Source of the DNA: Halobacteriovorax sp. GB3
Lineage (GTDB): Bacteria; Bdellovibrionota; Bacteriovoracia; Bacteriovoracales; Bacteriovoracaceae
Reading direction: 5' to 3'
DNA: 64,000 bases
NCBI RefSeq assembly: GCF_028649655.1
Contig: NZ_JAQSLN010000002.1
Span: forward strand, 186,001 to 250,000
Each line of letters opens with the position of its first letter. Position 1 is the first letter of the stretch. A model generated the notes under the pieces. It saw only the letters and a program-made list of their open reading frames with translations. It was not told where the DNA came from and did no database searches. The translations under genes were made by a program, and so were the position numbers. Shown piece by piece: positions 1 through 64,000 of this stretch.

Positions 1-390
1 TAAAAAATAAAAAGACTGAGAATTTTTAAATTCTAATCGAAGTTCATTCTTGGGCAATTTACCTTTTAGTACTTTTAGAGCAAGAAGAGCGATGGGAATC
101 ATTGATAAGGAAATGATTGAGTTTGAATGTATATCGATATTTTCAAAATACGAGTAGAGAACGAGTGTTGGAAATGATGAAAGTTCTAAGAAGATATATG
201 TGAAGATCAGTGTAAGATCACTGCTTAAGTGGATTCTTTTTAATAGAAGCCATCTCATAACAATAGAAAGAAGAACTATTGGTGCAATGATGAAACTATC
301 TTTGATATGTGAATAAGAAATAAATAACTGAACAACTGAAATAAATACGAAAAAAAGTAATTTACTGAGTTGTTGATATTTATTGTTCAT
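1..390 (-). CDS. Partial multi-pass membrane protein, cut by the window's left edge
   Basis: An open frame of 130 codons starts at the ATG complementary to 388-390 and runs without a stop to base 1, so the C-terminus is missing. The translation begins MNNKYQQLSKLLFFVF and is rich in Leu, Ile and Phe. I see about three hydrophobic segments (roughly residues 12-27, 34-50 and 60-76) and perhaps a fourth near 100-115. It diverges from the epimerase gene at 458. The position at the edge of a polysaccharide locus fits a membrane glycan enzyme such as a Wzy-like polymerase, but no family motif is visible, so the function is unknown. Confidence 0.6.
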   Translation of the reverse strand, partial: MNNKYQQLSKLLFFVFISVVQLFISYSHIKDSFIIAPIVLLSIVMRWLLLKRIHLSSDLTLIFTYIFLELSSFPTLVLYSYFENIDIHSNSIISLSMIPIALLALKVLKGKLPKNELRLEFKNSQSFYFL

Positions 391-457
391 GAATATAGCC
401 TGATTTCATATAATTGAATATTCTAGATGAAGTAACTAATAAATAAAAGAGATATGT

Positions 458-1354
458 ATGAACATTTTGGTAACTGGTGCAACAGGTTTCATTGGAAACC
501 ACGTTGTAAAAGAACTTTTAAAGAGTCAATTTAACGTTTATTGTTTGGTGCGAAGCAGTAGTTCTGTAGGAACTCTTGAGAAAGAGGGTGCTAAAGTCGT
601 CTGTAGAGAAGATATTGATTTAGTCCAATTTTTAAAAGAGAATGAAATTGAAGGAATCATTCACCTGGCTTCACTCTTTTTATCAGCTCATAAGTCTGAA
701 GATATCGCTCCTCTTGTAAATTCAAATATTTTGTTTGGACTAGAACTTTTAGAAGCATCTAGCAAATCTTCTGTTAAATGGTTTCTTAACACAGGAACTT
801 TTTGGCAGCACTATAATGATGCGGCGTATTCACCCGTAAATCTTTACGCGGCTACAAAACAGGCATTTGAAGATTTAATGAAATATTACACTGAAACAAA
901 TCAAATTATGGGGGTCACTTTGAAGTTGAGTGATTCTTATGGGCCAGGAGATACGAGAAAAAAGATTTTCAAGTTATTTCATGAGATGGCCGAGAGTGGT
1001 TCTTCGCTAGATATGTCAGCAGGAGAGCAGAAAATATCTATTAATTATATCGATGATATTGTTAGTGCATTTATTAAATTAACAAACTTGCTAATTAGTG
1101 AAAGTCCTCTCGTGAAAAATGGCGAAGATTTTAATGTTACTTCAAGTGAGGTTATGTCATTGAAAAATATAGCCAAGCTCTTTGAGGAAGTTTGCGGTAA
1201 AAAGCTCAATATCAATTGGGGCTTGAGAGAATATAGAGAAAGAGAAGTTATGATTCCTTGGACTGATCAAAAGGTGGTTCCCGGTTGGGAGCAGAAATTT
1301 AGTTTAAAAGAGGGGATTAAAGAATATTTGAAAGGAGAATCGTTTGATTCCTAA
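458..1354 (+). CDS. NAD(P)-dependent epimerase/dehydratase (extended SDR)
   Basis: This 298-residue protein is an extended short-chain dehydrogenase/reductase acting on a nucleotide sugar. The Rossmann motif GATGFIG is at residues 7-13, and the catalytic pair in YAATK is Y130/K134, preceded by a Thr in NTGT. The length suits dehydratase/epimerase/reductase members such as those making deoxy- or dideoxysugars (CDP-abequose synthase-like). It is shorter than typical RmlB or GalE, so the exact reaction cannot be read off. It overlaps the following glycosyltransferase start by 11 nt, which suggests translational coupling in a two-gene operon. Confidence 0.85.
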   Translation: MNILVTGATGFIGNHVVKELLKSQFNVYCLVRSSSSVGTLEKEGAKVVCREDIDLVQFLKENEIEGIIHLASLFLSAHKSEDIAPLVNSNILFGLELLEASSKSSVKWFLNTGTFWQHYNDAAYSPVNLYAATKQAFEDLMKYYTETNQIMGVTLKLSDSYGPGDTRKKIFKLFHEMAESGSSLDMSAGEQKISINYIDDIVSAFIKLTNLLISESPLVKNGEDFNVTSSEVMSLKNIAKLFEEVCGKKLNINWGLREYREREVMIPWTDQKVVPGWEQKFSLKEGIKEYLKGESFDS

Positions 1355-2294
1355 GAGTAAGTCTCAATTACCAATTCTTTCGATTATGATTCCAACATTT
1401 AAAAGACCAGATCTGATACGAGAGACAATTCAAAGTGCATTAAATCAAGATACGGACTTAGATTTTAAGATAGTCGTCGTTGATAATGATATTGAATCGA
1501 GTGAGATTTCTAAAGTTGTTTCCTCTTTTGATGATGATAGGCTGAGTTATGTACAGAATGAAGCCAATTTAGGAATGTTTGGTAACTGGAATAGGTGCTT
1601 AGAATTATGTGAGACTGACTGGGTAACCATTTTACACGATGACGATTTATTATATCCGGATTTCATTTCCCGTATCTCTCCCTATTTTACTTCAGGAAAA
1701 TATGAACTCGTATCTTGTTTGAATTCTCGTGGAAAGAATGTTGATTTAACTAGTACCCTTAACCGATCGGGTGAGATCCAAGTTATTAATCCTCTACGCT
1801 TAGTTGAAGGAAATATTGTTTCTGCTCCAGGTGTTGTCTATAAAAAGAAAAATGCCTTAGCAATTAAGGGCTTTGATAAAGATAGTTTTCCTTGTTCTGA
1901 TTATGAATTTTATATCAATTACATTCAAAAATTTGGAAACTCGATTATCGTACGAGAAGAGCTCGCCTTTTATCGAATCTTTGATAATGAAACTTATAAA
2001 TCAGATACTTTAAAGAGAATGATTTTAAAAACATATGAGTTTTCAAATTCTATTCAGGGTGTTCCAGCAATTATTAAAAAGATTATTATTAAAAGTAATA
2101 TTCTCAATGGTTGGTTAAAAGACCTTAGAACATATGATGAAAATTATGAAAAGCACTTAGAAGAAATCAAAATGAAATGTGATATTTCTGATCTTGAATT
2201 ATCTCCACCCATTAAATTTTCATACAGAATTTTGAAATTTGCTATCTTATTTGTGAACAACTTTTGTTTTAGAAAGTCGATAAAACCAAGTTAA
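1344..2294 (+). CDS. Family 2 glycosyltransferase
   Basis: This 316-residue GT-A fold glycosyltransferase has the N-terminal strand ILSIMIPTFKR, then VVVDN and the metal-binding HDDDLLYP, which is the DxD region. It probably transfers a sugar to a lipid-linked glycan on the cytoplasmic face. The chosen start is TTG at 1344, because AAGGAG lies 6-9 nt upstream and the first internal ATG (1386) would cut into the first beta strand. It overlaps the epimerase by 11 nt upstream. Its last 48 nt overlap the 3' end of the convergent flippase gene. Donor and acceptor are unknown. Confidence 0.9.
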   Translation: MIPKSKSQLPILSIMIPTFKRPDLIRETIQSALNQDTDLDFKIVVVDNDIESSEISKVVSSFDDDRLSYVQNEANLGMFGNWNRCLELCETDWVTILHDDDLLYPDFISRISPYFTSGKYELVSCLNSRGKNVDLTSTLNRSGEIQVINPLRLVEGNIVSAPGVVYKKKNALAIKGFDKDSFPCSDYEFYINYIQKFGNSIIVREELAFYRIFDNETYKSDTLKRMILKTYEFSNSIQGVPAIIKKIIIKSNILNGWLKDLRTYDENYEKHLEEIKMKCDISDLELSPPIKFSYRILKFAILFVNNFCFRKSIKPS

Positions 2295-3539
2295 AATCAA
2301 ACAAGAAATTCCAACAGCTAAAAAGCTGATCAGATGAAAAGTTTTAGTAATGTCTTGGAAGAAATAATGACCAACAAAAAGTCCTAGTACCAATGAAAAT
2401 GAGTAGAAGGTATTTAGTATGAAATAGGTCTTTTGTTTATTCGCGACAATTGGAATGTAGTAGAAGCACTTATAGATAAAATTTGCAAAGAGAAATGGTG
2501 ATATTAAACCAGCATAAACTCCTGCCTCTCTCCAACTCTCTCCAAAAATAATTGCAAAAAGATTAGGACCCATTATTTTTAATGCAAAAATTGATACGAT
2601 AGAAAGAATAAGTAACTGTGAAAAAACCTTTCGAAAGAAAAGCCCATATTCTCCATTTTGATTAACTTCATCCGCAATTCTTTTGAAGAATACCTGGCCT
2701 ATAGAAGTTGATACGAGAGTTAATGGGGTTTGTATAATCTTCAATGTAAAAGCGAATAGACCAAGAGTATAAGTTCCAAAAAGATTAGAAAGAGAAAAAC
2801 TCATTGCTGTAATAAGAAAAAGATCAGTTAAAAGAATTGGTGAGTTTAATAGAGGAAATGATTTGTATTCACTTAGAGTTAGTTTATCTATTTTTGTTTG
2901 GAAAAAATCAAGGATACGAATATTACGCTTGAGAGAGAGTAAGCTTAATCCATTGAAAGAAAACTGAGCGACAATATTTCCTAAGATTAAACCAAGAGAT
3001 GCTAGTCCATTATAACCAAGGCCAATATTTGCAAGTGATCCTAGAATTGATTCAAAAACTCTGTTTTTTGAATTTCCCTTGAAATTCTTTGTTCTTGTAA
3101 AAAGTGAGTTAATGATATTTCGATTAGCATTTAGAAAGACACTAATTGGAATCAGAAAAATGTAGAGGTGTTTCGTATTCTCAATCTTTGCAAAATAAAT
3201 AATGAGCTTTTCTACAATAGGTAGAAAGAGAAAGAGGAGAAGTGGAACAAGGACAGAGAGAGAAAATGCTAAATTTGAAAGCTTCCTTGCTTTATTCTCT
3301 TCCTTGGGAACGACGATTGCTTCACTATAAGAGAGAGTTGATAGAATTGAGAAAATTCCGACAATTTGAGTATAAATAGTGAAGGCAGCAAAGTCCTCAG
3401 CTACATAAATTCTTGAAAGGATTGGACTTACACCAAAAGATAGGGCCTGGGCAAAAATAGTTCCGGATGTTAGCAGTGCAACATTTCTTATGAAGTCAGA
3501 CTTTAAAATTCGGAATCTGATTGCTTTTAGTGGGTCCAT
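2247..3539 (-). CDS. Wzx-like polysaccharide flippase (MOP superfamily)
   Basis: This 430-residue protein is strongly hydrophobic, with about 12 predicted membrane segments. The N-terminal pattern FIRNVALLTSGTIFAQALSF and the following PILSRIY are typical of the polysaccharide-transport/MATE-like family. Members move undecaprenyl-diphosphate-linked oligosaccharides across the inner membrane. In this locus, with an initiating sugar transferase at 6637-8013, it is the best candidate for the Wzx flippase. Its 3' end overlaps the convergent GT2 gene by 48 nt. The gene ends in a short basic tail. Family assignment is firm; the substrate is inferred only from context. Confidence 0.88.
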   Translation of the reverse strand: MDPLKAIRFRILKSDFIRNVALLTSGTIFAQALSFGVSPILSRIYVAEDFAAFTIYTQIVGIFSILSTLSYSEAIVVPKEENKARKLSNLAFSLSVLVPLLLFLFLPIVEKLIIYFAKIENTKHLYIFLIPISVFLNANRNIINSLFTRTKNFKGNSKNRVFESILGSLANIGLGYNGLASLGLILGNIVAQFSFNGLSLLSLKRNIRILDFFQTKIDKLTLSEYKSFPLLNSPILLTDLFLITAMSFSLSNLFGTYTLGLFAFTLKIIQTPLTLVSTSIGQVFFKRIADEVNQNGEYGLFFRKVFSQLLILSIVSIFALKIMGPNLFAIIFGESWREAGVYAGLISPFLFANFIYKCFYYIPIVANKQKTYFILNTFYSFSLVLGLFVGHYFFQDITKTFHLISFLAVGISCLILTWFYRLSKTKVVHK

Positions 3540-3645
3540 AGGAATTACTTATAAAAATCTTGAGATAGTATTTCTGTCTTTAATTGTGATAGAATTTTGT
3601 TTAATAAATTACATTAAGAATACAGTAATATAAGAGAGAATTCCA

Positions 3646-4476
3646 ATGAATAAAGAATCATTCGTAATTGCTATTGTTGATAGAATCGAAAGAGACAAAG
3701 AAAATATAAAAGCAGAGTATTTAAAAAATCAAAAAGAAATGGGCATAGGGTTTGTTAGCGTCGATAACTTATTATCCGAAGAAATGGCACAATCGTTTTA
3801 TCCTCTTTTTAGCGAAGAAAATGATGCTTGGAGAGAAATGCAGTCTTATCGTGAAAAGAAGCTGACATCTAAGCAGTTTAATCAATTTGATAAAACTTTA
3901 GAGGACATTACTTTTGCGATTCAAGATACTCGTGTAATCGATAAAATCACTGAAGTTACCAATATGAAGGGTTTAAGTGCCGATAACACTTTATACGCTG
4001 GTGGTCTTAGTATGATGAGACATGGTGATTTTTTAAATCCTCATATTGATAATTCACATGATCAAGATCGAAAAGTGTATAGAAGACTGAATCTTCTCTA
4101 TTATGTAACTCCTGAGTGGAAAGAGGAATTTGGTGGAAATCTTGAACTTTGGGATAAAAAGGTAAAGAAGCCTGTGACAATCGAGAGTCGTTTTAATCGC
4201 TTGGTTATCATGGAGACAAATCCGTGGTCATGGCACTCTGTCTCACAAGTTGTTCCGGAGCAGGTCAAGAGATGTTGTGTTTCTAATTATTACTTTTCTA
4301 AAGAGTCGCCGACTGGTGGACAGTACTATCACGTAACATCATTTATGGGACGTCCTAATCAAACTTTAAGACGTATGGTTTGTCGATGTGATAATCTATT
4401 AAGAATGACGATTAGAAAAATCAAAAAGGATGGACTTGGTCGAAAAGATCAATACATTAAATCAACTGAGAATTAA
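3646..4476 (+). CDS. 2-oxoglutarate/Fe(II)-dependent oxygenase (prolyl-4-hydroxylase-like fold)
   Basis: This 276-residue protein carries the double-stranded beta-helix iron site: H133-x-D135 in NPHIDNSHDQ and the distal H197 in WSWHSVSQV, with R209 suitably placed to bind 2-oxoglutarate. Such enzymes hydroxylate peptides, sugars or small molecules using O2 and 2-oxoglutarate. The C-terminal ~55 residues are basic. It is immediately followed (12 nt) by a GT4 glycosyltransferase, so it probably belongs to the glycan operon. The substrate could be a glycan sugar or a protein. A weak candidate promoter (TTGTTT 3597-3602, TACAGT 3621-3626) precedes it. Confidence 0.85.
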   Translation: MNKESFVIAIVDRIERDKENIKAEYLKNQKEMGIGFVSVDNLLSEEMAQSFYPLFSEENDAWREMQSYREKKLTSKQFNQFDKTLEDITFAIQDTRVIDKITEVTNMKGLSADNTLYAGGLSMMRHGDFLNPHIDNSHDQDRKVYRRLNLLYYVTPEWKEEFGGNLELWDKKVKKPVTIESRFNRLVIMETNPWSWHSVSQVVPEQVKRCCVSNYYFSKESPTGGQYYHVTSFMGRPNQTLRRMVCRCDNLLRMTIRKIKKDGLGRKDQYIKSTEN

Positions 4477-4488
4477 TAGAGAATTACT

Positions 4489-5631
4489 TTGAATATACTG
4501 TTTGTTACTGAAGATAGTTTTCAAAATGAAAACTTAAATGGCGTTACTAAGATTAATTACAATTTGATCAAGCACTTTAATGATCATGATGTTTTTAACC
4601 TTTTTCTTTACTCTAATTCAGAGGTTAAAAAGAGTAACGCTTATGGATGTGGTGTAACAAATCGAGGAAAATCGAAGTTAAGATCGCTTTTAAGTTCTAG
4701 ACCATTCATGTTTTTGTCTGATGAGAATGCAAAATTACTGGCCTCGAAGATTATAGAACTTGAGCATTCTTTTGATGTTATTCATCTTTCAGCTTTTGGT
4801 TTGTCACCAGTCGCAGATTATCTTGATGACAGAATAAGACAAAAAATATTTTTTTCTGCCATCGATTCATTGAGCTTATTTTTTAATAGAAGATTTAAAG
4901 TTGAGACAAATTTAATAAAGAAAGGTCTTTATTTCCTTGAGTCTAAAAAAGCGGAATTAGCGGAAAAGAAATATTTTAAAAAATTTAAAATTAATCACTT
5001 TGTTTCTGATACGGATTTAAACCATGTTCAAGCATGGTGTAAAGATGGCATTTTCATTCAAAATGGAGTGGATATTGATTACTTTTCTTTTAATCACAAT
5101 CCAATTGATAAAAAAACAATAACATTCACGGGGAATATGAATTACGGTCCTAACGTCGATGCCGTTTTACATTTTAGCCGCGAGATTTTGCCTAAACTTT
5201 GGAAGCAGATTCCCGATTTAACATTTTATGTCGTCGGTAATAAGCCTAGTGAGGAAATCAAATCATTATCCAAGAAAGATAATAGGATTGTTGTTACAGG
5301 TTTTGTTGAAGATATTAGAGAGTATTTAAAAAAGACTTCGCTTTATATCTCTCCACTTAGATTGGGTGCTGGAATTAAAAATAAGGTTCTTGAGGCCATG
5401 GCAATTGGGACTCCGATTATTGCATCTTCGCTAAGTTTAGAAGGAATTAAGACCGATCAAATAGAAGTCGCTGATACAGATGACCAATGGGTTGAGAAAA
5501 TACATAACTTTTTTAATTCAAATGAAGATAGCAGAGTTAGAACACTGGCTTCAAGAGACTTAATTGTAAAAGAATACTCATGGGAATTTGTTGCGAATGA
5601 ATATCTCAAAGAGTATCAAAAACTACTATAG
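4489..5631 (+). CDS. Family 4/1-type glycosyltransferase (GT-B fold)
   Basis: This 380-residue glycosyltransferase has a variable N-terminal acceptor domain and a C-terminal donor-binding domain. The donor domain contains the strand TITFTGNMNYGPNVDA and the conserved segment PLRLGAGIKNKVLEAMAIG with the E of the EX7E region. It resembles the sugar transferases that follow 'PEP-CTERM/exosortase' and capsule loci, but no donor can be named. The start is TTG (4489), because MNILFVTED is the natural first strand; the ribosome-binding site is weak. Its 3' end overlaps the convergent GT4 gene by 16 nt. Confidence 0.88.
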   Translation: MNILFVTEDSFQNENLNGVTKINYNLIKHFNDHDVFNLFLYSNSEVKKSNAYGCGVTNRGKSKLRSLLSSRPFMFLSDENAKLLASKIIELEHSFDVIHLSAFGLSPVADYLDDRIRQKIFFSAIDSLSLFFNRRFKVETNLIKKGLYFLESKKAELAEKKYFKKFKINHFVSDTDLNHVQAWCKDGIFIQNGVDIDYFSFNHNPIDKKTITFTGNMNYGPNVDAVLHFSREILPKLWKQIPDLTFYVVGNKPSEEIKSLSKKDNRIVVTGFVEDIREYLKKTSLYISPLRLGAGIKNKVLEAMAIGTPIIASSLSLEGIKTDQIEVADTDDQWVEKIHNFFNSNEDSRVRTLASRDLIVKEYSWEFVANEYLKEYQKLL

Positions 5632-6647
5632 ATATCTTGAACAGAGTTTACCATTGATTCAATGGAATACTTCTTGTCAAAAGAGACCCTTTCAACTTTT
5701 AAAATACTATCTTTAAAACTCTCGTAATTACCTAAATCATAAAGGTTATGTCCACTTAGTAAATCTTTATGACCAGTAACATTTGAACAAAGTATTTTGC
5801 AATTGGCGGCCATCGCTTCAAGAATTGAATAGGGGAGACCTTCTCCTTTGGAAGAACTAACAAAAAGATCTGTTTTGGACAAAAGTCCTGCAACATCATC
5901 AACATTACCTAGAAAAACTGTCTCTTCTTGGAGCTCTAGTTCTTTTACAAGAGACTTAAGTTCTTCTTTCTGATCGCCATCTCCAGCAATATTGTAGAAA
6001 AACTGAAATGATTTTTCATTTTTCAACTTTGCGAGAAAGCGAAGAGTTTCAGAAATGTTCTTATGTTCATCAAGGCGAGAAATAGAAGAAATTTGAGTAA
6101 TTGGGCCATCTTCCCTTTTAGAACAGATATATTTCGCTTCATCAATTCCATTGGCAATGACAATCGTCTGATTTGAGAAGCACTGATTTAAATTAACCGC
6201 ATTGTCCATTTCGGAATGAGAAACACAGATAAAGGTGTCTGTGAAATATTTAAGTAAAACCCCAAGATTTATTTTCACTTTATCTGAAAGTGATTTTGGG
6301 TAGTGAATCCCATGAAAAGTATGAATAACTTTCAAACCGAATAAGCCTAGAAGACGAGAGTAAATCCCTGCTCCTAAACCATGAGAATGGACTATCTGAA
6401 TTCCATTTTCTCTACAAAAGAGTAATATTTTTAAAAAACTGATGATACTAAATTTACGATGAGGTATTTCAATATGAGTTTCACAAAGGTTCTTATAGAG
6501 GCCATAAAAAGGTTCATCTACTGGTGAAACGACTGAAACAGAATACTTTTTCGTGTCCATTGCTTTAATTAGGTCAAAGAGATGTTTCGGTCCACCACCT
6601 TGATCCGAGCGAACAGTAATTTGAAGAATCTTTTTATTAGTAAGCAT
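5616..6647 (-). CDS. Family 4 glycosyltransferase (GT-B fold)
   Basis: This 343-residue protein opens with KKILQITVRSDQGGGPKHLF, the glycine-rich loop of GT4 enzymes. It has HSHGLGAG and FHGIHYP in the acceptor half, and EGLPYSILEAMAANCKILCS carrying the EX7E donor-site motif near residue 265. It is expected to add a sugar from a nucleotide donor to the lipid-linked intermediate made by the enzyme encoded just upstream. Its start overlaps the end of the polyprenyl-phosphate sugar transferase gene by 11 nt, so the two are almost certainly co-translated and probably act in sequence. Confidence 0.9.
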   Translation of the reverse strand: MLTNKKILQITVRSDQGGGPKHLFDLIKAMDTKKYSVSVVSPVDEPFYGLYKNLCETHIEIPHRKFSIISFLKILLFCRENGIQIVHSHGLGAGIYSRLLGLFGLKVIHTFHGIHYPKSLSDKVKINLGVLLKYFTDTFICVSHSEMDNAVNLNQCFSNQTIVIANGIDEAKYICSKREDGPITQISSISRLDEHKNISETLRFLAKLKNEKSFQFFYNIAGDGDQKEELKSLVKELELQEETVFLGNVDDVAGLLSKTDLFVSSSKGEGLPYSILEAMAANCKILCSNVTGHKDLLSGHNLYDLGNYESFKDSILKVERVSFDKKYSIESMVNSVQDIYSSF

Positions 6648-8013
6648 TTTTATTAATAAAACCTTTTAAAAAAGTTAAAAGAATAATTTTGATATCAAAA
6701 AAGAAACTCCAGTGACGGATATAATAAATATCACATTCAATTCTTTTAACGAGAGATGTGTCTCCACGCCAACCATTGACTTGGGCCCATCCTGTGATTC
6801 CTGCCTTCATCTTATGTCTAAGCATGTAATTAGGGATTTCGTTTTTAAATTTCTCAACAAAGAATGGTCTTTCTGGTCTTGGGCCTACAAGAGACATTTC
6901 ACCAACAATAACATTCCAAAGCTGAGGTAGTTCATCTAAACTTGTCGATCGAATAAAACTTCCAAATTTTGTTTTTCTTGGATCGTCTTTTGAAGACCAA
7001 GTCGTTTGATCTTCACCTTCTATGGCCATTCTCATTGATCTAAACTTCCACATCTTAAAACGCTTTCCATTGAGACCAATTCTTTCTTGTCCATAGAAAA
7101 TAGGCCCTGGACTAGATAGCTTAACTCCTAGAGCGATGAGGAATAGAAGTGGCGAGATTACGATCATTCCAATTAAAGTTGCAAAGAAGTCAAAGGATCT
7201 CTTGAAAATCAGCTCCAGATTAGAAAATGAAGGTTGATTAAATGAAAGGATCGGAAGTCCGGCAAAATCATGAACTCTATGTCCTACGAGAGAGTATGAG
7301 AGATCTGGTAAAATTTGAATTGAAAGAATGTCGTTATAGTTTTTCTTTAGAAAAAGATCGAGCTTACTTGCTTGCTCATTTGGATAAGAGACAACTACAT
7401 TGGTCGTTTGATTCTTTTTTAGAAATTCATGAAAATCTTCGTCAATACGTTTGATTCCATCGTCACTTTCTTTGCCTACACTATCTATCCATCCAACGAT
7501 ATTGATTCCACTGTCTTTATGGAAATTAACCATTTGGATATAGTGTTCTAAATTTTTTCCATTACCTACAAGAATGACGTTTTGAAGAAGGTGACCACTT
7601 CTTCTCAATTTTGAGATAATTTGAAAGAATAGAATTCTAGAAAAGATGAGAAGTGCTGTAGATAGAAAGAGGTATATACCAAGGTGTAGCCTAGAAATTC
7701 TTTCGAATTTTATAAAATAGAGGACAATGATCAATGAGACAAAGCTTATAAAATTTGTCGAAATGATTTTGAGTATTTTATTAATTCTGGAAGTTAAAAT
7801 ATTTTCGTCGTATAAGTGATTTTTTTCAAATATGAGGTAAGTTACAATTGAAAGGATGAGGCCAATAATGAGAAATTCTTTGAAAAGTCCTTGTTGTGCA
7901 TTGGGTAAAAATCTGAATCTTATAAAATAAGCACAAATCCAAGCAATCAGAATTAGCAGTGCGTCGGTCGCTTTCTGAAGGGTTAATAAAAACTTGTCAC
8001 TTTCTCTTAGCAT
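6637..8013 (-). CDS. Undecaprenyl-phosphate sugar phosphotransferase (initiating enzyme)
   Basis: This 458-residue polyisoprenyl-phosphate hexose-1-phosphate transferase resembles WbaP/WcaJ. It starts glycan assembly by moving sugar-1-phosphate from a UDP-sugar onto undecaprenyl phosphate. About four N-terminal membrane segments (residues 13-130) are followed by a CoA-binding-like soluble domain, a re-entrant helix near 275-297, and the bacterial sugar transferase domain. Diagnostic motifs are KMWKFRSM, DELPQLWNVI, GEMSLVGPRPERP and GITGWAQVNGWRGD. Length is normal for the five-segment class. It is first in a two-gene unit with the GT4 gene and divergent from the aminotransferase gene. Confidence 0.94.
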   Translation of the reverse strand: MLRESDKFLLTLQKATDALLILIAWICAYFIRFRFLPNAQQGLFKEFLIIGLILSIVTYLIFEKNHLYDENILTSRINKILKIISTNFISFVSLIIVLYFIKFERISRLHLGIYLFLSTALLIFSRILFFQIISKLRRSGHLLQNVILVGNGKNLEHYIQMVNFHKDSGINIVGWIDSVGKESDDGIKRIDEDFHEFLKKNQTTNVVVSYPNEQASKLDLFLKKNYNDILSIQILPDLSYSLVGHRVHDFAGLPILSFNQPSFSNLELIFKRSFDFFATLIGMIVISPLLFLIALGVKLSSPGPIFYGQERIGLNGKRFKMWKFRSMRMAIEGEDQTTWSSKDDPRKTKFGSFIRSTSLDELPQLWNVIVGEMSLVGPRPERPFFVEKFKNEIPNYMLRHKMKAGITGWAQVNGWRGDTSLVKRIECDIYYIRHWSFFFDIKIILLTFLKGFINKNAY

Positions 8014-8082
8014 AAGGGCTCCTTAGTTTGTTAAAATACCAAAGTTTAGAGTTATTGAACATATAAAGAATTGGAATTTACG

Positions 8083-9177
8083 ATGATTGAATACGAGAAT
8101 TTAGGGAAATTGAATGAAGACCTTTTTGAAGATTATAAAGATGAGTTCTCAAAATTTCTGGCGTCTGGCTGGTATGTACTGGGGAAAAATGTAACCGAAT
8201 TTGAGGAGAACTTTGCAAAATATTGTGGGGTTGAATCATGTGTTGGTGTAGCTTCTGGGCTCGATGCTATTACATTATCGCTTTTGGCCCTCGATCTGCC
8301 AAAAGGAAGTGAAGTCATCGTTGCTGCAAATAGTTATATTGCCTCTGTTCTTTCAATCCTTAATGCCGAGTTAGTTCCTGTTCTCGTTGAACCAGATCCA
8401 ATTACTTACAATATTTCAGTAGAAAAGATTAAAGAAAGCGTCTCAGATAAAACAAAAGCAATTCTTTGTGTTCATATGTATGGGAAATTATGTGAGATGG
8501 ACAAGATTTGCGCTCTCGCAGATGAGAATGATCTCTTTGTGATTGAAGATGCCGCTCAAGCTCATGGCGCCATGTTAGATGGTGTGAAGGCCGGTGCTTG
8601 GGGCGATCTCTCGGCCTTTAGTTTTTATCCTACAAAAAATTTAGGAGCACTCGGTGATGGTGGTGCAATCACAACAAAGCACCCAGTCCTTGGAGAGAAG
8701 ATAAAGGCCTTACGTAATTATGGTTCTTATCAAAAATATCACAATGAATTCATTGGAATGAACTCAAGACTAGATGAGTGCCAAGCTGCTTTTTTAAACA
8801 AGAAATTAGTGAAATTGGATAAAATCAATAAACATAAGAAGAAGTTAGCTGATCTTTATTTTGATTTGTTATCAGAGTTAGATATTCAATTACCGACAAG
8901 AAATGAAAGATATGTCGATACATTTCATATCTTTAATATTCTGACGGAAAATAGAGATGAGTTGAAAGAATATCTATTTGAAAATGGTGTTAAATCAGAA
9001 ATTCACTATCCAATTCCACCTCATAAGCAAAACTGTTTAAAAGACTTTGAATTTGGTTCTTTCCCACTAACTGAAAAAATTCACGAGCAAACACTTTCAC
9101 TACCAATTTCCTATATTCATAGTGAAGATGATGTGAGAGAGGTTTGTAGATTAATTAAAGAGTTTAAGGAGAAGTAG
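8083..9177 (+). CDS. DegT/DnrJ/EryC1/StrS-family sugar aminotransferase
   Basis: This PLP-dependent enzyme aminates a keto-sugar nucleotide. The PLP-lysine region is [17 protein letters not shown], and GVASGLDAI and EDAAQAHGA are the phosphate-binding and cofactor Asp segments. The closest functional idea is a FdtB/QdtB-type 3-aminotransferase, because a matching ketoisomerase/acetyltransferase is encoded at 11751-12632. I chose the ATG at 8083 (GGA about 8 nt upstream); a TTG at 8071 is also in frame. The stop overlaps the next gene's GTG by one base (TAGTG). Confidence 0.9.
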
Positions 9178-10109
9178 TGTTTTCAATTGTCATTCCAGTA
9201 TATAAAAATGAAGGAAATATTGCTCCTTTAATTGAAGCTCTTAGTAATCTAAATTCTAAATTTGAACAAGGGTTAGAAGTCGTCTTTGTCGTCGATGGAA
9301 GTCCTGATAAGTCTTACTTACTTCTGGAAGAGTCTTTAAATAATGTGGAGTTCCGTTCGCAATTAATTGCTCATTCTCGAAATTTTGGTTCATTTGCTGC
9401 AATCTTAACAGGTTTAAATTATGCCAAAGGAGAGTCTTTTGGTGTGATGGCCGCTGATTTACAAGAGCCGCCAGAACTCATGATCGATTTTCAAAAAGCT
9501 CTAGATGAGGGGCATGACATTGCTGTTGGAACGAGAGAGACAAGAGATGATCCTTTTATGAGCTCGATATTCTCTAATCTCTTTTGGACAATGTATAAGA
9601 AATTTGTACAACCTGAAATACCACAAGGTGGAGTTGATGTTTTTGGTTGTTCAAAGAGGGTTCGCGACCAGCTCGTTTCGTTGAAAGAATTAAATACTTC
9701 ACTTGTCGCTTTATTATATTGGATCGGGTTCTCACGAAAAGTCGTGTCTTATGTGAGGCGCAAGAGAGAAATCGGCGTGAGTGCTTGGACATTTAAAAGA
9801 AAGCTTAAATATTTAATGGATTCTGTTTTTGCTTTTACAGATCTTCCTATTCGACTCTTCTATAAAATAGGTTTCTTTAGCTTAGCTGTTTCTGTTGTTT
9901 ATGCATTAATTATTATCATCTCGAAGACTACTGGAATGATTTCATTACCAGGTTACTCAGCGACAATTGTAACGATTTTATTCTTCTCAGCTTTGAATTC
10001 AATTGGACTGGCCATTATAGGTAGCTACACTTGGAGAGCATATGAAAATACCAAGGGAAGACCAGTCTCAATCGTTATGAATACTAAAGTTTTTGATGCA
10101 ATAAAATAA
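9177..10109 (+). CDS. Polyprenyl-phosphate sugar synthase-like GT2 with C-terminal membrane helices
   Basis: This 310-residue GT2 enzyme belongs to the DPM/ArnC/GtrB branch. FSIVIPVYKNEGNI is the first strand, VFVVDGSPD follows, AADLQEPPELM carries the metal site, and two membrane helices lie near residues 230-255 and 265-290. Such enzymes move a sugar from a nucleotide donor to undecaprenyl phosphate for later use by periplasm-facing transferases. The GTG start at 9177 overlaps the aminotransferase stop and is preceded by a strong AAGGAGAAG. The product could carry the amino sugar made by the neighbouring enzymes. The 3' end overlaps the convergent membrane-protein gene by 26 nt. Confidence 0.88.
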   Translation: MFSIVIPVYKNEGNIAPLIEALSNLNSKFEQGLEVVFVVDGSPDKSYLLLEESLNNVEFRSQLIAHSRNFGSFAAILTGLNYAKGESFGVMAADLQEPPELMIDFQKALDEGHDIAVGTRETRDDPFMSSIFSNLFWTMYKKFVQPEIPQGGVDVFGCSKRVRDQLVSLKELNTSLVALLYWIGFSRKVVSYVRRKREIGVSAWTFKRKLKYLMDSVFAFTDLPIRLFYKIGFFSLAVSVVYALIIIISKTTGMISLPGYSATIVTILFFSALNSIGLAIIGSYTWRAYENTKGRPVSIVMNTKVFDAIK

Positions 10110-11754
10110 GGTTATTCGTATTAGAGCGGTCAACTTCTTTCCAGTTGTTGGTTTTTAGTTGATCTAAAATTAGAGCTTGGTTCTTAACTCTTTTATCGAT
10201 AAGTATATAAGAGAGATCTTTTTTGAAGCTACCAAGTTCTGTACGATTCTTATTCTTATCCCAAAATCTAGGGTAATTTGTCTCATCAAAATAAAGTACC
10301 GTTTGGCTCGGTAAATGAGTAGTATATCCCATGAGCTTCATTGATGTACCTAAGGTTTCTTTCGTTTGAATCGACTTAATGAAATTAACATCAGAAATCG
10401 TTTCAAACGTTGGAAAGTACTTCCAAATAAAGCTAGAAGGCCATCTTCCTGATACACAAATTGCCAACAGTAGCGCAATCTTTAAGGACTTATTTGATTT
10501 TTCTTCATTTGTGAGAAGATCATGAAAACTAAAAACAAGGGCCACTGAAAGAATCGCTACAATTGTTAGATCGTAGTGAAAGATCATCATTCTTTGAGTT
10601 GAGGCATAAGAGAGAAGGTTCATCGCTACAACTGGAGCTGCAGCAAAGAGCCAGAAAAATCTTTTCTTTAAAATCAAAGTGAATGGCAGAACAAGAATGA
10701 GTAAGTATTTGACCGCTCCACCTGTTAGTATTCTCTCCGTTAATAATTTCCATTGTGCACTAGGATCAAAGAGCATTTTATAGATTAACTCACTTGTCGT
10801 ATTTGCAATTCCATCAAAGCGTGCCGTCATGTGAGGAGTTGGAGCGACACCATCATTAAAAAATGGCGAAATATACTTCGAGTTTAAATAGAGAGTAAGA
10901 CCGCCTATTAGAACGGTGAAAACTGAAAGAATAATTTTATGTGATTTACTGTACTTAAATTCTTTTTCTAAGAAAATTGGAATGGCAAAAAAAGGCACAA
11001 GATAAGGCATATTTTCTTTTGATAGTAAGACCGCTAATAATGTAATGAAATAGAGCCATACTTTTTTATGATAAAGGGAAAGAAATGAGAGTATGATGAA
11101 GAAAAAGGCAAAGTGATCTTCTCGTAAATCCCAAATTCCACCATTTCTAAGTGTTCTCGAAGTCAAAATAAGTAATAAGAATATTGTCCAATATTTGCGG
11201 TACTTTCTAATCGGGCCGAATAAAAGTAATAGAAAAAGACCACCATATAAAAGCACAACATTAACTATGAATAGAAAAATATCACTTTTAAGTATGCTTG
11301 CAATTGGAGAAATTAATAAAAAAGTGAAATTGATGTGTTCACCAAAAAAAGTGTTATTCGGACAAAGATCACAAAAAAGGACTTTATTATTAAAAAATGG
11401 ATAGAAAATAGGTTGATGAATAAAGCTTTGATCAAGACCATGTGAATTGAAAGAGTATTGCTTAAAAATATGACCTATGATGGTTGCAATTGAAAAGAAA
11501 AGAAAAACTGGAGTAAATAGACGCTCGCTTTTTAAACCTTCATATAATTGATGAAGTTTTTTTAGAGGGTCCATTTCAAACTTTTCTCTAAAGCGATAAC
11601 CAATACCTATTGTTAATAGTAGAACAAGTCCCCAAACATCGACATTTGAAAGATCAAGCTTGAAGCTGTCTGTTTTGAGATAATACCCACCTAAAACAAT
11701 AATAGTCAGAATAACTGTAAGAAGAGCGTTTACAAAATACTGGTAGAATTTCAT
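10084..11754 (-). CDS. Multi-pass membrane protein, DUF2079/GT-C-like
   Basis: This 556-residue protein has about 11-13 hydrophobic segments and short polar loops. A periplasmic loop contains FNSHGLDQSFIHQP and an acidic-His stretch, resembling the DUF2079 family of putative integral-membrane glycosyltransferases. The C-terminal ~130 residues form a soluble-looking domain. It is last in a minus-strand operon after the fused acetyltransferase/isomerase, whose stop overlaps its ATG (ATGA). It likely uses a polyprenyl-phosphate-linked sugar to decorate an exported glycan. No catalytic residue can be assigned with confidence, and the activity is inferred. Confidence 0.7.
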   Translation of the reverse strand: MKFYQYFVNALLTVILTIIVLGGYYLKTDSFKLDLSNVDVWGLVLLLTIGIGYRFREKFEMDPLKKLHQLYEGLKSERLFTPVFLFFSIATIIGHIFKQYSFNSHGLDQSFIHQPIFYPFFNNKVLFCDLCPNNTFFGEHINFTFLLISPIASILKSDIFLFIVNVVLLYGGLFLLLLFGPIRKYRKYWTIFLLLILTSRTLRNGGIWDLREDHFAFFFIILSFLSLYHKKVWLYFITLLAVLLSKENMPYLVPFFAIPIFLEKEFKYSKSHKIILSVFTVLIGGLTLYLNSKYISPFFNDGVAPTPHMTARFDGIANTTSELIYKMLFDPSAQWKLLTERILTGGAVKYLLILVLPFTLILKKRFFWLFAAAPVVAMNLLSYASTQRMMIFHYDLTIVAILSVALVFSFHDLLTNEEKSNKSLKIALLLAICVSGRWPSSFIWKYFPTFETISDVNFIKSIQTKETLGTSMKLMGYTTHLPSQTVLYFDETNYPRFWDKNKNRTELGSFKKDLSYILIDKRVKNQALILDQLKTNNWKEVDRSNTNNLILLHQKL

Positions 11755-12632
11755 TGAATATGCTCTTTAAATAAGTCGTAGTTTCTTAAATAATCATCTT
11801 CATCATAATAATGAGACGTAAATACATTGACTGTTGAATCTAAAGAGAAATTGAAAAGTGATGTCCAAACTCCCGGTTCAACATGAATTCCGAGATAAGG
11901 TTTATCAATTACAAATTTCTTTCTCTCCTTGCCATTGTCACAGACGATTTCAACAGAACCTCGTTGGCACATGATGAATTGATGGCATTCTTTATGAGCA
12001 TGATCACCACGTGAGTAACCATTTCTAACATCATAAATTGTAAAAAAGCGTTTAACTGGAAAAGGAATTTCTTGTTTATCAAATTCCCCAAAGACGAGTG
12101 AGCCTCTTCTGTCAGAAATTTCTTTAAAGCTTACAAGTCTGACACCAGTCATTTCATTTGCTTCACTATCGTGAATATAATCAGTTATACGGCCAGGGTT
12201 ACCCGTTACAATGGCAAAAGGAGGAATGTTTTTTGTTACAACGGCACCGGCGCCAATCATGGCATATTGTCCAATTGTAACACCTGGAAGAATCGTTGCA
12301 TTCGCACCGATAGAAGCACCTTTTTCAACAATAGTTTTTAGAAAGCTCTCTGGATAGACCTTACTTCTTGGATGTTTGTCATTTGTAAATGTTGCATTTG
12401 GACCGATGAAAACATCATCTTCAACTTTAATACCATCCCATAATTGTACTCCACATTTTATCGTAACATTATTTCCAACAACAACATCGTTTTCTATAAA
12501 GACGCCGTCACAGATATTACAATCTGATCCAATAACAGCTTCAGGGAGAACATGGGCATTGGCCCAGATTCGTGTATTGTTACCGATATTTTTGCTTTCA
12601 CAAATTGCTCTTTCGTGAGTGAAGTAATTCAT
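11751..12632 (-). CDS. Fused sugar N-acetyltransferase / dTDP-hexose 3,4-ketoisomerase (FdtD/WxcM type)
   Basis: Two domains are visible. Residues 1-155 are left-handed beta-helix hexapeptide repeats (for example VVGNNVTIKCGV and IGPNATF) of an acetyltransferase. Residues ~163-290 are a cupin of the FdtA/WxcM ketoisomerase family, with GDHAHKECHQFIMC supplying H211 and H213. The same fusion order is known in FdtD, which isomerises dTDP-4-keto-6-deoxyglucose at C3/C4 and acetylates the final 3-amino sugar. With the aminotransferase at 8083 it predicts dTDP-Fuc3NAc- or Qui3NAc-like sugar synthesis. RmlA and RmlB are not in the window. Confidence 0.87.
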   Translation of the reverse strand: MNYFTHERAICESKNIGNNTRIWANAHVLPEAVIGSDCNICDGVFIENDVVVGNNVTIKCGVQLWDGIKVEDDVFIGPNATFTNDKHPRSKVYPESFLKTIVEKGASIGANATILPGVTIGQYAMIGAGAVVTKNIPPFAIVTGNPGRITDYIHDSEANEMTGVRLVSFKEISDRRGSLVFGEFDKQEIPFPVKRFFTIYDVRNGYSRGDHAHKECHQFIMCQRGSVEIVCDNGKERKKFVIDKPYLGIHVEPGVWTSLFNFSLDSTVNVFTSHYYDEDDYLRNYDLFKEHIQ

Positions 12633-12640
12633 TAGGGATC

Positions 12641-14119
12641 CTATTTCTTATATATTCTATATTGATTGATTGTTTCTATTAAAGTCGCATTGTCTTGTAT
12701 GTAGTTGTAGCAATCATTTTTATAACTACGGGCGAGAATGAAATAGTCGTAATCTTTAAGCCTTAGAATATCATTTTCACTTTTACATGAGAATAGAAAT
12801 TCAGTTTTGTTGTTGCATTGAGGAAAATGAATTTTTGTACCATCTGGAGCATAGTGATACTGAGAGAATTGATCAGAAAGAATGAGAGAGTTATTCTCTT
12901 TGATAGAGTCCCAGATTCTTGTAAGCGGAATCTTATCTCGAATCATTTCTTTGTTAGTCGTATATTTTTTAAAAAGAGAATTTCTTACTCTTTTTAATGA
13001 TTTATCTATTTTTGAGTCAGCAAGGATCAAAAGAAGAAGAATAAAATATTGATATTTTATGTTTAACTTCGACTCAATGAGAAATTGAGACAAGTAATAA
13101 ATATTGAGGAAATAGCATGTGAAGAAGAATCTTTCACTAGGAACTCCACCGTTAGCAATGAGATAGAGAGCTAGGATTGAGAGTGATATGTAGAAGATGT
13201 GATTGCTTTGATATTTCTTTTTAATACCATAAAAACAAGCAGGAATCGTTAAAACAAAAAATGCCTTTCCCAAAAAGAAGTCTTTCAAAATTTCTCGTAC
13301 AGATGAAAATGTGAGACTAGATGAAAGTGATTTCAGGTACCAATTTCTTACTTGTTCAGAAGCTTCTCCTGGGAAAATGGAGAGTAAGCCGGGGAAAAAT
13401 GGACTTTTTATAAAATAGTAATTTCTAATGATTATTGGAGAGATAAAAAGAAGTCCGAAAAAAGTAGTTATAAAAATGCGAGAAGGATTTCGTCGTTCCT
13501 TAATAATGTAATAGATACCAAAGGGAACAATGACAAATAGCCCACTAATTTTAATGACTGGAATGAGGCCTAGGAGGCATCCAATGAAAATAGATCGCCA
13601 CTTTCCCTTAATAGAGGCAAGGAAATTATCGTTAATAATGAGCATTATTGTTAGGAGACTGAAGCTGGCAACGGTACCATCCGATTTCGCGTAAAGGAAG
13701 AAGTCTGTGCCTTTGGCAATCGTTAATGCACTAATTGCACTTAGAAGGGCGATTGGGAGATTGATCTTAGAAAAGTAATAAAAAAATAGACCCGCAGCGA
13801 GTAACATCCCCAAAGAGAAGTGAATCAATTGTGAAGATATTTGTATAGTTAAAGGATTCACAGATAGTAATGCTGGAATGGAAAAGAGGATTTCGATAGC
13901 TCCTGTCTGAAGAGAGCCGCAGACATTACGAATGGCATTAGAATAACTTCCTGTTTCTGCCAATACTTTTGCAAAAGGAAGATGGTAGTAAAGGGCATCT
14001 CCATGAGAGAAAACGGTTAGCGTTTCTAGGCAGCGAAGGACTAGGATCGTAATAAGAATGAAGAGAGAAAACAGTAAAAACCGTTTGTAAATATTATTTG
14101 ATGTTGTTCGATGTAGCAT
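12641..14119 (-). CDS. Multi-pass membrane protein, GT-C glycosyltransferase-like
   Basis: This 492-residue protein has roughly ten to twelve membrane helices. The first periplasmic loop contains SHGDALYYHLPFAKVL, whose Asp is placed like the loop-1 acidic residue of GT-C/PMT transferases. The C-terminal ~80 residues are soluble and contain a short Cys-rich stretch. It heads the minus-strand unit 12641-14119, 11751-12632, 10084-11754 with an 8-nt gap to the next gene. It probably transfers a sugar from a polyprenyl-phosphate carrier in the periplasm. The family call rests on topology and the acidic loop, not on a strong motif. Confidence 0.65.
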   Translation of the reverse strand: MLHRTTSNNIYKRFLLFSLFILITILVLRCLETLTVFSHGDALYYHLPFAKVLAETGSYSNAIRNVCGSLQTGAIEILFSIPALLSVNPLTIQISSQLIHFSLGMLLAAGLFFYYFSKINLPIALLSAISALTIAKGTDFFLYAKSDGTVASFSLLTIMLIINDNFLASIKGKWRSIFIGCLLGLIPVIKISGLFVIVPFGIYYIIKERRNPSRIFITTFFGLLFISPIIIRNYYFIKSPFFPGLLSIFPGEASEQVRNWYLKSLSSSLTFSSVREILKDFFLGKAFFVLTIPACFYGIKKKYQSNHIFYISLSILALYLIANGGVPSERFFFTCYFLNIYYLSQFLIESKLNIKYQYFILLLLILADSKIDKSLKRVRNSLFKKYTTNKEMIRDKIPLTRIWDSIKENNSLILSDQFSQYHYAPDGTKIHFPQCNNKTEFLFSCKSENDILRLKDYDYFILARSYKNDCYNYIQDNATLIETINQYRIYKK

Positions 14120-14173
14120 GTATATTAGTTTAGCTATTTTATTATTTATGTATACTTGTTTTAAGGATGAAAT

Positions 14174-14947
14174 GTGAAATTAAGTGTCGTCGTACCCGTT
14201 TATAATGAAGAGAGAACAGTTACAAATTTATTAGAACTTTTAACTGACACTCTTAATCGAAATGAACTGATCAATGACTATGAAATTGTCATTGTTGAAG
14301 ATTGCTCGACTGATAATACAAAAGAAATTTTACAAAAGAATTTTGGAGAAAATGATAAAATTAATCTTTTCTTCCAGGATTATAACCAAGGAAAGGGAGC
14401 TGCGATTACACGTGGTTTTCAAGAGGTAACAGGGGATTATGTTATTATTCAGGATGCTGATATGGAATATGATCCAAGCGAATATCCTGTTCTCCTTAAG
14501 CCACTAGTAAGTGGAAAAGCTGATGTCGTTTACGGTTCTAGATTTAAAGGTGAGACTGCTAGAGTTCTCTACTTTTGGCACTATCTTGGAAATCAATTTC
14601 TTACATTACTTTCAAATATGTTCACAAACCTAAACTTAACGGACATGGAGACATGTTACAAAGTTTTTAAAACTGAAATTATTAAGAATATGATTCTAAC
14701 GTCTAAAAGATTTGGTATCGAACCTGAAATGACAGCTAAAATCTCTAAAATTCCTGAGATTAGAATTTATGAAGTTCCAATCTCTTACTATGGAAGAACA
14801 TATGCAGAAGGTAAGAAAATTGGTTGGAAAGACGGTTTCTCAGCTCTTTGGTGTATTGTGAAATTCAATGTTTTTACGAGCCTGGAAGAGTCTTTCAAAA
14901 AAGAAGTTTTTGACTATCTAAAACTTAAAAAATCATCACATCTATAA
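14174..14947 (+). CDS. Polyprenyl-phosphate sugar synthase (DPM1-like GT2)
   Basis: This 257-residue protein is a soluble GT2 of the dolichol-phosphate-mannose synthase type. [24 protein letters not shown] and [11 protein letters not shown], with the DAD metal site, are in the right order, and GSRF is the acceptor-side motif. It is expected to build a polyprenyl-phosphate sugar used by GT-C enzymes, four candidates for which are encoded nearby. The GTG start at 14174 has AAGGATG about 6 nt upstream. The last 34 nt overlap the 3' end of the convergent membrane-protein gene. Confidence 0.88.
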
Positions 14948-16311
14948 ATTTTAATATCGTTTGTTCTATCAACCTCAGTACAGTTTTTAGGTAATGGGGT
15001 TGATAGAAAGTCTAGTCCGTATCCGGATTTCTCGCTTGAAGTTCTTTCTAAAAAACATAAACCTATTTCAGGATAAGGTGTTTGGCTTGAGCGAAAGATA
15101 AAGTTCCTCGCCCATGGAAATTCTGGATTTCTATCTCTCAATTTGTTGCACTGTTGTCGAATTCGAGAATGTCTATTTTTTTGTGAGAGAATAGACTTAT
15201 TTTCATGAATCATTAGTTCAAAATTTCTAACAACAAGAATAATGGCGATGAGTGTGAAGAGGAACCTAAAATTTAGATCCCTTAGTACGTAGAAGCTGAA
15301 GAGTAAAAGAGTTGGGGTGAATGAAAGAAAATAGTATTGATGAGCAAATAGCATTCCACCTCTTAAGAGGATAATAGTCAAAAGCTGTAATGAAATGATG
15401 AAAAGAAGTGCAAGTACTTTTCTATCTCTTTTAGAAAAAATCTTAAATGCAGCAACTAAAATTACAATTATTGAACCAAAGCGGATCAAAAAGAAGTCAT
15501 TCATTAGCTTGAAGATTCTTTTACCTTCAGAGAAAAAATCTAGGAAGAGCTCTAATGGTGAATGTATTTTGTAAGCAAAGAGAGATTTCTCTGTTCTAAA
15601 GAAATCGATAAATTGACATCCAAATTTATAGTAGAAAATTGTAATGAGTACTGCAGGTGCAATTAGTGATAGGCTCACTTTGAAGACTTTTTTCTTATCA
15701 AGAATGAGAAGGAGGCCGAAGGCCGTAATTGAAGTAGGTTTTATGAGCAAGCCTAGAGTAATCAAAATAAAACTCAGTAATCTCTTTGAATTTGAACTGA
15801 TTATTAGTCCCATTGCTATAAAAATGAGAAGAGATGACCAAACATCTGGTATCAGCTTAGTTGAAAAGTCGATGAAGAAACTTGTTAGTGGTAAGATCGC
15901 CATTGGTATGGCCATACTTACATTATAAAGTTGGATATCTTTCCAAACTTTATAGTTGATAATAAAAAGACCTGTTGTAATCACAAGATAAACCATCATA
16001 ACAATGGCGAGCTTATTATCAAAAGGCAAAGCAAAGAATGGAGATAAAATGAGGTTAATGAGAGGAAACTCCATCGGCATTATGTCGCCGTGTTTTCCAG
16101 CATTTAAAACAGATGGTAACAAATTCGTCCAATGAAAGACTTCGAAATTAAATTTTTGCCAATATCTTAAAGTCACTCCAAGCGTATCTGTTTGCCTATG
16201 AATGTGTGGAGTAACGATAGAAGCAAAGTTGAGATAAATCGCACTAATAACTTTTATGAAAAATAAAGAAAAAGAAATTTTAATTATCTTATCTCTTGTC
16301 AGCAAATTCAT
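14914..16311 (-). CDS. Multi-pass membrane protein, GT-C glycosyltransferase-like
   Basis: This 465-residue protein has about ten hydrophobic helices. Loop 1 contains [18 protein letters not shown], with the R-x-T-D pattern seen in GT39/ArnT-like membrane glycosyltransferases. A C-terminal soluble portion contains several cysteines. Its start overlaps the end of the upstream DUF2079-type gene by 23 nt, so the two are translated together. The 3' end overlaps the convergent DPM1-like gene by 34 nt. It is probably a periplasm-facing transferase consuming a lipid-phosphate sugar; the specific sugar is unknown. Confidence 0.65.
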
Positions 16312-17719
16312 AACAAGTTCCTTTAGGGTTTTCAGCTACAAAGAAAAAATCGGTATTCATGATTAGGTCTGAGTTTTTTAAGCAGTCATTGGCCGCCTGT
16401 TTGTGAATATCATTATTATAGGGAAAGATTTTTCCACCTCTTTTTTGAATGATAATGAGGTCGTAATAATATGAGCGACTAGAATATACTCCAAGTTGAT
16501 AGAATTCTTTTCCTGGGATCAGTATTGTTGGGATTGTTGAGCCCGTCGCGACGATTTTTTTATATTCTCCGTGTTTAATAATTTCTTTAATTTTTATTAA
16601 TTCTTTAGATTTTGTTTCACTCACTTCACAGGTTTTACTCTTATCTAGGAAGACAAGGTTGAAGGCCTTTGTCATTCTTCCCATTCCTGTCAGAAAAAAA
16701 ATTAAAGCAATAAAAAAGGGGAACTTTTTAGTCGCAAAAACATTTTTCTCTATTGGGGCAAAAAGAATCAATGCTAAGAGAGGGGCAACTATTTGGGCTC
16801 CATATTGATAATGAATACTTTTTTTCAAAATAAAGATTGCTAATAAAGGAGCAATGAAAAAAAGTGTCCCATAGACGGGATCTTTAAGTCCTTGCTTCGA
16901 CTTCTTTAAATAGAAGCCAATTGGAAGAACAAATGGTGCTAAAACTTTGATGAAATCTTTGTAGGGAAATTCCTTTATTAAAGAAGTAAAACTTTCTACA
17001 GGATTGTCTATATAAGAAGAAAGTAAGTTTGATCCATAACTGACTGTCGGTCCTAAGATGATTGCTCTTAATTTAAAGCTAAAGACTAATGAGGCAAGAC
17101 TTAGAAATACAATGATACTAGAGAACTTATAATCTCTTTTAATGAGATACCAGATTCCAAGGATTAACGTTCCAAAGGCAAAAGACTCTTTAAATGCAAA
17201 TAAAGCTAAGACACTTAACAATATGCCTGTTTTTTTATTTTTATATATAGAGTACGTGAGAGTAAAACATGGGAACATGGCCCAAGTTGAAGGATGAATT
17301 GGAAAGAAAAGTCCTGAAAGTAGCCCTTTAGTTAGAAAAATGCAAAAAATACCAGTTAGCTTTTGTTCCGTTTTTAAATCTGACTTCATCCAAAAGAAGA
17401 GGACTATACCGATTAACCACAGAAATTCGAACATGATCAATGATTCTGCTTGATAATTAAAGAGAGCGACAAAGGGAGCCGCAAGAAAAATAATTGGATC
17501 GAAGTGATCATTAAAAATCTTAGTGTCCCTCATTGTAATAAAAGGATTGAAGTCTTTGAGGTGAGCGATATCGTAAATTGCTTCCTGGTATATTGAAAAG
17601 TCTGTTGCATGAATACAGTTATGCCAAAGAGCTTTAAGCATAAATGCTATTATAATGAATGCTAATAAAAAATTGACTAGCGTTAAGCTAATCCTAGAAG
17701 GTTTAAAAATATTGTCCAT
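16289..17719 (-). CDS. DUF2079-family membrane protein (putative glycosyltransferase)
   Basis: This 476-residue multi-pass protein matches the DUF2079 pattern in its first loop: ATDFSIYQEAIYDIAH, then NDHFDPIIFLAAPFVALF, where D-H-F-D-P-I is characteristic. Around ten membrane helices precede a soluble tail of ~110 residues with paired cysteines. Family members are thought to be integral-membrane sugar transferases, but to my knowledge none is well characterised. It overlaps the following gene by 23 nt. The related gene at 10084-11754 suggests two paralogous steps in the same glycan. Confidence 0.75.
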   Translation of the reverse strand: MDNIFKPSRISLTLVNFLLAFIIIAFMLKALWHNCIHATDFSIYQEAIYDIAHLKDFNPFITMRDTKIFNDHFDPIIFLAAPFVALFNYQAESLIMFEFLWLIGIVLFFWMKSDLKTEQKLTGIFCIFLTKGLLSGLFFPIHPSTWAMFPCFTLTYSIYKNKKTGILLSVLALFAFKESFAFGTLILGIWYLIKRDYKFSSIIVFLSLASLVFSFKLRAIILGPTVSYGSNLLSSYIDNPVESFTSLIKEFPYKDFIKVLAPFVLPIGFYLKKSKQGLKDPVYGTLFFIAPLLAIFILKKSIHYQYGAQIVAPLLALILFAPIEKNVFATKKFPFFIALIFFLTGMGRMTKAFNLVFLDKSKTCEVSETKSKELIKIKEIIKHGEYKKIVATGSTIPTILIPGKEFYQLGVYSSRSYYYDLIIIQKRGGKIFPYNNDIHKQAANDCLKNSDLIMNTDFFFVAENPKGTCYEFADKR

Positions 17720-17784
17720 AGAAACTCTCTCTCGGACAATATTATTAAATATATTTAGTTAATTGTCTTTACTTAATTTCTTCT

Positions 17785-18978
17785 CTAGTAACAATCATAA
17801 ACCTTAAAATAATCACCAAACTTCTTAACATGTACCTTCTCAAAATGAACATCATCGCCCATACCATCTTCAAGATCCCTAACAATGTCAGCTCTATTTA
17901 TAAAGCTTCGACCTTGATTAGCACTAGCTGCAAAATAAAAGACACCATTAGTAGTTACACCTAAGTTCTTTGTTTTTCCTTTCTTAAGAATATGAAACCC
18001 TTGGGATTTCCAGTCTCCATCTAGATTCTTGTATCTTAGTGCGACATAAAGGTCTTTATTACATTTATTTTGAACAAAGAGATTAATTTCATTTGAATGA
18101 GAGTGCTTATTCGTTTTCCACTTCTCTTCAAAGTTCTCACTTTTAAAAGTTGAGTTTTTGATGGCATTGATAATGCTTTGTCTTTCTTTTGTTAATCTTG
18201 AAGCTTCATTGCTGTAGGTGCGTGTTGAAGTAATGACACCAAATATAAAATAGAAGCCATGCTTTTGGGAGTATCTTAAAAGTGGGGAACCACTTTGACC
18301 CTTTATTACATCACAATATGTACTAAGAGTTTTATCACTATAAACTTTAACAAAGCAGTCTTTTTCATAGTGCTGAACCATTGACTCTTTATCTCCTGGG
18401 TAACCGATAGTCGTAGCATCTCCATCTTCAAGATCAGCTTTTCCCCAGTACGCTAGAGTTCCTACGAACTGTCCAACGTGTTTTCCTTCTGAGTTTGGAC
18501 CTAGTTCGACAATAGCAAAGTCGTTTTCATCCTCAACTGCATCCTGCGCCTGGTAGGCTGCTGGTTGATAAGATTTGATGACGGGAAAGCGACCGAATGG
18601 ATATGTCGTTACATCCATTGCTCCTGGGTAAAAATAGGCATCTTCAATTAGTTCACCTTTAATCGTATCTTTAAAAAGGCAGTGGGCGGCAGTCAAAATT
18701 AGATTTTTTGCAATTACAGCTGCGCTACAGCTTAAAGACCCTTTTTCTCCTTGAGAGTTGATTTTAATACTTCTAATTTGCCCGACTTTGTTTGTAATTT
18801 TATTATCGAAGGGCGTGCTTTTGGTTGCGATCCTATCATCTTGATCGATGATGGTACTTGAAGAAACAACTTCAAGTTGATTACTGGCCGTTTCGTTAAT
18901 GTTACTTTCTTTACAGGAATATGTGAGTAAAGAAAGAATTAAAATTGTTAATGTCGAGTTTAAAGCTCTAAGTTTCAT
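17785..18978 (-). CDS. Trypsin/V8-like serine protease lipoprotein with an extra C-terminal domain
   Basis: Numbering is from an in-frame GTG at 18990; I prefer the ATG at 18978 (residue 5), which gives a proper signal. A lipobox (LTYSC, Cys26) predicts membrane anchoring. The chymotrypsin-fold triad is H103 in LTAAHC, D157 in NDFAIVEL and S234 in GQSGSPL. Residues ~300-400 form a separate domain with ALRYKNLDGDWKSQGF that resembles DUF1036. Substrates are unknown. It lies between glycan genes without overlap, 65 nt upstream of the DUF2079 gene in the same direction, so co-transcription is possible. Confidence 0.85.
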   Translation of the reverse strand: MKLRALNSTLTILILSLLTYSCKESNINETASNQLEVVSSSTIIDQDDRIATKSTPFDNKITNKVGQIRSIKINSQGEKGSLSCSAAVIAKNLILTAAHCLFKDTIKGELIEDAYFYPGAMDVTTYPFGRFPVIKSYQPAAYQAQDAVEDENDFAIVELGPNSEGKHVGQFVGTLAYWGKADLEDGDATTIGYPGDKESMVQHYEKDCFVKVYSDKTLSTYCDVIKGQSGSPLLRYSQKHGFYFIFGVITSTRTYSNEASRLTKERQSIINAIKNSTFKSENFEEKWKTNKHSHSNEINLFVQNKCNKDLYVALRYKNLDGDWKSQGFHILKKGKTKNLGVTTNGVFYFAASANQGRSFINRADIVRDLEDGMGDDVHFEKVHVKKFGDYFKVYDCY

Positions 18979-19094
18979 AAGTTCTCTCACTATAGTTCTT
19001 TTAAAAACTATATCTTTTTGAGGTCTTACGAGGTTATTAAGATGTAAAGATTATCGTACTGTCTAAGAATTAAACAGCACGACTCTTCGAAATT

Positions 19095-20891
19095 TCATTT
19101 AGTTAGGAGTGTATTCTCATTGACTGTTAAAGTGTCTTTGAGAATCGATATTTCTTTAGATTCTATATCTACTGGTCTTAATTCCATTGGGTCTTCAAGT
19201 AGATTATAGACAACAGTCTTGTTGAATCTTTTGGACCAGACATATTTGCTAGGCCAGTTAATTGAACCCAGATAGAGTCCATCATAAGGCTGTACAATTG
19301 GGGCAACAGATTCAGTTGCTTGAAGAATAGATTGTCCACTTGCTCTAATTTTTAAATTGTATCCAAGGTAATCGTAAATAGTCGGTGCAATATCTAATTG
19401 AGAGAAGGCGAGCTTATCGATAACTTGTGGCTCAATTTGATTTTTCCAAATTGCGATAAACGGGATGCGAAAAGATTCTTCATTGTAACCCATTTCATTA
19501 GAGTAATAGCCATGTTCTCCGCCTGGGAAACTGTGATCGCCCGTTAGAATAATAAGACTGTTTTCATAAAGGCCTTTTTCTTTTAATAAATCAATAAATG
19601 TTCCAAGGTATTTATCGCTCAAATGTAGAGAATTTAAGTAGCGCTCTTTTCTACCATTACCGGAATCTCCAGGGTAAATATAACGTTGGCTTTGAGGAAT
19701 ATAGTTAAATTTCATATGGTGGCTGATTGTCGCAACCATAGAAAAAAGAGGCTTTTCAGATTGTTTGATAATTTCTAAAGAGCTATCAAGGTATTGTTTA
19801 TAGCCCAGATCATCCTGAATTCCCCAGCCCCAGATATTCTCATTTCTCTGTTTTTCTGTAAGTTTACTTGGCAGAGCCGCTTGGACATGTTTGAAGCCAA
19901 TTCCTTTCATAAAGGCCCTGGCATTATCAAATTCTAGATTACTATAAATTTGAAAAAAGAGACTTTCGTAACCTATTTTTCCAAGCTCTTTTGGTAAGCA
20001 ATCAACTTTTGAAGGATCAACTTTATAAGAAGCTTTTCCTCTGAGTAGGGGAAGTCTTGAACATAATATACTGAAATGCCCCTTTGTCGTTTGAATGGAG
20101 TTCCCATAAAAGTTTTTGGCGTAAAGGCCTTCTTTTGTAAGTTCATTCATAACTGGAGTAATGACTTTACCATCAACTTTTTTATTGATGTAAAGGCCAT
20201 TAAAAGATTCGAGGGCGACAATAAAGATATGCGGATTTTTTCTTTCTCTCGTTGAAAGCAATTCTTTTGAAAATGGATTTTCTTTTGATGAGAGTTCCTT
20301 GTAGTGCTCTCCTTTTTCAAGTCCTCCAAAATAGTATTCTAGTCCCGTTTTCACAGTGTAGCTTACTTCCTCAAAGAGGTAAGGGAGATTGAATAGCCCA
20401 ATAAGATAGATGCCTAGAAAGAGCCCCGAAAAAGTAAACCTTCTTTGAACAAAGCTCTTAGAGAAGATCTTTTTCCAAATCTCTAAAAAGATCAAAACTG
20501 GAATCATATAAACTGCAATCCAAATATCTTTGGACTTAAACGTTCCAGCGACAACCTTTGCACTTTCTGGATTGAGAGCATCGCGAATATTATCGATGAA
20601 GACAGCGTAATCAAAGCTATTTGTCGTACGATAGTGGTACTTGATTCCAAAGTAATAGAGAATAATTAAAAAGATTCCCCAAAAGGTTCTCATGAATCGG
20701 CTTTTACAAGCATGATTGAAAGACTCACTTAAAAAGTAGAGGCTGAAAAAACCAAGGCAAATAACGATAATGTTTTCTGTATTGAAAACGATCTTTTGGA
20801 TATCACCTCTTATATGGAAGAAGGCGAGTGAGCCAAAGTAGAGAAACCATAGAAATTTTGTTGTAAACCACGTTTTATTTAAATTTAGCAT
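19095..20891 (-). CDS. LtaS/MdoB-like phosphoglycerol (or phosphoethanolamine) transferase, sulfatase fold
   Basis: This 598-residue protein has about five N-terminal helices (to residue ~175) and an extracytoplasmic sulfatase-fold domain. IVALESFNG supplies the metal-binding E228, NSIQTTKGHF contains the likely nucleophile Thr268/269, and TGDHSFPGGEHGYY supplies the later Asp-His ligands. Relatives polymerise glycerol phosphate (LtaS) or add phosphoglycerol to osmoregulated glucans (OpgB). In a Gram-negative envelope it would modify a glycan or lipid head group. It lies 22 nt downstream of the nucleotide-sugar dehydrogenase gene, apparently in one operon. Confidence 0.87.
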   Translation of the reverse strand: MLNLNKTWFTTKFLWFLYFGSLAFFHIRGDIQKIVFNTENIIVICLGFFSLYFLSESFNHACKSRFMRTFWGIFLIILYYFGIKYHYRTTNSFDYAVFIDNIRDALNPESAKVVAGTFKSKDIWIAVYMIPVLIFLEIWKKIFSKSFVQRRFTFSGLFLGIYLIGLFNLPYLFEEVSYTVKTGLEYYFGGLEKGEHYKELSSKENPFSKELLSTRERKNPHIFIVALESFNGLYINKKVDGKVITPVMNELTKEGLYAKNFYGNSIQTTKGHFSILCSRLPLLRGKASYKVDPSKVDCLPKELGKIGYESLFFQIYSNLEFDNARAFMKGIGFKHVQAALPSKLTEKQRNENIWGWGIQDDLGYKQYLDSSLEIIKQSEKPLFSMVATISHHMKFNYIPQSQRYIYPGDSGNGRKERYLNSLHLSDKYLGTFIDLLKEKGLYENSLIILTGDHSFPGGEHGYYSNEMGYNEESFRIPFIAIWKNQIEPQVIDKLAFSQLDIAPTIYDYLGYNLKIRASGQSILQATESVAPIVQPYDGLYLGSINWPSKYVWSKRFNKTVVYNLLEDPMELRPVDIESKEISILKDTLTVNENTLLTK

Positions 20892-20913
20892 TCTAAAAGA
20901 TTAGCATACCAAT

Positions 20914-22206
20914 TTAGGCCTTGATAACCCTCTTGCCATCGATTGTGAATTTTCCTCGTGTATCAATGATCATTCGAGATGAGAGTGCGACAAGATCATA
21001 ATCAACCTGGTCGTGATCAGTGAGAAGGACTACACAGTCGAAGTTCTCAATATATTTTCTTGATAGAATGCCCGACTCTAGCTTTTGCCCATCTATCAAT
21101 ATTTCCTGGTGAAAAGGATCGTGGTAGCTAACTTGATAACCTCTTTTCATGAGACTCTTAAAAATCTCAAGGGAGGGGGAACTATCGACTTGAGCGATGT
21201 TTTTCTTGTAAGTGATTCCAAGGACTAAAAGGCGCGTCTGGTTTGGCGATTGAAAGTGATGTCCGACTTGCTCTAAAACAAAATCTGGCATTTTTAAGTT
21301 TATCGACGTTGCTGTGTCGATAAGTTGGGAATTAATACCTAAGGTTTTAGAAAAAGATGAAAGAAATTGAGGGGTTAGGGGGATACAATGCCCTCCTATA
21401 CCTGGCCCAGCTGAGACCTTTTGAAAGCCAAATGGCTTTGTCGCACAGGCATCGAGGACTTCATCAATATTCATATCAATTCGATTCATTAAAATCTTCA
21501 TCTCATTGGCAAAAGATATATTAATGAGCCTTTGCGCATTCTCTATAAGCTTGGCCATCTCTGCAACTTCAGTGCTCGCCACTGGGATTGGGTTATCTAT
21601 AATCAAAGAGTAGAAATTGAGAGCGTTATTTAGCGAATGATCGCAAAGCCCCGAGACAAGCTTTGGAATGGTTTGCGTAGAGAACTCATGATTTCCTGGA
21701 TCTTCTCTTTCTGGAGAATAACTAATATAGAGGTTTTCTCCTAAGGTCCTTCCCGACTCTAAAAGAATTGGAAGAAGGATCTCTCTGGTGGCCTTTGGGG
21801 GAAGCGTACTTTCGATGATGATTAACTTTTCATCGTCGAGGTTTTCCTTCAGATTTTTCGAAACGATATTAGTTACATTTATAATCTTAGTAAGGTCAGG
21901 TTCATTTTGTTCTGTTAAAAGAGTGGGAACACAAATTATGGTCACATCAGTTTGCTGAATTTTTTTATCATCACATGAAAGAGTGAGAAGATTTTTTTGA
22001 AGAGATTTTTTCACTCTTTTCGAATCGATGTGAGATAGGTGAGAGTCTCCATTTGAAAGCGTTTGAATCAACTTCGTATCAATGTCTATGCCTGTAACGT
22101 GAATAGCTGATTCGCTTATTCTAAGGGCGAGAGGAAGGCCTATATGACCAAGACCAATCACGCTGACGCTAATATTTTTTCTGTCGATTTTCTCTTTCAA
22201 ATTCAT
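20914..22206 (-). CDS. UDP/GDP-sugar 6-dehydrogenase (WbpA/TviB-like)
   Basis: This 430-residue enzyme oxidises a UDP-hexose(amine) to the uronate with two NAD+. The Rossmann motif GLGHIG is at residues 18-23, SPEREDPG at 164-171 is typical of the UDP-N-acetylhexosamine dehydrogenase branch, and the catalytic cysteine is C274 in GPGIGGHCIPLTPQ. The C-terminal UDP-binding domain (VLGITYKKN) is complete. It supplies an acidic sugar to the glycan locus. Whether the substrate is UDP-GlcNAc, UDP-GalNAc or UDP-Glc cannot be decided by eye. Confidence 0.92.
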   Translation of the reverse strand: MNLKEKIDRKNISVSVIGLGHIGLPLALRISESAIHVTGIDIDTKLIQTLSNGDSHLSHIDSKRVKKSLQKNLLTLSCDDKKIQQTDVTIICVPTLLTEQNEPDLTKIINVTNIVSKNLKENLDDEKLIIIESTLPPKATREILLPILLESGRTLGENLYISYSPEREDPGNHEFSTQTIPKLVSGLCDHSLNNALNFYSLIIDNPIPVASTEVAEMAKLIENAQRLINISFANEMKILMNRIDMNIDEVLDACATKPFGFQKVSAGPGIGGHCIPLTPQFLSSFSKTLGINSQLIDTATSINLKMPDFVLEQVGHHFQSPNQTRLLVLGITYKKNIAQVDSSPSLEIFKSLMKRGYQVSYHDPFHQEILIDGQKLESGILSRKYIENFDCVVLLTDHDQVDYDLVALSSRMIIDTRGKFTIDGKRVIKA

Positions 22207-22349
22207 ACAAAAATCCTAACACAAAAAAAACTTGATGTAATATCTACCTAGGAGCAGAATCAGGTTGAATAGAAAGTTGAATGGGTGTATCAACCCCAAC
22301 TTAATAAGAACATCACAAACTTTTTAAGAGTAGAAGAGGTAAAAAAGTC

Positions 22350-22649
22350 GTGAAAACAACACTAAGTGTTCTGGCCCTATTGGTGGGGATCAACACTGTA
22401 AAAGCATGGGAAGCCGAGAGTATCGTTGAGTTAAACAAGAAGACAGTTAAGGCGGTAGTTCTTAACAATAATGCAGATGCTGTGAGGTGTTCTGGATATA
22501 TTTTTGGTCTTCTAAAGAGTGGGGAAACTTTAAAGAAGAGATTCAAGCCGGTAGTGATAAAGGCGGATGATTTTTCTGCTGAGTTGATTGCCACTTCGAA
22601 AGAAGACTTTATTGGTGGTTCAGCATCGATTCAATGTGATTGGATCTAA
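22350..22649 (+). CDS. Small secreted protein of unknown function
   Basis: This 99-residue product starts at GTG 22350, preceded by AGAGG about 10 nt upstream. It has a clear Sec signal (TTLSVLALLVGINTVKA), probably cleaved before WEAES. The mature ~80 residues contain two cysteines (CSGYIF and the C-terminal IQCDWI) that could form a disulfide, and a beta-rich pattern. No family is recognised. A strong terminator follows 8 nt after the stop, which supports a real single-gene transcript. It sits just outside the outer repeat of the RAYT block. Confidence 0.7.
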   Translation: MKTTLSVLALLVGINTVKAWEAESIVELNKKTVKAVVLNNNADAVRCSGYIFGLLKSGETLKKRFKPVVIKADDFSAELIATSKEDFIGGSASIQCDWI

Positions 22650-22656
22650 GATATAG

Positions 22657-22682
22657 GGAGGCGTTTTCGCCTCCTTTTTTTT
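22657..22682 (+). terminator. Rho-independent terminator of the small secreted-protein gene
   Basis: The stem GGAGGCG (22657-22663) and CGCCTCC (22668-22674) closes a TTTT loop and is followed by eight T. It begins 8 nt after the stop of the 22350 gene. Confidence 0.92.
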
Positions 22683-22683
22683 G

Positions 22684-22714
22684 GTCCTGGATACTTTTCT
22701 AGCGTCGTCGCGTC
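22684..22714 (+). repeat. RAYT-associated repeat, copy A
   Basis: This is the outer left copy of a five-member family. It opens with GTCCTGGATACTTTT and ends with two GCGTC pentamers spaced 8 nt apart. It lies in the convergent gap between the small-protein terminator and the stop of the lipoprotein gene. It matches inverted copy D at 28 of 31 positions. Confidence 0.85.
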
Positions 22715-22718
22715 AATT

Positions 22719-24143
22719 TTATTTGTTGTAATAATAAAGGGCCATATTCTTAAAGGCAAGAGAGGTATTAAGATCAAAATTAAATACGTCATTAAAGTAT
22801 TTAAACAATTGTATTGAAAGATACTTCCTATCTTCAGATTCATCTATAATATCGAAAATCTTCGAATATATTTCATTAATTTTGATTGCAGAATTTGGAT
22901 TCTCTCTAATTCTAAATAATTCCCTCGGTAGGTAATCTAGCAGTTGTGCTATTTCTTTATTTCCTTGAAAAGTTGGAGCTTCGCTCTTTTTTGAATATTC
23001 TAAGTCAAATTTATAAACACCAGTAGAAAGAGGACTTTCATAAGAGTTCTCCTTTTTTTGCTCTGGCTCTGTTTTAAGTTCGATATCTCTTAATCTCTCC
23101 ATCACAATGTATCGAACTGAATGCTCAACTTGATCATTTGGCTTAAAGTTCTGATGGTCTCTTTTAAGAAAGTAGCTTAATTCGTAATCATGAAGATGTC
23201 GGCTAAGTATCGTGAAGTCCTGGGAACCTAAAAAGACTGGTTCTTGACCAAGGTCGCCACCAGAAATCTTCAAATAATCTCCTGCCCTATAGGGATTAGA
23301 GTTAAGATCAAAATTATTTGAAGTATATTTGTCATTGTTTTTGATCAAAGTAAATGGAAGGCAAAAATCCTTAGTGCATCTTGAAAATTTATGAGTTCCC
23401 TCGAGTTCGTAAGACACGGCCGTGTCTACTTGATTCGCGGAGTCCGTTTGTGTGAAGATAAGAGCTTCAATTTGTTTATTATTATCTTTATCTCGTTGTG
23501 TTAATCTTCTCCACGCCAAATAGTCCACTTGTTCTCGTGCTGGGGTGTCACATTTAGGCTTCAGCTCTTCTTGGTTGAAAAGTGTTTGATCTGTTATTTT
23601 CCGTTCAAAGCTTTCACAGCTTTTAGAGGAAATAGAGAGTTCTCCTCTCCATGAGATAATATCTTCTTCTTTATTTTCAAGCTTCTCAAATTCTCTGAGA
23701 TCGTCTCCAAAAAGATTCTGAACCTCTTTATTGTAAGCAATATTGAAGTCATCAATAAATTCTTCAGGGATATCTTTGTACTTCCTATTTAAATCAATCT
23801 TTTGCTTTCGAATATAATTTCTATAATCTGTTTCATATCGTGATGAAATATAGTCCCTATTATAGCTTAAGATTGTATAGGGTTTTGAATCGAGTAACTT
23901 ATTAAGAAAACTAACTGAAAGTGGTCTACCTTTAGAGTCGAGATGGTCTTTCTTGTATTTGATAATTTCTTTCTCGACGACTTCTTCTTTTAAGACGGGT
24001 ACTTCTTTGATGACTTCAACTTCAACTTGTTCTTTTACAACAACTTCTTTCGTTACTGGAACTTCCCTAACAACTTCTTTTTTACAGCCGATTAAGATGG
24101 CCGGTGCGGTTAAAAATAATCCAATGAATTTTGAATGTCTCAT
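22719..24143 (-). CDS. Large lipoprotein with a repetitive Val/Glu stalk, unknown function
   Basis: This 474-residue protein has a lipoprotein signal (FLTAPAILIGC, Cys20). Residues ~21-66 are a repetitive acidic/valine stretch of EVP, EVV and KEV units that may act as an extended stalk. The remainder is hydrophilic, mixed alpha/beta and has six or so cysteines. I recognise no enzymatic motif. It has a good ribosome-binding site (GAGGAG about 8 nt before the ATG) and its own upstream gap. It lies inside the outer pair of the RAYT-associated repeats, so it may be carried or bordered by that element. Confidence 0.75.
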   Translation of the reverse strand: MRHSKFIGLFLTAPAILIGCKKEVVREVPVTKEVVVKEQVEVEVIKEVPVLKEEVVEKEIIKYKKDHLDSKGRPLSVSFLNKLLDSKPYTILSYNRDYISSRYETDYRNYIRKQKIDLNRKYKDIPEEFIDDFNIAYNKEVQNLFGDDLREFEKLENKEEDIISWRGELSISSKSCESFERKITDQTLFNQEELKPKCDTPAREQVDYLAWRRLTQRDKDNNKQIEALIFTQTDSANQVDTAVSYELEGTHKFSRCTKDFCLPFTLIKNNDKYTSNNFDLNSNPYRAGDYLKISGGDLGQEPVFLGSQDFTILSRHLHDYELSYFLKRDHQNFKPNDQVEHSVRYIVMERLRDIELKTEPEQKKENSYESPLSTGVYKFDLEYSKKSEAPTFQGNKEIAQLLDYLPRELFRIRENPNSAIKINEIYSKIFDIIDESEDRKYLSIQLFKYFNDVFNFDLNTSLAFKNMALYYYNK

Positions 24144-24244
24144 TTAGGACTCCTCGCTATTAGAAAAATCTTCGCAAGAAAATCGAAAATGAAAAATCTA
24201 TCTGAAATTAAGTCATAAATTGTTTAAATAATTAACACTTTTTC

Positions 24245-24274
24245 GTCCTGGATACTTTTATTGCGTCACTGCGT
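24245..24274 (+). repeat. RAYT-associated repeat, copy B (inner left)
   Basis: The copy has the same GTCCTGGATACTTTT core, then ATTGCGTC and a second GCGT. It overlaps the stop of the RAYT gene (24266-24268). It is 27 of 30 identical to inverted copy C on the other side of the gene, so the two form terminal-like inverted repeats. Confidence 0.88.
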
Positions 24275-24895
24275 AAAGTTCGCTTGAGGATTCTGGCGAT
24301 AACCTTGGTTTTTAGGGTATTGATAAATTCTCTTTTTCATCGCTTTTTGGATGAGAAGATGATCATTTTCACAAAAACTAGTATTAATCCATGATGAAAA
24401 TTGATCTTCTCTTGAGGTACAGTCAACAAATTTAGTGATTTTGACAGCTGTTTTATTGGCCTTTTCGGAGCATAAAAGAAAAGGATATTTGAGGAAATCG
24501 TGAGAGAGTTTCGCTCTTAGGGGATTTTGGAGTACATATTTATAAACGTTGTAATAGTAGTTTTGATCTCGAACAAGTGAGCTTTTATACCGACCACCAA
24601 AGATAGAATTGATAATCTCTGCCTTAATTTGAATCTTGTAGGTTAAGCGCTTCATAAGCTTATACATGACTTTATCGATGTTAGATTTTGGAGTTTGGCA
24701 TAATAGGTGAAAGTGGTTGGGCATCAAAACAAAGGCATATATAGTTAGGTTCTCTTCCTTTTGAACTTTTTCTAATTCATAGATAAAAAGATTCCAGACA
24801 TCATTTAAAGGAATAGGAAACGGAGCTTTTCTGTGGCAACGGTTTACAATGTGATAGGGGTATTTAGAAGTTCTAATCGTTGTAGTTCTTGTCAT
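24266..24895 (-). mobile_element. RAYT: REP-associated Y1 tyrosine transposase (IS200/IS605-like, TnpA_REP)
   Basis: This 209-residue single-strand DNA transposase of the Y1 HUH family has the metal-binding HUH motif H61-F-H63 in VLMPNHFHLL. The Tyr-rich helix YYYNVYKYVLQNPLRA carries the candidate nucleophile Y117 or Y120 ahead of NPLRA, the hallmark of REP-associated transposases. GGRYKSSLV is also conserved. RAYTs act on short dispersed repeats rather than on full insertion sequences, and near-identical inverted repeats flank this gene (24245-24274 and 24973-25002). The catalytic residues look intact. No ribosome-binding site is evident, so expression may be low. Confidence 0.9.
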
Positions 24896-24972
24896 TAAAG
24901 TGGCATAATTTAACGAAGTCTAAAAGAGAACAACTTATCTAAAGTCTATGACTCTTTTTTCTCTATTGAATA

Positions 24973-25002
24973 ACGCAAAGACGCAATAAAAGTATCCAGT
25001 AC
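24973..25002 (-). repeat. RAYT-associated repeat, copy C (inner right)
   Basis: This is the inverse-orientation copy; read on the minus strand it begins GTACTGGATACTTTT and continues ATTGCGTC. It lies 77 nt upstream of the RAYT start and 19 nt downstream of the stop of the barrel-protein gene. It differs from copy B at three positions. Confidence 0.88.
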
Positions 25003-25021
25003 AAAAAATTCAAAAAATTCT

Positions 25022-25573
25022 CTAGAAGCGAGCAGACAGTCCCAACGTTGGTCTATATTCGCGATCACTTCCTCTTGGCTTTCCTGTAAATACGACAGTG
25101 AGACCAGCATTGGCCCTAATCCTGTTACTTAAATTTATACCAAGCCCCGCTCCGGCATAAGGGGAGAGGTAAATGGCAGGCTTTTCTGTTGTCGTTACTC
25201 CCGCTTGAGTTTTTTCAACTTCAGACTGGCGAGCATGGCCGCCGGCCCTTAGTGTAAAACTTAAAATACTACCAAGCCTAATGCGTGACCTGAGACCAAG
25301 CATCGCTGTATTGGATGTTTCTTTGATTGTTAGATCTTCGTCTGGAAATGATTCACTGTCTTTAGCCTGAGTGACTTCTGCCTCGAGTGCTAAAAGTGGA
25401 ACTCCTAAGCTAGCGCGAAGTCCATAAGTTAAACGGTCTTTAGAGTGAGGTGTTGGCTCGAACTTCATGACTCTTTCATATCCCACGACCGGCTCTATTT
25501 CCAAGAGTCCTTTCAGTGCCGCTTGAGAGGGGAGAGATAGTGAGATGAATGTGAGCGCTATTAGTGCTTTCAT
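25022..25573 (-). CDS. Small outer-membrane beta-barrel protein
   Basis: This 183-residue protein has a Sec signal (ALIALTFISLSLPSQA) and a mature part of alternating polar and hydrophobic strands rich in Gly, Ala, Arg and aromatics. It ends LGLSARF, with the C-terminal Phe typical of outer-membrane barrels. About eight strands fit the length, as in OmpA-barrel or OmpW-size porins. No specific family is recognised. It lies between repeat copies C and D, inside the outer inverted pair of the RAYT block. Confidence 0.72.
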   Translation of the reverse strand: MKALIALTFISLSLPSQAALKGLLEIEPVVGYERVMKFEPTPHSKDRLTYGLRASLGVPLLALEAEVTQAKDSESFPDEDLTIKETSNTAMLGLRSRIRLGSILSFTLRAGGHARQSEVEKTQAGVTTTEKPAIYLSPYAGAGLGINLSNRIRANAGLTVVFTGKPRGSDREYRPTLGLSARF

Positions 25574-25679
25574 ATATCAATTTTGCCTGAATCAAAAATT
25601 AGATGATAGTCAGAAAGTTATTCCGAAACCCTTATCAATAGGTGAGGGGATTGATATGATACCGTATTACTAATTTTAT

Positions 25680-25710
25680 GATGCGGCGACGCTAGAGAAG
25701 TATCCAGGAC
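25680..25710 (-). repeat. RAYT-associated repeat, copy D (outer right)
   Basis: This inverse copy ends in GTATCCAGGAC on the plus strand. Its last bases include AGGA at 25706-25709, six nt before the ATG of the next gene, so the repeat appears to provide that gene's ribosome-binding site. It matches copy A at 28 of 31 positions. Confidence 0.86.
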
Positions 25711-25715
25711 CGAAA

Positions 25716-26444
25716 ATGGAATTACCTTGGGATGAAAGTTTAATAATTATACCTACTTATAATGAAATTGATAATATCGAGAGAATGATTAAGACTGTAT
25801 TTGGTCTTTATCCTGAAGTTTCTCTTTTGATTATTGAGGACGGTTCTCCTGATGGAACTGCTGATGTCGTTAAAAGACTACAAGGCGATTTCTCAAATCT
25901 TCATATGATTGAGAGAACTGGTAAGCTTGGTCTTGGGACGGCTTATACAACAGGTTTTAAGTGGGCCTTAGATAAAGGGTATAATTTTGTTTTTGAAATG
26001 GACTGTGACTTTTCACACGATCCTGAACAAGTTAAAGACCTACTCGCTGCTGCTCAGGTAAATGATCTCGTTATCGGTTCTCGTTATATTGACGGAATTA
26101 GAATTATCAATTGGCCTTTCAGAAGACTTCTTCTTTCTTATTGCGCTTCAATCTATACGCGCTTTATGACGGGAATTCCTGTCTTCGATACAACAGGTGG
26201 TTTCAAGTGCTTTACAAGAAAGGCACTGGAAACAATTAATTTAGATAATATCATTTCTAATGGTTATATTTTTCAACTCGAACTCAATTACAAAGTTTGG
26301 TCTAAGGGTCTAAATGTAAAAGAAGTTCCAATCATTTTTTATGAGAGACGTGATGGGCAATCAAAGATGGGTGGCGGAATTATTTTCGAAGCTGTTTTTA
26401 ATGTCATTAAATTGCGCTTGAAAAAAATGATGGGCAGTCTCTAG
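25716..26444 (+). CDS. Polyprenol-phosphate mannose synthase (DPM1-like GT2)
   Basis: This 242-residue enzyme is close to the soluble DPM1 type. LIIIPTYNEIDNIERMI is the first strand, IIEDGSPDGTADVV follows, EMDCDFSHDP carries the metal-binding DxD-like site, and IGSRYIDG and DTTGGFKCF complete the family pattern. No membrane helix follows, as in the DPM1/Ppm1 catalytic unit. It transfers mannose or another hexose from a GDP-sugar to undecaprenyl phosphate. The ribosome-binding site falls inside repeat copy D. The next gene begins 13 nt downstream. Confidence 0.92.
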   Translation: MELPWDESLIIIPTYNEIDNIERMIKTVFGLYPEVSLLIIEDGSPDGTADVVKRLQGDFSNLHMIERTGKLGLGTAYTTGFKWALDKGYNFVFEMDCDFSHDPEQVKDLLAAAQVNDLVIGSRYIDGIRIINWPFRRLLLSYCASIYTRFMTGIPVFDTTGGFKCFTRKALETINLDNIISNGYIFQLELNYKVWSKGLNVKEVPIIFYERRDGQSKMGGGIIFEAVFNVIKLRLKKMMGSL

Positions 26445-26457
26445 GCTTAGCCGTTCT

Positions 26458-27243
26458 ATGACAGTTATTTTACTTTATCTTCTCCTTGGTTCTTTGAGCG
26501 GCACTTTGGCCGGTCTTCTTGGAATTGGGGGAGGAGTTGTTCTCGTTCCTGGTTTGGCAGCTATTTTTTCTTATTTCGCAGATGGTAGTAATGTCATGCA
26601 AATGGCAACAGGAACCTCTCTTGGAATTATTGCCTTTACTTCAATCATTAGTTGTCGTTCCCACTATAAAAGAGGTGCCGTTGATTTCTCTATAGTGAAA
26701 AAGATTTTCTTTTATATTGTCTTTGGAGTTTTTCTTGGAAGCCGAGTTTCTTATCTTATTAAGAGTGAAGTTTTAGAGATTGTCTTTGCTCTTTTTCTTC
26801 TCTTTGTTTCTTATAAGATGGTTTTTACTAAAGTTAATAAGAAAAATGATTCGTCTGAAACTACTTTTAAACTGGGGATGATTGATCGCTTAATCTGTTT
26901 AATTATTGGTTTGAAAAGTGGACTCTTAGGAATCGGTGGAGGGTCGATGAGCGTTCCCTATCTCGTTTATAGAAGTATCGATGTTAGAAAGGCCATTGGA
27001 ACTTCTGCTTTAATCGGGCTAACTCTTTCTTGGGTTGGAGCCCTTTCTCATATTTTTATTGGTTATCAAAATTCTGGAAGTTTTCACCACGGTATTAATC
27101 TCGTTGCCCTTTGTTCAGTTGCGCCGATGAGTATGATTTTTGCACCTATTGGAGTGAAGCTCTCTCACGCCCTTCCTGTCTTAACGTTGAGAAGATTCTT
27201 CGGTGCCTTTGTCTTTATTGTGGCAGTGAAGATGATCCTCTAA
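26458..27243 (+). CDS. TauE/SafE-family sulfite/anion exporter
   Basis: This 261-residue inner-membrane protein has about eight helices. It carries the internal duplication of the TauE/SafE family: GTLAGLLGIGGGVVLVPG near residues 14-31 and KSGLLGIGGGSMSVPYLVY near 153-171. Members export sulfite, sulfoacetate or related anions, but the substrate is often unknown. It follows the mannose synthase gene by 13 nt, so the two may be co-transcribed without a clear functional link. Confidence 0.9.
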   Translation: MTVILLYLLLGSLSGTLAGLLGIGGGVVLVPGLAAIFSYFADGSNVMQMATGTSLGIIAFTSIISCRSHYKRGAVDFSIVKKIFFYIVFGVFLGSRVSYLIKSEVLEIVFALFLLFVSYKMVFTKVNKKNDSSETTFKLGMIDRLICLIIGLKSGLLGIGGGSMSVPYLVYRSIDVRKAIGTSALIGLTLSWVGALSHIFIGYQNSGSFHHGINLVALCSVAPMSMIFAPIGVKLSHALPVLTLRRFFGAFVFIVAVKMIL

Positions 27244-27323
27244 TTTTAGTTAGCCCTTGTGATTTCTTATGGTTATGAGAGAAAAAACTGCCATCGTTTA
27301 TTTGACTTCATTCAAAAATTGAA

Positions 27324-27983
27324 ATGTGTTTTAATAATTTTATGAATGGTGATGATCAGGGAAAAAAAGAAATACTTAGTGAAGTCGGGGAGATTCAGGA
27401 GAAACTTGAAGAGTTTGCTAAGGGAAAACGATTTTTTTATATCAAGACTTTAAAGTCAAATGTTAGCTGCTATTTTGAAAGTCTTAAAAGAGATAGTTTT
27501 ACTGTTAAACTCTCTAAGGCAGATGAGCACGTTAAGTTCCAGTCGAACTCTCTTTATGTATTTTCAGCTTTAAGAAATGGAATTTTCTATGAGTTTGAAG
27601 CAGTTTGCGAATCTGTTGGCCCCTATATTTTTCATTTCTCTTATCCTAAAGAAATAACAATTACGCAAAAAAGAGAATACGATCGCTTTGAAATTCACCA
27701 AATGAAAAATCCAAGTGTAGGACTTGTCATTGATGGAGAAAAGTACTCTTATAAACTCTTTGATTTATCACAGGGAGGGCTCGCTTTTCTCGTTCCCACG
27801 AGTGTTCGCGACCTTTTTCGACAAGAACAATATTTAGAGTTTTCTAAAATTGGATCTAAAAGCTTCGTTGGTAATGTTGAAGGAACTATTGCTCATATTT
27901 CTGAAATAAGACATGAGGGCGATGTGTATTTAAAAGTCGGTGTCCAGTTTTTCAACGTACCAAGCTTTGATCTCAGTCAATAG
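27324..27983 (+). CDS. PilZ-domain protein (putative c-di-GMP receptor)
   Basis: This 219-residue cytoplasmic protein has an N-terminal YcgR-like half and a C-terminal PilZ domain (residues ~115-215). The two c-di-GMP-binding signatures are present: R-x-x-x-R in KREYDRFEI and D-x-S-x-x-G in DLSQGGLAF. It could regulate motility or glycan export in response to c-di-GMP. The start at 27324 is uncertain, since 27342 is also an ATG and neither has a good ribosome-binding site. The 3' end overlaps the convergent WaaE-like gene by 11 nt. Confidence 0.88.
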   Translation: MCFNNFMNGDDQGKKEILSEVGEIQEKLEEFAKGKRFFYIKTLKSNVSCYFESLKRDSFTVKLSKADEHVKFQSNSLYVFSALRNGIFYEFEAVCESVGPYIFHFSYPKEITITQKREYDRFEIHQMKNPSVGLVIDGEKYSYKLFDLSQGGLAFLVPTSVRDLFRQEQYLEFSKIGSKSFVGNVEGTIAHISEIRHEGDVYLKVGVQFFNVPSFDLSQ

Positions 27984-28737
27984 ACTTTCCATCTTGCAGC
28001 TCTTTAATTTTTGAGTATTTTAATAGCGCATAGAGAGCATTGATCGAACAAATGATTAGACCATATTGACCATCTAAGAAACCTTTTTTCAAAAAGTAAT
28101 CTTTTAGAAATTTTAGAATCGGTCTTGAAACAATTTTAAAAGCACTTGATCTTTTGCCTTGAGAGTATGCGGCTTTTGCAGCAATGGTTGTAAACTTATT
28201 GGTTTGATTTACATGATCTGTAATTGAGTCGTAACTGTAATGGAGTAGGTCACCTCTTAAGTATTGAGTTGTCGATCCTTCATTCATAATGATGAGATCA
28301 TGAGGATTAACTCCTCCCCATTTTCCAAGATTTTTATTAAGTAGTCTTAGTTTGCGATCTGGGTACCAACCACAGTTTTTCACCCAATGATCAACGTAAT
28401 TCGTTAAGCGATTAAAGTAGTATCCATCTGCAGTAAAGTTGTCTTTTACTTTTAGAATTTCACCCTTAAGTGTTTCATCTAGAGCTTCATCAGCATCAAG
28501 ACTCAGGACATGATCGTATGTCGCCTTCTCTAGTGCAAAGTTCTTTTGTTGAATATGGCCAGCAAATGGGTTTTGAATGAATGTAACATCATACTTTTTA
28601 CAGATCTCTTCTGTTCTATCTGTGGAAAACGAGTCTACAACTACGATTTCATCGACGACGTCAATAAGTGACTTTATGCATCGTTCAATGTTCTTTTCTT
28701 CATTAAAAGTTATAATGGCAGCTGAGATTTTAACCAT
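27973..28737 (-). CDS. WaaE/KdtX-like LPS-core family 2 glycosyltransferase
   Basis: This GT2 enzyme of ~254 residues has ISAAIITFNEEKNIERC, IVVVDSFSTDRTEEI, and SLDADEALDETLKGEI with the DAD metal site. These match the lipopolysaccharide core beta-1,4-glucosyltransferase (WaaE) group. RKLRLLNKNLGKWGG and the His in VNPHDLI are also typical. I favour the ATG at 28737, with GGA upstream; an ATG at 28749 is in frame. The start is divergent from the GT9 gene with almost no gap. The 3' end overlaps the PilZ gene by 11 nt. Confidence 0.9.
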   Translation of the reverse strand: MVKISAAIITFNEEKNIERCIKSLIDVVDEIVVVDSFSTDRTEEICKKYDVTFIQNPFAGHIQQKNFALEKATYDHVLSLDADEALDETLKGEILKVKDNFTADGYYFNRLTNYVDHWVKNCGWYPDRKLRLLNKNLGKWGGVNPHDLIIMNEGSTTQYLRGDLLHYSYDSITDHVNQTNKFTTIAAKAAYSQGKRSSAFKIVSRPILKFLKDYFLKKGFLDGQYGLIICSINALYALLKYSKIKELQDGKSID

Positions 28738-28754
28738 TGGGATATCCATAAAAA

Positions 28755-29759
28755 ATGCTTAAACATAAAGCGAATAATATTCTTATTCTTAAAAATAGGG
28801 CCATGGGCGATAGCATCATGGGTCTATCATCTGTACAATATCTTCGTTCACTTTATCCAAATAGTAAAATCTATTATGGGATGCCTAAATGGATTACAAA
28901 ATTGTATGCCAATGTTGAAATTGAAGCGGATGCAGTTATTGATATAAGCTTAAATAGTTTGGGTGATTGGTTTAAGCTTTGGAAAAAATTGAAGTTTCTT
29001 AAAATTGATCTCGTCTATGAGATGCATCAAGCTGGTCGATCTGCAAAATTTTTCAATATCTATTCAACTCTTACAGGTATTCCTTACTATTATCATAATC
29101 ATCACCTTAAAGAAGGAACGAAAGTCTTTGATCAAGGAGTGATAAAATCTCTTATTCAAAGAGATCTCGATGGACTTTACTCTCTGCTGACCGATCAAAG
29201 TGCATATCCTAATTTTTTAGATTATCAACCAACGATGAATCCAAAAAATCATATGGATCTAGAGGATGGCTTTGTTGTTTTTGGTGTCGTGGCAACGAGA
29301 GAAACGAAGATGTGGCCACTTGATCACTATATTGGTTTGGCGCGTTTGTTAAAAAAGAAAATTAAAATTCCTCTCTCTACTTCTGATGTTGATAGGAAGA
29401 TCAAAGAAGAGATTTTAAAACTTAATCCTAGCGATAATGTAGAGATTGTTCATATTCCTTTGGAAAATTTACCACTCTTTATGTCTAAAGCATCTTTATA
29501 TATTGGAAATGATACAGGGCTCAAGCATTTGGCCATTGCAACAGGTATAAAGAGTTATACATTTTTTGGGCCGGAGCCGCCAAATGAATGGCATCCATAT
29601 GATGTTAATAACCACCCTTATTTTTATAGAGAAGGATTAGAGTGTCGAACGAGAGAGGCACACTATTGTGGGCTTAGTACTTGTGAAAGTATGATTTGCT
29701 TGAATCAATTTTACCCTTCTCAAGTTTATGAAGTTATAAAAAGAGACCTAAATGAATAA
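28755..29759 (+). CDS. Family 9 glycosyltransferase (heptosyltransferase-like)
   Basis: This 334-residue GT-B enzyme of the ADP-heptose:LPS heptosyltransferase family has ILILKNRAMGDSIMGLSSVQ at the N-terminus, the conserved Asp and Ser of the first loop, and SLYIGNDTGLKHLAIATG near residue 250, the GT9 donor-site hallmark. It probably adds heptose to the LPS inner core; a different sugar is possible because KPxxxW is altered. It overlaps the following gene by 8 nt and is divergent from the WaaE-like gene, forming an LPS-core cluster. Confidence 0.9.
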   Translation: MLKHKANNILILKNRAMGDSIMGLSSVQYLRSLYPNSKIYYGMPKWITKLYANVEIEADAVIDISLNSLGDWFKLWKKLKFLKIDLVYEMHQAGRSAKFFNIYSTLTGIPYYYHNHHLKEGTKVFDQGVIKSLIQRDLDGLYSLLTDQSAYPNFLDYQPTMNPKNHMDLEDGFVVFGVVATRETKMWPLDHYIGLARLLKKKIKIPLSTSDVDRKIKEEILKLNPSDNVEIVHIPLENLPLFMSKASLYIGNDTGLKHLAIATGIKSYTFFGPEPPNEWHPYDVNNHPYFYREGLECRTREAHYCGLSTCESMICLNQFYPSQVYEVIKRDLNE

Positions 29760-30651
29760 TCAGCCTTTAATATCAGGAATTACTTTTATTAAGAATGGAT
29801 TAACTCTTGGTTATCCAATTAAAGAAAGTATTGAATCGATTGAAGATCTTTGCGATGAGATCATTATTAATGTTGGTTTTGATGATCCCGATTGTCAGAG
29901 CGATGATGGAACATGGGACTACTTAACAAAAAATTTCCAAGGCGATAAATATAAATTTTTAAAGTCTTATTGGAACCCAGAAGTCATGTCGAAGGGATTG
30001 ATTCTCTCTGAGCAGACAAACATCGCATTAGATGAAGCGAAGGGAAAATACTGTCAATATATTCAAGGCGATGAATGTCTTCATGAACAAGATTTAAAAA
30101 CGATTAAATCAGCGGTGGAAGATTTAGAAAAACCTGAAAACTCACATGTTGATGGTCTTGTATTTAAGTATGTTCACTTTTATGGAAATACAAATGTCGA
30201 AAAAGTTACTAAGAAAACTTATCGTCAGGAATTGAGATTAATTAGGAACTTTAAAGGCATTAGGTCTTGGTTAGATGCTCAAGGATTTCGCTATAGCGAT
30301 GACACGAAAGTTAAGTGTACAAGAGTTAATGCGACTGTCTATCACTATGGATGGGCAAGAGCTGAACAAGTTATGGATAAGAAAAATAAGGCCTTCAATA
30401 AGCTCTATCATGGAAAAGATTTCAAGACGAAAGAACATAAATACTCTCGAATCTGGGGACTTCGTCCATTTAAAGGAACACACCCTAAAGTCATGAACTC
30501 TTGGATTGAAGAAAATAAAAATGAAATTGATATTCTTTCACTGCCGCTAGACTTTAAAATGTCTGATATCAGATTAATGTTGAGTGATAGCTTTGAACAC
30601 CTTACAGGTATCAGAATCGGTGAGTATACAAATTTCAAAATCGTAAAGTAG
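29752..30651 (+). CDS. Putative GT2-like glycosyltransferase
   Basis: This 299-residue protein begins ISGITFIKNGLTLGYPIKES and has a GT-A-like layout, with IQGDECLHEQDL where the metal-binding Asp/Glu would be. It shares this pattern with glycosyltransferases annotated only as 'family 2' in other bacteria. A basic region of ~60 residues follows, then a C-terminal segment possibly binding the acceptor. It is flanked by GT9 (8-nt overlap) and GT4 (6-nt gap) genes, so an LPS-core or O-chain step is likely. The call rests partly on context. Confidence 0.7.
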   Translation: MNNQPLISGITFIKNGLTLGYPIKESIESIEDLCDEIIINVGFDDPDCQSDDGTWDYLTKNFQGDKYKFLKSYWNPEVMSKGLILSEQTNIALDEAKGKYCQYIQGDECLHEQDLKTIKSAVEDLEKPENSHVDGLVFKYVHFYGNTNVEKVTKKTYRQELRLIRNFKGIRSWLDAQGFRYSDDTKVKCTRVNATVYHYGWARAEQVMDKKNKAFNKLYHGKDFKTKEHKYSRIWGLRPFKGTHPKVMNSWIEENKNEIDILSLPLDFKMSDIRLMLSDSFEHLTGIRIGEYTNFKIVK

Positions 30652-30657
30652 GTTGGA

Positions 30658-31632
30658 ATGAAAATTGTTTTCGTACATATGGGTGTTCTTCCAGTTAAAA
30701 CGTATGGGGGAACTGAAAGAATTCTTTTTTGGCATATGAAAGAATTAGTTCGCCAAGGTCATCAGGTAGCTTTAATTGGAAATAAAAATAGTGAAGTCAC
30801 AAAATATGGAATTGATTTAATTCCTCTTGAGGCAAAAGATGAGCAGCTGTGGCCTACACTTATTCCTAATGATGCAGATCTTGTTCATTTACAATGGAAT
30901 TGGCAGCAGGAACTTGGAATTCCTCATGTGTGTACTGTGCACGGAAATGGAAAGCCTGGTGAAACTTTTTATAAAAACACTGTTTTTGTATCGAAAAGAC
31001 ATGCACAAAATCATCAATCAAAATCTTATGTCCATAATGCAATTGATTTTGAAGAATATCCTTTTGAAGCTCCTAAAAAACAAAAGTGGGATGAGTTTCT
31101 CTTTTTAGCGAAAGCTTCGTGGAGAGTGAAAAATGTGAAGCATGCTGTAAAAGCATGTAAAAAAGCTAAGAAGATTCTTCACATTGCTGGGGGAAAAGTT
31201 CTTTCTTTTTCTAAATACATTAAAAATGAAGGCTTTGTTGGTGGACAAAAAAAGTTGGATCTTATTCGCCAATCAGATGCTCTCGTTTTTCCTATTCGAT
31301 GGGAAGAGCCCTTTGGAATCGCTGTCATTGAGGCCATGAGCCAAGGAAGACCTGTTGTTGTTTCGCCTTATGGGAGTATGAAAGAGCTTGTGACTCCTGA
31401 GGTAGGATTTATTTGTAATAACTATCTAGAGCTTGAGCAAGTTATCATTCAAAATGAGAATAATTTTGATCCTTTAATAATTCGAGAATATGCTGAAGAG
31501 CACTTTTCTATCAATCTCTATACTCAGCGATACGTTGAGTTATACAAGAAAGTTGTTGCGGGGCGTAGTCTGAACGATCAAAACCCTCACTTTCCTGGAC
31601 CAAAGAGGGCAGAGGATTTACTGCCATTTTAA
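30658..31632 (+). CDS. Family 4 glycosyltransferase
   Basis: This 324-residue GT-B enzyme has the acceptor-domain glycine loop VKTYGGTERILFWHM and LVHLQWNWQ, and a donor-domain EPFGIAVIEAMSQGRPVVVS carrying the EX7E motif. The length is slightly short for GT4. It is the last gene of the plus-strand LPS-core unit 28755-31632. No terminator with a GC-rich stem follows. The palindrome at 31638 lies between it and the dikinase gene. Confidence 0.9.
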   Translation: MKIVFVHMGVLPVKTYGGTERILFWHMKELVRQGHQVALIGNKNSEVTKYGIDLIPLEAKDEQLWPTLIPNDADLVHLQWNWQQELGIPHVCTVHGNGKPGETFYKNTVFVSKRHAQNHQSKSYVHNAIDFEEYPFEAPKKQKWDEFLFLAKASWRVKNVKHAVKACKKAKKILHIAGGKVLSFSKYIKNEGFVGGQKKLDLIRQSDALVFPIRWEEPFGIAVIEAMSQGRPVVVSPYGSMKELVTPEVGFICNNYLELEQVIIQNENNFDPLIIREYAEEHFSINLYTQRYVELYKKVVAGRSLNDQNPHFPGPKRAEDLLPF

Positions 31633-31637
31633 AGAAA

Positions 31638-31651
31638 ATGATCTAGATCAT
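31638..31651. promoter_or_regulatory. Perfect 14-bp palindrome, FNR/CRP-family-like half-sites
   Basis: ATGATCTAGATCAT is a perfect inverted repeat. Its core TGAT-N4-ATCA matches FNR-type boxes (TTGAT-N4-ATCAA) except at the outermost base on each side. It lies 57 nt before the dikinase start, a plausible place for activation or repression. A run of T after it leaves open a weak terminator role for the upstream gene. Confidence 0.35.
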
Positions 31652-31707
31652 GTTTTTCTCGGTCATAAAGTATAGTTCTTTAATATTAAATTCGATATAA
31701 ACTCATC

Positions 31708-34029
31708 ATGAGTATTATATCGTTTAATGAAATTTCAGAGTCTAGCCAGATTGGAGAAAAGGGAAAGAACCTAGGTTTAATGACAAACTGGGGTGTCCCT
31801 GTTCCAAATGGAATTGTATTAACAGATCTTCCGACAAGTTCTGAGTGGGAAGAATTATTGAATTGGTGGAGCGAGCAAAACTATGGCCCTCTTGCCATTC
31901 GTTCAAGTGCTTGCGGCGAAGACTCGAAAGAGCATAGCTTTGCCGGCCAAAATGAGACCTTTCTCAACGTAAAGACAGACTCTGAATTAAAATCATCAAT
32001 TGAAAAGTGCTTCGCCTCTGTATACGGAAAATCTAGTGTTGCCTACAGAGAACACTTCATTGGAAAGAATAGCGAAGTTAAGATGAACGTGGTTGTTCAG
32101 CTGATGGTTGAACCAGAATTTTCTGGTGTCTATTTTTCTGTTGACCCACGAGATACAAGTAAAGACTGGCTCCTTGAAATTGTTGAGGGATATGGTGAAA
32201 AGCTAGTATCGGGAGAGGTGACACCCTATAAACTTCATAAAGATTCAAAAGAAACAATTGAAAAATGGAAAAGTGAAAATACAAAATCACTTGAAGAGAT
32301 TGGCCTGAAGTTAAAAAAGAAACTGGCCAGTGAAATTGATATGGAATGGGCCGTTGATAAAGAAGGCGTCCTTCACATTCTTCAAGTTCGTCCAATTACA
32401 GCATCTGCGACAAATCATGAGACGGTTTTAAAAGAAGAGCTTGCCCGTTTGAAAAAAGAAAATAGCGAAGGTGCAATGTGGGATGGAGGAAGTTTTCAAG
32501 AAGTCCCAGGTTTACCAAGTCCTTTGACTTTCTCTTTATGGCAAGAGGCCTTTGCTCCTAATCGTGGTTTTCATGAGGCCTTGAAGGAACTTGGCTACCT
32601 CGGTTTTGTTGACGAAGACTTTTCACCTCATGAGTCCGTTTTTGAAACTGTTTTTGGAAGAGCATTTATTAATTTAGAAAAGACAAATAAGATTTTCTTT
32701 GGGCCAATACCATATCGTCTTGATCCTATTCCTACACCTCATCTTATTTTTGATTACAAGAAAATAGATGCAACAACAGTTCTTAGAACACCAATTTCTC
32801 TTTATCATATGATCAAAGTTGGATTTGAAGTTTCAAGTAATCGAAAAAAATGGATCTCAACGATTGAGAAAGATCTATTGAAATTTCAAGAAAAAATGCA
32901 AAGGCCTAGTGGAGGGGATCTTTATGAGAACTGGGATATTGAGCAATTAAGAGAGAGACTTGCTAAAGAAATTAACGTTTTTACAACTTATTCATTGAAG
33001 TCGACTTTCATCTTAATCCTTCTCATTCAGGCAACGACAGAGTCTTTGAAGAAGATCTTAAACTCAGTCTACAAGGATAAAAAGAAAAGCGAATCAGTAT
33101 TTAATTACTGGCTTGCTAAGGATCTTAAAACAGTTACAAGTGATATGGGTCTCTATTTTATTAAAGCACTTGAGGACTCCCAAAAAATTCCATTCTTTAT
33201 GGCCCGTTATGGGCACCGTGCTCCTGGAGAACTTGAGTTATCAAATCCGCGTTGGGAAGAGTTAGGAGATAAGAGTTTTCAAAGTCGTGGAGCTTCTTCA
33301 TATAGTGAGCAAAAAGAGAAGAATGACTTTTCTATTGATCAAGAAATCGAATCGATAAAATCTTATAAGCGCGTCCTGATAAAAGAAGAGTGGGAGATAT
33401 TAAAGTCTCTTTTAGAACTGCGAGAGAAACTGAAATTAGAAATCCTTAGACCATATGCTCATATTCGTTATCTTGCACTTGAAATTGGAAAGAGAACTGG
33501 CCTTGGAGATCTTGTTTTCTGGTTGAGTTCAAAAGAGTTATTAGAAGCGCAATACAATAAAGAGATCCATCTTCTTAAAAAGCATGCTGAAACAAAGAAA
33601 GAGCAATTTGAAAGCTTTCAAACACTTTCTTTACCTATGATTGTCTCTCTTGAAGAGATCGAAGAAATTTTAAACTCTGATAAAGAAGAAAACTTACAAA
33701 AGGGATCATCTCTTGTTGGTGAGCCAATCTCTCCAGGTATTGCAAAAGGTATTGTTAAAGTCATTAAGAATGTATCAGAAATAGACTTAGAGTCACTTCC
33801 TGAGGATTGTATCATCGTTACTGAAGCAACAGACCCCGGTTGGACACCTGTTTTTACGAGAGCACGTGGGATTATCGTTGAAAAGGGTGGGGTTCTCTCT
33901 CACTGTGCCATTGTTGCTAGAGAGATGCATATACCAGCAGTGAGTCAAGTACATCAATGTTATAAAATTTTAAAAGACGGAGACGTCGTTTGGTTGGATG
34001 GAAATAATGGAAGAATTATTATTAAGTAA
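31708..34029 (+). CDS. Rifampicin-phosphotransferase/PEP-synthase-like dikinase
   Basis: This 773-residue protein has an N-terminal ATP-grasp domain (residues ~1-235) with GEKGKNLGLM, AIRSSACGEDS and HILQVRPIT. A long middle helical domain follows (~250-690). A C-terminal swivelling His domain has the catalytic H732 in GGVLSHCAIVARE. This order, and the absence of the PEP-binding TIM barrel, match rifampicin phosphotransferase rather than PpsA or PpdK. It would transfer the beta-phosphate of ATP to an unknown acceptor through phospho-His. A drug-inactivating role is possible but not shown. It overlaps the next gene by 32 nt. Confidence 0.85.
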   Translation: MSIISFNEISESSQIGEKGKNLGLMTNWGVPVPNGIVLTDLPTSSEWEELLNWWSEQNYGPLAIRSSACGEDSKEHSFAGQNETFLNVKTDSELKSSIEKCFASVYGKSSVAYREHFIGKNSEVKMNVVVQLMVEPEFSGVYFSVDPRDTSKDWLLEIVEGYGEKLVSGEVTPYKLHKDSKETIEKWKSENTKSLEEIGLKLKKKLASEIDMEWAVDKEGVLHILQVRPITASATNHETVLKEELARLKKENSEGAMWDGGSFQEVPGLPSPLTFSLWQEAFAPNRGFHEALKELGYLGFVDEDFSPHESVFETVFGRAFINLEKTNKIFFGPIPYRLDPIPTPHLIFDYKKIDATTVLRTPISLYHMIKVGFEVSSNRKKWISTIEKDLLKFQEKMQRPSGGDLYENWDIEQLRERLAKEINVFTTYSLKSTFILILLIQATTESLKKILNSVYKDKKKSESVFNYWLAKDLKTVTSDMGLYFIKALEDSQKIPFFMARYGHRAPGELELSNPRWEELGDKSFQSRGASSYSEQKEKNDFSIDQEIESIKSYKRVLIKEEWEILKSLLELREKLKLEILRPYAHIRYLALEIGKRTGLGDLVFWLSSKELLEAQYNKEIHLLKKHAETKKEQFESFQTLSLPMIVSLEEIEEILNSDKEENLQKGSSLVGEPISPGIAKGIVKVIKNVSEIDLESLPEDCIIVTEATDPGWTPVFTRARGIIVEKGGVLSHCAIVAREMHIPAVSQVHQCYKILKDGDVVWLDGNNGRIIIK

Positions 34030-35407
34030 TATTCAAGTATCAATTATCCCGACGGTTTTGATTCCACTCAGTCTTGTGAGTTTCGCTCTCAGTATGGTCG
34101 CATCTTTTATTGCCGGACTGTTTGGTATTAAATTAAAAACAGAGGGGGCAAAGAAGTTAGTTGAACTTGTTGTAAAACCAAAGTTTATCATCTTTGCGAT
34201 TATTTCTAACTTTGTTTTTCTAGGTCTTTTTAAAGGATATGATTACGTAAAAACACTTCCTCATCCTCTTTTCTATATTCAATATTCTAATGACACTCAG
34301 ATATCAAATCAGTTTTACGAGAATTCGATTACAGATAAATTTGAATTTGAGAGAAATTTAAATGTTAAAAAAACTGAGCTGAATGAGCAGTTACATGTGA
34401 AACTAGAAAGTGGGGCTTTCTACATGCCACTAGTAACAGAGAAATCTTTCTTTTTTGGAACTAAGAATGGTGACTTATTGGAAATCGATAGAAAGAGTTT
34501 TAAAGTTCTAAGAAAGTTAAAGTTAGGAACATTTATTCCAAGTGGTTTAATCATCCATAATAATCATCTCTATACAGGTGAAGGCGTTCATACAACTCAC
34601 CATGCGAGAATCTATAAGATTAAGCTCAAAGATTTTACTGTTGATAATATCTTTACAACAAAAGGACATACTGAGGGGACGGCTACACTACTTTCTGACT
34701 CTTTAATATTCCCTGCTGGTGGAGATGGCGTTTATCGAATAGAGACAAAGAGTTTAGAAAAGATTTGGCATGCAAAAATTGGTCATACTGATTCTCAAGC
34801 ACTTGTTGAAAGTGAAGCGGTCTATATTGGTACTGGGCTTGATAAAGTTGATCCCAAAGAGAGAGCAAAAGCATTTGCTTTAGAAAAAACAACCGGAGAG
34901 ATCATCTGGAAAAGAGATCTCATTGCATCGAGTTGGTTTAAGCCTATAGCATTTGATAAAAGAGTTTGTTTTGTGACTGGTGAAATTTATTTTAAGTCTG
35001 AAATCTCTGGACTTGAGTGCTTTGAAAGAAGTAGTGGAAAACCGGTAGGGACATATCGTTCACTTTCCCCATTAACTTCTCTGCCTATTTTGTTAGGAGA
35101 GAACTTCGTCTTTGCTAAACGAAATGGAGAAGTATGCTCTATTAAAGCGAAGAACTTAGTTGAAAATTGGTGCCAAAAAACTGCTAATGATGGTCATTCT
35201 TATAGTAGTATTATGTATGACAAATTTCGTGATTTACTCGTTTATGCAACAAGGGCATCTGGGCTCTTCACTCTTGATCCAGACTCAGGAAAGTTGATAC
35301 AACATTTAAGCATAGAGGGATGGAAGAGTACTTTTGCAAGACCTCTTGTATTAGAAGAGGGGATTATTACAATTGATCTAGAAGGAAATATAAGACGTTT
35401 TAATTAA
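33998..35407 (+). CDS. Membrane-anchored PQQ-like beta-propeller protein
   Basis: This 469-residue protein has two N-terminal hydrophobic segments (residues ~13-40 and ~60-78). A large extracytoplasmic region follows with recurrent propeller blades, for example GDLLEIDRKSFKVL, GDGVYRIETKSLEKIW, TGEIIWKRDL and SGLFTLDPDSGKL. These resemble PQQ-enzyme or BamB-type repeats, but no PQQ ligand set is seen. The start lies 32 nt inside the dikinase gene. An ATG at 34007 is an alternative. The function may be scaffold or sensor. The 3' end overlaps the convergent helicase gene by 8 nt. Confidence 0.78.
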   Translation: MEIMEELLLSNIQVSIIPTVLIPLSLVSFALSMVASFIAGLFGIKLKTEGAKKLVELVVKPKFIIFAIISNFVFLGLFKGYDYVKTLPHPLFYIQYSNDTQISNQFYENSITDKFEFERNLNVKKTELNEQLHVKLESGAFYMPLVTEKSFFFGTKNGDLLEIDRKSFKVLRKLKLGTFIPSGLIIHNNHLYTGEGVHTTHHARIYKIKLKDFTVDNIFTTKGHTEGTATLLSDSLIFPAGGDGVYRIETKSLEKIWHAKIGHTDSQALVESEAVYIGTGLDKVDPKERAKAFALEKTTGEIIWKRDLIASSWFKPIAFDKRVCFVTGEIYFKSEISGLECFERSSGKPVGTYRSLSPLTSLPILLGENFVFAKRNGEVCSIKAKNLVENWCQKTANDGHSYSSIMYDKFRDLLVYATRASGLFTLDPDSGKLIQHLSIEGWKSTFARPLVLEEGIITIDLEGNIRRFN

Positions 35408-38400
35408 AGAGTTCTTCAAAGTCTTTCATTGAAAGTTTTCCACTGAAGAGATTCTCATCGCCTTCTGGAAGTAATTCATTGAATAGTTCTTTTTTGAGCT
35501 CTTGAAGTTTTAAGACTTTTTCTTCAACAGAGTCTTTTATAATTGGACGATATACTGTTAGATGGTTCTTTTGACCAATTCTATGGGCCCTATCTATCGC
35601 CTGACTTTCTACTGCAGGGTTCCACCATGGATCCATAATGAAAACATAACTCGCTGCTGTTAAGTTAAGACCAACACCACCGGCCTTGAGTGAAATAAGG
35701 AAGATTGAAGTCTTTCCTGATTGAAATTCTTCAACTTGTTTTTGCCTTTTCTTAATCGTTTGTGATCCGTCAATTCTAGAGACTTTCCAATGTTTCTCTT
35801 GGATAGCTGTTTCCATGATATCGAGATATGTCGTAAATTGAGAAAAGATAATGGCCTGATGACCTTCTTCAGTAATTTGCTCTAATTGTTCTAAAAGAAA
35901 ATCTACTTTCGTTGATTCAAGATGCTTGTAGTGAACCGATTGAGTCGTCGTGTGGTTTTGCCACAAACAGCTTTGTCTTAGCTCTAAAAGACCTTTTAGA
36001 ATCTCTCCATACTTCTTTTTAGAAGGAGATAGCTGAATTTTCTTTCTAATATTATTTAGTACATTGTCGTAGAAATCTTTTTCTTCTTTATCGAAAGAGA
36101 GGAAAACATTGTTTTCTGTCTTTGGTGGAAGATCAGTTAAAACCTGGTTCTTCGTTCTTCTTAAGATAAAAGGACTAGCTGTTTTTCTAGCTAGAAGACG
36201 AGACTTTTGAGTTGAAGTAGTTCGGATAAATTGAAGGTCTCCCCAAACACCTGGTATTGAAAGGTCGAGAATGTTGTAGAACTCAGCGAGATCATTTTCA
36301 ACGGGAGTACCAGTTAAGCAAACTCTAAAATCAGCCTTTAACTTTCTTGCAGCATAAGCTCCAAGAGATCGGATATTCTTCAAATGTTGAACTTCATCGA
36401 GAATGAGGACATCAAAGTTCTTATCTGCAAAAGCATCATCAATCTCACGTTTCATGACGCCATAACTTGTTAAAATAATCTTTGTATTCTCTGGAAAAGA
36501 TCTCTCTCCTCCATGATAGATATAATGATCCATATCAGAAAACTTCTTTATCTCTTGTTCCCAGTTTAAAAGAATTGAAACAGGACAAGCGATAAGTACT
36601 CTATCTATTTTATGGTAAATACTCTTTAAAAAAGTAATCGTTTGAAGAGTCTTACCAAGACCCATATCGTCAGCAAGACAAGCACCAAGTTTATTCTCGT
36701 AAAGAAAACGAAGCCAGTTATAACCTGTCTTTTGATAAGGGCGCAGGGTATCTTGCAAAGATTCAGGAAGATCATACTGTGGCATTTCTTCAAGCGTTTG
36801 AAGACGCTCACAAAGTTTGATTTCTTCTTTTGTTAAAGCTCCCTCAATTCCTAATCTCTTGAGTTCAAAAAGTTCAAAAATACGGGCCCTATTGAAAGGA
36901 AGGACGAAGCGCTTGAATCCCTGAGGAAGTTCTTCCTCTTCTGTTGATTCGTACTTCGTGTACTTTTTCATAAAGCGTAGAAGATCTTTTTGTTCCTGAG
37001 TTAGAAGAACGAGCCCTTTTGAAGTGACAGCAATATTATTATCTAAATCTGCGTTTTTTATAATTTCATAATCTTGATCTTCAATATTAAGCTCGAGATC
37101 AAACCATTTTGTAGAAGAGCTTTTTCTTTCAAAGCGAATACGTGAAGACCAATTAGCAATCTCATTTCTGTTATAAAAGATTGAGAGCCCGTAAATAGCG
37201 AGGGCCTTATGGAAGTCATTGAGTCCTTGGAAGAGATTTGATCTTGCTACTTGGAAAACAATTTCTTTTCTATCGCTATGGTAGTCTGCGTAGCGAAAAA
37301 GAAGTTCCCCAAAACAATTGAAGAGATTTGTAACGATCTTTATTAAAAGGTCATTATCATAACGACAAACTTCTTTCGTTTTATGGTCATAAATAAGACT
37401 TTCTTTATTTTCTGTGATGTATTCAAGAGTCTCAATCCACTGATCTCTTTTAGACGTTGGTAGAAGAGATCTTTTATAAGCTTGATTTTCATCTTCAATT
37501 GATTCACAGAAACTTTGTATAAAGTTATAGGCATCTTTTTTCTTCTTAAAACTTGAAAGAGCGCCACCTGCAAAGGTAAATGAAGTCAAAAAGCTCGGCG
37601 GATAAACAAGATTGTCATCTTGATCGTGAAAAATTAATTTAAATTCGATCAGACCCTTCCTGTCTCCTGGAGAGAGACTAACTCGACATATTGGATCGAT
37701 TGATTTGATCTCTTCTAGTGGAGAGCCATCGATATAGATGCGACATTCATTTTCTTTATCGTAGCTATGGATATACTTGAGAATGTCATTAACAGTTAGG
37801 GCAGAGTAAGAGAATCGAAATTTTTGAACTAAACTTTTTAAGTTACTACTAAGTGTTAAGGCCGTCCCTTTTTTCCAATTAAACAGATAGAGGTTTTCAA
37901 AAATTGAAACTTGCCTATAAAGATCACCTTCTGGTGATTCGTAAGAAAATTTTAAAATTGGAGAATCTACGATATCAACATCTACACCGTTTAATTTGGT
38001 TTTAGTAAGAAGATTAATATTCAATTTACCTTGAAACTTCTCAGGAATTGGGAAATTTACAACTTTCTTGTCTTGTAAAAGATATTGGAAAGCAGAGTAA
38101 CTGAGGCCGCCACTAGCTCCTTCGAGTTGGTGTGGTCCTGAGAGAATTGTTCCATATTCTGCAACGGTAACACCGACTGCAGAGGAAAGGGCAATTGGTG
38201 GAAGAGGTGAATCCTCGTCCTGTATCTTACTTTCGTAGTTAGTTTGAATGAGATATGCAAGATAAAGAGCACATGTGTGATGACAATGTTTTTTGTCAGT
38301 CCAGTCAAAACAATCACAATTAGATGAGAGAGGTCCTTCGTCAGTACCTTCAAGACGCTTCTTATAAACAACTTTACATTCGTGAGAACGATCTTCTCTA

Positions 38401-38567
38401 ACAATTCCAGAAACGATGTAATAGGTTTCTGGACTTCCCTTAGAAAAAGAAATGGAAACTTTAGACATACGAATGAGTCGCAATGCTTTTTGCATGGCGA
38501 TCTTAGAGAAGAATCTCTCAGCGCTAGAAAGTATTTCTTCAGGTAAATCTGAGTTTGCTATAACCAT
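35400..38567 (-). CDS. SWIM zinc-finger SNF2-family helicase/translocase
   Basis: This 1055-residue protein has an N-terminal SWIM finger with the C-x-C...C-x-H pattern: C84, C86, C95, H97. A middle domain of ~500 residues precedes the SNF2 ATPase near residue 610. The helicase motifs are present: DDMGLGKTLQTITFL (Walker A), LDEVQHLKN (motif II), LTGTPVEN (III), then SLKAGGVGLNLTAASYVF and QAIDRAHRIGQ (V and VI). This is the bacterial HepA/RapA-like SNF2 group linked to DNA or transcription-complex remodelling. The SWIM finger probably binds nucleic acid or protein. Confidence 0.93.
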   Translation of the reverse strand: MVIANSDLPEEILSSAERFFSKIAMQKALRLIRMSKVSISFSKGSPETYYIVSGIVREDRSHECKVVYKKRLEGTDEGPLSSNCDCFDWTDKKHCHHTCALYLAYLIQTNYESKIQDEDSPLPPIALSSAVGVTVAEYGTILSGPHQLEGASGGLSYSAFQYLLQDKKVVNFPIPEKFQGKLNINLLTKTKLNGVDVDIVDSPILKFSYESPEGDLYRQVSIFENLYLFNWKKGTALTLSSNLKSLVQKFRFSYSALTVNDILKYIHSYDKENECRIYIDGSPLEEIKSIDPICRVSLSPGDRKGLIEFKLIFHDQDDNLVYPPSFLTSFTFAGGALSSFKKKKDAYNFIQSFCESIEDENQAYKRSLLPTSKRDQWIETLEYITENKESLIYDHKTKEVCRYDNDLLIKIVTNLFNCFGELLFRYADYHSDRKEIVFQVARSNLFQGLNDFHKALAIYGLSIFYNRNEIANWSSRIRFERKSSSTKWFDLELNIEDQDYEIIKNADLDNNIAVTSKGLVLLTQEQKDLLRFMKKYTKYESTEEEELPQGFKRFVLPFNRARIFELFELKRLGIEGALTKEEIKLCERLQTLEEMPQYDLPESLQDTLRPYQKTGYNWLRFLYENKLGACLADDMGLGKTLQTITFLKSIYHKIDRVLIACPVSILLNWEQEIKKFSDMDHYIYHGGERSFPENTKIILTSYGVMKREIDDAFADKNFDVLILDEVQHLKNIRSLGAYAARKLKADFRVCLTGTPVENDLAEFYNILDLSIPGVWGDLQFIRTTSTQKSRLLARKTASPFILRRTKNQVLTDLPPKTENNVFLSFDKEEKDFYDNVLNNIRKKIQLSPSKKKYGEILKGLLELRQSCLWQNHTTTQSVHYKHLESTKVDFLLEQLEQITEEGHQAIIFSQFTTYLDIMETAIQEKHWKVSRIDGSQTIKKRQKQVEEFQSGKTSIFLISLKAGGVGLNLTAASYVFIMDPWWNPAVESQAIDRAHRIGQKNHLTVYRPIIKDSVEEKVLKLQELKKELFNELLPEGDENLFSGKLSMKDFEELFN

Positions 38568-38733
38568 TCTTTATTCCACGTTAGCCCATAATTATACCTG
38601 AAAAAAAAGAAACTTGTAGGGTAGGAATTTGTCTCTTTATCCGCTATAGTAGAGGATTTTCCTCTTTTTAAGTTTCTTCGAAAATCGTCATTTTTTTTAG
38701 AGATTATCCGACATAGATAATGAGGTTTGTAAG

Positions 38734-39132
38734 ATGAGATACTTGATCATTTTGTTCTGCTTTATTTCTTTTGGAAGTTGCGCATCTCCTTGTCAGGAGA
38801 TCAAGGCACAAGTATGGCAAAAGAAGAGGGCCAATGGGAATGTGATAAAGAAGTCATTTTGGGTTGACCTACCTGAAGTCCTCTCTCTTCACTCAGGTAC
38901 ATTTCACAAGTTGAAAACAAATTCTAAGGCAGATACTTTAAAACTTACTTATGCTGAAGCAAAAAAGAAGCATGAGGCCAGTTTCAATATTGTTGAAGGA
39001 CAAGTTGAAATCAATTTTTCTAAATGGTTGGATTCTAAAATAGAGTCACTTCCTGGGACTTTGAAATTAGAACTTTTAAATAAAAATAAAATGATTTGCT
39101 CGAAAGAGTTTTCACTTCCAAAGGGTGATTAA
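38734..39132 (+). CDS. Small lipoprotein, unknown function
   Basis: This 132-residue protein has a clear lipoprotein signal (ILFCFISFGSC, Cys16). The mature part is Lys-rich and beta-like, with one further cysteine near the C-terminus. No family is recognised. It is followed directly by the MepA-like gene, whose ATG starts at the base after the stop, so the two are translationally coupled and may act together on the cell wall. A weak hairpin (AGAGGA at 38651-38656, TCCTCT at 38660-38665, then T) precedes it. Confidence 0.72.
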   Translation: MRYLIILFCFISFGSCASPCQEIKAQVWQKKRANGNVIKKSFWVDLPEVLSLHSGTFHKLKTNSKADTLKLTYAEAKKKHEASFNIVEGQVEINFSKWLDSKIESLPGTLKLELLNKNKMICSKEFSLPKGD

Positions 39133-40476
39133 ATGAAGCTTGTTTTATTGTTGATGACATTAATTTCTTATTCAGTCTTTTCTCAAACTCCAGACTATTC
39201 AAAAGTTGAATGGGTTTGTGAAGAGCTTGAAGCTTCCGATCCTCCATTCTATGTTTCAGATGAATATCGTCAGGGTGATAAAATTTGGGAGAATCTAAGA
39301 AATATTGATAACTCAAGAATTGCTGATACATATATTCCTCGAGGATCAATTGTTGAAGTTGACGAGCAGCTTTTTCAATATGGAGAAGGTGTTCCCGACT
39401 ATCGCGTTCCTATTAGGGTCCTTTCGCTTCCAAGTGAAGAGGAGGAGCAAAAGGTTCGTGATGCAAAATGGAGAAAGAGAGATTCTATTGCTCAAATGGC
39501 AAGAGTTGGCAGAAAGAAAAGAGCTGAAGTTGATTCTATTGGATGGCTAGACCATCGCGCTTTGAAACAAGCTAAAAACTTTGTCTTTTTTGTCAAAGAA
39601 GACGCTGAAGTTCATGCTGATTCTGGTGTTCCTTACGTTGGACCAACTTATCTAGAATTTAAACTTAGAAATGGAAAGTATCTTGTTAATCGATGCTGTA
39701 CTCCTGATTCTTTTGGTGGGGAAGAGAAGTGCTTTGATAAGCATTTAATGAATGTCATTGACTCAAATGGTGATGTACTAACAGAAAGGTACATTAATCA
39801 TCAGGAGTGCTCTTTTCTTACAGACTCTCGACCAATCAGAAATACGGAAATTGACTCCGTAAGAAATATTCTAAATATGGTTAGAAAAGAGAGTCCCAAT
39901 ACTGCAATTGATGAACTTGAAATGCTCCCTCCATTACAAGCTTGGAGAGGGTCGAAATCAATAATAACAAGAAAAGAGATGACAAAAATTCCCGTTGATG
40001 AAGAAACTCAAGAGGGACCGTATGGGTCATTTCACTATAAACCAGATGATGCTGTTAGCTCAGATGCTTACTTAAAACCTACTTCTATGTGTGCATTTAT
40101 GCGAGTTATGGAAAAATGGAAAACCCTTTGTGGAGAACCAGGATGTCAGATTCAATTTGGAGACCTTTATCATCACGATAACTGGGGAGCTCATAGCGGG
40201 CATGATTCTGGTGAGTGTGTTGATATTAGGCCAATGAGAAAAGATGATGACCTTGATGTCGGTTTAACTTATAAGCAGACAAGACGTTATGATAGAGAGA
40301 AAACAAGAGACTTTGTTAAGCTTATTAAGAAGTCGGGAGCAAGGATTACTATATTTAATGATAGGAGAATTCCTGGCGTTCGAAATGATGGGGGCTCTGT
40401 TCACAACGATCACCTCCATGTATGTTTTGGAGAGAATCGACCCAAAGTTCAAGAATCATGTAAAGACGGATTATAG
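39133..40476 (+). CDS. MepA-like penicillin-insensitive murein endopeptidase (LAS metallopeptidase)
   Basis: This 447-residue secreted protein has a signal peptide (LVLLLMTLISYSVFS). An N-terminal ~280-residue region may hold an SH3-like segment (near YIPRGSIVEVDEQLF). The C-terminal zinc peptidase has GAHSGHDSGECVDIRPM and VHNDHLHVCF, giving the H-x6-D and H-x-H ligands of the LAS/M74 group. It would cleave peptide cross-links in peptidoglycan. In a predatory bacterium it could act on self or prey walls; that role is inferred. It follows the lipoprotein gene with no gap and ends at a bidirectional terminator. Confidence 0.85.
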   Translation: MKLVLLLMTLISYSVFSQTPDYSKVEWVCEELEASDPPFYVSDEYRQGDKIWENLRNIDNSRIADTYIPRGSIVEVDEQLFQYGEGVPDYRVPIRVLSLPSEEEEQKVRDAKWRKRDSIAQMARVGRKKRAEVDSIGWLDHRALKQAKNFVFFVKEDAEVHADSGVPYVGPTYLEFKLRNGKYLVNRCCTPDSFGGEEKCFDKHLMNVIDSNGDVLTERYINHQECSFLTDSRPIRNTEIDSVRNILNMVRKESPNTAIDELEMLPPLQAWRGSKSIITRKEMTKIPVDEETQEGPYGSFHYKPDDAVSSDAYLKPTSMCAFMRVMEKWKTLCGEPGCQIQFGDLYHHDNWGAHSGHDSGECVDIRPMRKDDDLDVGLTYKQTRRYDREKTRDFVKLIKKSGARITIFNDRRIPGVRNDGGSVHNDHLHVCFGENRPKVQESCKDGL

Positions 40477-40483
40477 AAATAAA

Positions 40484-40515
40484 AAAGCCCCGATGAATCG
40501 GGGCTTTCTTTTTAT
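40484..40515. terminator. Bidirectional rho-independent terminator between the mepA-like gene and rpoD
   Basis: A GC-rich stem of AAAGCCCCGAT (40484-40494) and ATCGGGGCTTT (40497-40507) is bounded by six A on the left and a T-rich run on the right. It can therefore stop transcription from both converging genes. Confidence 0.92.
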
Positions 40516-42299
40516 TGGTTACCTGGTTCGTTATTGTTACCTTGACCAAATTCACCATTTTGGTAGGCCTTAAGCATCTTCGCTCTCGAAGGATGACGAA
40601 GTTTTCTAAGGGCCTTAGCTTCGATCTGACGAATACGCTCTCTTGTAACAAAGAAGTCTTGCCCGACCTCTTCAAGAGTGTGATCAGATTTTTCACCGAT
40701 ACCAAAACGCATACGAAGAACTTTTTCTTCTCTTGGTGTAAGAGTCGAAAGAACAGATCTTGTTTGCTCTGAAAGTGTGATACTCATAACAGCATCAGCT
40801 GGTGAGATGATTTTAGTATCTTCAATGAAGTCTCCAAGAGATGAGTCTTCTTCTTCACCAATTGGTGTTTCAAGAGAAATTGGCTCTTTAGAGATCTTTT
40901 GAACTTTTTTAACCTTATCAACTGGTAATTCCATTCTCTCTGCAATTTCTTCAGGAGTTGGCTCACGCCCTAGCTCTTGAATCAGTTGTCTTTGAGTACG
41001 AACCATTTTGTTGATTGTTTCAATCATGTGAACAGGGATACGGATTGTTCTTGCTTGGTCAGCAATGGCACGAGTAATGGCCTGACGAATCCACCAAGTT
41101 GCATAAGTTGAAAATTTATAACCACGACGATACTCGAATTTATCAACGGCTTTCATTAGACCGATGTTTCCTTCTTGAATAAGGTCAAGGAATTGAAGAC
41201 CACGGTTTGTGTACTTCTTAGCGATAGAAACAACAAGACGAAGGTTAGCTTCAACGAGTTGAGCTTTGGCCTGGTCAGCTTTTTCTTCACCTTTAAGAAT
41301 AATCTTATAAACTTCTTCAATATCTTCGAAGCTCATTCCAGCATCAAGACTTAGGCGACGAAGCTTTCTAAGGTTGTCTTCTTGGTTTCTGATAAGTTGT
41401 TCAATCTTTGCATCTGTTGTGAAAAGGTCTTTTGCAAGACGTCTCTTGAAAGAGTCATCTTCCATAACTTTTTCATAAAGCTTTTTGTAATCTTCAATAT
41501 CAGCAACTTCAAGGAACTTGAAGATACGATCTTGTTGCTCATAAAGCTCAGAGAATTGAAGGTAGTACTTCTTAACAGGTTCAACGAAGCTGTTGATGAT
41601 CTTTCTGTTGAAAGTAAGATCAGCAAGAGTGTCAGAGATTGAATTCATCTTCTTTTGTTGAGAAGCATCGAACCTACTTAGAGTTCCATCTTCTTGCTCA
41701 CATTCTTTAAGAAGAGTTTCAATCTTTTTACAAACATCAAAGATCTCGTCTTTTGTCTTTTTGATGTCTGCTTGAGAAGACTCATCATCAAGACCACGAA
41801 CGAGCTCTTTTACAAATTCATTTGGATTGTCTGATGTTTCAATTTTCTCAACAAGTTTAACGATCTCTTTTAATGCGTGTGTTGATTTCAGTGAAGAAAG
41901 AATAATTTCTCTTTCACCTTCTTCAATTTCTTTCGCAATAACAACCTCTCCTTCACGAGTAAGGAGGGCAACAGATCCCATTCTTTTTAAATAAAGCTTA
42001 ACAGGGTCAGTAGACGCTGATCTAAGCTCAGCTCTTTCTTCTTTAGAAAGAGTTTCTTCGATAATTTCAGTTCCGTCTAAACGGATTCCTTCCTCTTCTT
42101 CCTCATCAAAAGCTACATCTTGGATTTCAATTTTTGCTTCCTCGATTTGTAACATAATTTCATCGATTGCCTCTGGCTCGATGATACTCGCAGGTACAGC
42201 ATCATTGATCTCTTCTGGAGTTAGATACGCTTGATCTTTCCCCTTGATGAGAAGCTTTGAGAAGTCTTTGGAATTTAAAAAGGCGCTAACAATTGACAT
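40512..42299 (-). CDS. rpoD: RNA polymerase primary sigma factor
   Basis: This 595-residue sigma-70 has region 1.2 with [22 protein letters not shown] large non-conserved insert (~residues 130-330) follows. Region 2 ([36 protein letters not shown]) contains the core-binding and -10 recognition helices. Region 3 is [15 protein letters not shown], and region 4 carries the -35 helix-turn-helix ending [19 protein letters not shown]. Length is normal for primary sigma. It follows dnaG by 10 nt, as in the macromolecular synthesis operon, but no rpsU is present upstream. Confidence 0.98.
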
Positions 42300-42309
42300 T
42301 AAATACTCC

Positions 42310-44250
42310 CTAGACTTTTAGCTTAGGTTTTAGTGATTTGGTTTTATGAAGTTCTTTATCTATTTCTTTCAACTCAATCATGAGTTGATTCATTTCTTCT
42401 GCTGTTTGGCAGTGATCTTTTCTCGCTAAGACTTCTTTTCTTTTAAGTCGAAGTGAATCAATCTTTAAACGCTTTTCAATTTCTAAAAGCATTTTATCTG
42501 CCGTGTTTTCATCAAGAGGGATTTCTCTATAATTTTGTAATCCCTTTGCGATGATTGCTTTCATTTCTTGCGAGTAATTTTCTTTTTCATTGAGTGAGCG
42601 TAAAATAGAAACATATTCTCTCTCATCAATTTCATAGACAATTTCTCGTAGTCTTAGAATATACCTTTTTACCTCATCTGAGCCCACAAAATCAAGTAAT
42701 TGAAGGGCTAGATCGCGTGTTGAGCACTCTGGATGTTGGACTAATTCTTGCAGTAAAATTGCTTCTACTTTAGAAAGGGCCACAGTTGAATTGGAGACAA
42801 GATCAATCTGACCATCGGCATATGCTTCAGGAGGAAGTTGCTCGTAATCCATATAAGGTTCAAAGCTCTGGTCAAGTTCAATTGGCGGAGCTTCCTCGGT
42901 CTCTGGAGCGAGCACTGGTTTTCTATTAAGGCCCTTAGAGTTCGAGAGAAAGTCTTCGTATCGCTTTACGATTTGGGAAGAGTCCGACTGAAGTCCAATT
43001 CTCTTGGCCCATATGGCAAGTCTTTCGGTTGCCTCTAGAGAGTTTCTTAGAGGGGCAACTATTTGAAAACATTCTTCTAATAAAGCAAATTGTCGATCGA
43101 TAAGGGTTGGAATCTCCTTGGGAAGAAGACTTTCAAATAAAGTATCGATAAAGGGAATCGCCTCATCGATCTTCTTTTGCATCGCAACGACGCCTTCGTT
43201 TTGAAGGTACTCGTCAGGATCTTTGTGTGGTTCGAATGAGAGATACTTAGGGATGACTCCCTGAGCGAGGCATTGCTCGTTCATCCTTTTGGCAGCATTA
43301 AATCCGGCAGTATCGCTGTCGAGAGCGAGAAAGAAATTCTTCGTCACTGAGTTTAATATTTTTAGAGAATAATCACCTAGAGCAACACCCTGTACTGCAA
43401 CAGTATTTTTAAAGCCTTTATTAAAGAGTGCGATTTGGTCCATATTTCCCTCGACAAGGATGACAGCATCCTTTTCTCTAATATGTGACTTTGCAAGGTG
43501 AAGGCCATAGAGAATATTTCTCTTATTGAAGACAAAGGACTCCTTTGAATTCATGTATTTAGCTTTTTGATAATCGAAGACAGCTCGAGAAGTATAGCCA
43601 ATAACAGAGCCGAATTGGTCCCATATTGGGAAGGTAATGCGGTCTCTAAAGGTGTCGTAATAGGCGTTGGGGTCATTTCGATCTTGCTTAATAAGCCCAA
43701 TTTCGAAGGCAATTTCAAGGGCAAACTGACGATCCTTCTCGGTAGGGATGCTTTTTAGGTACTCGTAGAGTGAGTTATTCTTTGGTGCGTAGCCGAGACC
43801 ATAGGTATCAGCGATCTCTTTTGAAAGAGATCTCTTTTCGAGAAACTCCTCGTACTTTTCAAATTTCCCAGTTCGAGCGAGCTTTTTATAAAGTTCAGCA
43901 CTCTTTTGTAGTACTTTTTCGGCCATTAAGAGCTTAGGAGATTTCTTCTTTCTCTCAATGTAGTCCTCGAAATTAATTCCGTGCCCATTTGCAATTTCTT
44001 TGAGCGCTTCTACAAATTCGAGCTTTTTATATTTCATAACGAAGTCAATTGCATTTCCACCTTCACCGCAGGCGAAGCATTTGAAAATCTTCTTATCGTT
44101 ATTGATATGCATTGAAGGGTTTTTGTCCCCGTGAAAAGGGCACAACGAAACATTGGCCGTGCCTTTGCGGCTAACGTGCATATATGACGAAACAACATCG
44201 ACAATGGGAATCTCGTCGAGAATCCTTTGTTTTAAATCATTTAAAGACAT
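42310..44250 (-). CDS. dnaG: DNA primase
   Basis: This 646-residue replicative primase has an N-terminal CHCC zinc finger ([10 protein letters not shown], then [10 protein letters not shown]). A TOPRIM domain follows with [14 protein letters not shown] and [16 protein letters not shown], which provide the catalytic acidic residues. A C-terminal helicase-interaction domain is poorly conserved. It synthesises RNA primers at the replication fork with DnaB. The start [20 protein letters not shown] is canonical. It is upstream of rpoD in a two-gene unit and downstream of trmB by 26 nt, so all three may be one transcript. Confidence 0.97.
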
Positions 44251-44276
44251 GGGCCTACTTTAATATGTCTAAATGC

Positions 44277-44966
44277 CTACTTCTTAGATTCTAAGACATA
44301 GGCCTTAATTTTAATACCTTGTTCAATGAAGATCTTTTCAAACTTTGTCTTAAAGCTTGCTAGAAAGTGATCAGGGTGCTCATTTCTTAGGTCGCGAGTT
44401 GAAAGAGTAACATTGAAAAGCTCTTGCTCCTTCATTACTTCTTCCATCCACTCTGCGTATCCATCGTGATCTGTTTTAACAAATATCTTACCACCAGGAC
44501 GAAGAGATTTATAGGCCTCTTCAAGAAATGGAAGTTGAAAAAGTCTTTTTTTGTTATGTCTTTTCTTTGGCCAAGGATCTGGAAAGAAATAGAAAATACG
44601 ATCGAGTTCGTTTTCTTCAAACATGAAATTTACTCTTTCACCCTTAGCTCTTAAGTAGCGAAAGTTTTTATTTGGATGGCGGCTAAGCTTCTTGGCAAGA
44701 GCATAAGATCTCTTGAAGCGATAGTCGAGACCAACGTAATTGAATTCAGGATAATTTTCACAAAATTCCATCATGAAATGGCCATAACCACTTCCAATCT
44801 CAAGGCAAAGAGGAGCTTCTCTTTTAAAAATTGCTTCATTCCATTTCCCACGATTCTCTTCCGCTTCGTGATCGCGAAGGACAAATTCTCCAAACTCTTC
44901 TAGTTTGTCGTGGTATGGGTTATCGTGTGAATACTGAAAACTTTCGGTAAAAGCCTTATCAACCAT
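44277..44966 (-). CDS. trmB: tRNA (guanine-N7-)-methyltransferase
   Basis: This SAM-dependent methyltransferase of ~229 residues makes m7G46 in tRNA. LEIGSGYGHFMMEFC is the SAM loop, YVGLDYRFKR follows, and FYFFPDPWPKKRHNKKRL is the signature of TrmB, with RPGGKIFVKTDH after it. I use the ATG at 44966; in-frame GTG and TTG codons lie 9 and 12 nt upstream. It is the first gene of a likely trmB-dnaG-rpoD transcription unit and divergent from the histidine kinase gene. Confidence 0.96.
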   Translation of the reverse strand: MVDKAFTESFQYSHDNPYHDKLEEFGEFVLRDHEAEENRGKWNEAIFKREAPLCLEIGSGYGHFMMEFCENYPEFNYVGLDYRFKRSYALAKKLSRHPNKNFRYLRAKGERVNFMFEENELDRIFYFFPDPWPKKRHNKKRLFQLPFLEEAYKSLRPGGKIFVKTDHDGYAEWMEEVMKEQELFNVTLSTRDLRNEHPDHFLASFKTKFEKIFIEQGIKIKAYVLESKK

Positions 44967-45140
44967 GTTCGTCACCAAAATAAGATAATAAATTCAATTG
45001 TTTTAGCGGGTTTTTCTAACAAAATTAACGACGAAATGCAACATACATTGAAGATTCTTACCTTAGGCTGATTTCCTATTTAGTGGCAACGGGGATAGAA
45101 TGATCAAAAGTTATTTATTTTAGAAAGATTTCGGTGTCTT

Positions 45141-46385
45141 ATGTTAGAAAAGAAAATAAATTACAATGAACATTACCCTTATTTTAAGGCCACTCTCATT
45201 ATCGAGGTCTCCCTTTATTTTGTTTGGGGTTTCTTTGTTAACTTCTTTTTTCCACAATACACAGACCCTATGTGGGTTCGAGGGGCATTTCTCGTATTCT
45301 TTGTTTCAATTGCTCTTTTAAGTTCAAAGCATGTGTGGTTAGAGAAGAGAAAGCACAATGTCATGTTTTTATTTCTTTATGCGGCAGCTCTTCATTTGAC
45401 CATTCTTTCGCATGTTAATCAGGATACGATTCTCTTTGATACTGCTCTCATTCTTGGAGTCGTGTTTGCCAGTAATATGACCTATGATGTGAAAGGGGTC
45501 TTACTTTGGAGTCTTTTCGCTTCAATTATTCCTACTTATGGAATGATGACTAATTTTTCAACCAATCGTCTGATTTTTGCGGCCTATATGATCACTGCAA
45601 TTATTGTTTCAGTGATTATTTGTATCAATCGAAGATCACTTCTTTACACCCTTATAGAGAAAAATAGAGAGCTCAAAGAACAAAAGGCCATGGCCGTTCA
45701 AGTCTCGAAATTGTCGGCGATTGGAGAGATAGCCTCTGGTGTTGCTCATGAGCTTAATAACCCACTAACCATTATTAATGGTAATGCTGATCGATTGAAA
45801 AAATATAATGAAAGAAGTCTTAACAATGATAAAGAAGTTGATAAGTCTCTTGATAAAATTAAGGATGCTGTAAAGAGATCGGTGTCGATTATTAAAAGTT
45901 TAAGAAGCTTTTCAAGAGACACAATTAATGATGAAGCTGAAATTCTGCCAGTTAAAGAAATTGTCCAAGAGGCAATTCAATTGGCCGAAAGTCGAATTTC
46001 TTCAGAGGGAATTCCTCTCGATATTATTCACGATAATAATTTTGATAAAGTAAAAGTTAACAAAGTAGAGATTACTCAAATTTTACTTAATCTTATTAAT
46101 AACTCGTATGATGCAATTTCTGATTTAGAAGAAAAATGGATTCGAATTGAAGTAACGAATCGCCAAGGAGTTTCAAAGGTGAGTGTCATTGATAGTGGAG
46201 ATGGCATTGAGGCAGAAGTTGTTGAGAAAATGATGGGACCATTTTTTACAACAAAACCTCCTGGCGTCGGAACAGGGCTGGGTTTAAGTGTCTCTCGAAA
46301 TATCGCTGAGAAGTTTGAAGGGAGTCTTTCTTATGATGTGAATAGCCCAAAAACAAAATTTGATCTAACACTTCCAATTGCATAA
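45141..46385 (+). CDS. Membrane sensor histidine kinase (orphan)
   Basis: This 414-residue protein has about six N-terminal membrane segments (residues 16-165) and almost no periplasmic domain. A HisKA domain follows with the phospho-acceptor H203 in GVAHELNNPLTI, and then an HATPase domain. LNLINNSYDAI is the N-box, SGDGIEAEV is G1 and GVGTGLGLSVSRNI is G2. No response regulator gene is adjacent, so its partner is elsewhere. The multi-helix sensor suggests detection of a membrane or small-molecule signal. Confidence 0.94.
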   Translation: MLEKKINYNEHYPYFKATLIIEVSLYFVWGFFVNFFFPQYTDPMWVRGAFLVFFVSIALLSSKHVWLEKRKHNVMFLFLYAAALHLTILSHVNQDTILFDTALILGVVFASNMTYDVKGVLLWSLFASIIPTYGMMTNFSTNRLIFAAYMITAIIVSVIICINRRSLLYTLIEKNRELKEQKAMAVQVSKLSAIGEIASGVAHELNNPLTIINGNADRLKKYNERSLNNDKEVDKSLDKIKDAVKRSVSIIKSLRSFSRDTINDEAEILPVKEIVQEAIQLAESRISSEGIPLDIIHDNNFDKVKVNKVEITQILLNLINNSYDAISDLEEKWIRIEVTNRQGVSKVSVIDSGDGIEAEVVEKMMGPFFTTKPPGVGTGLGLSVSRNIAEKFEGSLSYDVNSPKTKFDLTLPIA

Positions 46386-46407
46386 AAAAGGCCCTCAAAT
46401 GAGGGCC
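46384..46407 (-). terminator. Rho-independent terminator of the DegT aminotransferase gene
   Basis: The stem GGCCCTC/GAGGGCC (46390-46396 with 46401-46407) closes an AAAT loop. In the minus direction it is followed by six T. In the plus direction the tail is only weakly T-rich, so it could also serve the histidine kinase gene. Confidence 0.88.
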
Positions 46408-46413
46408 TGGTTA

Positions 46414-47514
46414 TTATCCAAGAACTTTTTTAAATTCTTCTTTAATGAAATTAACATCTTCATCTGTAATGAAAGGATGCATCGGTAGACAAATTGTTTT
46501 CCCTGCAAAGTTTCTTGCTACTTCGTACTCACCTGGGCATTTGTCGATAGGCTTTTGATCAACAAGAGCTGACTCATAAAATGGAGTACAACCAATACCT
46601 ACTTCTTTAAAGTGTGCTTGAACTTTTTCTCTTAAAGCAACGCTTTCAAGTTGTAGAGGATAGAGGTGCCATGAAGAAGATTGAATATACTCTTCAGGAA
46701 GAAGTTGAACTGAGAGATCTTTGAGAGCCTCATGGTATTTCTTCGCAACTTCTTTTCTTTGAAGATTATAGTTTTCAATTTTTGGAAGTTTTGCAACTAA
46801 GACAGCTGCTTGCATATGGTCACAACGAGAGTTTCTTCCATATGCATTATCATCCCCACGTCCATGGTTTCTGATAACAACAATCTTCTTAGCGAGCTCA
46901 TCGTCGTTTGTTAGAATTGCTCCAGCATCTCCAAATGCACCTAAGTTTTTAGTAGGGTAGAAAGAAAAAGTGACAAGATTATTTGATGAACCAACTGGCT
47001 TACCATTCTTATAGAAAGTCCCTTGCGCTTGGGCAGAGTCTTCAATAATTTTGACATCGTATTTAGCGCAAACTTCTTCAAGCTCAGCAATAGGAGCGTT
47101 TAGTCCATAGATATGAACGGGAATGATTGCTTTAAGGTCGTGTTCTTTGATCATTCTTTCTGTCGACTCTGGACAGATCAGACCTGTTTTAGGATCGACA
47201 TCAATGTGAACAACTTCAGCATTAACATTGAGTACGGCTTCAGCTGAAGCGTGAAAAGTAATGCCTGGAACACCAACCTTATCACCTGGTTTAATACCAT
47301 AAGCGAGAAGTGAAATTTCAAGAGCATCAGTTCCATTCGCAAGAAGAAGACAGTGCTTTGCTCCTTGCATCTTCGCAAACTTCTCTTCAAATTCTGCGTT
47401 ATATTTTCCTTCAACGAAGGCGTTGTTATCAATGATCTCTCCAATCATTTCTTTAACTTGATTTCTTAGTTCTTCATCATGAAGGTCATGAAAATTGTAA
47501 AAAGGTACCGTCAT
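46414..47514 (-). CDS. DegT/DnrJ/EryC1/StrS-family sugar aminotransferase (second copy)
   Basis: This 366-residue PLP enzyme has LLANGTDALEISLLAYGI near residue 57, EDSAQAQGTFY for the cofactor Asp, and the lysine region [17 protein letters not shown] near residue 185. It aminates a keto-sugar nucleotide and resembles WbpE/VioA-type enzymes. It lies far from the main glycan locus, as a single-gene unit with its own terminator, so it may serve LPS or another glycan. It is distinct in sequence from the copy at 8083-9177. Confidence 0.93.
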   Translation of the reverse strand: MTVPFYNFHDLHDEELRNQVKEMIGEIIDNNAFVEGKYNAEFEEKFAKMQGAKHCLLLANGTDALEISLLAYGIKPGDKVGVPGITFHASAEAVLNVNAEVVHIDVDPKTGLICPESTERMIKEHDLKAIIPVHIYGLNAPIAELEEVCAKYDVKIIEDSAQAQGTFYKNGKPVGSSNNLVTFSFYPTKNLGAFGDAGAILTNDDELAKKIVVIRNHGRGDDNAYGRNSRCDHMQAAVLVAKLPKIENYNLQRKEVAKKYHEALKDLSVQLLPEEYIQSSSWHLYPLQLESVALREKVQAHFKEVGIGCTPFYESALVDQKPIDKCPGEYEVARNFAGKTICLPMHPFITDEDVNFIKEEFKKVLG

Positions 47515-47639
47515 AAAAAATCCTTAGATAAAATAAGTCTTATATAGATAGACGGGCTTATCTTATCACTTGGATTTTTGATTCGCTAGCTGGAAACAAC
47601 GGCGATAGGAGAAAATTTACTAGGCTATAAATTATTTAG

Positions 47640-47670
47640 AAGAAGTAGGTCTTGAATAGACCTACTTCTT
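47640..47670. terminator. Perfect 13-bp hairpin overlapping a stop codon
   Basis: The stem AAGAAGTAGGTCT and its complement close a TGAAT loop. The stop codon of the 84-residue gene (47662-47664) lies inside the right arm. In the plus direction a TTTTATT tail follows. It looks like a terminator, but its orientation relative to the flanking minus-strand genes is odd. Confidence 0.6.
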
Positions 47671-47916
47671 TTTATTATTTACGTAATCGGAAAGAATAGC
47701 TGCGGCTTTCTGCGCCATCTTAGGATCTCGAAGTTTCTTTTGAATAGAATCTTTGAGCTGTTGAATTTCAGCCTTGGCCCTTTGATTCTCTCTGAGAATC
47801 TCAGCGCTATCTTGACCTTTGACTTCAACTTTTTTGTCGACGCTTTTGAGGTGTCTAGCGACAGGTCTATGCGGTTTTTTAGTAGAGAATAGGTCTTTTA
47901 GTTTTTTAACACCCAT
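47662..47916 (-). CDS. Small basic coiled-coil protein, unknown function
   Basis: This 84-residue protein is rich in Lys, Gln and Glu. A heptad-like helix near residues 38-65 (EILRENQRAKAEIQQLKDS) is a predicted coiled coil. No signal or membrane segment is seen. It follows the 71-residue gene by 23 nt in the same direction. The coding frame is preserved and a stable hairpin ends it, but no family is recognised. It could be a small cytoplasmic regulator. Confidence 0.6.
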   Translation of the reverse strand: MGVKKLKDLFSTKKPHRPVARHLKSVDKKVEVKGQDSAEILRENQRAKAEIQQLKDSIQKKLRDPKMAQKAAAILSDYVNNKKK

Positions 47917-47939
47917 GGTGCCTCACTTCGTAATATTTA

Positions 47940-48155
47940 TTATGCCGCGGCTTCTGGAGATCTCTTATAAAAGTTCGAAACTCTTTTAATGTGATCTTCA
48001 ATGACATTGTATACTTCTAGCTTTGTCGTTCTAGGGTCCATCCCTTCTGGTAGTGTTGAGTAAACCATTTCACCTTCAACTTCTGCAAAGATGTACCAGC
48101 TGTTTCCAAGTTTTTGAAAAAGAACTTCTGTGTTGTGGATTGTTTCAGTGTGCAT
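47940..48155 (-). CDS. Small cytoplasmic protein, unknown function
   Basis: This ~71-residue product starts at the ATG complementary to 48153-48155, preceded by a very strong AGGAGGG. A longer in-frame opening at 48179 lacks this site. The translation begins MHTETIHNTEVLFQK, has an aromatic-rich middle (WYIFAEVEGEMVY) and an acidic/basic C-terminal helix. No domain is recognised. The excellent ribosome-binding site suggests high expression. It is probably co-transcribed with the 84-residue gene. Confidence 0.65.
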   Translation of the reverse strand: MHTETIHNTEVLFQKLGNSWYIFAEVEGEMVYSTLPEGMDPRTTKLEVYNVIEDHIKRVSNFYKRSPEAAA

Positions 48156-48329
48156 TACATCCCTCCTGGATTGTATCATTGGATTGAAAGACCAAACTCC
48201 TTTTGACCTTTTTATCTTGTTACCAAACTTATCGGGAGAGAATGTTTAAACTTTAGACATTTTTGAATATATAAGTTGTTGAAAAAATAGACATAAGTGA
48301 GAAAAAAGAAAGAAGACTAAAACGGTCTG

Positions 48330-49313
48330 TTAATAGCTTCCAGTAATTCCAAAAAATATTGTCGCTGTAACAGTTAGTGACTGTGAGATCGTATCCTGTT
48401 GTTCGTTCCATAGTTCAGATATTTCAATAGGAGTCACACTTGAAAGAGTGTAGGGTAAATTTGCATTGGCCCTTATTCCACCTGAAAATCTCAAACGATC
48501 AGATTTAAAAACACCTTTGCGTTGAATGAGAAGTTCTATATTAGAACTAATGTTATAACCACTGAAGAGTCTCTCTTCTGCTGCTTCAACTGTTTCTTGA
48601 GAGACAAGTCTTCTAATCCAATTATACTGAAAACCACCTTGTAATCTCAAGTCATAGGTCTCATTGCGATAGAAGGAATAAGAGACCATTGGACCTACTC
48701 CTATGTTTGCTTGAGACTCACTACTATATTGATTGCCGGGAAGGATGAACTCTGATTTCTGATTTAAAAAAGACGTTTGTATTCCGTAATAAAAGCGATT
48801 CGTTTTGTCGTAATTTGCTCTTTTAAGAAAATTAAAACTAGCCCCAATAGCAGAACTAAAAGATTCTTTTTCAACGAGCTTTGGGTATTGATAATTTGTC
48901 TTCTCCGTTGTCCCATAGTGTAGTGCAAATGAAGAGAGCAAGGTCTTATTAGATGAGATTGGATAGCCTTCAAGAAGAGGCTCGGAGAGTCTGTAGTCTG
49001 TAGGATCTTTTTTCATGGAAAGAAGGGGCTGCTCAAGTTCTTTGACTGTATGGAAAAAAATCTTAACGAATCTTTTTTCAATATAAGCGTCTTGCCCATC
49101 TCTAGTGAGAGTTTTATAAAACTTTGTTTCTTCATCTCGAATTGAAGAGGGGTTTACATAAATAATCTTTCCTCTTCTTTTTACTTGAAGAACAGGCGAA
49201 TTTGTCGATGGGCTTTTAAGTAAAGGGGCTTCGAGTACCATCACCATTCCATTTCTTTGAGCAAAGCTGGCAATTGAAATAAAGCTAATAAGAGTTAAAA
49301 GAATTCTCTTCAT
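48330..49313 (-). CDS. Outer-membrane protein with an SH3-like N-terminal domain
   Basis: This 327-residue protein has a Sec signal (ILLTLISFISIASFA). Residues ~20-90 resemble a bacterial SH3 domain (GMVMVLEAPLLKSP, RGKIIYVNP, DGQDAYIEKRF), and ~230 C-terminal residues are amphipathic strands consistent with a beta-barrel. The final residues are TIFFGITGSY. Its ATG overlaps the stop of the upstream barrel gene by 4 nt (ATGA). No specific family is recognised. The SH3 part might contact peptidoglycan. Confidence 0.65.
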   Translation of the reverse strand: MKRILLTLISFISIASFAQRNGMVMVLEAPLLKSPSTNSPVLQVKRRGKIIYVNPSSIRDEETKFYKTLTRDGQDAYIEKRFVKIFFHTVKELEQPLLSMKKDPTDYRLSEPLLEGYPISSNKTLLSSFALHYGTTEKTNYQYPKLVEKESFSSAIGASFNFLKRANYDKTNRFYYGIQTSFLNQKSEFILPGNQYSSESQANIGVGPMVSYSFYRNETYDLRLQGGFQYNWIRRLVSQETVEAAEERLFSGYNISSNIELLIQRKGVFKSDRLRFSGGIRANANLPYTLSSVTPIEISELWNEQQDTISQSLTVTATIFFGITGSY

Positions 49314-50368
49314 AGTTCTACCTCAAATTTATACCCAATAGAAAAGCCAAGTGATGATGAACTTTTCTTTTCAGAAGAAAAGTTTAAATCTCTCTGTGAA
49401 TAATTTTTAAGACTCGATAAGTAATTTTTTCGCGAAATCCCGATTAAGAAATTTCCAAGTGCCGTCTTGTAATCGAGGTGGATTCCTAGACTCCAGTAAT
49501 TAGTGCTAAATGAGTAAGGAGCTTCTTCTCCCTCAATATTTAATTGATCATAGATACTTTTACCGGCATCAATAAATGGGCGAAAAGTAACTGAATCATT
49601 TAGTTGATAACTGTAGCGAATCGTTGCGCCAAGAAAAATACTTGTCCATCTCGAAAGAGATTCTTGAAATTTTACTTCCTGAGCATTTGCAAAAAGTCCA
49701 ACATCAAGAGGAATTCCTGTTTGAAAATAGACTTTGTAGCGAAAGCCAAGTGCTGTTAAATTGTCTGATTCTAGTCCTGTGGTATTTTTATATAGATAAC
49801 TTACTTCTCTTGTTTCCTGTTCAAAGAGAATCGTTTGATCAATCGTATAGTAGTAATCGAGAGATGCCTCATCTTCTTTTAACAGGTAGTTCTTCTTTGG
49901 ATTATGAGGTAAAGAAAGATTTGTAATTTCCTCGATCGAAGAGAGATTAGAACTTTTTGTTACAAAAATAACGTCATCATTTTTATTAAAAATATAAGAA
50001 TACTGACTTCCAATATGTGTTAACTCCGCTTTTACATAAATGGCATTAGGTACTTTATAGCTTTTTTCTTTGAGCAAATTATAAACAGTCGCATGTTTTA
50101 TGAGAACTGCCTGAAAAGGTTTTAAAAGATCGTTACCTTTCTCGTACTTAAATCTTTTCCTATTGTTACGTTTAATATGAGAGCTAATTTGATTAAACTT
50201 TTTAAGCTCATCAATCTCTTCTTTTCCTCGCTTATTAAGTTTTGCTGGTGGAAAGGCTTCATCTTCTTTATTTGCATTCTCAATACCAAGATAGAGATCC
50301 CCATCAGGAAAGACGACTTGCGCCTGAGCGGGAATAGATAAAAGAAAGAGAAGGGCCAGTTTTTTCAA
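49310..50368 (-). CDS. Predicted outer-membrane beta-barrel protein
   Basis: This 352-residue protein has a signal peptide (LALLFLLSIPAQAQ), an N-terminal ~170-residue region with a charged stretch, and a C-terminal barrel-like region with strands such as GFRYKVYFQTGIP and FIDAGKSIYDQL. It ends SIGYKFEVEL. The start is TTG, overlapping the Nudix stop (TTGA), with AAGGAGC just upstream. It forms a tightly coupled three-gene unit with the Nudix gene and the 48330 gene. Function is unknown. Confidence 0.65.
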   Translation of the reverse strand: MKKLALLFLLSIPAQAQVVFPDGDLYLGIENANKEDEAFPPAKLNKRGKEEIDELKKFNQISSHIKRNNRKRFKYEKGNDLLKPFQAVLIKHATVYNLLKEKSYKVPNAIYVKAELTHIGSQYSYIFNKNDDVIFVTKSSNLSSIEEITNLSLPHNPKKNYLLKEDEASLDYYYTIDQTILFEQETREVSYLYKNTTGLESDNLTALGFRYKVYFQTGIPLDVGLFANAQEVKFQESLSRWTSIFLGATIRYSYQLNDSVTFRPFIDAGKSIYDQLNIEGEEAPYSFSTNYWSLGIHLDYKTALGNFLIGISRKNYLSSLKNYSQRDLNFSSEKKSSSSLGFSIGYKFEVEL

Positions 50369-50775
50369 ATAAGCTCCTTTGCCTTTGAAAATGCTTCAAA
50401 GTTGCTAGGGTAGCCAAAATGATTTTTTGTGACATCTGAAATGGGTAGCCACTTATAGGCTTGATGTTCTTTTTCGCAAAGAGTGATATTCTGTGGGACT
50501 TGGTCGAGAAGTTGGAAATAGACTTTTTCTAGCACATCTTTTCCCCAGCGATCGTGAAAATTAAATTCAAGATCGAGCTCTCTAAGTTCACTTACTATGC
50601 CAGTTTCTTCTTGTAATTCTCTTTGTGCGGCGCGCTCAAAGGTCTCTCCTTCGTCTACGCCCCCTGTTATATTTTGCCAGTGTTCGTTTCTATCTGGCCT
50701 AGTTTGCAAAAGAAGAAGGACGATCTCCGTTTCTTTTTTAGCAAAAATAATAACTTGTACTTTTTTCTTGTTCAT
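50365..50775 (-). CDS. Nudix hydrolase (NudB-like)
   Basis: This 136-residue protein has a complete Nudix box, GGVDEGETFERAAQRELQEE followed by TGI, that binds the catalytic metal. WQNITGGVDEGE resembles NudB (dihydroneopterin triphosphate diphosphatase), which removes pyrophosphate in folate synthesis. Other nucleotide substrates remain possible. It overlaps the next gene by 4 nt and heads a unit with two outer-membrane proteins, an unusual pairing that may only reflect packing. Confidence 0.9.
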   Translation of the reverse strand: MNKKKVQVIIFAKKETEIVLLLLQTRPDRNEHWQNITGGVDEGETFERAAQRELQEETGIVSELRELDLEFNFHDRWGKDVLEKVYFQLLDQVPQNITLCEKEHQAYKWLPISDVTKNHFGYPSNFEAFSKAKELI

Positions 50776-50882
50776 TTTCCTATTATATCAAGGAATTTCG
50801 ATCTTTACTTTGCAGGCACCTTTTTATTGTGCAATGCGTTTTTCTTGGACACATTTAGTCTAAAATGATATGAAAACTCCCT

Positions 50883-51548
50883 ATGGATTTTACTTTAATG
50901 TTTCAAAAAATTGCTATTGCCCTCCCTGGATTTCTTCTGGCCGTCGTTTGCCATGAAGTTGCTCACGGAGTGATGGCCCTTAAGCACGGTGATGATACTG
51001 CTCGCAATGAAGGTCGCCTAACGCTAAACCCTGCAGCTCACTTCGATACAATGGGATCACTTGTTATTCCACTCGTCATTTTTGCTTCAACTGGGTTTCT
51101 TTTTGGATGGGCCAAGCCTGTTCCAGTTAATCCTGTTCGATTTAAAAATTTTAGATCAGGTATGTTTTGGGTAAGCTTTGCTGGCCCACTGACAAATTTT
51201 ATCTTGGCCCTTATCTCGGCCATTCTTTTTGCTGCGATTATTGTTTTCGTCGATCCACAATTCTACTTATTTGAACCTTTTGTTCAGATGCTTTCATTTT
51301 CGGCGATGATTAATATGGCCCTTGGCGTTTTTAACCTCATTCCACTTCCTCCTTTAGATGGATCGAAGATGGTTCAAGCGTTTCTCGATTACAATAGCGC
51401 TCGAAAATTTGAGGCCCTCGGTCAGTATTCGTTCTTCATTATTATTGGACTAATGCTCACTGGTGGATTTCACTATATTTTTGCTCCAGGGCAGATTTTG
51501 ATTAATAAACTGCAATTCTTTTTCATGTATTTGTTCAGTCAGGGATAA
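50883..51548 (+). CDS. Site-2-protease-like M50 metallopeptidase
   Basis: This 221-residue inner-membrane zinc protease has about five helices. The HExxH site is H24-E25-x-x-H28 (CHEVAHGVMAL), and the third ligand is D159 in NLIPLPPLDGSKM, inside a later helix. It is the short S2P/Rip1-like form without a PDZ domain. It precedes scpA by 12 nt and scpB and rluB follow; this order is common in bacteria. The substrate is unknown. Confidence 0.92.
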   Translation: MDFTLMFQKIAIALPGFLLAVVCHEVAHGVMALKHGDDTARNEGRLTLNPAAHFDTMGSLVIPLVIFASTGFLFGWAKPVPVNPVRFKNFRSGMFWVSFAGPLTNFILALISAILFAAIIVFVDPQFYLFEPFVQMLSFSAMINMALGVFNLIPLPPLDGSKMVQAFLDYNSARKFEALGQYSFFIIIGLMLTGGFHYIFAPGQILINKLQFFFMYLFSQG

Positions 51549-51560
51549 GAGGAACTTACA

Positions 51561-52463
51561 ATGTTAGATACGAGTATTCAGGTAAGAACAGAAAATTTTG
51601 ATGGGCCTCTCTCCCTTCTATTACTTCTTATTCAAAAAGAAGAAATGAATGTTAGAGAATTAGACCTAACAAAGATTACAAAGCAATACCTCGATTACCT
51701 CGACCAAATGAGAGAACTTAACTTCGATTTGGCTGGAGATTACCTCTACCTCGCAGCAACTCTTGTTCTTTTAAAATCTAAGAACTGTGTAACAGAAGAA
51801 GAGACTCAAAAATTAAAAGATGAGTTAACTGGAACAGATAGTTTAAATATTACTACTCAAGCAGAACTTATTAGAAGACTTGAAGAGCTTCAACACTTTC
51901 AAAAGATGGGACAGAAGTTACTCGAGTTACCTCAAAAGGGACGTGAGATCTTTGTAAAACCTAAGATTAATCGAAAAGAGATTGTGAACTCAATTCTTGT
52001 TCCAATGGATCTTGAGAAGTTAACAATGTCGATGGTTGACTTTATTTTTCGCCAAAACAGAAAATATACGGTTTTAAGAAGAGACAGACTCTCTATTAAA
52101 GAAAAACTACAATTTATGAAGGAAAACCTCAGCGTCGGGCAAAAGACTGACCTTGAGACTCTTCTGGATACAGATGGAAAAGGGAAAAACATTGATAACA
52201 TTGTTATTACCTTTATCTCCCTTCTTGAACTCGCTCGTTTAAAGAGAATTAAAATTTTTCAAAACGAGAGTTTCAGTAACATCTATGTTGATGTTGTTAA
52301 ATCATTAGAAGACTTTGATGTGACTCAAGCAGATGGATTTGACGAAGAAGGTGAGGCAGAAGCCAAGGCCCTCGACCAAGAATTAACAGAAACAATTAAC
52401 AGTACTCTTGATATGGAACTAGAAGTTCCTACAAGTGAAGAAAAACCAACAACTCTTCAATAG
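51561..52463 (+). CDS. scpA: Condensin subunit ScpA (kleisin)
   Basis: This 300-residue kleisin of the SMC-ScpAB complex acts in chromosome condensation and segregation. The N-terminal ENFDGPLSLLLLLIQKEEMN is the conserved SMC-neck contact, and the family's middle pattern KQYLDYLDQM follows. A winged-helix C-terminal domain with VITFISLLELARLKRI binds the SMC head. About 40 acidic residues extend beyond the usual end. The stop overlaps the scpB GTG by one base. Confidence 0.96.
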   Translation: MLDTSIQVRTENFDGPLSLLLLLIQKEEMNVRELDLTKITKQYLDYLDQMRELNFDLAGDYLYLAATLVLLKSKNCVTEEETQKLKDELTGTDSLNITTQAELIRRLEELQHFQKMGQKLLELPQKGREIFVKPKINRKEIVNSILVPMDLEKLTMSMVDFIFRQNRKYTVLRRDRLSIKEKLQFMKENLSVGQKTDLETLLDTDGKGKNIDNIVITFISLLELARLKRIKIFQNESFSNIYVDVVKSLEDFDVTQADGFDEEGEAEAKALDQELTETINSTLDMELEVPTSEEKPTTLQ

Positions 52464-54160
52464 TGGACGAACAAATGGACGAAATCAATTCTACAGAAAA
52501 TGAGAATCTCGAACTAGAAATAGAGCAGGATCAAGAAAATGAAGAAGTAAGCTTTCCTGTTGAAAGTGATCTTGAATTTCCAGATGTTGAAGCTCTAATG
52601 GCCAAAGTTGAAGATGACTTCTCTGACTATTCAGGAGAGTCAAATAACGATGAGCAATTTAATCTCGAATTAAATTATCTCGACGATAAAAAGCAAGAAG
52701 ATAAAATTTGGCAAGCACGTACAGGTTTAAATTACGATACTCTTTGTGGTGCAATTGAAACTGTTATTTTTATGAGTGATAAGCCAGTCGCTCTTGCTAA
52801 AATTAAAAACTTAATTGATGAAGATATCCCTCTTAGAGTTATTCACGAGTCACTTACTCGTCTACAAGATGAATATGAAAGTTCTCATCACGGACTAAGA
52901 CTTGCTGAGGTTGCAGAAGGTTATCAATTTAGAACAAAAGCTACTTACTCTAAATACGTTCAAGACCTTTTCAAGGTTAATGAACTTGTCCTTTCTCCAA
53001 CAGCTCTAGAAGTCCTTGCTATTATTTCATATAAACAGCCTGTTTCTAAAGTAGAAGTTGAAAAGATTAGAGGAGTTGATAGTTCTCACATTGTAAGAGG
53101 ACTTATTGATAAGAGACTTGTTAAAGTTTGTGGACGCTCTGATGAAGTTGGAAAGCCTGTTCTTTACGGAACAACGCCGGAGTTCTTAGAGGTTTTCAAT
53201 CTAGCAAACTTAGATCAACTTCCACCTGAGCATGAACTTGAAGAGATGGCGACTGCTGGTGTTGGTAGCATTTCTGATATCAAGACTATCGTTCATGATG
53301 GAGACAAGTCGAGATTTACTTTCGATGAGATTGAAGAGTTAGATGAACTTGCTGACAGTATTAAATCGATTAGTCCTGAAACTGATTTCACAAGATCTTT
53401 AAAAGTAGAAGAGAAGAAGAGAAAGACTGAAGCGGGAGCAGAGGTTAAATCTGCCTTCGATCTTCTGGAAGAATTTGTTAATAGTTCACAAGCAGCACGC
53501 TTTAATGAACAAGCAGTTGTTTCAGAATTATTCACTGCTGTGATTGATCCAAAAGTTATCTCTGATTTAACTGCTGGCCCTTTTAACGAGCCGGAAGTTT
53601 TCGACGATGAAGACTTCCAAATGATCGATCTCGATACAGGTGAGCCAATTCCAATGGATGACATTGAGTTTGATGTTGAAGTGGAACTTGAAATGTCTGA
53701 CGATGATGAATCTGTTTCGAAAGAAGAAGAGAAAGAAGAAATTCCAGGTGATGATATCACTGACCTTGCGATGCTTGCAGCTCTTGGAGCTGAGCAATCA
53801 GATGAACTCGACTCTTATATTGGAGATGAGCCTTCTGAGGTTGCTGAAGTTGAAGAAAAGGCTGAAGTTTCAAAAGAAGATAGCGCAATGGAGCTAGAGG
53901 CTGAAAACCTCTTTAAAGAGGACAAAGATGAGATTAAGAGTCTTGCAGCTGCCCTTGATAATGCCTTTGCAAAGTTAACTGGTCATAATCTCGATGATGA
54001 ATCAGACCTTGAAGACGGTCATCGCGAAGCTGATGAGTTAGGAGCTGATCTTGATGATCTTTCTTCAGATATCGTATCTAAAGGAAATGACTTGGATTTA
54101 GACCTTTCATTTCTTAAAAATGGTGAAAAATCTTCCGAAGATTCAATAGATTTCGATTAA
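52463..54160 (+). CDS. scpB: Condensin accessory ScpB with long acidic extensions
   Basis: ScpB is a paired winged-helix protein that binds ScpA. The family domain spans residues ~90-260: TLCGAIETVIFMSDKPVALA, then VLSPTALEVLAIISYKQPVS and VEKIRGVDSSHIVRGLIDK. At 565 residues the product is more than twice the family's usual ~200. It carries an acidic N-terminal ~85 residues and ~300 C-terminal residues very rich in Glu and Asp, probably disordered. The GTG start at 52463 overlaps scpA; an ATG at 52475 is an alternative. The added tail's role is unknown. Confidence 0.93.
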   Translation: MDEQMDEINSTENENLELEIEQDQENEEVSFPVESDLEFPDVEALMAKVEDDFSDYSGESNNDEQFNLELNYLDDKKQEDKIWQARTGLNYDTLCGAIETVIFMSDKPVALAKIKNLIDEDIPLRVIHESLTRLQDEYESSHHGLRLAEVAEGYQFRTKATYSKYVQDLFKVNELVLSPTALEVLAIISYKQPVSKVEVEKIRGVDSSHIVRGLIDKRLVKVCGRSDEVGKPVLYGTTPEFLEVFNLANLDQLPPEHELEEMATAGVGSISDIKTIVHDGDKSRFTFDEIEELDELADSIKSISPETDFTRSLKVEEKKRKTEAGAEVKSAFDLLEEFVNSSQAARFNEQAVVSELFTAVIDPKVISDLTAGPFNEPEVFDDEDFQMIDLDTGEPIPMDDIEFDVEVELEMSDDDESVSKEEEKEEIPGDDITDLAMLAALGAEQSDELDSYIGDEPSEVAEVEEKAEVSKEDSAMELEAENLFKEDKDEIKSLAAALDNAFAKLTGHNLDDESDLEDGHREADELGADLDDLSSDIVSKGNDLDLDLSFLKNGEKSSEDSIDFD

Positions 54161-54173
54161 TCGATTGACCGAA

Positions 54174-54201
54174 GTGGGGCTATGGATTACTGTAGCCCCG
54201 C
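54174..54201 (+). other. GC-rich stem-loop between scpB and rluB
   Basis: Two arms, GTGGGGCTA (54174-54182) and TAGCCCCGC (54193-54201), form a nine-pair stem with one G-T pair around a 10-nt loop. No T-run follows, so it is not a classical terminator. It could be a processing or attenuation site before rluB. Confidence 0.5.
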
Positions 54202-54255
54202 ACAATAAATCAATATTAACTTCTGAACCGCCGTGAGGCCAGATTAGGGGATCCA

Positions 54256-55287
54256 ATGAGTAAAGAAATCAGATTACAAAAATTTATCGCAGACTGTGGA
54301 ATTACATCTAGACGTAAGGCCGAAGAGCTAATCGTTCAAGGACGTGTTCAATTAAACGGTATGACTGTTGCCCAGCTTGGGACAAAAGTGAATCCAGACA
54401 TTGATGTCGTTATGGTTGATGGACAGGTTGCCGATTTAAATTCTGTTAAAAAAGTTTATGTTGTTATGAATAAGCCAAGAGGTTATGTGACAACAGTTTC
54501 AGATCCGGAAGGACGTAGGACGGTTGTCGATCTCGTTCGAGAGGTAAGTGAGAGAATTTATCCTGTTGGTCGTCTAGACTACCTTTCCGAAGGTCTACTT
54601 ATCATGACTAACGATGGTGAAATGGCCAATATGATCATGCACCCACGCTATGACATTACTAAAGTTTATGAAGTAAAAGTTTTTGGTGCCGTTGGTGAAG
54701 CTCTTCTAAAAAAGCTTAGATCAGGTGCTCAATTAGAAGATGGTTTTGTAAAACCAAAAGCAGTTCGAATCATCAAGCAACTTCCTACTAAGACTTGGTT
54801 AGAGTTCCGTCTTGGAGAAGGGAAAAACCGTGAAATTCGTAAGATTTGTGAATTTTGTGGTCTAACAGTTGATAAGCTAAAAAGGGTTGCTATTGGAGGC
54901 CTTGTTGTAGAAGGTATCACTCCAGGTGGTGTTCGTTATATTACGAAGACTCAACTTTTAAAGGCGGTAGGTTTAAATCCTGATGGATCTAAATCAAAAG
55001 ACGCTGTTGAATATGTTTCTTCTAAGAAGTCTGTAAACCTGAAGAAGAAAGGTGCACAAGATTGTACAAGCGCCGATGATAAGGCCTTCACAAAATTTAG
55101 AAAAGATACTTACTTCGAATCGATTAAAAAGATTGAAGAGAGTAAAAAACTTGCACATAAGAAAGAAGTTGAAGAGTTCTATGCTGCTAAAGAAGAAGCT
55201 CACAAGAAGAGAGTTCAAAAGAAGCGGTTTAGACAAAAGAAAAAAGAAGAAAGTTCAAAAGGTGTTCACGCACAATTTGTTAAGTAA
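54256..55287 (+). CDS. rluB: 23S rRNA pseudouridine synthase RluB-like, with basic tail
   Basis: This 343-residue protein has an S4 domain (LQKFIADCGITSRRKAEELI) and a catalytic domain with the conserved Asp in YPVGRLDYLSEGLLIMTNDG. It has the RsuA/RluB/E/F signature GKNREIRKICEFCGL. It isomerises a specific uridine in 23S rRNA (U2605-type site expected for RluB). The C-terminal ~95 residues are a Lys-rich, Glu-rich extension, longer than usual. AGGGGAT before the ATG is a reasonable ribosome-binding site. A strong terminator follows. Confidence 0.92.
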   Translation: MSKEIRLQKFIADCGITSRRKAEELIVQGRVQLNGMTVAQLGTKVNPDIDVVMVDGQVADLNSVKKVYVVMNKPRGYVTTVSDPEGRRTVVDLVREVSERIYPVGRLDYLSEGLLIMTNDGEMANMIMHPRYDITKVYEVKVFGAVGEALLKKLRSGAQLEDGFVKPKAVRIIKQLPTKTWLEFRLGEGKNREIRKICEFCGLTVDKLKRVAIGGLVVEGITPGGVRYITKTQLLKAVGLNPDGSKSKDAVEYVSSKKSVNLKKKGAQDCTSADDKAFTKFRKDTYFESIKKIEESKKLAHKKEVEEFYAAKEEAHKKRVQKKRFRQKKKEESSKGVHAQFVK

Positions 55288-55291
55288 TAAG

Positions 55292-55317
55292 GGCCCACAA
55301 TGTGGGCCTTTTTTTTT
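55292..55317 (+). terminator. Rho-independent terminator of rluB
   Basis: GGCCCAC (55292-55298) pairs with GTGGGCC (55302-55308) around an AAT loop, followed by nine T. It closes the M50-scpA-scpB-rluB unit and its T-run touches the stop of the convergent small lipoprotein gene. Confidence 0.92.
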
Positions 55318-55594
55318 AGTTTAATTGGCAGCCAAACTTCTTACTTGTGAATGTTGCTACAGACTCAGAAAAAAGAAAACTCGCTTTAATCGTCTTTTTT
55401 TGAAGTTTTTCTTCAATAGAGTAGCTAGTAACAGGTAGGATATAAGAAGCATAAGATTGGCAAAAACTCTTTTCTTTTTTCTCGACGTAAACACATGAGC
55501 AAAACTCTTTAGCAAAACTAGAGCTAATTCCTTTTCTCATTCCACATGAAGCTGAGAGAAATAAAATAGACGTTAACAGAAGGACTCTTTTCAT
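55316..55594 (-). CDS. Small cysteine-rich lipoprotein, unknown function
   Basis: This 92-residue product has a lipoprotein signal (LTSILFLSASC, Cys17). The mature part has four further cysteines (CSCVYV, FCQSY and the C-terminal GCQLN), which suggests disulfides. The ATG overlaps the stop of the serine-hydrolase gene by one base, so it is its downstream partner. Function is unknown. Confidence 0.68.
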   Translation of the reverse strand: MKRVLLLTSILFLSASCGMRKGISSSFAKEFCSCVYVEKKEKSFCQSYASYILPVTSYSIEEKLQKKTIKASFLFSESVATFTSKKFGCQLN

Positions 55595-56670
55595 TATTTC
55601 CCCACGTACTTATCTTTAAACAGAATCTTGAAAATTTTGTTTCTATCAAACTTATCTTCTCGATCATCTGCTGTTCTTACAATGATCATATTTTCTGAAG
55701 GAACAACCATCATTGCTTGTCCATGGTGGCCAAGTGCCATAAAGATATCTTCTGGCGCATTTTTATGTTTCTTACCTGCATTTGGAAGTTTGGTGTTTAA
55801 CCACCAGTGGGCACCGTATGAGTCCCATTTCTTCTTTCCTTTCAATTCTGTTGTTAAAACGGCAGGAGCAAGGTTTTTAGAGAAGTTAACCCAATCTTTT
55901 GAAACGATTTCTTCGTCTTTCCATTTACCATTTTGCAGATAAAGAAAACCAATTCTAGCGAGGTCTCGAGGGGAGAGATATAGGTAAGAGGAGCCAATGA
56001 AATTTCCTGAGTGATCTCGCTCCCAAGTTGCTGAGCTAATTTGAAGCTTGTTAAATAAATGCTTCCAGGGAAAGTCTTCATAGTCTTTTCTAGAAACTTT
56101 CTTTTGTAAGATGCTCATTAATAAATTTGTTTCACCACTAGAATAATTAAAGTGAGTACCTGGTTTGTATTTTTGCTCTTTCGTAGCAACGAATGACGCC
56201 ATATTTTTATAATTTGAAATATAAAGCATTTTCAAAACGTCACTATCAAGTGGGTTTGTCTCGTATGTTTCTTTCCAGTCTAGACCCGAACTCATCTGTA
56301 GGAGGTGTGTGATTGTTAAATCTTTTCCAAGCGATTGATAGAATTTATTAATCTGGTCATCCTTATTTATAAGTCCTTGCTTTTGAGCAATACCAATTAA
56401 TATAGAGGAAACGGTCTTTGACACTGACCACATCTTTTGAGCCTGTAGAGAACTAAAGCCTTGATTGTCTTTTTCAAAAATTATCTTTCCATCTTTTACG
56501 ATGAGAAAGCTCTTAGTGAAATAGGGTTTGTCTTTATCAAATAGTAAATGAGTAAGGGCGTCCTTTTTTTCAGGCGAAAGAGTATCAGTTAATGTCCACT
56601 TAGATGCAGGGAATTTCGCTGCATAGGAATTGCTGAGAAAGAGAAAAGTTATAGCGATCAAAAGTTTCAT
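55594..56670 (-). CDS. Secreted beta-lactamase-family serine hydrolase (class C-like fold)
   Basis: This ~358-residue protein uses the ATG at 56670 (GGGGA upstream); an in-frame ATG lies 15 nt before it. Signal: LLIAITFLFLSNSYA. The nucleophile motif S-x-x-K is MWSVSKTVSS (numbered 87-90 from the longer start), and FNYSSGETNLL replaces the usual Y-x-N. YGAHWWLNTK and the HHGQ region near residue 320 match the esterase/DD-peptidase group. True beta-lactamase activity is not implied; it may be an esterase or peptidase. Confidence 0.87.
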   Translation of the reverse strand: MKLLIAITFLFLSNSYAAKFPASKWTLTDTLSPEKKDALTHLLFDKDKPYFTKSFLIVKDGKIIFEKDNQGFSSLQAQKMWSVSKTVSSILIGIAQKQGLINKDDQINKFYQSLGKDLTITHLLQMSSGLDWKETYETNPLDSDVLKMLYISNYKNMASFVATKEQKYKPGTHFNYSSGETNLLMSILQKKVSRKDYEDFPWKHLFNKLQISSATWERDHSGNFIGSSYLYLSPRDLARIGFLYLQNGKWKDEEIVSKDWVNFSKNLAPAVLTTELKGKKKWDSYGAHWWLNTKLPNAGKKHKNAPEDIFMALGHHGQAMMVVPSENMIIVRTADDREDKFDRNKIFKILFKDKYVGK

Positions 56671-56832
56671 AAATCCCCTTTTCATCTATTATAACGAATC
56701 TTTTTTATAAGACGAATGGCGGAAGGAAATATTTGATCTTTATGATCTTCTATATAAGTTGAAATGAATAGCTAAGAAAGCATTGGGGAGAATTAGGTTT
56801 AATGCCGAAGGCAGAACCTTCGGCCAATGAAC

Positions 56833-57147
56833 TTAGTTGTCGTAGTGAACAATTTTTGAATTCGACATGTGTTCCATAAGTGTATCCATAGAATACTCGA
56901 GTGCTTGTTCAGCATATGGAATATCGTTTTTCCCTTTTAACTCAGTAGAGAAGTTGGACTGCTTAATGAGAGATGCACACATTCTCATAAACTCTGCAGA
57001 TCCTTCGAAGAACTCTTCTTCTTCATCCGTCGTAACGACGTGGGCAAGCATTGCATTGATTGATTTAATCAATCTTACTTGTTGATTTGTGAGCTCACTA
57101 GCATCGAGCTCGATAAGTACTTTTTTATTTTTCATACCAAAGGCCAT
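56833..57147 (-). CDS. Conserved-looking small cytoplasmic protein, unknown function
   Basis: This ~104-residue product starts at the ATG complementary to 57145-57147, with GAGGT 6-7 nt upstream; a longer frame reaches 57207 without a site. It is helical and acidic (TTDEEEEFFEGSAEFMRMC), has no signal peptide, and ends SNSKIVHYDN. No domain is recognised. It is a single gene upstream of, and opposite to, the tRNA promoter. Confidence 0.65.
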   Translation of the reverse strand: MAFGMKNKKVLIELDASELTNQQVRLIKSINAMLAHVVTTDEEEEFFEGSAEFMRMCASLIKQSNFSTELKGKNDIPYAEQALEYSMDTLMEHMSNSKIVHYDN

Positions 57148-57261
57148 AACTACCTCACAGTTGATTTGGGCTCCTATCCCTATTCCTATCGCCATATTTC
57201 CGCGCAATATTAGTGATTTGTGCTGGAGCGAATTACTTTTTTTACCCGACTAAGAAAGTTC

Positions 57262-57290
57262 TTTACAAAAGCTTAAGTAAGGACTATTAT
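57262..57290 (+). promoter_or_regulatory. Sigma-70-type promoter of the initiator tRNA gene
   Basis: TTTACA at 57262-57267 and TATTAT at 57285-57290 are separated by 17 nt, the optimal spacer. Transcription would begin near 57297, about 34 nt before the tRNA. Confidence 0.75.
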
Positions 57291-57330
57291 CCCTCTACAG
57301 ATCGAAACAAACCAAGTTTCAATAATTTAA

Positions 57331-57407
<77 letters not shown>

Positions 57408-57431
57408 AAATCACAATTCAATTTTATATAT

Positions 57432-57461
57432 AAGCCTCACTAACGTGAGGCTTTTTTTTTT
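57432..57461 (+). terminator. Rho-independent terminator of tRNA-fMet
   Basis: AAGCCTCAC (57432-57440) pairs with GTGAGGCTT (57445-57453) around TAAC and is followed by a long T-run. It begins 25 nt after the tRNA. Confidence 0.93.
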
Positions 57462-57470
57462 GGAAGCAGC

Positions 57471-57494
57471 AAATGCCACGACGGCATTTGATGC
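57471..57494 (+). repeat. Hairpin with first copy of a 20-bp duplication
   Basis: AAATGCC and GGCATTT form a perfect 7-bp stem with loop ACGAC. The segment GCCACGACGGCATTTGATGC (57475-57494) recurs exactly at 57588-57607, 113 nt away, next to repeat copy E. Confidence 0.8.
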
Positions 57495-57587
57495 TGAACA
57501 ACTTCAAGGCGACCACGAAGGGAGCCGCAGAATCCAGTCGAACTTGCTTAAAACCAAAAGAAAAATAAATTATCTCGAACCCTGAAA

Positions 57588-57607
57588 GCCACGACGGCAT
57601 TTGATGC
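57588..57607 (+). repeat. Second copy of the 20-bp duplication
   Basis: This is identical to 57475-57494. Its last bases GATGC are also the first bases of RAYT-associated repeat copy E. Confidence 0.82.
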
Positions 57608-57633
57608 ATCGACGCAACAAAAGTATCCAGGAC
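57603..57633 (-). repeat. RAYT-associated repeat, copy E (distant copy)
   Basis: This inverse copy shares the CTGGATACTTTT core and GCGTC pentamer of the copies near 22-26 kb. It stands 18 nt from the stop of the patatin gene, in the same downstream position as copies A, B and C relative to minus-strand genes. Confidence 0.85.
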
Positions 57634-57651
57634 ACTTTTTCTTTTTACTTT

Positions 57652-58455
57652 TTAGAGGTCGATGAACGACTTTTCATTCGCCATCTTCAGCGCGCGCTCG
57701 CCCTGTTCGTAACCGGCACGAACAAGCTCATCAAAGTGAATCGCACTCGTTCTAGAAAATTGAACGAGAGACAAATTGATCGCAAGATCGGCTTCTTTTT
57801 CTATTTGTTCTCGAGTACTTAGATCGATGGCAATATCCAGCGAGTTTGTGGCCATGTCGATGATGCTATCAGGTTTTTGATAGCTGTAGCTTCCGTTTAA
57901 ATTGACGGCAATTTTAAAGCCAGCGCCTAGTTTATTAAGAGCTGATAGAGGAACGTTTTCAGTGAGACCACCATCTACGAGAATGCGATCGTTAATTGGC
58001 TTAGGTATATAGATTCCCGGAACACAACTTGAAGCGAGAAGGGCATCCTTCAAGTCACCTTTGTAGAGTGTGACGCCTTCTCCAGTGGAGATATCAGTGG
58101 TGTGAATTGCCAGTGGAATTCTTGCATCTTCGATTTTCGCTCCCTCTGGCAGATAGCGATCGACCAATTTTGAAAGAGGTTTATTTTTGAAAATACCAAG
58201 TGAATTGATATGAAGAGAGCTTATATCTACTGGCTTATATGTTTTAAGGTCCTTTGCCATATCATCGAGACTTATTCCAAAAGCGTAAAAGGCCGCAACA
58301 ATAGCTCCTGCACTTGTCCCTGAAATGCTTTCTATTCCAATTTTCTTATCGTTTAATAGATTGAGAACACCCAGGTGAGCTGCCCCACGAGCTCCTCCAC
58401 CACCTAGTGCTAAACCAATTTTTCTTTTGAAGACGCGATCGATAAAAGATGCCAT
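57652..58455 (-). CDS. Patatin-like phospholipase (RssA-type)
   Basis: This protein of ~267 residues starts at MASFIDRVFKRK; the upstream in-frame extension overlaps trpS leader sequence and is rejected. It has the oxyanion loop GGGGARGAAHLGV, the nucleophile motif GTSAGAIVAAF with the catalytic Ser, and the dyad Asp in VDGGLTENVPL. It hydrolyses acyl esters, probably of phospholipids. No signal peptide is present, so it is cytoplasmic or membrane-associated. It is divergent from trpS. Confidence 0.92.
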   Translation of the reverse strand: MASFIDRVFKRKIGLALGGGGARGAAHLGVLNLLNDKKIGIESISGTSAGAIVAAFYAFGISLDDMAKDLKTYKPVDISSLHINSLGIFKNKPLSKLVDRYLPEGAKIEDARIPLAIHTTDISTGEGVTLYKGDLKDALLASSCVPGIYIPKPINDRILVDGGLTENVPLSALNKLGAGFKIAVNLNGSYSYQKPDSIIDMATNSLDIAIDLSTREQIEKEADLAINLSLVQFSRTSAIHFDELVRAGYEQGERALKMANEKSFIDL

Positions 58456-58556
58456 ATATACCCCTAAAAACTGACCATATTTTGCCTCTAGCCGGTGACA
58501 AAGTCTAGGGGGCCTTGTTATTCTGCAAGGAGCCAATTTCGGATGGAAGGAAGAAA

Positions 58557-59555
58557 ATGACAAAGAAGATTAGTTTAACTGGAATTAAACCAACGGGGAT
58601 ACCACATTTTGGTAACTACATTGGTGCAATTAGGCCGGCGCTTAAAATGTTGGAAAACTCTTCGACTGAAGGGATTTATTTTATCGCTGATTACCACTCG
58701 TTAACAACAATGCACGATGGGAAAACTCTTAGAGAGAATTCTTATGAAGTTGCTGCTTCTTGGCTTGCTTGTGGTTTAGATCCTGAAAAGACGACGATCT
58801 ACCTTCAAAGTCAGGTTCCTGAAGTTATGGAATTTAACTGGATTATGGCCTGCTTTACTTCAAAAGGTTTAATGAATAGAGCGCATGCTTACAAAGCTCT
58901 CGTTCAAAGAAATGAAGAAGCTGGTCGCGATCAAGACCAGGGAATCAATATGGGGATTTATACTTACCCAATTCTCATGGCCTGTGACATTCTTATTCAT
59001 AAGTCTGATTATGTACCGGTTGGTGAAGATCAGCTTCAGCATATTGAGATGGCCCGTGATATGGCCAATGTTTTCAACCACACTTACAAAAAAGAAGCTT
59101 TCAAACTTCCTGAAGGAATTGCTCAAAAAGGAGTTCTTCTTCCAGGGCTTGATGGTAGAAAAATGAGTAAGAGTTATAACAATCACATTCCTCTTTTTCT
59201 TCCTGAGAAGAAATTGAGAAAGATGGTTATGAAAATTCAAACAGATTCTCAACCACCAGAGACGCCAAAGAACCCTGATGATTCACTCATCTTTGATCTC
59301 TACAAATACTTTACGACTGAACAGCAGCAGCAAGAGTTAGCTGATTGGTATCGTCGTGGAATCGGTTGGGGAGAAGCTAAGCAACAACTCTTTGAAGCGA
59401 TGAATGCTGAGATTGCACCAGCAAGAGAGCGCTACAATGAATTGATGGCCGATAAAGCACAGATTGATAAGGCCCTTCAAATGGGGGCTGAAAAAGTTCG
59501 TCCTCAGATTCAAGAATATCTTCGTGAGATAAAAGAGTTAATCGGAGTTGGTTAG
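58557..59555 (+). CDS. trpS: Tryptophanyl-tRNA synthetase
   Basis: This class I synthetase of ~332 residues charges tRNA-Trp. TGIKPTGIPHFGNYIGAIR carries the HIGH-like PHFGN, and DGRKMSKSYNNHI carries KMSKS. The length is normal. I choose the ATG at 58557, with GGAAGGAAG directly upstream, over a non-ATG opening 42 nt earlier. Its stop overlaps the next gene's GTG by one base. Divergent from the patatin gene. Confidence 0.97.
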   Translation: MTKKISLTGIKPTGIPHFGNYIGAIRPALKMLENSSTEGIYFIADYHSLTTMHDGKTLRENSYEVAASWLACGLDPEKTTIYLQSQVPEVMEFNWIMACFTSKGLMNRAHAYKALVQRNEEAGRDQDQGINMGIYTYPILMACDILIHKSDYVPVGEDQLQHIEMARDMANVFNHTYKKEAFKLPEGIAQKGVLLPGLDGRKMSKSYNNHIPLFLPEKKLRKMVMKIQTDSQPPETPKNPDDSLIFDLYKYFTTEQQQQELADWYRRGIGWGEAKQQLFEAMNAEIAPARERYNELMADKAQIDKALQMGAEKVRPQIQEYLREIKELIGVG

Positions 59556-60394
59556 TGGGGAAAATAAAGCTTCGCGAATATAAAGAAGCTCCTACCTTTC
59601 GTAAAATAGCAATGGGGACTTGGGCAAATGCCAAGGACCCCAGCGTATATGGCCTACTAGAAATCGATATGAAAAAAACTTTGGAGCTTCTTCCAGAGTA
59701 TGAAAAAAAGCACCAAATTAAAGTTTCTCCAAGCCACCTTGTTGGAAAGGCCTTGAGTCTTTGCATGAAAAATAGACCGGAGATCAATGGACTTATTCGC
59801 GGATCAAAACTCTATTTAAGAGATCATGTTAGTCTTTTTTATCAAGTCAGCATCCCTGGAAAAAAAGGTCATGAAATTGATCAAGCTAATCTTTCGGGAG
59901 CGACTATTGAAAAAGCTGAACAAAAAGAAGTCTTTCAAATAGCTAGGGAATTAAGTGAAAAAGCATCTCTAGTCAGAGAGGGAAAAGATAAAGAGTATTC
60001 AAAAAATTTGAATGCCTTTAAATACATTCCTTGGTGGTTTTCAAAGTACTATCTCAATATTGCCTCTTGGCTTGTCTATGGCCTTAATCTCGATCTTTCT
60101 TTTTTAGGAATTCCAAAAGATCCTTTCGGATCAGCAATGATTACAAACGTAGGAAGTATGGGAATCGATATTGGCTTTGCTCCACTTTGTCCTTATACAA
60201 GAGTTCCTTTGATTCTCCTTCTTGGAAGCATTCAAGAAAAAGCAGTCGTTGTCGATGGACAAGTTGTCGCTAGAGAAGTTTTGCCAATTGGAGTGACTTT
60301 CGATCATCGCTTTATCGATGGTGTCCACGCTTCCCAGATGGCAAAAGAACTTAAAAAATGCTTTGAAGAACCTGAAAAATTCTTACTCAAATAA
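59555..60394 (+). CDS. 2-oxoacid dehydrogenase E2-type acyltransferase domain protein
   Basis: This 279-residue protein consists of the catalytic E2/CAT-like domain alone, with no lipoyl or E1-binding domain. The H-x3-D-G motif is in TFDHRFIDGVHASQ near the C-terminus, and AMITNVGSMGIDIGFAP is the family's central segment. It could transfer an acyl group from CoA to an unknown acceptor. The GTG start overlaps the trpS stop, so the two genes are co-translated. Confidence 0.87.
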   Translation: MGKIKLREYKEAPTFRKIAMGTWANAKDPSVYGLLEIDMKKTLELLPEYEKKHQIKVSPSHLVGKALSLCMKNRPEINGLIRGSKLYLRDHVSLFYQVSIPGKKGHEIDQANLSGATIEKAEQKEVFQIARELSEKASLVREGKDKEYSKNLNAFKYIPWWFSKYYLNIASWLVYGLNLDLSFLGIPKDPFGSAMITNVGSMGIDIGFAPLCPYTRVPLILLLGSIQEKAVVVDGQVVAREVLPIGVTFDHRFIDGVHASQMAKELKKCFEEPEKFLLK

Positions 60395-60484
60395 ATAATC
60401 AACTACTTAGACCTATGTAATCTTTCCAATACGATGAGCTAAATTAAAAATCACGCTATAGTTCTCAGACTCAGTGGAGGAATC

Positions 60485-60856
60485 ATGAAAAAAGCTTTCA
60501 TTACTTTAATGTTATCTTTATTGGTCTTTAGCTCAATGGCCGAAGAAAATTCCATCGAAAAAAAGATGATCACAAATCGTGATCTCAAGGAGTCGAATTT
60601 ATGTTCACTCTATGCCCTTTATAAAAGAGGCAGCGAATTCAGTGAAGATATTCCAAAATTAGATTGTAATAACGGTTCTTATATTCTTCCTATGAATGGG
60701 ACAATTATGGGTGGTAGTAGACAAGAGGTTCTAGAGGAAGTGAAAGTCATCCTCAATTCAGCTGGTCTAAACTACAAAGGAAAGCTGCCCATAACTCCAA
60801 ATCAAGAAGATGAGAGAAATGGACTAGAAGTTGTTCAACATCTTTTTATTCGTTAA
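60485..60856 (+). CDS. Small secreted protein, unknown function
   Basis: This 123-residue product has a Sec signal (AFITLMLSLLVFSSMA) cleaved near AEENS. The mature part has two cysteines and a helical C-terminal end. A GGAGGA site precedes the ATG by five to six nt. No domain is recognised. Confidence 0.7.
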   Translation: MKKAFITLMLSLLVFSSMAEENSIEKKMITNRDLKESNLCSLYALYKRGSEFSEDIPKLDCNNGSYILPMNGTIMGGSRQEVLEEVKVILNSAGLNYKGKLPITPNQEDERNGLEVVQHLFIR

Positions 60857-61106
60857 TGCCACTTTTTTAAAAAGAAGTATGAACGTATTTTAACAATGCA
60901 ATTTCTTAAGTTAAAATTTTTGTTCGATATATTAAAGTTTGTATAAAGCTCCAAGTGCAAACTTATCTTTAATCCATTAGTAATTAAAATTCTTCATTTT
61001 GACTTAACGTAGTCCTCTTCTAATTAGTCTTAATTACGATCTTCTAAAATTTAATTTTTAAAGATTTCTTCTTTATAATTGTCTATATCAAATAAGGAGT
61101 CAGTCT
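60857..61106. other. AT-rich intergenic stretch with a candidate promoter
   Basis: No open frame with coding character is seen. TATAAT at 61074-61079 could be the -10 of the next gene, but no good -35 lies 16-18 nt before it. No stable GC-rich hairpin is present. Confidence 0.45.
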
Positions 61107-61607
61107 TTGAGTTGGAAAAATCTTATCTTTCTATTCATCGTTTTTTCATTCGCTTCATGCGGTGAAATTATTGAAACAGATTTGAACTTCAAAGATTCAA
61201 GTTATGTCTCTTCTTTTACAACTTCCGATCCACAATTTGATAAATACAAGAGGGCCTTTGAAGAAGATTATTATGTTGAAACGGGTCAGGTTATTTCAAC
61301 AGAGGCAATTCATATTAATTTAAAAGATAAAGTCGACGACAAAAACTCTTATGTTGGAATCTGCATAATCTGGCCAGGAGGACGAGATATCATCATAAAA
61401 GAAGCCTATTGGAAGACACTAAGTGAATTTTCAAGAAAGGCCATTGTTTATCATGAGCTAGGTCACTGTGCTCTTGGAAGAACCCATGATAATAGTTTAG
61501 ATGAGGATGGAAGAGCGACATCTATTATGAATCAATACCTTATAGCCGGCTCTCAGTTTTATTCTTATTACGAGCAATATATTCGCGAATTATTCACCGA
61601 ATTCTAA
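61107..61607 (+). CDS. Lipoprotein zinc metallopeptidase (metzincin-like)
   Basis: This 166-residue protein starts at TTG 61107 with AAGGAG 8 nt upstream. Lipobox: VFSFASC (Cys18). The zinc motif is HELGHCALGRTH, giving H116, E117, H120 and H127. The spacing is HExxH-x3-G-x2-H, one residue longer than the classical metzincin pattern. SIMNQY near residue 139 resembles a Met-turn. It is probably a small anchored peptidase; the substrate is unknown. Confidence 0.8.
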   Translation: MSWKNLIFLFIVFSFASCGEIIETDLNFKDSSYVSSFTTSDPQFDKYKRAFEEDYYVETGQVISTEAIHINLKDKVDDKNSYVGICIIWPGGRDIIIKEAYWKTLSEFSRKAIVYHELGHCALGRTHDNSLDEDGRATSIMNQYLIAGSQFYSYYEQYIRELFTEF

Positions 61608-61637
61608 CCTCTTCTTCCTAGTAACTTTATCGCATAA

Positions 61638-62054
61638 ATGGTAACTCTAGTGTCTATGAGCGAAATATTTACGAGTAGTTATCTTAAAAAACGTGGGCAT
61701 TGTTGTAAATCAAATTGTCTTCATTGTCCTTATGGAACAACGGCAACGAATCTTGGTTTCCAGGTTCTTTCAATCGATGATTCAAATATTGAAACAGCTA
61801 GAAATTTACTTCAAAAAAATCAGGCATCTTCTGAGGATATTTCTTCAAGCCTACTTGCAGGTGCATTTGGTGCGAAGAAGGAAATTAAAATTACCGATCA
61901 GAATCGAGATAAATTTAAACTCCTCTATTTGAAAGATCACCTATGTGGTCTTATTGAAATGGGACTCTTTCAGGTTAAAAAAGTTTACCCACAAGAGGGC
62001 TTTGAGGATCAAGGCTTTGATGAAGAATTTGTTCAAAGCTTTCTTCAAGAGTAA
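61638..62054 (+). CDS. DUF5522-like protein with a Cys cluster
   Basis: This 138-residue protein has an N-terminal cluster GHCCKSNCLHCPYG with four cysteines (C22, C23, C27, C30), resembling the DUF5522 family. It may bind a metal or iron-sulfur cluster. The rest is helical. An alternative ATG lies at 61656. It precedes recQ by 12 nt in the same direction. Confidence 0.75.
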   Translation: MVTLVSMSEIFTSSYLKKRGHCCKSNCLHCPYGTTATNLGFQVLSIDDSNIETARNLLQKNQASSEDISSSLLAGAFGAKKEIKITDQNRDKFKLLYLKDHLCGLIEMGLFQVKKVYPQEGFEDQGFDEEFVQSFLQE

Positions 62055-62066
62055 ATACTTGTCTAT

Positions 62067-63878
62067 ATGGAAAAGAGAAAAGAAAAGTTAATTGATTTAT
62101 TACAAGAGAATTTTGGTTATGACTGCTTTCGTTTAGAGCAGGAGAATATTATCAATTCTATTTTAGATGGAATTGATACAATGGCCATCATGCCAACAGG
62201 GGGAGGAAAGTCTCTTTGTTATCAAATTCCAGCATTATATCTTGATGGAGTTTGCCTTGTTATTTCTCCTTTGATTTCTCTCATGCAAGATCAGGTTCTT
62301 GGTCTACAGCAAAATGGAATAGAGGCTGCATTTTTAAACTCAACGCAGAGCTTTGAAGAGAAGCTTGAAATTGAAAGGAAGCTTGTTTCTAAAGAAATAA
62401 AAATTCTCTATCTCGCCCCAGAGGCCATTCACGCTGGTTTTATTCAAAACCTATTGAATAAGCTTGATGTGTCTTTAATTGCCGTTGATGAGGCTCACTG
62501 TGTGTCTCAGTGGGGGCATGAGTTTAGAGCTGATTATACGCGTTTATGTGAGCTAAGGGAGCTTTGTCCAAACGCTCCTATGGTGGCCCTGACTGCAACT
62601 GCGGACAAAAGAACAAGAAAGGATATTGCGAATCAACTTAAGTTTGATCATTACAATGAATATATAAGTTCTTTTGATCGCCCAAATATCAAGTACCTCA
62701 TTGCAGAGAGAACGGATGAGCTTAAGCAACTTCATGACTTCATTCAGTCTTTTCATAAAGAAGATACGGGTATTGTTTATTGTCTTTCGCGAAAGAAAGT
62801 TGAAAAGGTTGCAGAGCAGCTTCGTGGCCTTGGCTATAATGCTATTGCGTATCATGCAGGGTTGAGTTCTGATGTGAGAACTCACCATCAAAATCTCTTT
62901 AATCAAGAAGAAAAGATTATTGTTGTTGCAACAGTTGCTTTTGGAATGGGGATAGATCGCCCAGATGTCCGCTTTGTAGCTCACCTTGATCTACCTAAGA
63001 GTGTTGAGAATTATTATCAAGAGACCGGAAGAGCTGGTCGAGATGGTAATCCCTCTAATGCTTGGATGATTTATGGTCTTGCTGATGTCGTTAAAAATTC
63101 TCGCATGATTGAAATGACTGAGGCGCATGAAACTTATAAGAAATTTGCCAGACACAAACTTGATTTTATGCTTTCACTTTGTGAGTCGACGAGCTGTCGA
63201 AGAAAGCAGCTTCTTGGCTATTTTGCAGAGAAGATAGAAGATTGTGGGAATTGCGATAACTGTCTTGATACTCCGGAGCTTTTTGATGCGACGGTTTACG
63301 CTCAAAAATTTCTTTCAACTGTCTATCATACGGGAGAGTTCTACGGAGCTGCCTATTTGATTGATATTTTACGTGGGAGTAAGAACGCCAAAGTTCTTGA
63401 GAAAGGCCACGATAGACTCTCTGTCTATGGAATTGGAAAAGAAATTTCTAAAGACACGTGGAATGTTGTCATACGCCAGTTACTTACTCAAAACTTCATC
63501 ACTATTAAAAATTGGGAATATCGTAACTTCGGTCTTATGGCCAAATGTTCACCCCTTTTAAAAGGTGAGGAAAAATTCTATATTCGAAAACTAGTTAATG
63601 ATCGTTTTCAAGGAGTTCGTAAGAAGCTTAAAAGTGATGGAACTTCTGCTCATGGTAGAGATGATCTCTTTGAAAAGCTTCGTTCTCTAAGAAGAGAGAT
63701 CTCTCTTGAAACCAATGTTCCCCCCTATGTCATCTTTGGTGATAAGTCCTTACATGATATGTGTCTTTTTCTACCAAAATCAATGGATGACCTCCTTATG
63801 GTTTATGGAGTTGGAAAGAGTAAGCAAGAGAAGTACGGGGAAGACTTTTTAAGAGTAATTAAAGAGTATCAAGTTTAA
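62067..63878 (+). CDS. recQ: ATP-dependent DNA helicase RecQ
   Basis: This 603-residue 3'-5' DNA helicase has the Walker A motif MPTGGGKSLCYQIP, the DEAH box VDEAHCVSQWGHEFRADY, and helicase-C motifs YQETGRAGRDG. The RecQ zinc-binding region has CRRKQLLGYFAE then CGNCDNCLD, and an HRDC domain closes the protein (residues ~520-600). It acts in recombination and fork repair. Length and domain order match the complete family. It ends three nt before the convergent rlmH gene. Confidence 0.97.
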   Translation: MEKRKEKLIDLLQENFGYDCFRLEQENIINSILDGIDTMAIMPTGGGKSLCYQIPALYLDGVCLVISPLISLMQDQVLGLQQNGIEAAFLNSTQSFEEKLEIERKLVSKEIKILYLAPEAIHAGFIQNLLNKLDVSLIAVDEAHCVSQWGHEFRADYTRLCELRELCPNAPMVALTATADKRTRKDIANQLKFDHYNEYISSFDRPNIKYLIAERTDELKQLHDFIQSFHKEDTGIVYCLSRKKVEKVAEQLRGLGYNAIAYHAGLSSDVRTHHQNLFNQEEKIIVVATVAFGMGIDRPDVRFVAHLDLPKSVENYYQETGRAGRDGNPSNAWMIYGLADVVKNSRMIEMTEAHETYKKFARHKLDFMLSLCESTSCRRKQLLGYFAEKIEDCGNCDNCLDTPELFDATVYAQKFLSTVYHTGEFYGAAYLIDILRGSKNAKVLEKGHDRLSVYGIGKEISKDTWNVVIRQLLTQNFITIKNWEYRNFGLMAKCSPLLKGEEKFYIRKLVNDRFQGVRKKLKSDGTSAHGRDDLFEKLRSLRREISLETNVPPYVIFGDKSLHDMCLFLPKSMDDLLMVYGVGKSKQEKYGEDFLRVIKEYQV

Positions 63879-63881
63879 TTC

Positions 63882-64000
63882 TTATTTGTGATAAGGATGA
63901 TTTTGAAAAATCGTTTGTGCTCGATAAAGTTGTTCGACAAGAAGTAGTCGTGCAAGTTTATGGGGATAGGTAAGTGGTGAGAGCGAGAGCTTTCCATTGG
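63882..64000 (-). CDS. rlmH: 23S rRNA pseudouridine-1915 N3-methyltransferase RlmH, 3' end only
   Basis: On the minus strand the window's last 119 bases encode the C-terminus of RlmH, with the N-terminal part beyond the right edge. The translation contains [20 protein letters not shown] and ends [15 protein letters not shown] before TAA (63882-63884). This is very close to the conserved end of E. coli RlmH, where the His-Lys end is typical. Confidence 0.92.

Follow-up and report, generated by a model that had tools for sequence, protein, structure and literature searches.

A Y1 transposase gene in a 64,000-nt stretch of Halobacteriovorax sp. GB3 DNA (the window) is surrounded by four copies of a short repeat in mirror order. 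The question raised by this layout is whether the outer repeats bound a larger mobile unit or are further repeats of one family that reached the neighbourhood of the transposase gene separately. RAYTs are thought to stay put and to spread short REPs only.

Repeats around the transposase gene

The features of the locus are given below in window positions.

22684-22715, + strand: REP copy A (outer left), GTCC head outward, directly 3' of the terminator of a 99-aa gene
22719-24143, - strand: lipoprotein-like gene, 474 aa, between A and B
24245-24276, + strand: REP copy B, terminal REP on the 3' side of the RAYT gene
24266-24895, - strand: RAYT (TnpA_REP), Y1 (HUH) transposase, 209 aa, with HUH motif H61-x-H63 and catalytic tyrosine Y120 assigned by alignment
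24971-25002, - strand: REP copy C, terminal REP on the 5' side of the RAYT gene, 75 nt upstream of its ATG
25022-25573, - strand: outer-membrane-barrel-like (OMP_b-brl-like) gene, 183 aa, between C and D
25679-25710, - strand: REP copy D (outer right), ending 5 nt before the glycosyltransferase ATG
25716-26444, + strand: family-2 glycosyltransferase gene next to D, conserved and serving as synteny anchor to the congener
57602-57633, - strand: fifth REP copy of the window, near trpS (C2:243601-243633)

The mirror order around the Y1 transposase that the original prediction had described, with A and B on the forward and C and D on the reverse strand, was found at these positions, and the lipoprotein and barrel genes expected within the outer pair were present. 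All four repeats are genuine and far exceed chance expectation: a 30-nt consensus gave five matches in the window at three mismatches, and none in 100 shuffles. The RAYT gene is flanked by two inverted REPs, B and C, as in a REPtron, and B covers the final 11 nt of the RAYT reading frame including the stop codon. The inverted pair B/C is 89% complementary over 36 nt (32/36 identical), and the pair A/D is 89% complementary over 38 nt. Two GCGTC pentamers 8 nt apart, also foreseen, occur as GCGTCNNNGCGT.

Each pair had been said to share private bases. This was borne out for B and C, of which ATTGCG is absent from all other copies among the 14 in the genome. The bases ascribed to A and D (CTAGCGTC or CTAGCGGC) proved to be the majority form genome-wide, and were for this reason rejected as proof of an A/D unit; CTAGCG is the commonest form among all 14 copies. 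The closest copy to A is C4:240892 on another contig (2 mismatches of 31, compared with 3 between A and D), and the closest copy to D genome-wide is A (3 mismatches). A and D lack the specific match to each other that the outer ends of a composite transposon would have, and have nothing in common with the RAYT ends except the 32-nt REP. The sequence AGGA within D may act as the ribosome-binding site of the glycosyltransferase gene (window 25679-25716).

The transposase

The transposase at 24266-24895 is a RAYT and the sole Y1_Tnp gene of the genome. It scored over the Pfam Y1_Tnp cut-off and reached 65.2 bits (E=5.5e-18) with the NCBIfam model for REP-associated tyrosine transposases (NF047646), the cut-off of which is 80; by this model it is a divergent member, the cut-off being a model threshold and no biological defining feature. 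A profile of the family matched 4er8 TnpA_REP (E=1e-9). The AlphaFold model (pLDDT 83.5) had its best PDB fold match in 4er8 (E=1.4e-9), followed by the IS608 and ISDra2 transposases. H61-x-H63 and Y120 are invariant in the 42 RAYTs of the bacterial family that were aligned.

Copies of the repeat in the genome

Copies were counted by pattern searches with at most three mismatches, which may miss more diverged ones. The REP unit of 32 nt, GTCCTGGATACTTTTCTAGCGTCNNNGCGT(Y)A, is present in 14 copies in the 3.62-Mb genome (9 contigs): four at the RAYT gene, one at window 57602-57633 and nine elsewhere. This is far from the hundreds of occurrences that the original prediction had named as speaking against a composite unit. 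All 14 copies are essentially intergenic, and the 12 besides the terminal pair lie in gaps between genes. Their heads are GTCC, GTAC or ATCC; the canonical 5' GT[AG]G is absent.

Three convergent pairs, each spanning 49-63 bp and with the heads outward, account for six of the copies; each pair folds into one long hairpin.

C1:723012-723060: REPIN-like pair, two inverted REPs close together
C2:138805-138867: REPIN-like pair, two inverted REPs close together
C4:240830-240892: REPIN-like pair, two inverted REPs close together

The hairpins predicted for these adjacent pairs have -19 to -25 kcal/mol, and REPs joined in the B/C or A/D orientation would give a long hairpin of about -27 to -30 kcal/mol. 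A single REP has just a weak hairpin of 3-6 bp near its inner end (-0.5 to -3.3 kcal/mol, DNA parameters), and the canonical stable GC-rich hairpin directly after the head was not found in single REPs.

For the analysis of clustering each pair was counted as one site and B and C were excluded, which left nine non-terminal sites. Six of the nine lie at most 77 kb from the RAYT gene (P=4e-7) and two within about 1.7 kb (P=4e-5), both values being from a simple binomial with the distance chosen afterwards. Similarity among neighbouring REPs was marginal (permutation P=0.046) and driven by a trio at C2:134-139 kb. Two REPs in direct orientation, at C2:134143 and C2:136020 (6143 and 8020 of locus L015), are identical over a 31-nt core and flank a two-gene segment of 103 and 455 aa, the 455-aa gene being without match in the congener.

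RAYT ends in the bacterial family

RAYT loci of the family (42) were picked by similarity and size of contig. A flanking inverted pair exceeding shuffled controls was obtained at 31/42 loci, of which 30 were judged credible and one (L153) spurious. In 29 of the 30 credible loci both sides carry a GTNC head (0.11 expected per locus by shuffling). The ends have a common shape, AAAG-GTNC(C/G).GG..CCTTTTGG, each locus with its own version. RAYT ends in the family bear a GTNC tag in place of GT[AG]G, and the pair B/C is this species' version of the ordinary terminal RAYT pair. In the literature searched, no report of a GTNC-tagged class and no paper naming both RAYT and Bdellovibrio were found.

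The GTNC head and the AAAG-GTNC..GG..CTTTTGG shape were noted at RAYT loci L149-L188, L074 and L019, with one version per species. In the genus g44 the cognate REP GTGCCAGGTTGAGTTTGG has 20 and 26 copies in the two genomes whose RAYT bears it (26 in G044 and 20 in G067, with REPIN-like pairs) and 0-3 copies in the three other genomes of that genus.

Neighbouring genes and comparison with a congener

In the congener G001 the gene order is trypsin-like, sulfatase-like, glycosyltransferase, barrel (- strand), PilZ. In the window it is trypsin-like, sulfatase-like, UDP-sugar dehydrogenase (UGD), 99-aa gene, A, lipoprotein, B, RAYT, C, barrel (- strand), D, glycosyltransferase, TauE, PilZ. From the gene orders compared, the extra DNA is therefore larger than A-D: the non-syntenic insert runs past A and takes in UGD and the 99-aa gene. 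In the empty-site comparison TauE differs as well, and the barrel gene has its place across the glycosyltransferase gene.

This REP was not found in G001, the one congener compared, whose own RAYT is 40% identical and carries a different repeat. A fixed ancestral arrangement shared by all relatives, named beforehand as an outcome that would count against a composite unit, was rejected because the repeat is missing from G001. Because G001 carries no copy of the repeat and its barrel gene follows the glycosyltransferase gene, A-D does not look like one block inserted at a clean site. The other REP sites also have flanking genes that are non-syntenic with the congener, and gene order differs at each. 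A family-wide search with this REP gave matches at two to three mismatches that were no more frequent than those of the reversed pattern used as control, or were isolated stray ones.

The barrel gene, which is chromosomal, widespread and single-copy, is present once here and 77% identical to the gene of the sister species. Going by its sequence relatives and gene order, it appears to be an old neighbour that changed sides and no foreign cargo; REPs C and D, or tandem duplication with loss, may be behind the side change. For the lipoprotein-like gene, 90 family genomes yielded one weak partial match but no clear homologue, and there was no Pfam or NCBIfam match.

Two further loci are recorded here as separate observations. 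The RAYT of G001 (L074, G001:C24, 6967-11180) has on its two sides a pair of similar genes (508 and 512 aa) that are inverted relative to each other, and the locus also carries three palindromic 40-nt repeats, GTGCCACGTTCCC...GGGAACGTGGCAC. A RAYT of another genus with a different repeat (L178, G049:C2, 3281-5150) lies near orthologues of the genes at window 28755-30651; these orthologues are 58% and 70% identical to two adjacent glycan-cluster genes about 4 kb from the RAYT gene of the window.

Extra copies at other RAYT loci

Strong extra copies near RAYTs were seen at L149, L154, L166, L169, L178, L179, L184, L164, L157 and L074. All 10 strong single extra copies, A and D included, point their heads away from the RAYT (10/10, two-sided P=0.002, post hoc).

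A double nest in the order outer, inner, RAYT, inner, outer surrounds an unrelated RAYT in G079, of another genus (L179, G079:C3:318500-333000, 5909-8469), and comprises all four copies in that 3.8 Mb genome. In the outer copies of G079 the RAYT end sequence extends over about 80 nt, matching the inner ends of their own side at 72/80 and 74/79 nt. Two small genes that look like a RelE/HigA toxin-antitoxin pair and one ankyrin-like gene are the passengers. In comparison with G068 the flanking genes are non-syntenic, and no empty site was found. At L184 (G084:C22) two units of 180-212 bp, lying +840 to +2126 from the RAYT, combine left-end and right-end sequence and resemble internally deleted derivatives.

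Passengers are unrelated from locus to locus. A common type of cargo between inner and outer repeats was rejected, as the passengers differ at every locus.

Origin of the outer copies

The locus is a RAYT/REP locus (REPtron), and its REPs probably spread locally. Its core is B-RAYT-C, a single-copy Y1 HUH transposase gene with two inverted terminal REPs. A and D would be two further members of this REP family, inserted with outward GTCC heads into the adjoining intergenic gaps. The RAYT would be the agent of this spread, and A and D would have separate origins. The RAYT most likely cuts and rejoins single-stranded DNA at REPs and spreads them, preferentially near its own gene, as short units that are either a REP or a hairpin pair (REPIN); lone copies like A and D may each have landed independently or be one half of a REPIN that broke up. 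Random local landing would not lead one to expect the mirror orientation, which counts against this reading.

The orientation of A and D is that of a REPIN, and if joined they would give a near-perfect hairpin like the three real REPINs; D moreover has A as its nearest copy genome-wide. A and D could once have been a single REPIN, the halves of which were separated when the RAYT element and neighbouring genes were inserted between them. This is unlikely, as the nearest copy to A is not D and the enclosed barrel gene, an old neighbour of the glycosyltransferase gene, is not obviously an insert. More unlikely still is a composite or nested element in which A and D are second outer ends, so that the RAYT could carry the lipoprotein and barrel genes. 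It would account for the same nest in G079, where those are the only four copies and the outer ones match the RAYT ends of their own side, for the outward direction of all 10 strong single extra copies, and for a barrel gene that is bracketed by C and D across the glycosyltransferase gene from its place in the congener. Against it, A and D of the window are without RAYT end sequence beyond the 32-nt REP and without a private match to each other, the non-syntenic insert exceeds A, and passengers differ at every locus. G079 and the orientation bias, for which random landing offers no explanation, are the main grounds for retaining the composite element as a minority reading; the G079 outer copies, with their about 80 nt of RAYT end, look more like a nested or composite element. 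It is no more probable that family RAYTs repeatedly gain a second set of outward ends enclosing adjacent genes, by which a domesticated transposase that is normally not mobile could excise or move passengers as a composite unit, with the window and G079 as two independent examples.

It is very improbable that the repeats are regulatory or terminator sequences of the host at gene ends and the RAYT just a neighbour. Their essentially intergenic positions would suit such a role, as would the terminator that A follows and the ribosome-binding site that D could supply. There are only 14 copies, however, none of them in the congener, and each family RAYT has its own cognate repeat at its ends, an association over 30 loci that counts strongly against host sequences.

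The composite unit or two rounds of insertion suggested at the outset stand in part. The repeat's link to the RAYT is upheld, as is repeat insertion in more than one round, by the 14 copies, their strong clustering near the RAYT gene and their absence from the congener. A composite unit ending at A and D is not upheld: the A/D bases are the genome consensus, the barrel gene is chromosomal and the insert runs past A.

Compared with genomes that contain hundreds of copies, a family with few REPs, an own repeat for each RAYT and a common GTNC tag offers a simpler setting for studying the first spread of REPs. With the outward outer copies and the G079 outer pair with RAYT ends, mobilisation of neighbouring genes by a RAYT becomes directly testable.

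Comparison with known systems

MITEs are an established concept for IS200/IS605-like elements. The units of G084 carry left and right RAYT ends, as internal deletion derivatives would, whereas the repeats of the window have just 32 nt in common. In the TIRtron/TIRYT system (Di Nocera 2013 PMC3733652) a RAYT-like gene likewise lies within long inverted repeats without GTAG, and some repeats occur elsewhere as singles, dimers or clusters; the TIR motif is GGGGWSAS, and the shared motif here is GTNC..GG..CTTTTGG.

The three convergent REP pairs of 49-63 bp with one long hairpin correspond to REPINs (Bertels and Rainey 2011 PMC3116915), from which the present case differs in that copies are few, most others are single and the pairs are known from sequence alone. 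RAYTs were reported to be always flanked by two inverted REPs, and REPs to accumulate within 200 kb of some rayt genes (Nunvar 2010 PMC2817692); such local spread was described for several marine gammaproteobacteria and Thauera (Nunvar 2010). The locus shares with the REPtron/RAYT system (Nunvar 2010 PMC2817692; Quentin 2018 PMC6006769) the single-copy Y1 HUH gene, the two inverted REPs, the related intergenic REPs and their accumulation near rayt, as reported for some genomes. It is unlike that system in its GTCC head (GTNC family-wide) instead of GT[AG]G, its weak single-REP hairpin and its 14 copies only. Genome parasites of this kind are known, the repeat tag being what is unusual here, and the locus is not clearly a larger mobile unit.
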